Positions 1-35,739 of a stretch of 35,739 bases of DNA are shown piece by piece (the first letter of the stretch is position 1; every line of letters starts with the position of its first letter). The DNA is from an uncultured Bacteroidota bacterium (GTDB lineage: Bacteria; Bacteroidota; Bacteroidia; Chitinophagales; Chitinophagaceae). The stretch is taken from NCBI GenBank assembly GCA_903829015.1, contig CAIKOJ010000009.1, positions 1 to 35,739 of the forward strand, given 5' to 3'. The notes beneath the pieces were generated by a model. It saw nothing but the letters and a program-made list of their open reading frames with translations. It was not told where the DNA came from and did not search any database. The position numbers were made by a program, and so were the translations under genes.

Positions 1-732
1 AGAATGAGTGGTATTTACACCTACGGCGAAACAATCCACCTGTTTGTAGAACGCAAAAACTATACTGGTCTGTTCCTGCCCGGCTATAAAGAATGGAAGA
101 GCAATTACAACCCTAAAGATGCAGGCTTGCTCCATGTTGATCATTGTGTGGGCAATGTAGGCTGGGGTCGCATGAACCCAACCATCAAGTGGTATGAAGA
201 CGTAATGGGCTTTGTGAACATCCTCTCCTTCGACGACAAGCAGATTAATACTGAATACTCTGCTCTGATGAGTAAAGTAATGAGCAACGGCAACGGCTAT
301 GTGAAGTTCCCCATCAATGAGCCTGCCGAAGGAAAGAAGAAATCGCAGATCGAAGAATACCTGGATTTTTATGAGGGCGAAGGTGTGCAGCACATTGCTG
401 TTGCCACTAAAGACATTGTTGCCACTGTGCGCGAGTTGAAAGCACGTGGCGTGGAATTTCTGGATGCACCGCCGGCAGCGTATTACGACGATATGACCAA
501 CCGCGTTGGCAAGATCGATGAAGACATAGCGCCGCTGCACGAACTCGGCATACTGGTAGATTGCGATGAAGAAGGCTATTTGCTGCAGATATTCACCAAG
601 CCTGTAGAAGACCGCCCAACACTGTTCTTTGAAATTATCGAGCGTAAAGGTGCGCAAAGCTTTGGCGCAGGTAACTTTAAAGCTTTGTTTGAATCAATTG
701 AAAGAGAACAAGCGAAGAGAGGGAATTTGTAA
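1..732 (+). CDS. hppD: 4-hydroxyphenylpyruvate dioxygenase (5'-truncated by window edge)
   Basis: The enzyme converts 4-hydroxyphenylpyruvate to homogentisate in tyrosine catabolism and uses non-heme Fe(II). The reading frame is open to the first base, and the first visible ATG (base 4) lies inside the conserved fold, so the true start is upstream. About 243 residues are present against about 350-400 for the family, so most of the N-terminal domain is missing. The three iron ligands are visible: His in HVDHC (codon at 142), His in GVQHIA (codon at 391) and Glu in LFFEIIER (codon at 631), with spacings of 83 and 80 residues, close to those of known HPPDs. The C-terminal [13 protein letters not shown] segment is also typical. 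A hairpin terminator follows the stop. Family identity is secure; only the 5' part is unseen. Confidence 0.95.
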
Positions 733-758
733 GATTATTCTACAAAAATATTGAACTT

Positions 759-793
759 AAATAACGACTCCGGACCATCCCGAGTCGTTATTT
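759..793 (+). terminator. Intrinsic terminator after hppD
   Basis: A perfect 12-bp inverted repeat (759-770 paired with 782-793, 11-nt loop) with an A-rich left flank and a T-rich right end starts 26 nt after the hppD stop. It should end the hppD transcript. The symmetry could let it act on both strands, but no minus-strand gene reaches it. Confidence 0.75.
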
Positions 794-816
794 GTTTATC
801 AAGTTAAATTTCACCA

Positions 817-1386
817 ATGCAACCAACCATAGAAACCCCGCGCCTCATCATACGCGAATTACTACCGGAAGATAAAGATGGGATTTTCGAAATGGACTCT
901 GACCCTGAAGTACACAGGTACATCCATCAGAGTCCCATCAAAACAATGCAGGAAGCGGTTGATGCAATTACATTTATCAGACAGCAATACGCCGACAATG
1001 GAATTGGAAGGTGGGCTGTGTTGGACAAAACAACCAATGAATTTCTTGGTTGGACCGGCTTCAAGCTAATGACTGATGCTGCTAATGGTCATATTAACCA
1101 CTACGATTTCGGGTACAGACTCAAACGGAGTGCCTGGGGTAAGGGTATCGCATCAGAATCAGGTATTGCATCTTTGGAGTATGGCCTAAAAACCCTCCGA
1201 TTAAACCCCATATTCGCAATGACGGATGTCGGCAATGTGGTTTCAAGGCACATACTCGAAAAACTGGGATTCAGATTTGTGGAGGTTTTCAACTACGATG
1301 GACCGCTTGCATGGGGCACTCCGCCAGACCGGTTGGTCACCTGGTATGAGCTACCCTCAGAAAGACACCAAACTCCTACTCAATAA
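817..1386 (+). CDS. GNAT-family N-acetyltransferase (RimJ/RimL-like)
   Basis: This 189-residue protein has the layout of the GNAT_3 (RimJ/RimL) acetyltransferases, which move an acetyl group from acetyl-CoA to an amine. It opens with the typical ETPRLIIRELLPED strand. The acetyl-CoA-binding motif A is RSAWGKGIASE at about residues 104-114, and the late NVVSRHILEKLGFRFVE helix-strand is at about 140-156. Full length matches the family. It sits alone between the terminator after hppD and the next gene, so it is probably transcribed by itself. The substrate cannot be read from sequence; ribosomal protein N-termini, antibiotics and small amines are all possible in this family. Confidence 0.85.
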   Translation: MQPTIETPRLIIRELLPEDKDGIFEMDSDPEVHRYIHQSPIKTMQEAVDAITFIRQQYADNGIGRWAVLDKTTNEFLGWTGFKLMTDAANGHINHYDFGYRLKRSAWGKGIASESGIASLEYGLKTLRLNPIFAMTDVGNVVSRHILEKLGFRFVEVFNYDGPLAWGTPPDRLVTWYELPSERHQTPTQ

Positions 1387-1398
1387 AAATTACTCGTG

Positions 1399-1425
1399 TT
1401 GCTTCAATTAAATCTATTATTTTAC
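1399..1425 (+). promoter_or_regulatory. Putative Bacteroidota-type promoter for the 48-residue-repeat gene
   Basis: TTG at 1399-1401, 16 nt, then TATTTTAC at 1418-1425, a partial match (6 of 8) to TAnnTTTG. The predicted leader runs through a very A-rich stretch (about 1446-1468) directly before ATG 1471, as is common before well-translated Bacteroidota genes lacking a Shine-Dalgarno sequence. The call rests on motif resemblance only. Confidence 0.3.
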
Positions 1426-1470
1426 AATCCGACATTAAATCTTCCCAAAAAGCAAATAAAAAAAAACAAG

Positions 1471-2523
1471 ATGAAAAAATTACTGCTGCTGGTGCTTCTA
1501 GCACTGACCCACTTGGTAACAATGGCAAATGAACAGATGTCTTCTGTATTCTCGCCAGCCAGAAATCATACCGAAATGTTTGTAAAAGGCAGAGACGGAT
1601 ATCTGAGTTTCTACTACCTGGAAAACGGCAAGTGGCAAATAGATAACAGCAGCTTCAGAGCCGCCAAGGTGCGGGGAGAAGTATGTGCAGTGTTTGAAGC
1701 ACAGAGAAATCACTCGGCTGTTTTCTTTACCGGTGAAGACGGTTTTGTTCATTACTACTTTGTAGACAAAGGCGTATGGCTGCATGATGCAACCTCTTTT
1801 GCCGTATCGAGGGCTATGGGAAAACTATCTGTGGTGTTTGAAAAGCAGAGAATGCACAGCGCACTTTTCTTTAAAGGCGACGATGGCTATCTCCACTATT
1901 TTTATGCGATCAATAATGCATGGCATCACGACGGCACTTCATTCCGTGCGGCTATTGTAGCAGGTGATGTTTCAGCCGTTTATGAAGAACAAAGAAACCA
2001 TTCGGCTGTCTTCTTCAAAGGCGAAGACGGTATGCTGCATTACTACTTCCTTGGCGACCGCGCATGGCAGCACGATGGCGAAACGTTCAGGGCTACTCCG
2101 GTTGCAGGAGAAGTTTCTGCAGTATTTGAATATCAGAGAAACCACTCTGCTGTGTTCTTCAAAGGCTTGGATGGTTTGCTGCATTATTACTTCCTTGGCG
2201 ACGGCAGGTGGGCGCATGATGGCACCACCTTTGCTTCTACACCAGTTGGCGGAAGTATATCTTCTGTTTACGAGGTTCAAAGAGGACACTCTGCGGTATT
2301 CTTCAAAGGAACTGACGGCTACCTCCATTATTATTTCCTGGGCCCAGGCGGCTGGGTGCACGACGGCACTTCTTTCCGGCAGCCCAGAGTAGCATTCGAC
2401 CTTTCAGCTAACTTCGAAACTCAGAGAAACCATTCGGCAGTATTCTTCATCAGCCAGGACGGCAGGATTAACTACTACTACCTCGGTCCTAATGGCTGGG
2501 CAAGAGATGATGAGTCGTTTTAA
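1471..2523 (+). CDS. Secreted seven-repeat protein, probable beta-propeller (lectin-like?)
   Basis: A 350-residue exported protein with no recognised enzyme motif. The start at 1471 is preferred over an in-frame upstream ATG at 1396 because it gives a clean signal peptide (MKKLLLLVLLALTHLV, cleavage near residue 19) and follows an A-rich leader. The whole mature chain is seven tandem 48-residue repeats. The consensus is roughly SAVFExQRNHSAVFFKG, then DG-LHYYFLG, then W-HDGTSF. Conserved positions are the QRNHSAVFF strand, the DG turn, the LHYYF strand and the W-HDG end. Seven repeats of this size fit a seven-bladed beta-propeller, as in some sugar-binding proteins, but ligand binding is inference. 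No T9SS C-terminal signal or membrane anchor is seen, so it is probably periplasmic or released. A terminator follows. Confidence 0.7.
   Translation: MKKLLLLVLLALTHLVTMANEQMSSVFSPARNHTEMFVKGRDGYLSFYYLENGKWQIDNSSFRAAKVRGEVCAVFEAQRNHSAVFFTGEDGFVHYYFVDKGVWLHDATSFAVSRAMGKLSVVFEKQRMHSALFFKGDDGYLHYFYAINNAWHHDGTSFRAAIVAGDVSAVYEEQRNHSAVFFKGEDGMLHYYFLGDRAWQHDGETFRATPVAGEVSAVFEYQRNHSAVFFKGLDGLLHYYFLGDGRWAHDGTTFASTPVGGSISSVYEVQRGHSAVFFKGTDGYLHYYFLGPGGWVHDGTSFRQPRVAFDLSANFETQRNHSAVFFISQDGRINYYYLGPNGWARDDESF
1537..2520 (+). repeat. Seven tandem 144-bp coding repeats
   Basis: Units start at 1537, 1681, 1825, 1969, 2113, 2257 and 2401. Each encodes 48 residues, and the last is cut to 40 by the stop codon. 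The protein repeat is strong while the DNA has drifted, most in unit 1 (RNHTEMFVKG in place of RNHSAVFFKG). The middle units (4-6) are the most alike, suggesting growth by internal duplication. Confidence 0.9.
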
Positions 2524-2553
2524 AACAAAACATTGTAGTTATTATTTATTCGT

Positions 2554-2581
2554 AAAGCCCGGAAATGTTTTTCCGGGCTTT
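2554..2581 (+). terminator. Intrinsic terminator after the repeat protein
   Basis: A perfect 12-bp stem (2554-2565 with 2570-2581) with loop TGTT and a T-ending right arm lies 30 nt after the stop at 2523. It separates the repeat gene from the (p)ppGpp synthetase gene. Confidence 0.85.
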
Positions 2582-2665
2582 ATCTATTATCCAAGTCTCC
2601 ACATTAAATCTGCGTTGTCACAATAAATATTTTCTCCCTCTTTTTCCGTAACTTAGTTATCACCA

Positions 2666-4945
2666 ATGGAACACCAAACAATCCAAACCACTGCACCCGA
2701 ACTGCAGAAATACAATAAGACGGAAGAAGAAGAGAAGAAGATCATTCTTAGGGAATACCGGGCTCTGTTGCGCTCCCTGAAAGAAAGCCTAAAAAAAGGC
2801 GATAAAACAATGCTGCGGCACGCCTTCGAGATGTCGGCTGATGCACACAAAGATATGCGTCGCAAGACCGGCGAACCATACATTCTGCATCCGTTGGCAG
2901 TTGCCCGTATAGCTGTTGAAGAGATCGGTCTGGGTGTTACGTCGGCTATCTGTGCTTTGCTGCACGATACTGTTGAGGATACTGAGATCACACTCGAAGA
3001 TATCAGCAGGGAATTCAATACACAAATCGCAAAGATCATAGATGGTCTTACAAAAATATCCAACGTTGTAGACCTGAAGGCAAATACAACAGTACAGGCA
3101 GAAAATTTCAGAAAGATCCTACTCACGCTGGCTGATGACCCAAGGGTGATCCTGATCAAGCTGGCAGACAGGCTACACAACATGCGCACCCTGGAAGGGA
3201 TGAACAGGGAAAAACAACTTAAAATATCGTCTGAAACAACTTACATCTATTCGCCACTGGCACACCGCCTGGGTCTTTACGAGATCAAAAGCGAGCTGGA
3301 GGATCTGGCACTTAAGTACACACAACCTGAAATCTACACAGAGATTGCTCAGGGACTTAAAGAAACGAAACGTGAGCGTTCCAGGTATATCAACGAATTC
3401 ATCAGACCGGTAAAAGAAGAACTGGCAGCCAACGGATTCGAATTTGATATCTTCGGCAGGCCCAAAGCCATCAATTCTATATGGAATAAGATGCGCAAAA
3501 AACATGTCACTTTTGACGAGGTGTACGACATTTTTGCCATCCGTATCATTCTCAAATCCTCGCCGGAAAGAGAGAAAGAAGATTGCTGGAAAGTGTACTC
3601 GATCATTACTAACTTTTATCACCCCAGCCCGGAGCGCCTCCGCGACTGGATCAGTGTGCCTAAGGGCAACGGATACGAAGCACTGCACACTACAGTGATG
3701 GGCCCCGGTGGCCGTTGGGTAGAAGTGCAGATACGCACTGAGCGCATGAACGAGATAGCCGAAAAAGGCCTTGCCGCTCATTGGAAATACAAAGAGGGCG
3801 CACCAACTGCTCAGGAAAGCAAATTGGACAGCTTCTTAAAACATCTTCGTGAAATACTGAACAACCCCGATACAGATACAATAGATTTCATTCAGGATTT
3901 TAAACTCGACCTCTTTACTGAGGAAATTTATATCTATACACCCAAGGGAGATATGAGGGTATTGCCCAAGGGCGCAACTGCCCTTGATTTCGCCTTCGAT
4001 ATCCATACCGAGCTGGGTTGGCACTGCATTGGCGCAAAAGTAAACCACAGACTTGTGCCGTTGAGCCATACGTTAGTGAGCGGCGACCAGGTGGAAGTTA
4101 TTTCCTCATCAAAACAACATCCATCCGATGACTGGCTGCAGTTTCTGGTAACGGCCAAAGCAAAATCGAGGGTAAAGAGCTACCTGAAAGAAGACAAACG
4201 CAGAATAGCAGAGGATGGAAAAGAAGCACTGAGGCGGAAATTCGAACATCTGAAAGTACCTGTCTCTCCACATAATGTGAACGAATTGCTGCTGTATTTT
4301 AAGAAACCATCATCTTTAGACCTCTATTATGGCATAGCTGTTGGCAATATCGACCTCAAGGAGTTGAAGAATTTTGTGGTACACGGCGACAAACTGCAGA
4401 ACGCTTTCAAAGAAATAAAACAAGACACCAGAAATGCCCACTCGGAAGATGATCTGGTAAAACAAAAAACAGGCAAGCCTGCTGAACTGATCATATTCGG
4501 CGAAAGCTCTGACAAGATTTTGTACAAGCTGGCGCAATGCTGCCAGCCTATTCCGGGCGATAATGTGTTCGGGTTCGTAACTACAGGCGAAGGACTCAAA
4601 ATACATCGTAACGACTGCCCGAATGCGGCACAGCTGTTGGCCAACTTTGGACACAGGATCGTGAAAACCAAATGGGCGAAAAATAAAGAGATATCTTTCC
4701 TCACGGGGGTGCGCATTATCGGCCTGGACGACGTTGGCGTAATACAGAAGATTACCAATGTGATCTCCGGGGAGCTAAAGCTAAATATGCGCTCCATCAG
4801 CATCGACACCAAGGACGGCATATTTGAAGGCACCATTATGATCTATGTACACGACCGGGAGGAGCTCAACAACTTCTGCAACAAACTGGGTGCGCTGGAA
4901 GGAATTACTACAATTGAGCGGCTGGAAAGCATGGAAGAGGTATAG
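2666..4945 (+). CDS. Bifunctional (p)ppGpp synthetase/hydrolase (RelA/SpoT family)
   Basis: This 759-residue protein makes and degrades the stringent-response alarmone (p)ppGpp. All domains of a long RSH are present. The hydrolase HD domain has H75, H100-D101 and D168 in KLADRLHNM. The synthetase domain covers about 255-365, with GRPK at 264-267, D288 in YDIFAIR and E353 in EVQIRT. TGS is at about 422-482. A Cys-rich zinc-finger-like region (CCQPIPGD) lies at about 625-655, and the C-terminal ACT domain at about 685-757. The synthetase loop reads RLRD (324-327), the basic RxKD-like form typical of bifunctional enzymes rather than the acidic ExDD of synthetase-only RelA. Both activities are therefore expected. 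It is the only gene between two intergenic gaps, so it is probably monocistronic. Confidence 0.96.
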   Translation: MEHQTIQTTAPELQKYNKTEEEEKKIILREYRALLRSLKESLKKGDKTMLRHAFEMSADAHKDMRRKTGEPYILHPLAVARIAVEEIGLGVTSAICALLHDTVEDTEITLEDISREFNTQIAKIIDGLTKISNVVDLKANTTVQAENFRKILLTLADDPRVILIKLADRLHNMRTLEGMNREKQLKISSETTYIYSPLAHRLGLYEIKSELEDLALKYTQPEIYTEIAQGLKETKRERSRYINEFIRPVKEELAANGFEFDIFGRPKAINSIWNKMRKKHVTFDEVYDIFAIRIILKSSPEREKEDCWKVYSIITNFYHPSPERLRDWISVPKGNGYEALHTTVMGPGGRWVEVQIRTERMNEIAEKGLAAHWKYKEGAPTAQESKLDSFLKHLREILNNPDTDTIDFIQDFKLDLFTEEIYIYTPKGDMRVLPKGATALDFAFDIHTELGWHCIGAKVNHRLVPLSHTLVSGDQVEVISSSKQHPSDDWLQFLVTAKAKSRVKSYLKEDKRRIAEDGKEALRRKFEHLKVPVSPHNVNELLLYFKKPSSLDLYYGIAVGNIDLKELKNFVVHGDKLQNAFKEIKQDTRNAHSEDDLVKQKTGKPAELIIFGESSDKILYKLAQCCQPIPGDNVFGFVTTGEGLKIHRNDCPNAAQLLANFGHRIVKTKWAKNKEISFLTGVRIIGLDDVGVIQKITNVISGELKLNMRSISIDTKDGIFEGTIMIYVHDREELNNFCNKLGALEGITTIERLESMEEV

Positions 4946-5008
4946 GTTAGCCCTGCCGGATATAAAGGCCGCCACTTTTTCGTGACGCCAGCAATTTACC
5001 CAAATAAC

Positions 5009-5016
5009 TATTTTTG
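5009..5016 (+). promoter_or_regulatory. -7 box TATTTTTG for the M32 carboxypeptidase gene
   Basis: TATTTTTG is an exact match to the Bacteroidota -7 consensus TAnnTTTG; no good -33 TTG is seen at the usual spacing. The predicted transcript start near 5023 lies after a possible TTG start at 5014 but before GTG 5041, which supports the GTG as the real start. Confidence 0.45.
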
Positions 5017-5040
5017 ATACCGAATTTATACAAATTAACA

Positions 5041-6549
5041 GTGCAGAACACCAACCAACTATATACAGACTACGTAACGATCATGCAGAAGGCAGCTGAC
5101 CTGAATTATGCCTCAGCGGTGCTGGGATGGGATCAGGAAGTTTATATGCCTGCAAAAGGAGCTGATGCGCGCGCCAGACAACTGGCCACTCTGGCCACAA
5201 CTGCTCACGAACTGCTCACCAGCGATAACTTCGGAAACCTGCTAACAGAATTAGCTACTGCCGGAGACCTAACTGACGAACAGAAGTGTAATGTATCGCT
5301 GAGCAATGAAGACTATCAGAAAAACAAAAAGCTGTCACACGAATTTGTTGAAGAACTGTCAAAGCTTACAAGCGAATGTTTTAATGCCTGGCTAACTGCC
5401 AGAGAGCAGAATGACTTCGCCCTGTTCGCACCATCATTATCAAAAATGGTGGCATTAAAAAGAAAGCAGGCATCGCTATACGGTTACAAGGATCATCCGT
5501 ACAATGCCTTGCTGGATGAGTACGAGAAAGGTGCGAACATTGCGATGCTCGATGTGGTTTTCAACGGAATAAAGGAACAGTTGCCTTTGTTGCTGAACAA
5601 AATAAAGAGCGCTCCGCAAGTGAGCAATGATTGCTTTCACCGCAATTTCCCAAAGCAGCAGCAATGGGACTTTAGTATAGATGTATTGAAGGGGATGGGC
5701 TTTGACTTTGAGGCTGGCAGGCAAGACTATTCAGTGCACCCTTTTACTACTTCTTTTGCATCTACCGATGTGCGCATCACCACCCGGGTTGACGAAAATA
5801 ATTTCTCCTCCATGCTCTGGAGCTGTATCCACGAAGGTGGGCATGGCCTATACGAACAGGGATTGCCTGAATCTCAGTATGGATTACCGCTGGGCGCGGC
5901 CACATCGCTCGGCATCCACGAATCCCAGTCACGGCTTTGGGAGAACTGCGTAGGCAGGAGCCTCGGCTTCTGGCAGCATTACTTCCCAGTATTGCAACAA
6001 TATTTCCCGGAGCAACTGAAAGACATTTCTGCACAGGACTTTTTCAAAGCAGCCAATAAGGTGCAACCATCACTGATTCGTACTGAGGCAGATGAACTGA
6101 CTTACCACTTCCATGTGCTGATCAGATATGAGATCGAAAAACAACTGATAGAAGGCACTATAGAAGCAGAAGAACTGCCAGCAAAATGGAATGAACTGTA
6201 CCACAAGTATCTGGGCATTACCCCACCCGATCACAGATCAGGTGTGCTGCAGGATGTGCATTGGAGTCATGGAATGTTCGGATACTTCCCTACGTACACT
6301 TTAGGCAGCTTTTATGCCTCGCAGTTCTTCGATCAGGCTTTGAAAGAAATTCCACGTCTTGAGGCTCAGATACAAACGGGTGAAATGGCACAGTTGCTGG
6401 CATGGCTCAGAACTAAGGTCCATCAGTTTGGCCGCCGTTACACTTCGGAAGAATTGTGTATTGCTATTACGGGAAAGAAACTGGATCCTGCAATTTTCAT
6501 TACCCAAATGACAGCCAAGTATCAGCAGGTGTACGGAATCAACTTTTAA
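5041..6549 (+). CDS. Metallocarboxypeptidase, M32 (carboxypeptidase Taq) family
   Basis: This cytoplasmic zinc-dependent carboxypeptidase of about 502 residues removes C-terminal residues from peptides. Zinc ligands are visible as HEGGH (H264, H268, with catalytic E265) and the downstream HESQS (E294), the signature layout of M32. The N-terminal VLGWDQEVYMPAKGADARARQLATL block is also diagnostic of the family. The GTG at 5041 is preferred: it gives the usual distance to the LGWDQ block, and the alternative TTG at 5014 lies inside the putative -7 promoter box. Another option is ATG 5083, which would cut into the first helix. The 3' end overlaps the convergent acyltransferase gene by 11 bp. No signal peptide. 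Confidence 0.93.
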   Translation: MQNTNQLYTDYVTIMQKAADLNYASAVLGWDQEVYMPAKGADARARQLATLATTAHELLTSDNFGNLLTELATAGDLTDEQKCNVSLSNEDYQKNKKLSHEFVEELSKLTSECFNAWLTAREQNDFALFAPSLSKMVALKRKQASLYGYKDHPYNALLDEYEKGANIAMLDVVFNGIKEQLPLLLNKIKSAPQVSNDCFHRNFPKQQQWDFSIDVLKGMGFDFEAGRQDYSVHPFTTSFASTDVRITTRVDENNFSSMLWSCIHEGGHGLYEQGLPESQYGLPLGAATSLGIHESQSRLWENCVGRSLGFWQHYFPVLQQYFPEQLKDISAQDFFKAANKVQPSLIRTEADELTYHFHVLIRYEIEKQLIEGTIEAEELPAKWNELYHKYLGITPPDHRSGVLQDVHWSHGMFGYFPTYTLGSFYASQFFDQALKEIPRLEAQIQTGEMAQLLAWLRTKVHQFGRRYTSEELCIAITGKKLDPAIFITQMTAKYQQVYGINF

Positions 6550-7801
6550 CCGGCTCAGTGCGATCCTTATCCAGCAGCTTTCTGAGCGTATTCTTAATCC
6601 AAACCTGATATTTTTCTTCCAGCAGGGAAGACACTACCAGCAGTGTGACACCAAATGCCAGCAGCTTGGCAGCGAAAATTAACGGTGAGGGAGCAGCAGT
6701 TTTGCCAAAGAAATAAATGATGGGCATATGCACCATGTACACGCCATAAGATATCCCTCCCAGTTTCGACACTGAAGCAAACATGTTCTTCAGTGTGGCA
6801 TTTATCTCGAAGTTGGCCAGCCAAAGTACGAGGCTCAGAATAAGTATGGCTGCAGGAACTGCATAATGCTCCTTTATAATAAAATCGAGGCTGTAAGTCT
6901 TATAGATCATCCCCAGCCTGACTAATGCCGAAATGTAAATAAACCCAACCAGGTACTTGTAGTTTTTAGCAAAAGAATGGGTGAGAGCCAGTATCAGTAA
7001 TATGGTAAGCGGATAGTAGTACAGGTCTGTCCACGAAATAGATTGCTGGTACCACGAGTAGGCTGAATAGTCTGCCACGTGCACCTTCAGCACCTTCAAT
7101 ACCGGACCATAAGGATTAAATGGCTGCAAGCAAAACATAAGAATAAATACAGCGATCATTCTGGATGCCGATATATTCCATTGGGGCCAAGTCTTTATTT
7201 CAGCTATCATGGCACCTGTTGCCCAAAACAGGAAGCCTATCAGATAACTAAGCACCAACGGATATATCTGCACATTATGAAAGAATATAAAGATGATAGC
7301 CAGCGCAGCAGCTAGCACCTGCACAGTCTTTACAAGACTGATGTTGTAGTACGAAAAAAAGATGAAAACAAAATAATAGATCAGTTCGTAATTGAGCGAC
7401 CAGAGCGGACCATCCTCAATGATCACATTGTCGAAAGGCACGCTGGTAAACGTAAGATTGGCAAGTATTACCTGCCAGCTATAACTCCCCCATGTGAGCG
7501 CAATTGTAAACAACATGGCCAGAAAGTAAATGGGCAGTATTCTCGTCAGCCTTTTTCTGATGTATGAGGTTATTGACTTTTTATCGGTAAGCCTCTTTGT
7601 ATTGATACCAATTACATACCCTGACAGAATGAAAAACACCAGCACGCTCATGTGCCCGGGGAAGTTGTAATTCACCACATGACCCAGTTCATAATTCTTA
7701 TCGAATGCGCGCGGATAGCAGCTGATCAAATGGAAGCCCACCACTACCAGAGCCGCAATGCCGCGCAATATATCCAGGTTCCGGTTGTGTTTACTTTCCA
7801 T
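6539..7801 (-). CDS. Membrane O-acyltransferase (acyltransferase 3 / OafA-YrhL family)
   Basis: An integral membrane protein of 420 residues with about ten hydrophobic segments. It carries the N-terminal acyltransferase-3 signature RNLDILRGIAALVVVGFH with the conserved H24, the FFILSGYVIG segment, and WSLNYELIYY with E139. Such proteins move acetyl or other acyl groups across the inner membrane onto surface polysaccharides or lipids. The gene starts inside the last 11 bases of the upstream glycosyltransferase gene, so the two are translated from one message and probably act on the same glycan. The 3' end overlaps the convergent M32 peptidase gene. The acyl donor and acceptor are not evident. 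Confidence 0.92.
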   Translation of the reverse strand: MESKHNRNLDILRGIAALVVVGFHLISCYPRAFDKNYELGHVVNYNFPGHMSVLVFFILSGYVIGINTKRLTDKKSITSYIRKRLTRILPIYFLAMLFTIALTWGSYSWQVILANLTFTSVPFDNVIIEDGPLWSLNYELIYYFVFIFFSYYNISLVKTVQVLAAALAIIFIFFHNVQIYPLVLSYLIGFLFWATGAMIAEIKTWPQWNISASRMIAVFILMFCLQPFNPYGPVLKVLKVHVADYSAYSWYQQSISWTDLYYYPLTILLILALTHSFAKNYKYLVGFIYISALVRLGMIYKTYSLDFIIKEHYAVPAAILILSLVLWLANFEINATLKNMFASVSKLGGISYGVYMVHMPIIYFFGKTAAPSPLIFAAKLLAFGVTLLVVSSLLEEKYQVWIKNTLRKLLDKDRTEPVKS

Positions 7802-8753
7802 TCAGTAGTTTATTGTCTATCTCGTTCAGCAGAGCTGCCGATTTGTTTTCATCAAATTTACGTGCAAACAGATCAGTGCTATCCTTTAATGTTTCAAAAT
7901 ACGCCATATCCATTGTGGCTGGCTTGGGCACATTCTTTCCCCTGTCCGACCAATCCATATACCTGAGGCTGGAATACGCCTGAATAAAATGCTCCCCTGG
8001 CTGCCTGGTTTTCTCCCACTCTTCAAACTTCTTATAGTCATACACATTCCACCGCCGTTCTGAGTTCAGAATTATGGTCTGAAAAAAAGTTTCATCCGGA
8101 CCTTCGGTATATTTCATGAACTTTAAATACCCTGCATTTTTGTCCAGAAACTGCAGGACGTAGGCAACTGTTGCCCCAGTCAGTGCAAACCACTGCGACC
8201 CGAAAAACGGGTGCATATTTTTATAGAATTTCCTTTCCGGCACGTACTTCATCAACCGCTTATGTATTCCATAGTATAGGTATACAAGCAACGGCACTTT
8301 TTTGCTGTTTCTTGGGTTGCTGTACGGGAAGTCGTAAAAGTGGTAGTACCTCACTTTGTTCTTGAAATTATCGGCCGCATCACTGATCCTTGCAAATGAG
8401 ATAAAATCCTCATTGTGACGCCCCAAAAAGTCATTAATGTATTGGTTGCCTTTTATGGGATAGTCCTGGCCACTCAGCAGAACGAAGTACTTAAAATCAA
8501 TACCGGTTGCAACAGCCAATCTCATTAGCCCTATCGTACTCAGCACCATGTTGAAACCCATCCAATTCACATCATAGTCTGAAACAACCTGTACATTGGC
8601 ATATTTCTCCAGCGATGAAAATATAGCCGCCTTATCCGCGCTCTTCTTATCAATATGAACAAAGAAATGAGCATTCAACCCGTTCAGCCTTTCTATCAAC
8701 CTTTCAAGTTGGGCTGGCTGGTTATGTGCTAAGATCAGGTAGGCTATCTGCAT
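7791..8753 (-). CDS. Core-2/I-branching-type beta-glycosyltransferase (GT14-like)
   Basis: This 320-residue protein resembles the bacterial branch of the Core-2/I-branching N-acetylglucosaminyltransferases (GT14). It begins with MQIAYLILAHNQPAQLERLI and has FFVHIDKKS at about residue 30. Later come YFVLLSGQDYPIK and the GSQWFALTG and TEGPDETFFQTI blocks; the DE pair of the last is the expected catalytic or donor region. These enzymes transfer a sugar, often GlcNAc or xylose, to a glycan; the bacterial substrate is unknown. No signal peptide or membrane helix, so a cytoplasmic role is likely. It is the first gene of a two-gene unit with the acyltransferase and is divergent from the small membrane protein gene on the plus strand. 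Confidence 0.9.
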   Translation of the reverse strand: MQIAYLILAHNQPAQLERLIERLNGLNAHFFVHIDKKSADKAAIFSSLEKYANVQVVSDYDVNWMGFNMVLSTIGLMRLAVATGIDFKYFVLLSGQDYPIKGNQYINDFLGRHNEDFISFARISDAADNFKNKVRYYHFYDFPYSNPRNSKKVPLLVYLYYGIHKRLMKYVPERKFYKNMHPFFGSQWFALTGATVAYVLQFLDKNAGYLKFMKYTEGPDETFFQTIILNSERRWNVYDYKKFEEWEKTRQPGEHFIQAYSSLRYMDWSDRGKNVPKPATMDMAYFETLKDSTDLFARKFDENKSAALLNEIDNKLLNGK

Positions 8754-8818
8754 TTCGGGATACTAAATTAAATTAAGTGTAGCAGATATAATAACATAGC
8801 CCCATTTCTACGTTTAAA

Positions 8819-8842
8819 TAATAATACGGGTTTGTATTATTA
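8819..8842. repeat. AT-rich inverted repeat between divergent genes
   Basis: A perfect 9-bp inverted repeat (TAATAATAC, 8819-8827, with 8834-8842) around a 6-nt GGGTTT loop. It lies between the divergent GT14 gene and the small membrane-protein gene, and its right arm overlaps the plus-strand -7-like box. It could be an operator, but AT-rich symmetry of this size can occur by chance. Confidence 0.4.
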
Positions 8843-8848
8843 ATTTTG
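8841..8848 (+). promoter_or_regulatory. -7 box TAATTTTG before the small membrane protein gene
   Basis: Exact match to TAnnTTTG, 28 nt before GTG 8877. No TTG lies 17-23 nt upstream, so only the -7 element is supported. It overlaps the inverted repeat at 8819-8842. Confidence 0.4.
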
Positions 8849-8876
8849 TAAACGATCAGATTATTTGCTCATTCCA

Positions 8877-9362
8877 GTGTCAGAAAAATATATAGAGCCG
8901 CTTGAGGCCGACGAATTAGCCTTTCTGGAACAAAAGGAACAAAAGGACAGAAAAGTGTATTATAAGGTTTTTCAGATACTTATGGTACTCTGTTTTATTT
9001 TCCCTTTCATTGGGTCCTGGTATCGGGCTTACGAAGGTGCGCCGAACGCTTTCTCGTATGTAAAATTTTTCGTGTCGGCAGGTATTCTGTTATTCATTTC
9101 ACTGCTGGCAATCTACCTGACTTACAAAATGGACCTGTACAAGGTGCAGAAAGACATTGCGGCAAAAACAAAAACGATTGAAAAGAATCATGTTACAAGC
9201 AAAGTATATTTCCCCTCAAAGAGCTCTTATTATGTATATCTCGACTCTCTGGTAAAACTCAGTATTGAAGTTTCTGAAGAAGATTATCAGCGTATCTGTA
9301 AGGGCGACGAGATAAGTATTGAGTACACAACACATTCAAAACACTATCTCGGTTATTTTTGA
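8877..9362 (+). CDS. Small two-helix membrane protein, unknown function
   Basis: Not recognised. The product is about 161 residues, with an acidic N-terminus and two predicted membrane helices. Helix 1 falls near residues 31-52 (FQILMVLCFIFPFIGSWY) and helix 2 near 63-82 (FVSAGILLFISLLAIYLTY). A charged cytoplasmic or periplasmic C-terminal part of about 75 residues ends in EYTTHSKHYLGYF. The start is uncertain: GTG 8877 (SEKYIEPLEADE) is chosen over TTG 8865 because the upstream codons add only three residues and GTG is the stronger initiator. The tail has the look of a small beta domain (VTSKVYFPSKSSYYVYLD). The stop overlaps the promoter of holB, so the two genes are adjacent but probably separately transcribed. 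Confidence 0.7.
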   Translation: MSEKYIEPLEADELAFLEQKEQKDRKVYYKVFQILMVLCFIFPFIGSWYRAYEGAPNAFSYVKFFVSAGILLFISLLAIYLTYKMDLYKVQKDIAAKTKTIEKNHVTSKVYFPSKSSYYVYLDSLVKLSIEVSEEDYQRICKGDEISIEYTTHSKHYLGYF

Positions 9363-9388
9363 ATTGTTCATTTTACCCGCTACTTTTG
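9359..9388 (+). promoter_or_regulatory. Bacteroidota-type promoter for holB
   Basis: TTG at 9359-9361, 19-nt spacer, then TACTTTTG at 9381-9388. This is the best full match to TTG-N19-TAnnTTTG in the window. The -33 element overlaps the stop codon of the preceding gene. The predicted start near 9395 leaves a leader of about 70 nt before ATG 9465. Confidence 0.55.
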
Positions 9389-9464
9389 ATTTCCGGAATC
9401 TGAATTTCGGCTTTTTTTACCAGCCACGGCTTCAGCAAGGGCAGGCAACTTACGACTTCGATCT

Positions 9465-10610
9465 ATGTTATTTAGTAATGTAGTGGGCCAGCAACCCGCC
9501 AAGGATGGATTACTTACAATGTGGCGCAACAATGTGCTCCCCCATGCCTTGCTTATCAACGGGCATGAAGGCACAGGAGGACTGCCCATGGCTCTTGCTT
9601 TGGCACAATTCATTTTTTGCGAAAACAAAACAGAAAATGACTCCTGCGGACAGTGTGCAGGCTGCAGCAAAGTTACAAGGCTTGAACATGCCGACCTGCA
9701 TTTCAGTTTCCCTACCATTGTACCCAAGCCCGGAACGAAAGCAATGAGCCGGCATTATATCGGTGAATTCAAGGAATTCGTAAAACAGTCGCCATACGGC
9801 ACTACTTACGATTGGCTGCAGCATATAGAAGCAGAGAATAAACAGGGAAACCTAACCGCCGAAGAATGCCGGGAAATCATAGACACGCTAAATCTTAAGT
9901 CTTACGAAGGAGGAAAGAAGATCCTGATCATGTGGCGCCCCGAATACCTGGGTAAAGAAGGTAACATTTTGCTGAAGCTGATCGAAGAACCGCCGGCAGA
10001 TACCTTACTGATCTTTGTTGCCGAGAATTCAGAAGATATTTTGCAAACGATCCGGTCGCGAACACAGGAAGTAAAACTAGCACCTATCAGCCCGGCTGAG
10101 ATCGCACTTGCTTTAACCACACGCTCACTTGCCGACCCTAAAAGGGCGGCACAAGCGGCGCATATGGCATTGGGCAGTTATACCGAGGCTCTCCGTCTGA
10201 TCAGGGAAAGCGAAAACGACCTGTACCCTGAAGCAAGCAGGCTGCTCAAAGCGATACTGGGAAATAATAAAGGCACTGAGCTGGCCAAATTTGCAGAAGA
10301 CTGGTCTAAAAACGGCAGAGAACAGCAGAAGAACCTACTCAACTATATTATCCAGTTGATAGAGCAGTCCATACGCTATCGCTTTACCCAAAATGATGCC
10401 ATTGCATTGCCCGACGAAGAAATAAAGTTTGTAAAATATTTTGCCAGTTTGCCCATCCCGGTCAACGGGCTTTCTGAGCTGGTTACAACTATCTCAAATA
10501 CAATTTACTACATAGAGCGCAATGCCCATTCACGTACTCAATTACATGCCCTTGGCATCAGAATGCAGTACCTGATCAAAAACAAACCTTTGGACCCTGC
10601 CTTCAAATAA
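9465..10610 (+). CDS. holB: DNA polymerase III delta' subunit (clamp-loader)
   Basis: This 381-residue AAA+ family protein is the stator subunit of the clamp loader that places the beta clamp on primed DNA. It starts with the typical FSNVVGQQPAKDGLLTMWRNNVLPHALL block. The Walker A region reads GHEGTGGL (33-40) and lacks the lysine of an active ATPase, as expected for delta'. Four cysteines (C52, C61, C64, C67; CGQCAGC) form the zinc-binding module. The later IEEPPADTLLIFV and TIRSRTQEVKL segments follow; the latter keeps the arginine of the SRC motif but has Thr in place of Cys. The C-terminal helical collar domain follows. The active gamma/tau ATPase is normally about 500 or more residues long, so dnaX is unlikely. 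Confidence 0.9.
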   Translation: MLFSNVVGQQPAKDGLLTMWRNNVLPHALLINGHEGTGGLPMALALAQFIFCENKTENDSCGQCAGCSKVTRLEHADLHFSFPTIVPKPGTKAMSRHYIGEFKEFVKQSPYGTTYDWLQHIEAENKQGNLTAEECREIIDTLNLKSYEGGKKILIMWRPEYLGKEGNILLKLIEEPPADTLLIFVAENSEDILQTIRSRTQEVKLAPISPAEIALALTTRSLADPKRAAQAAHMALGSYTEALRLIRESENDLYPEASRLLKAILGNNKGTELAKFAEDWSKNGREQQKNLLNYIIQLIEQSIRYRFTQNDAIALPDEEIKFVKYFASLPIPVNGLSELVTTISNTIYYIERNAHSRTQLHALGIRMQYLIKNKPLDPAFK

Positions 10611-10707
10611 AACACATTGTTAAATATTCAATAAACGTGTTCTAAACTCACCCTTTTTCTACCGCTAGCACGATTTTTGATTATCTTTTTATTAACAGCA
10701 TTTAAGC

Positions 10708-10715
10708 TACATTTG
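10708..10715 (+). promoter_or_regulatory. -7 box TACATTTG before the S41 protease gene
   Basis: Exact TAnnTTTG match, 32 nt before ATG 10748. No TTG at the normal spacing; a T-run at about 10686-10690 may serve as a weak -33 element. Confidence 0.4.
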
Positions 10716-10747
10716 TTACAATTCATTTTTTATTAAGTAATAGACCT

Positions 10748-12943
10748 ATGTTGAATTTCATGAAGAATAAAATACTGATACCACTGTTAATTATCGGTTG
10801 TATTGCCGCTTTCCTTTCGTTCAAATACACAGGGAAAGGACAGTCATCAGAAGATAAGCGAAAATTGGTGATCGAAACGGTGATGAAAACAATTCAGCAG
10901 GTGCATTTCTCTCCAAAAAGTATCGACGACAGTTTTTCGTCGAGGGTATACAACCGTCTTATACACGACTTTGACTATGATAAACTTTTCTTTACCCAGC
11001 AGGACATCAACAAACTGAAAACATTTGAATTCAAGATCGACGACCAAATTAAAGAACCATCGGTCGAATTTTTCGACTCTTTGGATGCCATCTGGTTACG
11101 GAGAATAGCACAGGCCGAAAAATTCTATCCGGAACTGTTGAGTAAACCATATTCTTTTAACAATAACGAAGAGTTGGAATTAAACTCTGATAAGGAAGAG
11201 TTTGCTGCCAACGACAAGGCACTGATGGACAGATGGCAGCTATTCTTGAAATACAGGGTATTGGCTAAGTTCGTTGACCTGAAGGACGAACAAAACAAGA
11301 AGAAAGAAAATAAAGACTCTGTAAATGTTGTGCTGAAAACAGATGCTGAGCTGGAAGTTCTGGCTAGGGAGGACATCAAAAAATTCTACCAGCGCGTTTT
11401 TACCCGTTACCACAAATGGAAAGACGATGATAGGTTTACAGCCTATGTAAATACTATTACCAGCACGGAAGACCCGCACACTTCCTACTTCCCACCTGCA
11501 GACAAAACAGATTTCGATGTAACCATGAGCGGTAGCTTTTTCGGAATTGGTGCAAAGCTGAGCCCGGCTAATGATAAGATCACCATTACTGAGATCATCA
11601 CCGGCAGCCCGTCATGGAAGCAGGGCGAACTAAAATCGGGCGATGAGATCATAAAGGTTGCGCAGGGCGAAAAACCAGCCGTTGATGTTCAGGGTATGGA
11701 CCTGAATGATGCGATTAAGCTCATCAGAGGCCCGAAAGGCACCGAAGTAAGGCTTACCGTAAAAAGAGCGGACGGTTCAACCAAAGTGGTAGCACTAAAA
11801 AGAGACGTTATCCAGATGGATGAGGTATTTGCAAAATCGGCTATCATTAAAGGAAAGGACGGCCCTATCGGATATATCTATCTGCCGGAATTCTATGCTG
11901 ATTTCAACCACACCAGCGGCCGCACCTGCTCTGTTGATATGGCTGAAGAGGTAAAAAAACTGAAGCAGGCTGGCGTAACCGGTATCATCATAGACCTGCG
12001 CAGAAATGGAGGCGGATCTCTTGGCGATGTGGTTGAAATCGCTGGCTTATTTGTAGGCAAAGGTCCGGTAGTACAAGTAAAAAGCAATCACGCAAGCCCA
12101 ACAGTGCTCCGTGCACAGCCCGGCGACAGTGTATTGTATACAGGCCCTCTCGCTATTATGGTAAATGGAGGCAGCGCATCTGCGTCTGAGATCCTTGCTG
12201 CTGCACTACAGGACTATAAGCGTGCAGTAGTTGTAGGATCTATGACCTATGGCAAAGGAACAGTTCAGAAAATGGTAGACCTGGATCAGATGATAGACCC
12301 AATGACACGCATGCTGATGAAGAACGACACTGTTGGATCAGTTGGTCAGTCGATAGGTGCGCTGAAACTAACCATGGAAAAATTCTACCGGGTAAATGGT
12401 GGCTCTACACAATTGAAGGGTGTGAAACCAGATATCGCTATTCCGGACGACTATGAGATATACGAAGATGATGACATTGGTGAGCGCCACAATAAATCGG
12501 CATTGGCATGGGACGAAATACCACCCGCCAACTACAAAAGTTCCGGCTCGGTAACCAACCTGAATCAGCTAAGTCAGTTAAGTGAAAGCAGGATCAAATC
12601 AAACCCTACATTCAGGCAGATACAGGAGAACTCTGAATTCTACAAACGCAAAAAGGAAAACAATAAAGTAGTTCTTACAGAAGAAAAATTCAGGAAAGAT
12701 CAGGAAGAAATGACTGCCCATTCCAAGAAGCTGGAAGAATTGCTCAAAAAGAATCCGTTGCTGGAATTGACCAATCCGCCCGCTGATATGGGAAAAGTTA
12801 CTGCCGACAGCGTGGCAATTACAAAAAATAAGGATTGGCTGAAGAACCTCAGCAAAGACTGCTACCTCTCTGAAACAGTCAACATTGTAAACGACATGAT
12901 CAAGTCAGGTATGAAGGTCGACATTGGTACAGGAATGAAATAA
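10748..12943 (+). CDS. Carboxy-terminal processing protease, S41A family (Prc/Tsp-like)
   Basis: This 731-residue envelope protease cleaves proteins from their C-termini. A hydrophobic N-terminal segment (residues 7-24) acts as a signal peptide or anchor; its LLIIGC at residue 18 could also be a lipobox. The N-terminal domain resembles the Tsp N-domain (residues about 40-240). The PDZ domain spans about 260-345. The S41 catalytic core has NGGSASASEILAAALQDY with catalytic S478 and YGKGTVQ with K503; their 25-residue spacing equals that of E. coli Tsp S452/K477. The C-terminal part (about 575-731) is the charged, helical Tsp C-domain. Length is near that of E. coli Prc (about 680). An intrinsic terminator follows, and an exact -7 box precedes it, so it is probably monocistronic. 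Confidence 0.94.
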   Translation: MLNFMKNKILIPLLIIGCIAAFLSFKYTGKGQSSEDKRKLVIETVMKTIQQVHFSPKSIDDSFSSRVYNRLIHDFDYDKLFFTQQDINKLKTFEFKIDDQIKEPSVEFFDSLDAIWLRRIAQAEKFYPELLSKPYSFNNNEELELNSDKEEFAANDKALMDRWQLFLKYRVLAKFVDLKDEQNKKKENKDSVNVVLKTDAELEVLAREDIKKFYQRVFTRYHKWKDDDRFTAYVNTITSTEDPHTSYFPPADKTDFDVTMSGSFFGIGAKLSPANDKITITEIITGSPSWKQGELKSGDEIIKVAQGEKPAVDVQGMDLNDAIKLIRGPKGTEVRLTVKRADGSTKVVALKRDVIQMDEVFAKSAIIKGKDGPIGYIYLPEFYADFNHTSGRTCSVDMAEEVKKLKQAGVTGIIIDLRRNGGGSLGDVVEIAGLFVGKGPVVQVKSNHASPTVLRAQPGDSVLYTGPLAIMVNGGSASASEILAAALQDYKRAVVVGSMTYGKGTVQKMVDLDQMIDPMTRMLMKNDTVGSVGQSIGALKLTMEKFYRVNGGSTQLKGVKPDIAIPDDYEIYEDDDIGERHNKSALAWDEIPPANYKSSGSVTNLNQLSQLSESRIKSNPTFRQIQENSEFYKRKKENNKVVLTEEKFRKDQEEMTAHSKKLEELLKKNPLLELTNPPADMGKVTADSVAITKNKDWLKNLSKDCYLSETVNIVNDMIKSGMKVDIGTGMK

Positions 12944-12966
12944 TTGAATTGCAACGATAAAATTGA

Positions 12967-12998
12967 ATAAGCTCCCGGTTTTCGGGAGCTTATTTTTT
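12967..12998 (+). terminator. Intrinsic terminator after the S41 protease gene
   Basis: A perfect 11-bp stem (12967-12977 with 12983-12993) with loop GTTTT, followed by a run of T, located 24 nt after the stop. Confidence 0.9.
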
Positions 12999-13011
12999 GG
13001 CAACCAACCTT

Positions 13012-13019
13012 TATCTTTG
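13012..13019 (+). promoter_or_regulatory. -7 box TATCTTTG before the duplicated-domain protein gene
   Basis: Exact TAnnTTTG match, 29 nt before ATG 13049. It follows directly on the terminator's T-run, so the -33 region is shared with the terminator tail and is poorly defined. Confidence 0.45.
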
Positions 13020-13048
13020 TATAAGAGCAAAATCAGATCAAGCGAACA

Positions 13049-14110
13049 ATGATGAAGCAACTTTCGTTTTTAGTAATTACATCTCTGTTGATGTTGTCTG
13101 TATTGCAGGTGCTGGCACAAGACAAGAAAAAGACAGAGAAAAAGGATGATCAGGAAAAAACGCCCGTATTCAACTATGTGATCGATGACCCTATGGACGC
13201 TTTCGGACCAAAGGGCGAAGCAGTTGACACTAATCGCTTCTTTTTGTTCCCGGAATTTTACTCGTACTGGCCCGTTACCATCAATGATACCATTCTTAAG
13301 TACGAGTGTTACGACGCTATGCACCAGCCACTGAATATGGATACGCTCCGCAACCTCAGCGACCTGCACTATGTTTCATTTATCAAATTTTACACCGACT
13401 ATCTGCAGACCGGCATCGACCAGGAGGGCAAACCGCAACCACTTAAAATTGCCAATATACTGTACAAGTACGAGCGCACCGGCAGTGATACATGGACTGC
13501 GCTGGACAACATCAACCATTACACCACCACGCTGCAAGAGCAAACTAAGAATATTGTTAGAGCAGACACGTCTGTAATTACGAACAAACTGACAGGAGGC
13601 AAGCAACTCACCATCAGGCGGTATTACAAAGTGGTAGAGGTAGCCAAAGACAACGAAGTGAACCCCGAAAACAAAACGATCAGCAATGAGGCTCCTGCTT
13701 CTGTCGCTACTTATCTTGTTCCTGAATTCTATTTTCACCAGCCTAAAACGATCAAAGACACCACACTGGAATTCCTCTGTTATGACAACAGAGACAGTCT
13801 AATACCTAATGTAGAAAACTACGATGACGTTCGTTATTATTCGCTGTTCAAGAAGTTTACTGATACCGAGCATACCTATACCGACAAAGATGGCTCCAAG
13901 AAGCCACTGCCGGTGTCTTTTATTGTGAAGCGATACGACGCTTCTGCGAAAGACAAATGGATGAGTATTGAGTATCCGGGCAATAAACTTACCGAACTGA
14001 AAGGATTCAAAAACATCATTGTAAGCTCAGATACAGAGAAAGTAAAAGACCCGGTAACCGACAAGCAGACACTGCATGTGTACAACAGGTACAAAGTAAT
14101 AAATAACTGA
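13049..14110 (+). CDS. Secreted protein with internal two-fold duplication, unknown function
   Basis: Not recognised. The 353-residue product has a signal peptide (MMKQLSFLVITSLLMLSVLQVLA, cleavage about residue 23) and a lysine-rich linker. Two homologous halves follow, at residues 63-197 and 220-351. Matching blocks include LFPEFYSYWPVTINDTILKYECYD against LVPEFYFHQPKTIKDTTLEFLCYD. Others are LHYVSFIKFYTD against VRYYSLFKKFTD, the GKPQPLKIANILYKYE and SKKPLPVSFIVKRYD pair, and RRYYKVVEV against YNRYKVINN. The duplication implies a two-domain, probably beta-rich, envelope protein. It has its own -7 box and ends 6 bp from the convergent ispH gene. The start could equally be the second ATG at 13052. 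Confidence 0.75.
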   Translation: MMKQLSFLVITSLLMLSVLQVLAQDKKKTEKKDDQEKTPVFNYVIDDPMDAFGPKGEAVDTNRFFLFPEFYSYWPVTINDTILKYECYDAMHQPLNMDTLRNLSDLHYVSFIKFYTDYLQTGIDQEGKPQPLKIANILYKYERTGSDTWTALDNINHYTTTLQEQTKNIVRADTSVITNKLTGGKQLTIRRYYKVVEVAKDNEVNPENKTISNEAPASVATYLVPEFYFHQPKTIKDTTLEFLCYDNRDSLIPNVENYDDVRYYSLFKKFTDTEHTYTDKDGSKKPLPVSFIVKRYDASAKDKWMSIEYPGNKLTELKGFKNIIVSSDTEKVKDPVTDKQTLHVYNRYKVINN

Positions 14111-14116
14111 TTGAGC

Positions 14117-15343
14117 CTATTGCCACTGCGCAATTACAGTATTCAGCCCCTCCATATTTTCAGTAAGCGATGCCAAACGGGCAATAACCCGCTCCACCAG
14201 CGCATCCGGGCAGGATGCCCCCGATGTGACCATCACACGTATTCCTTTCCCAACCGGCAGGTAATTCGTTGTTACTTTTTCCGCATGCGTGTGCAGATCA
14301 AAATGCATGATCTCGCTCAACGACAAAATACAATGTTCGTCATTGATAAAATAAGTAGGGAGCCGGTTTTCGCATAGCTCCACCAAATGCGATGTATTCG
14401 AACTGTTGTAGCCGCCGATCACCAGAGCAATATCAGCTTCGGCTTCGAGCATCCCCATTACTGCGCTTTGATTGTCATTGGTGGCATAACACAGCGTATC
14501 CCGCATATCTGCGAAATGTTCTCCCATTTTTTCAACGGGTGTTTGGTAATGACCCAATATCAGCTTTTTAAGATAGTCGGCTATACCCTGAGTCTCGCTT
14601 GCCAGCATAGTTGTCTGGTTCACCACTCCTATCCGCTGCAGGTCCTTAGTCACATCAAAACCCTCAGAATACTGCCCTTTAAAATCTTCAGCAAATGTCG
14701 CAGGGCTGGCTTCTCCGGTAATATATCTCCCTAGCAGCACGGCTTGCTCCAAATCCCGAACGACCACAGTAGGGGTATGCGCTTTACTGTGAGAAAAAGT
14801 AGCTCTTGTTTCTTCGTGACCGGGTTTACCATGTACTACAATAGTATATCCCTCCTCTCCTGTCTTTTCGGCCCGATTCCACACTTTTTCTACAAAGGGG
14901 CAGGTTGTTTCGTACCGAGTAGGATCTATTCCTTTATCTCTAAGCAATTGCTCTAATTCCAGAGTTGTACCGAATGCCGGCACTATCACTACATCATCCT
15001 TCGTCAGATCATCCCAGCTGATGAGCATATTGCCCTTGGTATCCATTATGAACCGGATACCCAAAGCCTGCAGATCTGCATTAACGCCCGGATTGTGAAT
15101 CATTTCACTGAGCAGAAAAATTCGCTTCCCTTTGTTTTCCTCAACTGCCCTGAATGCTATTTCTATCGCATTTTCTACGCCATAGCAAAAACCAAAATGC
15201 CTCGCCAGTATTACACTTAAAGTACCTGCATTGAGAATGGTTGGCGTGAAATCTTTTTTCATCTTGTCATCACCCTTTCTTTTGTGCTTGATGGCACTGA
15301 TCAAAGGGCTGCGATAATGTTCCGGAACATTGAATGACTTCAT
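14117..15343 (-). CDS. ispH: 4-hydroxy-3-methylbut-2-enyl diphosphate reductase (long form)
   Basis: The last enzyme of the MEP isoprenoid pathway, which reduces HMBPP to IPP and DMAPP with a [4Fe-4S] cluster. Cluster-binding cysteines are visible as C53 (RHFGFCYGV), C148 (TTCPFVEKVW) and C285 (TLCYATNDNQ). At 408 residues it is the long type, with an N-terminal extension of about 45 residues (MKSFNVPEHYRSPLISAIKH, then KMKKDFTP) and internal inserts. E. coli IspH has about 316 residues. The start at 15343 fits this conserved extension. It lies 49 nt downstream of the lipoprotein gene on the same strand and may be co-transcribed with it. The presence of IspH shows that isoprenoids are made by the MEP route. 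Confidence 0.95.
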   Translation of the reverse strand: MKSFNVPEHYRSPLISAIKHKRKGDDKMKKDFTPTILNAGTLSVILARHFGFCYGVENAIEIAFRAVEENKGKRIFLLSEMIHNPGVNADLQALGIRFIMDTKGNMLISWDDLTKDDVVIVPAFGTTLELEQLLRDKGIDPTRYETTCPFVEKVWNRAEKTGEEGYTIVVHGKPGHEETRATFSHSKAHTPTVVVRDLEQAVLLGRYITGEASPATFAEDFKGQYSEGFDVTKDLQRIGVVNQTTMLASETQGIADYLKKLILGHYQTPVEKMGEHFADMRDTLCYATNDNQSAVMGMLEAEADIALVIGGYNSSNTSHLVELCENRLPTYFINDEHCILSLSEIMHFDLHTHAEKVTTNYLPVGKGIRVMVTSGASCPDALVERVIARLASLTENMEGLNTVIAQWQ

Positions 15344-15392
15344 GAAAGGTATAATTACTTAATAAAAATCCAAATGAGGTGGCGGTCGCTGA

Positions 15393-16088
15393 CTACTTCA
15401 CCATAATGTACCTGAGTAGTTTCCAATTGCGGTTAATACCGTGGTCGGGATGCGAAATATTCATATTAAGCATACCAACGCTGTCGTTAACAACGAAAAA
15501 ATCAGACATTTTGGTTACTGCGCCACTGCTTAATGTAGAATCGATATCGCTATGGTGATATACACTTCCTACATTTACCGGGTAAAGTGCGCCCGGCCCG
15601 GGATAATATACATCGACCCTCGAAACATAAGCAGTGTCATATTTTGACAACTGATCGCCGTAGGAATACGGATACAAGATCAACGGATCGTACTGTATCT
15701 GGTTTTTCCAACCGTAGCCGTTTATACCATACTTATAAGTGAGTACGATCCTTGTACCCTGATAATTAAGTAACCAATTAGCCGAATCTGCAGGATTGGA
15801 ACCATCCAGATTAACCTGTGCTATTGTAATGTAATGGTAGTTGTAAATATTGTAGGCTTCTTCCGCGGCAGTATAGTAATTGTTACGTACATAAAAGCTG
15901 TCTGTCCTACCGGTCAGTGAGTCCATGTAAATCCAATAGGTACCGGGCTTGAAATTGAAATGCATCGCCATTGCTGAATCTGTATCCAACTCAACAAACT
16001 CCTTCTTCCCTGTCTTTTTGCAATCAGACAGCAGGAAAACAAGAATGATGAAAACACAACCACCCAGCACGCCTTTCACTTTACGCAT
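15393..16088 (-). CDS. Putative lipoprotein, unknown function
   Basis: Not recognised beyond localisation. The 231-residue product begins with a basic, hydrophobic leader (residues 1-20) followed by LLSDC. Cys23 is the likely lipidation site, although Asp at -1 is unusual for a lipobox. The mature part is rich in Tyr, Asp, Ser and Asn, typical of secreted Bacteroidota beta proteins, with blocks such as GTYWIYMDSLTGRTDSFYV and GYGWKNQIQYDPLILYPYSYG. It lies between lon and ispH on the same strand, with 86- and 49-nt gaps. An outer-membrane or periplasmic lipoprotein is the best guess. Confidence 0.65.
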   Translation of the reverse strand: MRKVKGVLGGCVFIILVFLLSDCKKTGKKEFVELDTDSAMAMHFNFKPGTYWIYMDSLTGRTDSFYVRNNYYTAAEEAYNIYNYHYITIAQVNLDGSNPADSANWLLNYQGTRIVLTYKYGINGYGWKNQIQYDPLILYPYSYGDQLSKYDTAYVSRVDVYYPGPGALYPVNVGSVYHHSDIDSTLSSGAVTKMSDFFVVNDSVGMLNMNISHPDHGINRNWKLLRYIMVK

Positions 16089-16174
16089 AATAGCAACGAT
16101 AATTCCTTACAAAATTAAGTAAAATAGCAATCTACCCGCAAATTCAACAATCACTTAACACAAGACTCCAACCC

Positions 16175-18598
16175 CTACTTTTTCATTAACGCAAACCCTA
16201 ACACTTCAGATACGTCGTTAACGTAATTAAAAGTAAGCCCTTTCACATACTCCTTGTTGATCTCGTCTATATCTTTTTCATTCTGCTTCGACATGATTAT
16301 CTCCTTGATACCTGCCCTTTTAGCGGCAAGTATCTTCTCTTTGATACCACCTACCGGCAACACCTGTCCACGCAAAGTTATTTCACCTGTCATCGCAATA
16401 TACGGCCTCACTTTCCTGCCGGTAAATGCCGAAGCCAATGAGGTCAGCATTGTAATACCCGCACTCGGACCATCCTTAGGCACAGCGCCTTCAGGTACGT
16501 GTACATGTATGTTCCTGTCGCCAAACCGATCGTATGGAATACCATATGCATCAGAATTAGCTTTGAGGTACGAAAGAGCTGTTGTAGCGCTTTCCTTCAT
16601 TACCTGTCCTAAATTACCTGTAAGTGTTAATTCACCCTTACCCCTTGATAACGAAGTCTCAATAAACAATATATCACCACCCACAGCAGTCCATGCAAGA
16701 CCTACTACTACACCTGCAGGATAACCCTTGGTATAGATATCATTAGTGAATCTTGGCTTGCCAAGTGCCTGCTCAACCACATCGGTAGTAATTTGAGAAG
16801 ATACTTTCTCATCCATTGCCACATGCTTGGCCACCGACCGCATAATGCCAGCAAGTAAACGGTCCAGCTCACGCACACCGCTCTCTCTTGTATACTCCTG
16901 AATGATCTTCAGTATTACTTTATCGGGAAACTTAAGCGGCACTTTCATCAATCCGTGCATTTCCTTCTGCTTGGGTATCAGGTGTCGCTTGGCTATTTCC
17001 GTTTTTTCCTCCGGCGAATAGCCCGAAAGCTGAATGATCTCCAGCCTGTCGCGCAATGCCGGCTGTATGTCTCCCAGGCTATTGGCTGTTGCAATGAACA
17101 GAACCTTTGAAAGGTCATACTCCAGCTCCAGATAATTATCGTAAAACGAATTGTTTTGTTCCGGATCCAGTATCTCAAGCAATGCTGAGCTCGGATCGCC
17201 TCTGAAGTCTTTGCCCAGCTTATCTACTTCATCCAGTATAAACACCGGGTTCGAAGACTTGATCTTTCTGAGCGACTGTATGATACGTCCGGGCATCGCC
17301 CCTATATACGTTTTCCGGTGACCCCTCAGTTCACTTTCGTCATGCAAGCCACCCAGGCTCAAACGAACGTACTTTCTTTGTATGGCACTGGCAATGCTGC
17401 GCCCAAGCGAAGTTTTACCAATACCCGGAGGACCCACAAAGCACAGGATCGGTGATTTCATATCACCCTTCAGCTTCAGTACCGCTATATATTCCAGTAT
17501 CCTGTCCTTGATCTTATCCATGCCATAATGATCATCATCCAGCACCTTTTGTGCTTTCTTCAGATCATAGCTATCTTCTGTATACACGCCCCATGGCAGA
17601 TCCAGCATCAGATCCAGATGATTGTATATCACCGAATAATCCGGTGTGCTTGGATGCATGCGTTCCAGCTTTTCAATGTTCTTTTTGAAAAGTTCTTTTG
17701 CGCTGTCTGTCCATTTTATTTCATCGGCACGCTTCTGCAGGTCCTTTATTTCCCTGTCGTTAGGGTCACCTCCCAGCTCGTCTCTGATCGATTTTAGCTG
17801 CTGCTGCAAAAAGTACTCCCTTTGCTGGCGGTCAATGTCTGCCCGTGTCTTATTAGTGATCTCATTCTTTAACTCCACCAGCTGCAGGTCTGTTTGCAGC
17901 AACTGCAGCAGCTTCTCGGCACGCAGGGTGATGTTATCCTCCTCAAGCATTGCCTGCTTATCCTGCAGCTTTGCAGAGATGTTTGATGCCACAAAATGCA
18001 TGAGGAAAGATTGCTGCTCTATATTGCGCAGTACAATGCTTGCCTCATTGGGCATATTGGGCGACTGCTGCGCTATCTTCTCCGAATAGTCTTTTATGGA
18101 AGAGATAAGAGCATCAAACGAGGCATCGTCTTTCGGATAAATATCCTCCAGATAATTCACTTTGGCTACGTAAAACGGGTCGGTCTGCACATACTCTTTT
18201 ATTTTGAACCGCATCCTTCCCATTATAAAAATCGTGATGTTACCATCAGGCATTTTTATTTGCTTCACTACCTTGGCCAGTGTACCGGTCTCATATATAT
18301 CTTCTGGGTTCGGATCTTCATTGGAGCTGTCCTTCTGGGCTATAACTCCTATCCATTTATTGCTCTTTTGCGCTTCTTCAATTGCTTTTACCGACTTTTC
18401 ACGTGCCACCGTTATAGGCAGCACCACATTGGGGAATAACACTGTGTTACGTAAAGCGATAACGGGGAGTGTTTCAGGCAACGAACCTTTCTCCTGCTCA
18501 TCCATTTCATCTTCACCAAGCGGTACAATGGGCATAAATTCCATTTCCTGATCGTTCTGGTTCAACAACACATCTAACATTGATCTTATTTCAGACAT
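16175..18598 (-). CDS. lon: ATP-dependent Lon protease (LonA)
   Basis: A cytoplasmic AAA+ serine protease of 807 residues that degrades misfolded and regulatory proteins. The N-terminal substrate-binding LON domain (PVIALRNTVLFPNVVLPITV) lies at about 45-245, and a coiled-coil region with EYFLQQQLKSIRDELG near 261. Walker A is GPPGIGKT (389-396) and Walker B is VFILDEVD (452-459). The protease domain (about 615-805) has the catalytic dyad S712 in PKDGPSAGITM and K755 in GGIKEKILAAK; the 43-residue spacing equals that of E. coli S679/K722. All functional residues are intact. It is divergent from an outer-membrane protein gene across a 164-bp region that holds candidate promoters for both. Confidence 0.97.
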   Translation of the reverse strand: MSEIRSMLDVLLNQNDQEMEFMPIVPLGEDEMDEQEKGSLPETLPVIALRNTVLFPNVVLPITVAREKSVKAIEEAQKSNKWIGVIAQKDSSNEDPNPEDIYETGTLAKVVKQIKMPDGNITIFIMGRMRFKIKEYVQTDPFYVAKVNYLEDIYPKDDASFDALISSIKDYSEKIAQQSPNMPNEASIVLRNIEQQSFLMHFVASNISAKLQDKQAMLEEDNITLRAEKLLQLLQTDLQLVELKNEITNKTRADIDRQQREYFLQQQLKSIRDELGGDPNDREIKDLQKRADEIKWTDSAKELFKKNIEKLERMHPSTPDYSVIYNHLDLMLDLPWGVYTEDSYDLKKAQKVLDDDHYGMDKIKDRILEYIAVLKLKGDMKSPILCFVGPPGIGKTSLGRSIASAIQRKYVRLSLGGLHDESELRGHRKTYIGAMPGRIIQSLRKIKSSNPVFILDEVDKLGKDFRGDPSSALLEILDPEQNNSFYDNYLELEYDLSKVLFIATANSLGDIQPALRDRLEIIQLSGYSPEEKTEIAKRHLIPKQKEMHGLMKVPLKFPDKVILKIIQEYTRESGVRELDRLLAGIMRSVAKHVAMDEKVSSQITTDVVEQALGKPRFTNDIYTKGYPAGVVVGLAWTAVGGDILFIETSLSRGKGELTLTGNLGQVMKESATTALSYLKANSDAYGIPYDRFGDRNIHVHVPEGAVPKDGPSAGITMLTSLASAFTGRKVRPYIAMTGEITLRGQVLPVGGIKEKILAAKRAGIKEIIMSKQNEKDIDEINKEYVKGLTFNYVNDVSEVLGFALMKK

Positions 18599-18637
18599 TC
18601 TGACAAAGTTACCCCTTGTTTGTATCTATTGGGTGGG

Positions 18638-18665
18638 GTAAAGATAGGGTCAATACTTATGCCAA
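18638..18665 (-). promoter_or_regulatory. Putative lon promoter
   Basis: Read on the minus strand: TTG (18663-18665), 16 nt, then TATCTTTAC (18638-18646), one base short of TAnnTTTG. The same TATCTTTAC word occurs in the divergent plus-strand promoter. Motif match only. Confidence 0.35.
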
Positions 18666-18721
18666 ACTATATTATCTGTAATTTTTACAGAGATTTCAGA
18701 ATAATTATGCCAATAAAGGGA

Positions 18722-18750
18722 TTGAAAAATGTATATTTTTATATCTTTAC
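18722..18750 (+). promoter_or_regulatory. Putative promoter of the outer-membrane barrel gene
   Basis: TTG at 18722-18724, 17 nt, then TATCTTTAC at 18742-18750, followed by an A-run and ATG 18763. The predicted leader is very short (about 7 nt). Confidence 0.4.
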
Positions 18751-18762
18751 AAAAAAACACGC

Positions 18763-19590
18763 ATGAATATCAGAATATTGTTTTCAGCTCTTTTGACGTT
18801 TAGCCTTTTTACAGCTTCTGTCATTGCTCAGCCTGTAATCGTTGACAACAGTTCCAAATATCTTTTCAGACATCCCCATATAAAGAAGTTTTACGTAGCC
18901 GGTGCACTGGATGGTGCCATGTTCTCTACTGCAACCATTCATCACGATGCGGTTGTTTACGACCCAACTACAGGTGCTAATATTCCCGAAACCAATACCA
19001 TGGGTACTATCCGTTTCACTTATTTCGTGAATTTTGGTTTTACCTTCAATTTCAACATCAGCCCATCTGTAGGCATGTATACTGGTGTGGATATCAAAAA
19101 TATCGGATACATTGAGCAGGACAATGGTATTTCTACAAAACGCCGTACTTACAATGTTGGCGCACCACTCGGCCTTAAGATCGGTAATATGGGCGACAAA
19201 GGTTCTTACTTCTTCCTCGGAGGTGGGATGGACATAGCTATTAACTACAACGAAAAAGTTTTCAAAGAAAGAGACAACAAAACCCGCACAAATGAGTGGT
19301 GGAGCGATCGCACCCCACGTACTATGCCCTATGGTTTTGCAGGTATTTCTTTCAATCACCACATCACAGTTAAAGGACAATACTATTTCAACAACTACCT
19401 GAACACCGATTACAGAGATGCACAGGGTAAGGCTATCTATCAGGGTACAGAAGTACACCTTATGGTATTGAGCGTTGGATTTGGTATGAATTTCACTAAA
19501 GGTGAGAAAAAACACAAAAGCAATTGTCACCATTGCTCTAATTGCAACGACCACGATGGCGGCCTGACAATAGGTATCAATCGTTCATAA
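18763..19590 (+). CDS. Outer-membrane beta-barrel protein with Cys/His-rich tail
   Basis: The 275-residue product has a signal peptide (MNIRILFSALLTFSLFTASVIAQ, cleavage near residue 23). Alternating hydrophobic and aromatic strands ending in Gly/Phe follow, such as TIRFTYFVNFGFTFNFNISPSVGMYTGVDI, GSYFFLGGGMDIAINY and VHLMVLSVGFGMNFTKG. This is the pattern of small outer-membrane barrels of the PF13568 type. After the last strand comes an unusual hydrophilic tail, KKHKSNCHHCSNCNDHDGG, with three Cys and three His, which could bind a metal ion. The rest of the chain is almost free of cysteine, so the tail is a distinct element. The stop lies 11 nt before the GTG of the RNA methyltransferase gene, suggesting one transcript. 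No specific function can be assigned. Confidence 0.75.
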   Translation: MNIRILFSALLTFSLFTASVIAQPVIVDNSSKYLFRHPHIKKFYVAGALDGAMFSTATIHHDAVVYDPTTGANIPETNTMGTIRFTYFVNFGFTFNFNISPSVGMYTGVDIKNIGYIEQDNGISTKRRTYNVGAPLGLKIGNMGDKGSYFFLGGGMDIAINYNEKVFKERDNKTRTNEWWSDRTPRTMPYGFAGISFNHHITVKGQYYFNNYLNTDYRDAQGKAIYQGTEVHLMVLSVGFGMNFTKGEKKHKSNCHHCSNCNDHDGGLTIGINRS

Positions 19591-19601
19591 ATTTTATTGC
19601 A

Positions 19602-20141
19602 GTGCTCAAAAAATCGATGGATGAACTGGGGAGAAAATCCCCGGAAGAATTGCTGTCTGCTGAAAAACACCCTATTGTAGTAATTTTGGATGATGTGCGG
19701 AGCATGCACAATGTAGGCTCTGTATTCCGTACCTGCGATGCATTTGCAATCGAAGAATTGTATCTGTGCGGCTATACACCATCCCCACCGCACCGCGACA
19801 TCCACAAAACCGCGCTTGGAGCCACAGAAACAGTTAAATGGCGCAATTTCGCCACTACTGCCGAGGCTGTGGAACATGCACGCAGTTTGGGCTACAGTAT
19901 CTACGCTATTGAACAGGCACACGACAGCACCTCACTGAATAGTTTTGAATGGAAAGATCAAAAAATGGCTCTTGTATTTGGTAATGAGGTAGCTGGCGTA
20001 AACGATGAAATTCTGGGAATGGCCGATGGATGCCTCGAGATCCCACAATGGGGATCAAAACACTCCCTCAATATTGCCGTAAGTGCCGGTATTGTGCTCT
20101 GGGATGTAGTCATGAAGATTGAAGCCGCCCGAAAAGTGTAA
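19602..20141 (+). CDS. SPOUT-family RNA methyltransferase (TrmH/SpoU type)
   Basis: A SAM-dependent 2'-O-ribose RNA methyltransferase of about 179 residues. The three SpoU motifs are visible: NVGSVFRTCDAF (motif 1), LVFGNEVAGV (motif 2) and IPQWGSKHSLNIAVSAGIVLWDVV (motif 3, knotted SAM site). Motif 3 has Trp where Met is common. The start is taken at GTG 19602, which gives VLKKSMDELGRKSPEEL, matching the usual N-terminus of Bacteroidota homologues and leaving 11 nt after the previous stop. An in-frame ATG at 19617 is the alternative, and an upstream ATG at 19542 would overlap the barrel gene by 49 bp. The exact RNA target (tRNA Gm18, rRNA or other) is not determined. Confidence 0.88.
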   Translation: MLKKSMDELGRKSPEELLSAEKHPIVVILDDVRSMHNVGSVFRTCDAFAIEELYLCGYTPSPPHRDIHKTALGATETVKWRNFATTAEAVEHARSLGYSIYAIEQAHDSTSLNSFEWKDQKMALVFGNEVAGVNDEILGMADGCLEIPQWGSKHSLNIAVSAGIVLWDVVMKIEAARKV

Positions 20142-20236
20142 GTTACTTGTTCAAGTATTTTCTGCCATAAATAGTCTCCGCAATGTCTACATTTCCGGAA
20201 AGCCTCAGCTCGCATAAAAGGGATATTTAATATTTT

Positions 20237-20266
20237 TTGCTCGTTACATAAATAGTCGTATTTTAG
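20237..20266 (+). promoter_or_regulatory. Putative promoter of the giant adhesin gene
   Basis: TTG at 20237-20239, 19 nt, then TATTTTAG at 20259-20266, seven of eight bases of TAnnTTTG. The leader would be about 16 nt before ATG 20289. Confidence 0.4.
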
Positions 20267-20288
20267 ATGCACTATTCTTTCATGTTCA

Positions 20289-23200
20289 ATGAGGCAAAAC
20301 CTTTTCTCCCTATTTGTGCTCTTTTTGCTGTTTCCGGCATTGCTAAACGGTCAGGTGACCGTTGCTCCCGGAGTTTCAGCTGCAACACTGGTAACAAAAC
20401 TTGTCGGATCAGGCGTTGTGATCATCAACCCCACGATCAACTGCACTAGCAACGCATATGGTACGTTCTCCGGCCCATCCTCACTGAGTTTCGATAGTGG
20501 CATTGTACTTACTAACGGGCAAGCCGGGACGATCGGTCCTGCCATCGGAGCATTCGGACCTGCTACCGGATTTGCAAGTACCAACAATACTACTGCGGGA
20601 GATTTACAACTTACATCGCTCGCCGCCTCCCCCACATTCGACGCCTGTATTCTTGAGTTTGATTTTAAACCTGCGGGCGATACTATCAAGTTCAATTACG
20701 TTTTCGGTTCTGAGGAATATGGATGTTGTGTCTGTTCGGGCTATAATGATGTTTTTGCATTTTATATTTCCGGGCCGGGTTTCTCAGGCCCCACTAATAT
20801 GGCAATTGTTCCGGGCACTACCGTACCGGTTTGTATCAATAGCGTGAATTGCTCCACCGGATCTCTGTGCACAGCTATGGGACCGGGAGCTCCCTATTGC
20901 GCACACTACGTGAACAACTCAACCGGAACTAGTATCACCTATTACGGAATGACCACAACCATGCAGGCAATTGCTGCAGTGACTCCGTGCGATACTTACC
21001 ACTTAAAGTTAGCTATTGCTGATGCCGGCGACCACATACTCGATGGAGGTGTGTTTTTGAAAGCGGGCAGTCTCAGCTCCACCGGTACCCATATCACACC
21101 ATTAGGGTTGTTTCCTGCCGACACGACTATTGGCGCACAGTTTACAGTTAGAGGTTGTTCACCCGGTAAATTCATTTTCTCGCGTCCCAGCCCTACAGCA
21201 GCTCCGCTTACAATACATTTCAGTATAGCTGGTACCGCCATTAATGGTTATGACTATGCTACTATAGCAGATAGTGTCATCATTCCTCCGTATGCCACTA
21301 CCGATACGCTGTATATTACGCCGCTAACCGTGCCGCCTACCGGAGTAAAAACAGTCAAGCTCTCCATCTCAGGAACATACACTTACACCTGTGGAGGATC
21401 AACTACGTTGGTAAGCGATACTGTTCAGTTGAAAATATTTGATGCAATAAGCCCTATTACCGGCCCCACCAACGGATGTATGGGCAATTTCTTTCCTTAC
21501 ACCGACTCAATGGGCGGCGGCACATGGACTTCAACATCAACAAGCGTTTGTACCATTGGCTCTACAAGTGGAATAGCTTACGGAGTCAGCACCGGCGTTA
21601 CTGTGATCTCTTACGGGTACCTGCCGGTATGTGCTGTTACAAAATCAGTTACTATCAACCCGATACCGGCTGCTATAACCGGCGGCGGATTGATTTGTGT
21701 AGGCACTTCCACAACATTGAGCTGCACTACTGGTGGAGGTTATTGGGCTCGTTCTAACGGCAATGCTTTTGTTGGTTCGCTCACAGGTATAGTTACGGGT
21801 GTTTCCGTGGGTACAGATACGATCAGCTACATCATGCCTACCGGTTGCAAAAGTGTTTTTGTAGTCACTGTCAATCCTATACCCGTACCTATATCCGGCA
21901 CAACGGTTATTTGCGACGGCACATATACACTGCTTACCGATGCCTCGGCCGGCGGCTATTGGAGCAGTGCGGCACCCGGCATAGCCATTATTGGATCTAC
22001 TACAGGAATGCTCACAGGTACCAGTGCTGGCATCACTGTTATCACCTACACTTTGTCACCCGGCTGCTTCACCACAACCAGTGTAACAGTAAATCCCGTA
22101 CCGTTACCTATATCAGGCCCATCACATTTCTGTGTTGGCTCGTCTGTAACACTTACTGACCCAAGTTCGGGAGGCGTATGGAGTACTTCTACACCCGGTG
22201 TCATTACCATAGGTTCGTTAACCGGAACTGTAACAGGCGTTGGCGCAGGTGGTGTGATCGTAAGTTATACGCTACTCATGGGCTGCTACACAACAACCTA
22301 TTTTGTTACAGATCCATTGCCGACACCCATAGCAGGTGTTTTTACTCTTTGTGCAGGCGATACAACTATTTTATACAGCACTCCCACCGGTGGATCATGG
22401 AGTTCTTCATTGCCTTCGGTTGCCAGTATTGGTACTTACTCGGGCGACCTTGCCGGGATATCCGCTGGCACAACGGTTATTTCCTACACTTCCCCCATGG
22501 GCTGTTCTGTTTCAGCTACTGCAACGATCAACCCTACCCCGCCAGCTATTGCAGGTTCCCTTGCAGTTTGCAACGGCCTTACAACCACCCTTACCAATTC
22601 AATGAGCGGTGGTGCATGGATCAGTAGTGATCCGTCGATAGCAGATATCGACGCAAGCACCGGCCTGGTAACTGGTATGTCGTTGGGATCTGCGATCATC
22701 TCTTACATCATGCCATCGGGCTGTTATACCTGGGCTATGGTCACTGTAAACTCAGCGCCCCTGCCCATTACCGGACCTTCGGCTTTATGCGCCGGACGAG
22801 ACACAACATTATCTGATCTGGTACCCGGTGGCACATGGAGTTCCTCTTTAACCGGCATAGCCACCGTCAATCCATCTACGGGTGTATATCATGGTGTATC
22901 ATCGGGCATTGCAACCATTACCTATTCTTTTGGTGCGGGATGCCTCGCCACCTACCGTGTAACCATCAATCCGGCACCGGCACCCATAGCTGGTACGATG
23001 CGTATCTGCGCAGGAGGCTCCACCACATTAACAGACCCTTCATTAGGCGGAATCTGGAGCAGCAGCACACCTACTGTAGCATCTATCGGCGTCACTACCG
23101 GTTTTGTTATAGGTGGTTCATCGGGCGTAGCCACCATCACTTACTTAGCCAGCGGCTGCAGTACGGTTGCCACATTTACAGTAAATCCTAATCCTGGTTC

Positions 23201-26200
23201 TATCGCAGGATCCAACCGCGTTTGCCCCGGCACCAGCACTACGCTTACAAATTCTTTTGCCGGCGGCACATGGACCAGCAGCGCACCTTCTGTGGCTACC
23301 ATTGGCTCATCATCCGGCCTGCTCACAGGAGTAGTAGTAGGCGTTGCAACAGTCAATTATACTTTACCTACCGGTTGTTTTGTTACTAAGCCTGTTACGG
23401 TCAATCCTATTCCCGGCGCAATTTCAGGGCCATCCACAGTTTGCATAGGTGTATCCATTACACTCACCAATGCAACATCGGGCGGCACCTGGAGCAGAAG
23501 CAGTGCTAACGTTTCAGTTGGCTCGCTTACCGGCGTTGTTACCGGACTGATCGCAGGCACTACAAACATTACATATACACTACCTACAGGTTGCTATATT
23601 GTAAAACCAATCACTATCAACGCTGCGCCCGGTGCAATTACGGGTACCATGTCTGTCTGCCCGGGCTCCACAACTACGCTATCCAGCATTACACCCGGCG
23701 GCACATGGACATCTGCCACTACATCTGTTGCAACTATTGGTTCGGCTACCGGCCTCGTCTCTGGCATACTCCCCGGCACAACCGTTATCGGTTACTCCCT
23801 GGGTTCAGGCTGCAGCATTTCAGCTACTGTTACTGTCAACCCCGTCCCTTCTTTGTACGCGGTTACGGGTGGCGGCAGCTACTGTGTAGGTGGTACTGGT
23901 CTCCACATTGGCCTTAGTGGCTCTGTGCCGGGCAGCACCTACCAGTTATATCTGGGCACCTTCACCATTGGTGCACCGCTTGCAGGCACAGGTAGCAGTC
24001 TGGATTTCGGATTACAAACCGGCGCAGGCACTTACACAGTTTTAGCCACTAATGCTTTGGGCTGCACACGAGCTATGGCAAGCAGTGCCGTTATATCTAT
24101 AAATCCCGGCCCAACCGGCATTGGTGGACCTTCTGCCGTTTGTCTTGGGGCGGGAGCCGCACTAACCACAACTCCGGCAGGCGGCGTGTGGAGCAGCAGC
24201 GCACCACTTACAGCGTCCATAGGATCTGCAACCGGACTGGTTACAGCACTGGCAATAGGCACCACCAATATCACTTACACATTACCTACAGGATGCTACG
24301 CCACTAAAGTCATTACAGTAACATCGGCACCCGGACCCATAGTTGGTGCATCATCCGTTTGTGCAGGATCCGCTACTACATTTACAGATGCGGTTCCCGG
24401 AGGTATATGGAGCAGCCCATCAGTTATTATATCCGTTGGCTCTGTTACGGGTGTGGTAACAGGTGTTTCAGCAGGCACTGCTACAATCACTTATTCTTTA
24501 GGGTCTGGTTGTATTGTTTCCAAATCTTTAACTGTACTGGTATCACCTGCCGCCATCACCGGCACTCTGGCACTTTGCGCGGGCACCAGCACAACACTGC
24601 GCGACGCCACCATTGGCGGCACATGGGGTAGTGGCTCTACCGGCATTGCCTCCATCGGTTCTACCACCGGTACTGTAACGTCTTCCGGTACCGGCACGGC
24701 ATTGATCTCTTACACAGTTGGCACCTGTGCCGCTACGGCCACCATCACCATCAACCCCATGCCTGCAGCTATTACTGGTGCGGCAACACTGTGTGTATCA
24801 TCAACAGCACCGCAGTCTGATATCACCCCCGGAGGAACGTGGAGTGCTTCATCTCCTTATATTTCAATTGGCTCAGTATCAGGCATCGTTACCGGAATTT
24901 CAGCAGGATCTGCTGTCATCACTTATTCAATAGCAGGCTGCCTTGCCACCCGTACCGTAACTGTCGTCAACACCCCCGCTATCACCGGCCCTACAACGGT
25001 TTGCGCAGGTGCCAACATTACGCTCTCTGGAACGGGCAGCGGTACATGGTCATCCGGCTCCGGTACAGTTGCTTCCGTAGGTTCATTAACAGGAATTGTA
25101 TCAGGCGCAACAGTTGGCGTGGCAGTGATCACTTTTACTACTGGCACAGGCTGTCTTGCGACCCGCAATGTTACAGTTACTCCGGGCCCTTCACCTATAT
25201 CGGGCAGTGCTGCAGTTTGCGTAGGCAGTACCATTACACTCTCTACATTAACCACAGGCGGCACATGGTCCAGCAGCAACGTATCTGTTGCCGCCATGGG
25301 TAGTGCTCCCGGCAGCGTAACCGGCGTAGCAGCAGGCACTGCTGTGATCTCATACGTTGTAGGTTCGGGCTGTGTGGCTGTAAAACCAATCACGGTCAAT
25401 GCCCTGCCTGCAGCCATTGGCGGCACCACATCTGTTTGCATAGGCTACCTTACCACTCTTACCAATGCAACACCCGGTGGCACATGGAGCTGCACCGCCA
25501 CAACTATTGCCACGGTAAATCCTGTATCGGGTATTGTAGGTGGTGTAGGTGCTGGCAGTGCTGTGGTTACCTACACCACAGGCGCTGGATGCACTGCAAT
25601 TACTACTGTTACCGTCAACACGCCACCTGTACCTATCGTCGGCCCTTCAGTAGTGTGTATGGGATCTAGCGTTACCGAAACCGATGCATCTACCGGCGGC
25701 ACATGGCTCTCCAGCAATCCTGTTATAGCCACTGTGGGTTCGCTCACCGGTATTGTAACCGGCGTTAACACCGGCTACACTGTTATTTCCTATACCACAG
25801 GCACAGGCTGCGTATCTGCCAAAATAGTCACTGTCAATCTTCCACCGCCCGGCATATCCGGCACCAGCCGTGTTTGCGTAGGTTCGTCTGTAACACTTAC
25901 CGATCCTGCCGTTGGCGGCACATGGAGCAGCAGCAATACTTCTATGGCTACCGTAGGTTCAGTCTCGGGTATTGTATCAGGTATTTCGGGTGGCATTGTC
26001 ACCATTAGCTACAATGTTTCTGTAGGCTGCACCGCCACATATCCCGTAACCGTAAATTCCGTACCACCTATTACAGGGATCAGAAATCTGTGTGCATGGA
26101 GTGATACCGTTACTGTACACGATGCCACTTCTGGCGGGCTATACAGCAGCACCCTCGTTACTGTTGCCAATCTGGGCAGTGGCAATGCAAGGGTCACCTC

Positions 26201-27029
26201 CAGTATTCCGGGTTATGGCACCGTTACCTATACTGCGCCTTCGGGCTGCACCACCAGTGTACCTATTACCGTTAATCCGCTGCCGGGGCCAATCACGGGC
26301 AACTACAATATCTGCATAGGTATCACATCTACCCTTCGCGATACCATGGTTGGCGGCCGCTGGACAAGCAGCGCAACCACCATAGCTACTGTCGGGTCGG
26401 CAACCGGCACAGTGTCCGGTGTGTCAGCCGGCACTGCCTACATAACCTATACACTGCCCACAGGCTGTATCGTTGACACACCAATACACGTAATCCCTTC
26501 TCCGGCAGGCATTACCGGCTGGGGCGGCACCATTACTATTGGCACTTCAACCACCTACTCCAATGCCACACCCGGCGGACTATGGAGCTGCAGCAACCCA
26601 TCTATAGCGGCTATTGGGATTGGCAGTGGTACAGTTACCGGTTTAACAGCGGGCGTTGCAACTATCAGTTATACAGTTGGTTCGGGCTGTCCTGCAGTGC
26701 GCACCATTACAGTATCTGCACTGATAGGCACCAAGCCCGGCCACAATACACCGGCACTCACTGATATTACCATTGTACCCAACCCCAACCGCGGCACATT
26801 TGTGATCAAAGGCTCCCTGCAGTTCAATAATAAAATTGGCGAAACAGACGTACAGATAGAGGTAACCGATATGCTGGGAAGAACCATTCACACCCAAAAA
26901 GCAACAACTACCAACGGCGTACTGCGTTCTGAAATAACCCTGGATAACGCAATAGCTAATGGCGTGTACCTGCTACACCTGCGTACCGATGATACCCGCA
27001 GGGTGTTTCATATTACAGTAGAGAGATAA
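20289..27029 (+). CDS. Giant multi-domain T9SS-exported adhesin with Ig-like repeats
   Basis: A 2246-residue surface or secreted protein. Domains in order: signal peptide (1-22, ending LLNGQ); choice-of-anchor-L domain (about 25-260) with VFGSEEYGCC, YNDVFAFYISGPG, PCDTYHLKLAIADAGD and GGVFLKAGSLSS; Calx-beta-like region (about 265-385; FSIAGTAINGYDYATI); 23 Ig-like (BIG2-type) repeats of about 73 residues (387-2147); and a C-terminal T9SS type A sorting domain (about 2157-2246; IVPNPNRGTFVIKG, VTDMLGRTIH, GVYLLHLRTDD). One different 88-residue module (codons 23853-24116) interrupts the repeats after number 11. Almost every repeat has two cysteines (VCxG and GC), so a disulfide per domain is likely. 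It should cross the outer membrane by the T9SS, of which gldM/gldN are in this window. Adhesion or biofilm function is inference. Confidence 0.9.
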   Translation: MRQNLFSLFVLFLLFPALLNGQVTVAPGVSAATLVTKLVGSGVVIINPTINCTSNAYGTFSGPSSLSFDSGIVLTNGQAGTIGPAIGAFGPATGFASTNNTTAGDLQLTSLAASPTFDACILEFDFKPAGDTIKFNYVFGSEEYGCCVCSGYNDVFAFYISGPGFSGPTNMAIVPGTTVPVCINSVNCSTGSLCTAMGPGAPYCAHYVNNSTGTSITYYGMTTTMQAIAAVTPCDTYHLKLAIADAGDHILDGGVFLKAGSLSSTGTHITPLGLFPADTTIGAQFTVRGCSPGKFIFSRPSPTAAPLTIHFSIAGTAINGYDYATIADSVIIPPYATTDTLYITPLTVPPTGVKTVKLSISGTYTYTCGGSTTLVSDTVQLKIFDAISPITGPTNGCMGNFFPYTDSMGGGTWTSTSTSVCTIGSTSGIAYGVSTGVTVISYGYLPVCAVTKSVTINPIPAAITGGGLICVGTSTTLSCTTGGGYWARSNGNAFVGSLTGIVTGVSVGTDTISYIMPTGCKSVFVVTVNPIPVPISGTTVICDGTYTLLTDASAGGYWSSAAPGIAIIGSTTGMLTGTSAGITVITYTLSPGCFTTTSVTVNPVPLPISGPSHFCVGSSVTLTDPSSGGVWSTSTPGVITIGSLTGTVTGVGAGGVIVSYTLLMGCYTTTYFVTDPLPTPIAGVFTLCAGDTTILYSTPTGGSWSSSLPSVASIGTYSGDLAGISAGTTVISYTSPMGCSVSATATINPTPPAIAGSLAVCNGLTTTLTNSMSGGAWISSDPSIADIDASTGLVTGMSLGSAIISYIMPSGCYTWAMVTVNSAPLPITGPSALCAGRDTTLSDLVPGGTWSSSLTGIATVNPSTGVYHGVSSGIATITYSFGAGCLATYRVTINPAPAPIAGTMRICAGGSTTLTDPSLGGIWSSSTPTVASIGVTTGFVIGGSSGVATITYLASGCSTVATFTVNPNPGSIAGSNRVCPGTSTTLTNSFAGGTWTSSAPSVATIGSSSGLLTGVVVGVATVNYTLPTGCFVTKPVTVNPIPGAISGPSTVCIGVSITLTNATSGGTWSRSSANVSVGSLTGVVTGLIAGTTNITYTLPTGCYIVKPITINAAPGAITGTMSVCPGSTTTLSSITPGGTWTSATTSVATIGSATGLVSGILPGTTVIGYSLGSGCSISATVTVNPVPSLYAVTGGGSYCVGGTGLHIGLSGSVPGSTYQLYLGTFTIGAPLAGTGSSLDFGLQTGAGTYTVLATNALGCTRAMASSAVISINPGPTGIGGPSAVCLGAGAALTTTPAGGVWSSSAPLTASIGSATGLVTALAIGTTNITYTLPTGCYATKVITVTSAPGPIVGASSVCAGSATTFTDAVPGGIWSSPSVIISVGSVTGVVTGVSAGTATITYSLGSGCIVSKSLTVLVSPAAITGTLALCAGTSTTLRDATIGGTWGSGSTGIASIGSTTGTVTSSGTGTALISYTVGTCAATATITINPMPAAITGAATLCVSSTAPQSDITPGGTWSASSPYISIGSVSGIVTGISAGSAVITYSIAGCLATRTVTVVNTPAITGPTTVCAGANITLSGTGSGTWSSGSGTVASVGSLTGIVSGATVGVAVITFTTGTGCLATRNVTVTPGPSPISGSAAVCVGSTITLSTLTTGGTWSSSNVSVAAMGSAPGSVTGVAAGTAVISYVVGSGCVAVKPITVNALPAAIGGTTSVCIGYLTTLTNATPGGTWSCTATTIATVNPVSGIVGGVGAGSAVVTYTTGAGCTAITTVTVNTPPVPIVGPSVVCMGSSVTETDASTGGTWLSSNPVIATVGSLTGIVTGVNTGYTVISYTTGTGCVSAKIVTVNLPPPGISGTSRVCVGSSVTLTDPAVGGTWSSSNTSMATVGSVSGIVSGISGGIVTISYNVSVGCTATYPVTVNSVPPITGIRNLCAWSDTVTVHDATSGGLYSSTLVTVANLGSGNARVTSSIPGYGTVTYTAPSGCTTSVPITVNPLPGPITGNYNICIGITSTLRDTMVGGRWTSSATTIATVGSATGTVSGVSAGTAYITYTLPTGCIVDTPIHVIPSPAGITGWGGTITIGTSTTYSNATPGGLWSCSNPSIAAIGIGSGTVTGLTAGVATISYTVGSGCPAVRTITVSALIGTKPGHNTPALTDITIVPNPNRGTFVIKGSLQFNNKIGETDVQIEVTDMLGRTIHTQKATTTNGVLRSEITLDNAIANGVYLLHLRTDDTRRVFHITVER
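21447..26729 (+). repeat. 23 Ig-like coding repeats plus one inserted module
   Basis: Repeats of about 219 bp encode the pattern PITGPSxVCxGSSxTLTD, GGTWSSSxxSVATVGS, TGxVTGVSAGTATITYT and GCxxTxxVTVNP. Eleven units lie before and twelve after the 264-bp insert at 23853-24116 (protein motif GGGSYCVGGTG to GCTRAMASSAVISINP). DNA identity between units is modest, so they are old duplications. The last unit lacks the first cysteine. The unit count comes from manual alignment. Confidence 0.88.
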
Positions 27030-27420
27030 AAGATTTTTATAACCACATAAAAGTTGTTCCGAAAATTCATTCGGAGCTGCAAAGTATCTCTTCTGGCTGG
27101 CGGCCCTCCTGCAAGACCTGATTTCCATCCAGCTATTTCAATTGCCAGCGCAGCCAACTTATAAGGCTTCATTTCTGCAGAGCTTAATGGCACCAATAAT
27201 AGCTAAAAAAAGATGCCATTTTGCTGTCTAAAAAGGAGCCAACGATTCCATGCTCCCATTTGCATGGCTCAAAATACGCCCATCACTCCAATAACCTCAC
27301 TAACTGAAAACAGGGTTTCACTAACCCAAAACTGGCATTCCCTTACCAGCAGCCTCTGCCCATTCCGGCCGTGCGTATTCTTGCATTGCAATATAAAGAA
27401 CTACATAACGCCGAAAAATC
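27030..27420. other. 391-bp gap between the adhesin gene and the polyamine-like cluster
   Basis: No convincing gene, RNA or strong terminator is seen. A weak 6-bp hairpin (27058-27063 with 27070-27075) follows the adhesin stop but has no T-run. A 62-codon minus-strand frame (27008-27196) has no family resemblance I recognise. No clear TAnnTTTG box was found before ATG 27421. The promoter of the following operon is expected somewhere here. Confidence 0.5.
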
Positions 27421-28173
27421 ATGTTCTACTCTTACAACGAATTCAAAGCCATCGAAAACCAGCAATCCCCTTATGCCAAAGAGGTTTTCGCCGAACTAAT
27501 ACAGAATATTACCAACCCCGAGTTCCCATGTTACTATGCCAAAAGAGTAATTCCCAAAAACAGCCTCTACGTTTCTTTTATTGAAAATTTCGAAAACAGA
27601 CAGGCAATGTTTAAGCAGGCTATGAAAGCCTTCATGCAATATGCCGAAATCGAAAGAGAATGTGACCCCTACCGTGTTTTTGTGCTATCCTTCAAGGTTG
27701 AAACAACGTCCTGGGAAGAGGACAATGCCCTTATGTATGATTTCATGCACTACCTAAATCAGCACGATCCCGAACCATGGTTCGAAGAAATGCCAACTGA
27801 CACCAACGATCCGCTTTGGTCTCTTTCTTTCATGGGCATGCCATGGTTTTTCAACCTCAATTCTCCAAATAACACACATCGCAAAAGCCGCAACGTAACC
27901 AACACATTCTCGCTGGTCCTCCAGCGCACAGATAGCTTCGAACAATTACTCAGAAAAGAACTGGCAGACGAAGTAAGAGAAAAACAAAGAATAATAATCC
28001 GCAAGGAAATAAGAAAAAGGATTGGCATCTACGATGGCCAGTCCGTATCTCCATCACTTGCCGGCGAAGCCGACAATTACAATAATCTGGAGTGGATACA
28101 GTTTCATCTACCCGACCTGAACTCCCAAAAACCACAGGCAACCTGCCCTTTTAAACACTTCGCACAACCATAA
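27421..28173 (+). CDS. YqcI/YcgG-family protein (possible heme-dependent N-hydroxylase)
   Basis: The 250-residue product matches the YqcI/YcgG family (PF08892). Features are FPCYYAKRVIPKNSLYVSFIE (about 38-58), SFMGMPWFFNLNSP followed by RKSRNVTNTFSLVLQ (about 137-168), an FEQLL helix, IYDGQSVSPSLAGEADN, and the C-terminal CPF. Characterised members, DcsA in D-cycloserine and GntA in guanitoxin biosynthesis, are heme-dependent N-hydroxylases of arginine or a guanidino compound. Whether this protein binds heme or hydroxylates is inference. It is the first of four co-directional genes (gaps 31, 11 and 45 nt) ending in an AdoMet decarboxylase-spermidine synthase fusion, which suggests a small basic substrate such as arginine, agmatine or a polyamine. 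No signal peptide, so cytoplasmic. Confidence 0.72.
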   Translation: MFYSYNEFKAIENQQSPYAKEVFAELIQNITNPEFPCYYAKRVIPKNSLYVSFIENFENRQAMFKQAMKAFMQYAEIERECDPYRVFVLSFKVETTSWEEDNALMYDFMHYLNQHDPEPWFEEMPTDTNDPLWSLSFMGMPWFFNLNSPNNTHRKSRNVTNTFSLVLQRTDSFEQLLRKELADEVREKQRIIIRKEIRKRIGIYDGQSVSPSLAGEADNYNNLEWIQFHLPDLNSQKPQATCPFKHFAQP

Positions 28174-28204
28174 AGCAAATCCATAACTATCACAAAACAA
28201 ATTT

Positions 28205-28894
28205 ATGACACCAACGTCAAATATCACTTTCAGCTATTACCAACCATCGGAATACAGCAAATTCAGATCACTCATGCAACTCTGCTTTTCCGATATGGGC
28301 GGCGAGTATGCAAGCGAGGAAGAAATGACGTTGCTCTCCGACCTATACCCAAGAGGTCAGATAATGGCGTATGATAATGACGTGCTCATCGGTGCAGTTA
28401 TATCGCGTATAGTACCCTACGAGTCATTCAATAAGGCACATACACAAGCCGAGATCCTGGATCTGAGCAGATACATAAACGATGCAATTATAGGCAACGC
28501 CCTCTACGGACTTGACATATTCGTGCATCCCGACTACAGAACGATCAAACTGGGCAACACCCTGTACAGCAAATTGATAACTGAATTTACTTCCGACAAT
28601 TTCACTGATTTCCTCGGGGCTTCAAGAGTATCTGGCTACGGTAAGTACAAGTCTGAAATGTCTCTTGAAACCTATGTAGAAAAGGTACGACTTCGGGAAA
28701 TAAAAGACGGAGCACTTAGTTTTCATTTTTACAATGGTATGGTCGTATTCGATGTGATGTATGACTTCAACATAGGCGATACTGCATCATCGGGTTGCGG
28801 TGTAGCAATGGGCTACACCAATCTCAACTACAATCCACTTCAGCCGGTATTCTCTGAAAGACAGAAACAACTCACCTCATTATTGGTGCATTAA
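28205..28894 (+). CDS. GNAT acetyltransferase of the nitrilase-associated type (stand-alone)
   Basis: The 229-residue GNAT has the features of the acetyltransferase domain that is usually the N-terminal half of GNAT/carbon-nitrogen hydrolase fusions. These are PRGQIMAYDNDVLIGAVISR, ALYGLDIFVHPDYRTIKLGNTLYSKL (acetyl-CoA site, about 99-124), FLGASRVSGYGKYKSEMSLETYVEKV (about 139-164), and the distal ALSFHFYNGM and ASSGCGV. Here no hydrolase follows. The acetyl-CoA loop is RTIKLGN rather than RxxGxG, so cofactor binding may be changed. It is clearly related to the N-terminal half of the next gene, which begins 11 nt after this stop, so the pair probably arose by tandem duplication. It probably acylates an intermediate of the pathway; the substrate is unknown. 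Confidence 0.75.
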   Translation: MTPTSNITFSYYQPSEYSKFRSLMQLCFSDMGGEYASEEEMTLLSDLYPRGQIMAYDNDVLIGAVISRIVPYESFNKAHTQAEILDLSRYINDAIIGNALYGLDIFVHPDYRTIKLGNTLYSKLITEFTSDNFTDFLGASRVSGYGKYKSEMSLETYVEKVRLREIKDGALSFHFYNGMVVFDVMYDFNIGDTASSGCGVAMGYTNLNYNPLQPVFSERQKQLTSLLVH

Positions 28895-28905
28895 AATAGC
28901 TATAC

Positions 28906-30273
28906 ATGATCAGCATAAGGCAATACGAAGAATCAGATTATAAGGGGGTTATAGCCCTGTTCGATGACGCATACTCAGGCATGGAAACAAATTATGCAAG
29001 CCCCGAAGAACTGCAAAAACTATCCGAATGCTTCGCTGAAGGGCAGCTAATGGCAACTATTGGCAACGAAATCGTCGGACTCATATTGAGCCTTCCGGTT
29101 AGTTACAATAAAGTCACTGCCGCTCCTTGCATGGCTGAGTTATACAACCCTTCTTTATTCAAAATACTTGCGCAGGATGCCGACAGTCTTTTTGCTTTGG
29201 AAATACTGGTAAGAACTGACCACCAGAGAAAAGGAATTGGTAAACTCTTAAATAATGCTATCAACAATATCCTGAAAACAAACAATTTCAAGGCTTTTAT
29301 TGGTGTATCACGTCTTTCCGGCTACAGCCAGCATCAGGAGAAGCTCTCAGCAACAGACTATATAGAAAAAGTAAAATCAGGTCATCTGTCCGATCCTTCC
29401 TTAAGCTACAATATCAGCAACAACATGATGCCGCAAAAAGCCATTACCAATTACTTCGAAGCTGACAAAGCATCAGGCGGATACGGGGCGCTGGTTATTC
29501 AACCCAACCCTCAATATAGCGAAACACCAATTGAACAGTTTTTCGCAGGCGACACCAACTTTGTAAAACTGCCCGATGAAAGCCTGCTATCGAAGGAAGA
29601 AAGACACTCAATACTTACTACACTCAAACAAACCGGTTTCACTTTCGAGCACAATGGCTATCCATCCTGCTGGGGCAAAGCATTCGAGAACTACTCCACC
29701 ATGGAAGCCTATCTCAAACCAGAGGCATCAGACGAAACCATTTCCAATCTCTGCAAACCAATTCTCTCCAGAATAGATGCTCTACTAAAAAAACAAGGTC
29801 TTGCCGTTTCTGTACTTACCGACAGCAAAACCGGCACTAGCTACACCGCAGGAGATTTCAGACATGCGTTGATAGAGCCAAAACAAACCATACTTCACCT
29901 CGACGATCTACGTATCGACGGCTCTGCAAAACCAGACTTCGAATTACCTGAAGAACTGAAGGGCAATTACCACCAATATTCAATACTGATGCTGCTTGCC
30001 GATGAAGGAGCAAAAGCAACCTTACGCATTTACAACAAACAATACACCTCTGCCGACAACCAATTCGTTATGCCAAACGGCTGGCAATTCTCTGATGATG
30101 TAGTCTCCAACACCAGCTACGTCGAGTTTCAGCCGAAGGCGGGCGACGCATTCATCATGAACAATCATTGCTATCACGATGTCATAGGCGGCGACGTTGC
30201 ATCGACTTGGTGGCTATACAGCACCTACGTGCTACACATTCCCGAAACAAACCAAGCTTTTTTATACATCTGA
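28906..30273 (+). CDS. GNAT domain fused to a putative 2OG/Fe(II) oxygenase-like domain
   Basis: A 455-residue fusion. Residues 1-205 are a GNAT with a complete acetyl-CoA motif (EILVRTDHQRKGIGKLL, about 99-115) and the GVSRLSGYSQHQEKLSATDYIEKV block shared with the preceding gene. Residues about 215-455 resemble a double-stranded beta-helix oxygenase. H331-L-D333 (TILHLDDLRIDG) looks like the HxD iron motif. A distal histidine follows in GDAFIMNNHCYHDVIGG (H421 or H424), preceded by strands such as QYSILMLLADEGAKATLRI. The arginine that usually binds 2-oxoglutarate about ten residues after the distal His is not obvious, so the co-substrate is uncertain. This C-terminal domain takes the place held by a carbon-nitrogen hydrolase in typical GNAT fusions. 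Acylation plus hydroxylation of one substrate is the simplest reading. Confidence 0.65.
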   Translation: MISIRQYEESDYKGVIALFDDAYSGMETNYASPEELQKLSECFAEGQLMATIGNEIVGLILSLPVSYNKVTAAPCMAELYNPSLFKILAQDADSLFALEILVRTDHQRKGIGKLLNNAINNILKTNNFKAFIGVSRLSGYSQHQEKLSATDYIEKVKSGHLSDPSLSYNISNNMMPQKAITNYFEADKASGGYGALVIQPNPQYSETPIEQFFAGDTNFVKLPDESLLSKEERHSILTTLKQTGFTFEHNGYPSCWGKAFENYSTMEAYLKPEASDETISNLCKPILSRIDALLKKQGLAVSVLTDSKTGTSYTAGDFRHALIEPKQTILHLDDLRIDGSAKPDFELPEELKGNYHQYSILMLLADEGAKATLRIYNKQYTSADNQFVMPNGWQFSDDVVSNTSYVEFQPKAGDAFIMNNHCYHDVIGGDVASTWWLYSTYVLHIPETNQAFLYI

Positions 30274-30318
30274 TCTTTCACAAAAAATTCTTTTATCATC
30301 ATCTAAATCACACAAATT

Positions 30319-31599
30319 ATGCACACACTCGGAATTCAGATTTTAGCAGAGTACTACGAATGTTCAGCCGAACTTTTAAGTGACGTTTCCTTCGTCGAAA
30401 ACATGTTGCTTCAGGCAGCCGAAGAGATGCAGGCAACCGTCATTACATCAGCCTTTCATCACTTTTCACCCATGGGCGTCTCTGGCGTAGTAGTTATTCA
30501 GGAAAGCCATATTGCTATACACACATGGCCTGAATACCAGTATGCCGCTATCGACATTTTTACGTGCGGTACCGAGCTGCAACCTATTAAAGCATACAAG
30601 TACCTGCTCAAGGCACTGAAAGCATCAAACGGATCTATGATGGAATTACTGCGTGGTCACAAGTCGCTTATGCCTGCCGGTGCCGAGGCACCACCGTTCA
30701 GCGAAGATGCTGTTACACCGGTATTTCACCGCAATGTATGGTTTACTGAGCGCAACAACGGCATGGCATTTTCTCTGCGTCACAAAGGAAATGTGCTGCA
30801 CAACAAGCGTTCCGATTTCCAAAAAGTACAGATGTACGACACTTACGAATACGGCAAAATGTTGGTACTCGATGAGAAGATCATGACCACCGAAAGAGAT
30901 GAATTTGCATACCACGAAATGGTTTCCCACGTTCCATTGCTTGTTCATCCAAATCCTAAACGAGTACTGGTAATAGGTGGCGGCGATGGCGGCACAGCAC
31001 GCGAGGTGCTCAAACACAATTCGGTAGAAGAGGTAGTTGTAGTAGAGATTGATGGCGATGTGGTAACAGTTTGTCAGGAACACCTGCCTGGCCTTGCCGA
31101 CGCCTTCTCTGATAGTCGTGTAACCCTAAAAATAGAAGATGGCATTGCTTGGCTGAAAAAACAGGAGAGTGATCAATTCGATGTGATCATCGTCGACTCT
31201 ACAGACCCTGAAGGTCCAGCCGAAGGCTTGTTTGGCAATTCGTTCTACGAAGATGTGTATCGCACACTGAATGAGAACGGCATAGTAGTGGTACAGGGCG
31301 AATCACCCATGTTCAACCAAAGTACATTCCAGGCTATACGCCAGTGCCATGCAGGCATATTCGGTCCAGAGAACGTACATACCTATCTTGTTCATATCCC
31401 TACCTACCCATCGGGCATGTGGAGCTTCGGCTATGCGTCAAAGGGTCTGCATCCCACTCTCGACCTCGATGAAAACAGAGTAACAAAATTCTGCAATCAG
31501 CATCCGCTCAAATATTACAACCCAGGCATTCATAAGTCTGCATTTGTGCTGCCAAACTTTGTAAAAGAAATGGTAGACACCGAACCATTGTATGCATAA
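30319..31599 (+). CDS. speDE: S-adenosylmethionine decarboxylase-spermidine synthase fusion
   Basis: A 426-residue two-domain enzyme. Residues 1-118 are a bacterial pyruvoyl AdoMet decarboxylase. E62-S63 in VVVIQESH is the self-cleavage site that creates the pyruvoyl group, H68 (IAIHTWPEY) and C83 (IFTCG) are the processing and catalytic residues, and numbering equals that of Thermotoga maritima SpeD. After a linker of about 18 residues, residues 137-426 form a full aminopropyltransferase: WFTERNNGMAFS, EYGKMLVLDEKIMTTERDEFAYHEM, GGGDGG (220-225, decarboxylated-AdoMet site) and the catalytic VDSTDP (D293/D296). The fusion makes decarboxylated AdoMet and uses it on a diamine acceptor, usually putrescine to spermidine. 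No putrescine-forming gene lies nearby. All key residues are intact. Confidence 0.93.
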   Translation: MHTLGIQILAEYYECSAELLSDVSFVENMLLQAAEEMQATVITSAFHHFSPMGVSGVVVIQESHIAIHTWPEYQYAAIDIFTCGTELQPIKAYKYLLKALKASNGSMMELLRGHKSLMPAGAEAPPFSEDAVTPVFHRNVWFTERNNGMAFSLRHKGNVLHNKRSDFQKVQMYDTYEYGKMLVLDEKIMTTERDEFAYHEMVSHVPLLVHPNPKRVLVIGGGDGGTAREVLKHNSVEEVVVVEIDGDVVTVCQEHLPGLADAFSDSRVTLKIEDGIAWLKKQESDQFDVIIVDSTDPEGPAEGLFGNSFYEDVYRTLNENGIVVVQGESPMFNQSTFQAIRQCHAGIFGPENVHTYLVHIPTYPSGMWSFGYASKGLHPTLDLDENRVTKFCNQHPLKYYNPGIHKSAFVLPNFVKEMVDTEPLYA

Positions 31600-31711
31600 T
31601 TAAATAGCCATTGAATTCGCTAATGCAGCCAGAAAACATCTCTTGCACAAAATCTTACCGAGGCTGACTGCGGATTGCAAAGCAATAAAAACAATGATTG
31701 AAAAACTGCGT

Positions 31712-31738
31712 CCGGCTGGCACTTCGTGTGCCAGCCGG
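31712..31738. terminator. Strong hairpin between convergent genes
   Basis: A perfect 11-bp GC-rich stem (31712-31722 with 31728-31738) around a 5-nt TTCGT loop, in the 243-bp gap between the speDE fusion and a convergent gene. On the plus strand no T-run follows; on the minus strand a TTTTT run starts about six bases after the stem. It probably ends transcription of the minus-strand gene and may stall both. No other feature is seen in the gap. Confidence 0.6.
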
Positions 31739-31842
31739 GTAAGTGTAAGTGATACTACTACCTTAACTGCCGCGCCTTTAGTTGATTTGTGTTACAGCAG
31801 TAATGCGGGTATATCCAATATTGGTGCGGTGTTTGGAGGCTG

Positions 31843-32751
31843 CTATTTCGGATTCTTTTCCTTGTACTTAAACACAACAGTGCGGTTCACAGCATGGCCA
31901 TCAGATTTTACTATGACCTCGCAATTCAGGAAGTTGCGGAAGGTAAATTCATATATCGGGCACTCCGGATTGGTGAATAAGAACTGATTGCGCGCTATTA
32001 GTCTTTTAATAAATGGAACCTTGCCGGCAATGGTAATTTTTTCAGCAGTACCTACCGGTAATGCACGAAAACACTCAGGCGCCACATTCCCACTTTTCTC
32101 CTCAAATTTCTTGGTCACCTTCCACTCCGGAAAATAAACCGAACGCTCCTTCAGTTTCCCATTTTCAGCATAATAGAAATTCTCTACGTGCACCACATCC
32201 CTGTTGTTGTCATTCAGCCTTACTTCCTTATACTTTACGTTCTTCTTGTTAAAGTACTCCTTGGTATAGAACTCAATTCTCCCGTTAAAATAAGAGCATT
32301 CACTTGCTACCACTTCACCCGTCTTTTTGTCGGTCGTATAGTCGCAAGTCTTTCTGTAGGTGTTGCCATTCACCTTGTTATCTTCAAAATGGTAGGTTTT
32401 CCTGCGCTTATCATCATATTTCCACTCATTCATTACCATCAGGTTGTCATCCTTATATTCCTCCGTTCTTGCTATCAGCTTGCTTTCATTAAAATACTGC
32501 ACCTTTTTATAGATTGACCTATCCCGCATAGGGAAAGTAACAGTAAGTGTCACCAGGCTATCGGGCGATATGAATATCATAGCGCTATCAGTCATCGTCA
32601 GTTTAGAAGTATCGTTGGCTGCGTATGCGTAGGTGTACTGGTGTATCAAAGTAGCCGTCTGGTAGGTATTCCAGCCTCCCTTAAATGTAGACTGAGCCTG
32701 TAAATTATAATGAAACGTAAGTAAGAGAATAACGAATAAAATTTTGTTCAT
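31843..32751 (-). CDS. Secreted protein, unknown function
   Basis: Not recognised. The 302-residue product has a signal peptide (MNKILFVILLLTFHYNLQAQ). The middle of the chain has a loose repeating pattern of Tyr, Lys and Asn strands (KKVQYFNESKLIARTEEY, MNEWKYDDKRRKTYHFED, ENFYYAENGKLKERSVYF). It resembles the antitoxin- or MORN-like beta-hairpin repeats common in Bacteroidota secreted proteins. The C-terminal part contains two Cys near NPECPIYEFTFRNFLNCEVIV. It is monocistronic, with the hairpin at 31712-31738 downstream. The gld operon terminator separates it from the genes upstream. Confidence 0.65.
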   Translation of the reverse strand: MNKILFVILLLTFHYNLQAQSTFKGGWNTYQTATLIHQYTYAYAANDTSKLTMTDSAMIFISPDSLVTLTVTFPMRDRSIYKKVQYFNESKLIARTEEYKDDNLMVMNEWKYDDKRRKTYHFEDNKVNGNTYRKTCDYTTDKKTGEVVASECSYFNGRIEFYTKEYFNKKNVKYKEVRLNDNNRDVVHVENFYYAENGKLKERSVYFPEWKVTKKFEEKSGNVAPECFRALPVGTAEKITIAGKVPFIKRLIARNQFLFTNPECPIYEFTFRNFLNCEVIVKSDGHAVNRTVVFKYKEKNPK

Positions 32752-32888
32752 TATCGTTCAGAGAATTTAGCGTACAAAATAGGCAACCACTGCAGCAGCA
32801 ACAATTTTATTTAGTAACATCATGTGCATTGCACAGTTACGGGCTTTCTCAACAGTGGGTGCCACCATTACAAAACACCCCCTACTTC

Positions 32889-32916
32889 AAAAAAAAAGCC
32901 CCGGAAAACCGGGGCT
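32889..32916 (-). terminator. Intrinsic terminator of the gldM-gldN-barrel operon
   Basis: On the minus strand: an 8-bp GC-rich stem (32909-32916 with 32897-32904), a TTTT loop, and a run of nine T immediately after (32889-32897 as A on the plus strand). It lies 21 nt past the stop of the barrel gene. Confidence 0.92.
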
Positions 32917-32937
32917 CTTCAAATATTGGAAACAGGA

Positions 32938-33690
32938 TTACTTTTTCTTTTTGCTCGAATGCACATTTGCCCTCACATCACCTACATGTCCAAGATAGAA
33001 ATTCAGACCAAATGACATAACAGAGAACATACAGTTGTATTCGTTCTTCGCAGTTGGCTGCTGGAAGTTGTATCCATCCAGATAATCAGAGAATGCATAA
33101 CTGAACTGATAATTGAAATTAAACACACACCTGCGTGTAAGGTGCAGATTCCAACCCAGATTCATTGGCAGGAAGAAGTTATTAGTATGCTTGTTGATGT
33201 TCTTTGAGTTGTAGTCAGTGATCAGATATTTATCTGATTTCTTGAACTTCATCTCAATGTTCGAGATATCATTGTTCATATATCCTATACCTACACCAGC
33301 ATATATTCCAAAAAGCGTTTTAGCAAAAAAGCTCCTTGGATATTTAAACAACTGACCCAGAGACATACGCAAATTCAAATCAGCCGCTGTGAAAGAATTG
33401 TTTGCACTCAAGCCGGTTGTCCAATGGTTCTTAGACTCGTAATCTGAAAGTGTACCGTGCATGATCTCCAGATCCAGATAAGTCCAGGCATTCATGTTCC
33501 TTTCTACATTGATCCTGTACACAGGCTTTGATGTAGAATGACCCAAATTACCATAGATCTCACTGAAACCAATACCCGCACCAGCAGTCCACTTACTGTA
33601 TGGGTAAAAAGGGTCAAGCCTGATTTGCGCATTCACACTCCCCACAGTTGCTATACACAACGCCAATAAAGTCAAAATCCTGTTTTTCAT
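32938..33690 (-). CDS. Outer-membrane beta-barrel protein of the gld operon (PorG-like by position)
   Basis: The 250-residue product has a signal peptide (MKNRILTLLALCIATVGSVNAQ). Repeated amphipathic strands follow (KWTAGAGIGFSEIYGNLG, WTYLDLEIMHGTLSDY, LFGIYAGVGIGYMNND, CVFNFNYQFSYAFSDYL, MFSVMSFGLNFYLG), fitting a small outer-membrane barrel. The extreme C-terminus is a lysine tail (SSKKKK) instead of an aromatic residue. It starts 27 nt after gldN, and the operon terminator follows directly. It could be a T9SS accessory barrel such as PorG, which contacts the GldK/GldN ring in other species. That assignment rests on position and fold only; no signature motif was recognised. Confidence 0.7.
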   Translation of the reverse strand: MKNRILTLLALCIATVGSVNAQIRLDPFYPYSKWTAGAGIGFSEIYGNLGHSTSKPVYRINVERNMNAWTYLDLEIMHGTLSDYESKNHWTTGLSANNSFTAADLNLRMSLGQLFKYPRSFFAKTLFGIYAGVGIGYMNNDISNIEMKFKKSDKYLITDYNSKNINKHTNNFFLPMNLGWNLHLTRRCVFNFNYQFSYAFSDYLDGYNFQQPTAKNEYNCMFSVMSFGLNFYLGHVGDVRANVHSSKKKK

Positions 33691-33717
33691 AGATATTCTG
33701 TTTAGAAAATTAAAATT

Positions 33718-34749
33718 TTAGTATTTCCACAAATTCTTTTTATAATTACGCAACTCCCTCTCTATCCTGTCTGATTCCTGTTTTTGTTTTTCAGCATCAT
33801 TAGGAAATTTGTCACTGATACGCAGATCGGCCGGATTTGATTCTTTTACGATTTGCGTCTTGAAATTTCTGGAAATAAATACATCGTCATAACTCATGTC
33901 ATAAATATCGCGCTGTGTATCAAATGCCTCTCTGGCAGCAAACACGTTTCTGCACTGTGGGAAGTAAAGATAGAACGGATGTTGCTCACCTATCACGTCA
34001 CCGGCACTTGATTTCACTCTCTTGATTGGCGACAAACCAATGATCCTTGTGATCAGGCGTCCTCTAACTTTATCAACAAAAATATCTTCCTTGATCTCCA
34101 GTTTCGTTACAGAATCCGGGTTGAACGGTACGTATACTGAGTGAGATCCTATCGCATCACCTGTAAGTGAGTCAAGGTCAGTAACAACCACGCTATCAGA
34201 AAGCACACGCAATACCTTATCATAAGACATTGCTTTCGTGAATCCTTCATCAGAGTAAGCTACCATCTTCTGAGCCTTCAATCCGTCCATGATGATACTC
34301 ATCAATGTTTGGCCTGGTACTGAGAATATCCTGTTAATAGAGTCAGTCAGATCAATTGTTCTCCAAAGACGCTTATAAAACTTAATGTTGTATTTGTTCT
34401 CATCAGGGAACGCAAATGGTTTAGCACCACGCAGTATCGGTTGCTTATAAAATCCATCAACTGGCTTAGTTGTATCCAACACTAGGTCTGTGTATGCTAG
34501 ATAGCTGGTGTCTGCCACAAGCCCGTCCGTTACCGACCTGGTAGTATCAGGTGGCGGTGTAGCGGCTGCGACTTTCGCAAGAGAGTCCTGTTCACGCGCA
34601 GCATTAATGCTGTCTGTGTTTACAACTTGTTCTGTATTCGCCGGCTTCTTCTTTTTCTTCTTCTTTTTTGGTGCTGTCTGCGCTTCCATCACAGTACTCA
34701 AACCAATGGCGAAAAGCAACAAAAAAGCGAGTATGACGTTCTTTTTCAT
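33718..34749 (-). CDS. gldN: Gliding motility / type IX secretion protein GldN (PorN)
   Basis: This periplasmic component of the type IX secretion system forms, with the lipoprotein GldK, a ring under the outer membrane. The 343-residue product has a signal peptide (MKKNVILAFLLLFAIGLSTVMEAQ) and a low-complexity linker containing eight consecutive lysines (about 28-35). The conserved GldN domain follows from about residue 98: YKQPILRGAKPFAFPDENKYNIKFYKRLWRTIDL, PGQTLMSIIMDGLKAQKMVAY, VDKVRGRLITRIIGLSPI, PFYLYFPQCRNVFAAREAFD and the C-terminal ERELRNYKKNLWKY. It follows gldM by 20 nt in the order usual for gldKLMN operons. Both proteins are needed for export of T9SS cargo such as the giant adhesin in this window. 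Confidence 0.93.
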   Translation of the reverse strand: MKKNVILAFLLLFAIGLSTVMEAQTAPKKKKKKKKPANTEQVVNTDSINAAREQDSLAKVAAATPPPDTTRSVTDGLVADTSYLAYTDLVLDTTKPVDGFYKQPILRGAKPFAFPDENKYNIKFYKRLWRTIDLTDSINRIFSVPGQTLMSIIMDGLKAQKMVAYSDEGFTKAMSYDKVLRVLSDSVVVTDLDSLTGDAIGSHSVYVPFNPDSVTKLEIKEDIFVDKVRGRLITRIIGLSPIKRVKSSAGDVIGEQHPFYLYFPQCRNVFAAREAFDTQRDIYDMSYDDVFISRNFKTQIVKESNPADLRISDKFPNDAEKQKQESDRIERELRNYKKNLWKY

Positions 34750-34769
34750 AAGTAACCTGGTTATTCTAT

Positions 34770-35739
34770 TTACTCAGCTGTGAAAATAATCGGGTCTAAT
34801 GATCTTTTCAATCCATCCGGTCCTGTAGCAAACACGAAGTCGAAAGTAACCCTTGATCCGGGAGTAATTCCGTTCATCGCAGCCTGCATTTCAGGAGTAA
34901 ATGCATTACTGTTTGATTCAAATTTCATTATATCCGCACGTGGTTTCGCAATAAACATTGTGAAGTGATTCACGTTGAATTTCGCATCAAAATCGAAATC
35001 TTCAAGTATCGCAAAAATCCTGTTCTGCGACCTCATAGCAGCTGCACTCAACCTGCCACCACCTTTGTTGGCAAACTTAACGTGTGGCGGTGGAATTGGT
35101 TTAACACGGAATGTAGAAACACCCAGCACTGTTGATTTACCTTTTTCCACTTCACCCGAAACCGTAACTTTTACGTCTCCGCGTTGCTTCACATTAACTA
35201 CATATGTACCATTTGCGCCTTTGATCTCACCAGCGCTTAAACTTACGCGGATCTTATCTTTAGAAAATCCGGGTGCAGAAACAGATACCGGGTTATCTAC
35301 GCCAATGTAAAATACATTCATCTTGTCTGGCGATACTGTTGCTGATGGTTTTGCAACTGTGTAAGTCTGCTCAGGCAAATTGTATTCTTTTGTAGTTCCG
35401 TCTGCTTGTTTAATACGGATCGTACCACCCCATCTTTTATCGCCTTCAGAAGTTGCGGCAGCGGTATACATACCTTTACCGTCAACAATATTCAATCTCT
35501 GGCCGCCTACAATTATCTCAGGGTTTGTTTTAGAATCCGAAGCTGTTAAAAACACGCTAGCCTTGTACTGCTGACCAACCAATATATAAGAAGAAGGTGC
35601 AACAGCAACTGCTTCAAATCTATCAAGGTTAATTACGGCTTTATCTGCTTCACCTAAAATTTTCTTAACTACTTCTGATTCGGTATTTTTCAAATCTGCC
35701 TGAATTTTAGTCAATGCAGTGATCGCAGCTGTCAATGGA
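34770..35739 (-). CDS. gldM: Gliding motility / type IX secretion protein GldM (5'-truncated by window edge)
   Basis: GldM, with GldL, forms the inner-membrane motor of T9SS; its periplasmic part is a row of Ig-like domains reaching GldK/GldN. The frame is open to the window end, and about the last 323 residues are visible. The codon at 35735 is an internal leucine, not a start. Visible domains are the NLDRFEAVAVAPSSYILVGQQYKASVFLTASDS region, the middle YTVAKPSATVSPDKMNVFYIGVDNPVSVSAPG domain, and the C-terminal GldM domain (VSTFRVKPIPPPHVKF, then LSAAAMRSQNRIFAILEDFDFDAKF and GSRVTFDFVFATGPDG). These match full-length GldM proteins of about 500 residues. The N-terminal membrane helix and the upstream gldL/gldK are outside the window. 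Confidence 0.94.
   Translation of the reverse strand, partial: PLTAAITALTKIQADLKNTESEVVKKILGEADKAVINLDRFEAVAVAPSSYILVGQQYKASVFLTASDSKTNPEIIVGGQRLNIVDGKGMYTAAATSEGDKRWGGTIRIKQADGTTKEYNLPEQTYTVAKPSATVSPDKMNVFYIGVDNPVSVSAPGFSKDKIRVSLSAGEIKGANGTYVVNVKQRGDVKVTVSGEVEKGKSTVLGVSTFRVKPIPPPHVKFANKGGGRLSAAAMRSQNRIFAILEDFDFDAKFNVNHFTMFIAKPRADIMKFESNSNAFTPEMQAAMNGITPGSRVTFDFVFATGPDGLKRSLDPIIFTAE

Follow-up and report, generated by a model that had tools for sequence, protein, structure and literature searches.

A Chitinophagales gene cassette combining a predicted guanidine N-hydroxylase, two GNAT acyltransferases and an iron oxygenase-like domain

The window, i.e., the whole stretch of DNA analysed (35,739 nucleotides of contig CAIKOJ010000009.1 from an uncultured Chitinophagaceae bacterium), carries four neighbouring genes on the + strand (Table 1). 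Their ORFs are uninterrupted and start with ATG, and the intergenic gaps measure 31, 11, and 45 nt, the co-directional arrangement described in a first-pass annotation of this DNA. The gene families named there were likewise recovered, by profile matches for genes 1, 2, and 4 and by predicted fold for the oxygenase part of gene 3. A consensus scan returned 6 promoter-like sites, compared with 9.1 in shuffled sequences, and 12 terminator-like sites, compared with 5.1; the four terminator-like sites on the + strand all lie within ORFs and none in an intergenic gap. Neither riboswitches nor tRNAs were found in the window, and no redox partner, exporter, regulator, or ligase genes were recognised in the cassettes described below.

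Table 1. Features of the four-gene locus, in window positions.
Feature	Position	Strand	Basis
Gene 1, YqcI/YcgG family protein (250 aa), predicted heme-thiolate guanidine N-hydroxylase	27421..28173	+	PF08892, AglA alignment, fold
Gene 2, GNAT-A, stand-alone GNAT acyltransferase (229 aa)	28205..28894	+	profile match, relatives in G691/G771
Gene 3, whole ORF, GNAT-B + oxygenase	28906-30273	+	
Gene 3, N-terminal part, GNAT-B domain	28906..29535 (border approximate)	+	profile, tree group
Gene 3, C-terminal part, WelO5-like iron oxygenase domain	29536..30273	+	predicted fold, H331/D333/H424
Gene 4, whole ORF, SpeD-SpeE fusion	30319-31599	+	
Gene 4, SpeD domain (class 1b AdoMet decarboxylase)	30319..30657	+	profile + Ser63, His68, Cys83
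Gene 4, SpeE domain (aminopropyltransferase)	30733..31599	+	PRK00811 348.7 bits, cut-off 260

Gene 1 is predicted by homology to encode a guanidine N-hydroxylase. In the Pfam/NCBIfam profile search it matches PF08892 with an E-value of 3.3e-37 (128.8 bits, cut-off 27). Its score against the GntA equivalog model NF041366 is 43.6 bits, below the cut-off of 145, and by that model it is therefore not GntA. All solved relatives that are significant by sequence are AglA (best E 4.8e-19). In Foldseek, AglA entries also occupy the top five places for the predicted fold (E 8.9e-10 to 6.2e-9; next best 0.11), with query TM scores of 0.53-0.57 and 20-22% identity in the fold alignments, for a model with a pLDDT of 63.5 that falls below 50 at residues 33-43, including Cys37, and at residues 191-250. 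Cys37 aligns with the axial heme ligand Cys44 of AglA; it is invariant in the YqcI proteins of all three cassettes, which share 44-48% identity with the window protein, and the same cysteine appears in 9/9 aligned rows. The corresponding ligand of ChmN is Cys47.

AglA, from the argolaphos pathway (PDB 9UB3 and others), thus shares the family, the predicted fold, and the heme-ligand cysteine with gene 1. Furthermore, the heme-propionate arginines 166 and 200 and the substrate phenylalanines 152 and 182 have equivalents in all three cassette proteins. The two enzymes differ at K225, which is Glu in the window protein, and at R179, which is Thr (Thr/Ser/Thr across the three cassettes). Glu occupies position 225 in 8/8 aligned proteins other than AglA and therefore looks like the family norm; the idea that gene 1 natively carries the configuration of the AglA K196R/K225E double mutant was dropped. 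The residue equivalent to K196 lies in a region with gaps, where two alignments disagree. No phosphonate gene was recognised by eye near the window cassette. Characterised YqcI/YcgG members hydroxylate guanidines (PMC12866846, PMC10849742), and those from bacteria number only six in the account of PMC12866846, all acting on arginine derivatives. ChmN (chalkophomycin) and GntA (guanitoxin) belong to the same family and oxidise arginine-derived guanidines; on inspection by eye, however, no partner gene of either pathway was recognised here. The activity first proposed for gene 1 accordingly stands as a homology-based prediction.

The two GNAT domains are homologous to each other (29% identity, E 6.3e-25). 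Their profile scores are weak: GNAT-A scores above the Acetyltransf_1 cut-off of 20.7 bits (22.3 bits, E 1.7e-4), whereas GNAT-B scores below it (17.7 bits, E 0.0046). GNAT-A has relatives with 44-45% identity in two other genomes, the one in G691 being part of the cassette and the one in G771 following a SpeD homologue, and the GNAT-B rows of the three genomes form one tree group with a support of 100/100. The GNAT domain of gene 3 shares 23-29% identity with that of proteins in which a GNAT is fused to a carbon-nitrogen hydrolase. In contrast to these fusions, the cassette GNATs lack the hydrolase and are separated in the tree from 12 nitrilase-fusion GNATs (100/100); a nitrilase-like part is present at 38 of the 40 loci examined. 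Weaker stand-alone GNATs without this part occur in genomes G038 and G058 (E 3e-13 and 1e-12; loci L012 and L013), and G691 has an additional, distant one (E 2.5e-10); being stand-alone is therefore not unique in itself. Locus L012 is near a class-III aminotransferase gene. GNAT-A and GNAT-B may acylate amine or N-OH groups.

The C-terminal part of gene 3 and its two relatives have no Pfam match at an E-value of 10 (0 families for 3 members). The predicted fold is a WelO5-like double-stranded beta-helix, from a model with a pLDDT of 70.5 built from three sequences. The H-x-D…H iron motif is intact, with H331, D333, and H424 invariant in 3/3 oxygenases. In the usual Fe(II)/2-oxoglutarate oxygenases, an Arg or Lys after the distal His binds 2-oxoglutarate. 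An invariant residue of this kind after H424 is absent from the three-sequence alignment, and the domain is therefore termed oxygenase-like rather than a proven 2-oxoglutarate enzyme; Arg374 (A2 R164) could be a substitute. Of the putative 2OG/Fe oxygenase domain initially suggested, the fold and the iron motif were thus retained, but not the usual 2-oxoglutarate-binding residue. The fold neighbours are the WelO5 halogenases and the N-substituted L-amino acid dioxygenase SadA, at about 14% and 11% identity. WelO5 has a Gly at the position of the Asp in H-x-D, in agreement with the structure title 'WelO5 G166D variant', whereas gene 3 has the Asp.

Gene 4 is, judged by its profiles and residues, an ordinary SpeD-SpeE fusion. 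It matches AdoMet_dc (E 7.7e-40) and Spermine_synth (E 1.4e-63), exceeds the SAM_DCase_Bsu and speE cut-offs, and has Ser63, His68, and Cys83, the class 1b AdoMet decarboxylase residues named in PMC10407285. Fusions of a class 1b SpeD to an aminopropyltransferase are a known type, described for Ca. Pelagibacter in PMC11107197, but here the fusion lies next to a YqcI cassette.

Members of the cassette cluster in three bacteria, all from the order Chitinophagales; two of the three belong to one family. Relatives 36-52% identical to the window proteins are clustered in the other two genomes, with the GNAT-A of G771 on another contig. In G691, GNAT-A, YqcI, GNAT-B, and the oxygenase are adjacent; in G771, YqcI, a small ORF, GNAT-B, and the oxygenase lie together. 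The oxygenase is a separate ORF in both (L017:10643-11404 and L020:2748-3581). The conserved unit is YqcI, GNAT-A, GNAT-B, and the oxygenase, which differs from the set put forward in the first-pass annotation, where speDE was part of a four-gene unit. The neighbourhood comparison upheld the linkage of YqcI, GNAT-B, and oxygenase (3/3 genomes) and of GNAT-A (2/3), but not that of speDE, which adjoins the cassette in 0/2 other genomes. Exact four-gene conservation was rejected within the samples searched, where only the window genome was found to have all four genes in a row.

Distribution is patchy. Across 398 genomes, the YqcI profile A1 matched strongly in G691 and G771 and weakly in one other. 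Among 199 genomes of the G691 family, short-frame matches to GNAT-A at or below 1e-30 occurred only in G691 and G771, with a profile constructed from the sequences of these two and of the window. A figure of 5e-5 for stand-alone GNATs in these two given genomes of 199 was set aside because the profile derives from the same genomes. The gene 3 C-terminus matched one of 395 phylum genomes and the three-oxygenase profile one of 295 class genomes, in each case the window genome itself. One of 16 candidate stretches in genome contigs was confirmed; it appears to be contig 98 of G771, with the same length and ORFs. Viral contigs yielded no match and phages no gene 3 match, and 16 plasmid records matched the GNAT part of gene 3 but none the oxygenase; the genome, viral, phage, and plasmid sets are samples, and in some genomes only part of the first-look candidates was scored.

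With roughly even confidence, we propose a small, patchily distributed Chitinophagales tailoring cassette in which a guanidino compound is N-hydroxylated, acylated, and oxygenated, with SpeDE supplying the substrate. Families, motifs, and linkage are what the sequences show; the reactions and the product, including the product class proposed at first, are inferred throughout. YqcI would N-hydroxylate a small compound derived from arginine at its guanidino group, as the family, heme cysteine, and fold of the protein suggest. GNAT-A and GNAT-B, going by their fold, would acylate amine or N-OH groups of the N-hydroxylated compound, and the WelO5-like iron oxygenase may then hydroxylate a carbon of the acylated intermediate; GNAT-B and the oxygenase are suggested to act in succession because they are fused in gene 3. 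In the weakest step, the SpeD-SpeE fusion would supply an aminopropylated amine, spermidine or N1-aminopropylagmatine. According to PMC11107197, 17 of 18 bacterial spermidine synthases could make the latter from agmatine. A more specific version, rather unlikely, is that SpeDE forms N1-aminopropylagmatine that is not hydrolysed to spermidine but is N-hydroxylated by YqcI, acylated by the two GNATs, and hydroxylated by the fused oxygenase.

Quite possible, though short of an even chance, is that the cassette has free L-arginine or one of its derivatives as substrate, with speDE a mere neighbour making ordinary spermidine. This would fit the arginine derivatives used by the six bacterial family members, and K225E lets AglA use free arginine, the position being Glu in all eight other proteins aligned. 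It would also fit the location of polyamine genes elsewhere: the SpeD-SpeE fusion of G771 and the one SpeD and two SpeE-like matches of G691 are all on contigs other than the cassette's, and in G046 and G049 speDE has an arginase-family gene alongside, the arrangement of ordinary polyamine loci. Against this, Arg179 of AglA, which holds the substrate backbone carbonyl, is replaced in the cassette proteins, GNAT-A in G771 lies directly downstream of another, divergent SpeD homologue, and speDE has no match at 1e-30 in 34 congeners of the window genome and is therefore not a standing neighbour in the genus. PF02675 is present in 47 of 150 relatives, and the association between cassette and SpeD within the family did not reach statistical significance (P 0.097); both SpeDs could be there by chance. 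A carboxyspermidine route in the window genome was rejected (TIGR01047 49 bits, cut-off 409). This model exceeds its cut-off in one of 28 genomes, G691, and the low scores probably come from LysA relatives. A connection of the cassette to polyamines or agmatine is plausible but weak.

Unlikely is a metallophore or signal, in which an N-hydroxyguanidine and/or hydroxamate on a short amine or polyamine chelates metal. The sole pointer to metal binding is the gene order of G771, where a TonB-dependent receptor gene precedes SpeD, GNAT-A, and GNAT-A. TonB receptors are, however, very common in Bacteroidota, and none was recognised beside the window or G691 cassette; nor was an exporter recognised. 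By analogy, ChmN forms precursors of the metal-binding graminine of chalkophomycin (PMC10849742).

An aminolipid appears improbable. Here, the GNATs would attach a fatty acyl group to a nitrogen of arginine, agmatine, or a polyamine, and hydroxylation of the chain or head group would fall to the oxygenases, a logic resembling that of hydroxylated ornithine lipids. G771 has a third GNAT-A-like gene that overlaps the gene for a fatty-acid hydroxylase, and this gene in turn overlaps a ferredoxin gene; the lack of a recognised exporter gene in any cassette would suit a lipid. This trio is, however, on another contig and includes the most divergent GNAT (branch 1.66), and no acyl-ACP or O-acyltransferase gene was recognised in any cassette. 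Chance neighbourhood of unrelated genes is highly improbable: the exact row is confined to the window genome among the samples, but YqcI, GNAT-B, and oxygenase recur in two other genomes and GNAT-A in one, with changed order and the fusion split, which largely refutes chance for genes 1 and 3 specifically; speDE may still be a chance neighbour.

In the open-licence PMC literature, no description of the cassette gene set was found; the first-pass annotation likewise named no known pathway with exactly these genes. There was no joint report of hydroxyarginine, spermidine synthase, biosynthetic gene cluster, and acetyltransferase, and nothing related for N-hydroxyguanidine with agmatine; hydroxyagmatine occurred, among the matches listed, in plant, food, and medicine contexts. 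The cassette appears to encode an uncharacterised pathway for the oxidation and acylation of a guanidine, for instance arginine or agmatine.

The minimal cassette brings together a YqcI/YcgG enzyme, a pair of acyltransferases, and an iron oxygenase, with a polyamine synthase as a possible supplier of substrate. It offers a small and testable starting point towards a new N-hydroxyguanidine metabolite in Bacteroidota. It would tie guanidine oxidation to agmatine and polyamine metabolism. If the route through N1-aminopropylagmatine is true, it would lead to acylated N-hydroxyguanidino-polyamines and constitute a new branch point of polyamine metabolism.

The cassette formed by YqcI, GNAT-A, GNAT-B and a predicted iron oxygenase of WelO5-like fold is a real, small, conserved gene set. 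In the window, contig 9 of a 4.0 Mb source genome in 225 contigs, the four ORFs were confirmed as first described, with gaps of 31, 11 and 45 nt. A profile search found PF08892 in 5 of 396 genomes of the order, three of which carry the cassette: the window genome, G691 and G771. Identities across these three are 44-53% for YqcI, 36-45% for GNAT-A, 48-62% for GNAT-B and 40-44% for the oxygenase.

Features of the window and of compared loci
Feature	Position	Assignment or remark
2246-residue ORF directly upstream of cassette	20289-27029	many similar repeats by eye; G+C about 0.53, surroundings about 0.43-0.45
Gene 1, YqcI	27421-28173 (+)	PF08892 (Pfam)
Gene 2, GNAT-A	28205-28894 (+)	GNAT (Pfam)
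Gene 3, GNAT-B-oxygenase fusion	28906-30273 (+)	weak GNAT match; C-terminus without Pfam match
Gene 4, speDE	30319-31599 (+)	AdoMet_dc and spermidine synthase, both above NCBIfam cut-offs
Next long ORF downstream	31843-32751 (convergent)	no Pfam match
G771, contig 13	L052:3444-8038	TonB-dependent receptor, divergent SpeD homologue, two tandem GNAT-A genes
G771, third GNAT-A-like gene	L053:5206-7047	overlaps fatty-acid-hydroxylase gene (PF04116), itself overlapping 2Fe-2S ferredoxin gene (PF00111)
Two other Chitinophagales genomes	L019:903-2151; L032:797-2070	YqcI gene overlapping DUF1989 gene (PF09347)
Two Rhodobacterales plasmids	L035:4308-7299; L037:4299-7352	YqcI, cupin protein, amino acid permease; divergent Lrp/AsnC regulator (as annotated)

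In G691, the order is GNAT-A, YqcI, GNAT-B and oxygenase, on one strand and overlapping or at most 20 nt apart; no pathway genes were recognised on either flank. G771 contig 98 carries YqcI, a 125-residue ORF without Pfam match, GNAT-B and a separate oxygenase, and its ORFs agree with JAAFIM010000048.1, a Chitinophagales MAG. GNAT-B and the predicted oxygenase are fused in the window and separate in both other cassette genomes, which supports a joint task. Of the four-gene grouping first proposed, genes 1-3 hold together, GNAT-A being linked in two of three genomes, while the place of speDE is undecided. The enzyme families are already known; no description of their combination was found in the open-licence PMC literature searched.

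The significant solved relatives of gene 1 by sequence are all AglA, the guanidine N-hydroxylase of the argolaphos pathway; they comprise six entries with three different sequences, the best at E 4.8e-19. Its predicted model (pLDDT 63.5, pTM 0.68, from six sequences; residues 33-43, including Cys37, and 191-250 below 50) has AglA structures as its five best matches, at E 8.9e-10 to 6.2e-9; the sixth is at 0.11. In AglA, Cys44 is the heme thiolate, Arg166 and Arg200 contact the heme propionates, and Phe152 and Phe182 stack on the substrate (excerpt of PMC12866846). These align with Cys37, Arg157, Arg198, Phe143 and Phe173 of gene 1, conserved in all three cassette proteins. Lys196, the third propionate partner, lies beside an alignment gap, where the gene 1 equivalent is not placeable. 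Arg179, which binds the substrate backbone carbonyl in AglA, is instead Thr, Ser and Thr in the cassette proteins, and Lys225 is Glu, as in 8/8 aligned non-AglA proteins. Gene 1 is likely a heme N-oxygenase of guanidino groups, judging from alignment and model.

In the two remaining PF08892 genomes YqcI has other neighbours: in G449 a DUF1989 gene plus an ORF whose match is LysE-like, in G493 an ORF without Pfam match. The YqcI profile, searched against 398 genomes of the G691 family, matched G691, G771 and, weakly, G833 (1.2e-9), where the neighbour is DUF1989. The overlapping YqcI-DUF1989 pairing, seen twice (table), differs from the cassette. A GNAT-A profile derived from the three cassette genomes matched 63 of 199 genomes of the G691 family at 1e-30 or better; matches in short frames occur in G691 (2) and G771 (4), the other matches listed lying in frames of 437-590 residues. 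More distant stand-alone GNATs occur in G038, G058 and, once, G691. The L053 trio is possibly a redox partner or lipid-modifying unit.

Whether speDE adjoins the cassette by more than coincidence is undecided. It is absent near the cassette in G691 and G771: G771 has a SpeD-SpeE fusion on contig 110 (47% identical to gene 4), and in G691 a SpeD lies on contig 34 and contigs 11 and 12 have two SpeE-like matches, which sit within longer frames. At E 1e-30, a threshold that a lone, diverged SpeD could escape, gene 4 is matched in 4 of 60 relatives, own genome included; none of the 34 congeners, of which 25 have a listed completeness of at least 90%, has a match. It was therefore gained in the window genome or lost in the sampled congeners, and this absence argues against coincidence. 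So does the divergent SpeD homologue of G771 contig 13 (PF02675, 87.3 bits), which comes after a TonB-dependent receptor gene and is followed, at intervals of 27 and 30 nt, by two GNAT-A genes (45% and 36% identical to window GNAT-A). Homologues of this kind can act on arginine or ornithine as decarboxylases (excerpt of PMC10407285). Coincidence is favoured by the frequency of AdoMetDC-family genes (47/150 genomes of the G691/G771 family; presence in both cassette genomes, P 0.097), by a carboxynorspermidine decarboxylase above cut-off in G691, and by the arginase-family gene after speDE in G046 and G049, the arrangement expected where spermidine is made from agmatine in the ordinary way.

No carboxynorspermidine decarboxylase exceeded the TIGR01047 cut-off in 22 examined genomes of the window genus, own included. 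Together with the missing gene 4 matches, this suggests that the genus may lack both common spermidine routes, speDE of the window genome being the exception. Of 18 bacterial spermidine synthases, 17 transfer an aminopropyl group to agmatine, giving N1-aminopropylagmatine (excerpt of PMC11107197). This product retains the guanidino group, the group oxidised by YqcI enzymes, and is a candidate bridge from SpeDE to YqcI; on a bold reading of low probability, SpeDE-made N1-aminopropylagmatine would be the substrate of the cassette YqcI.
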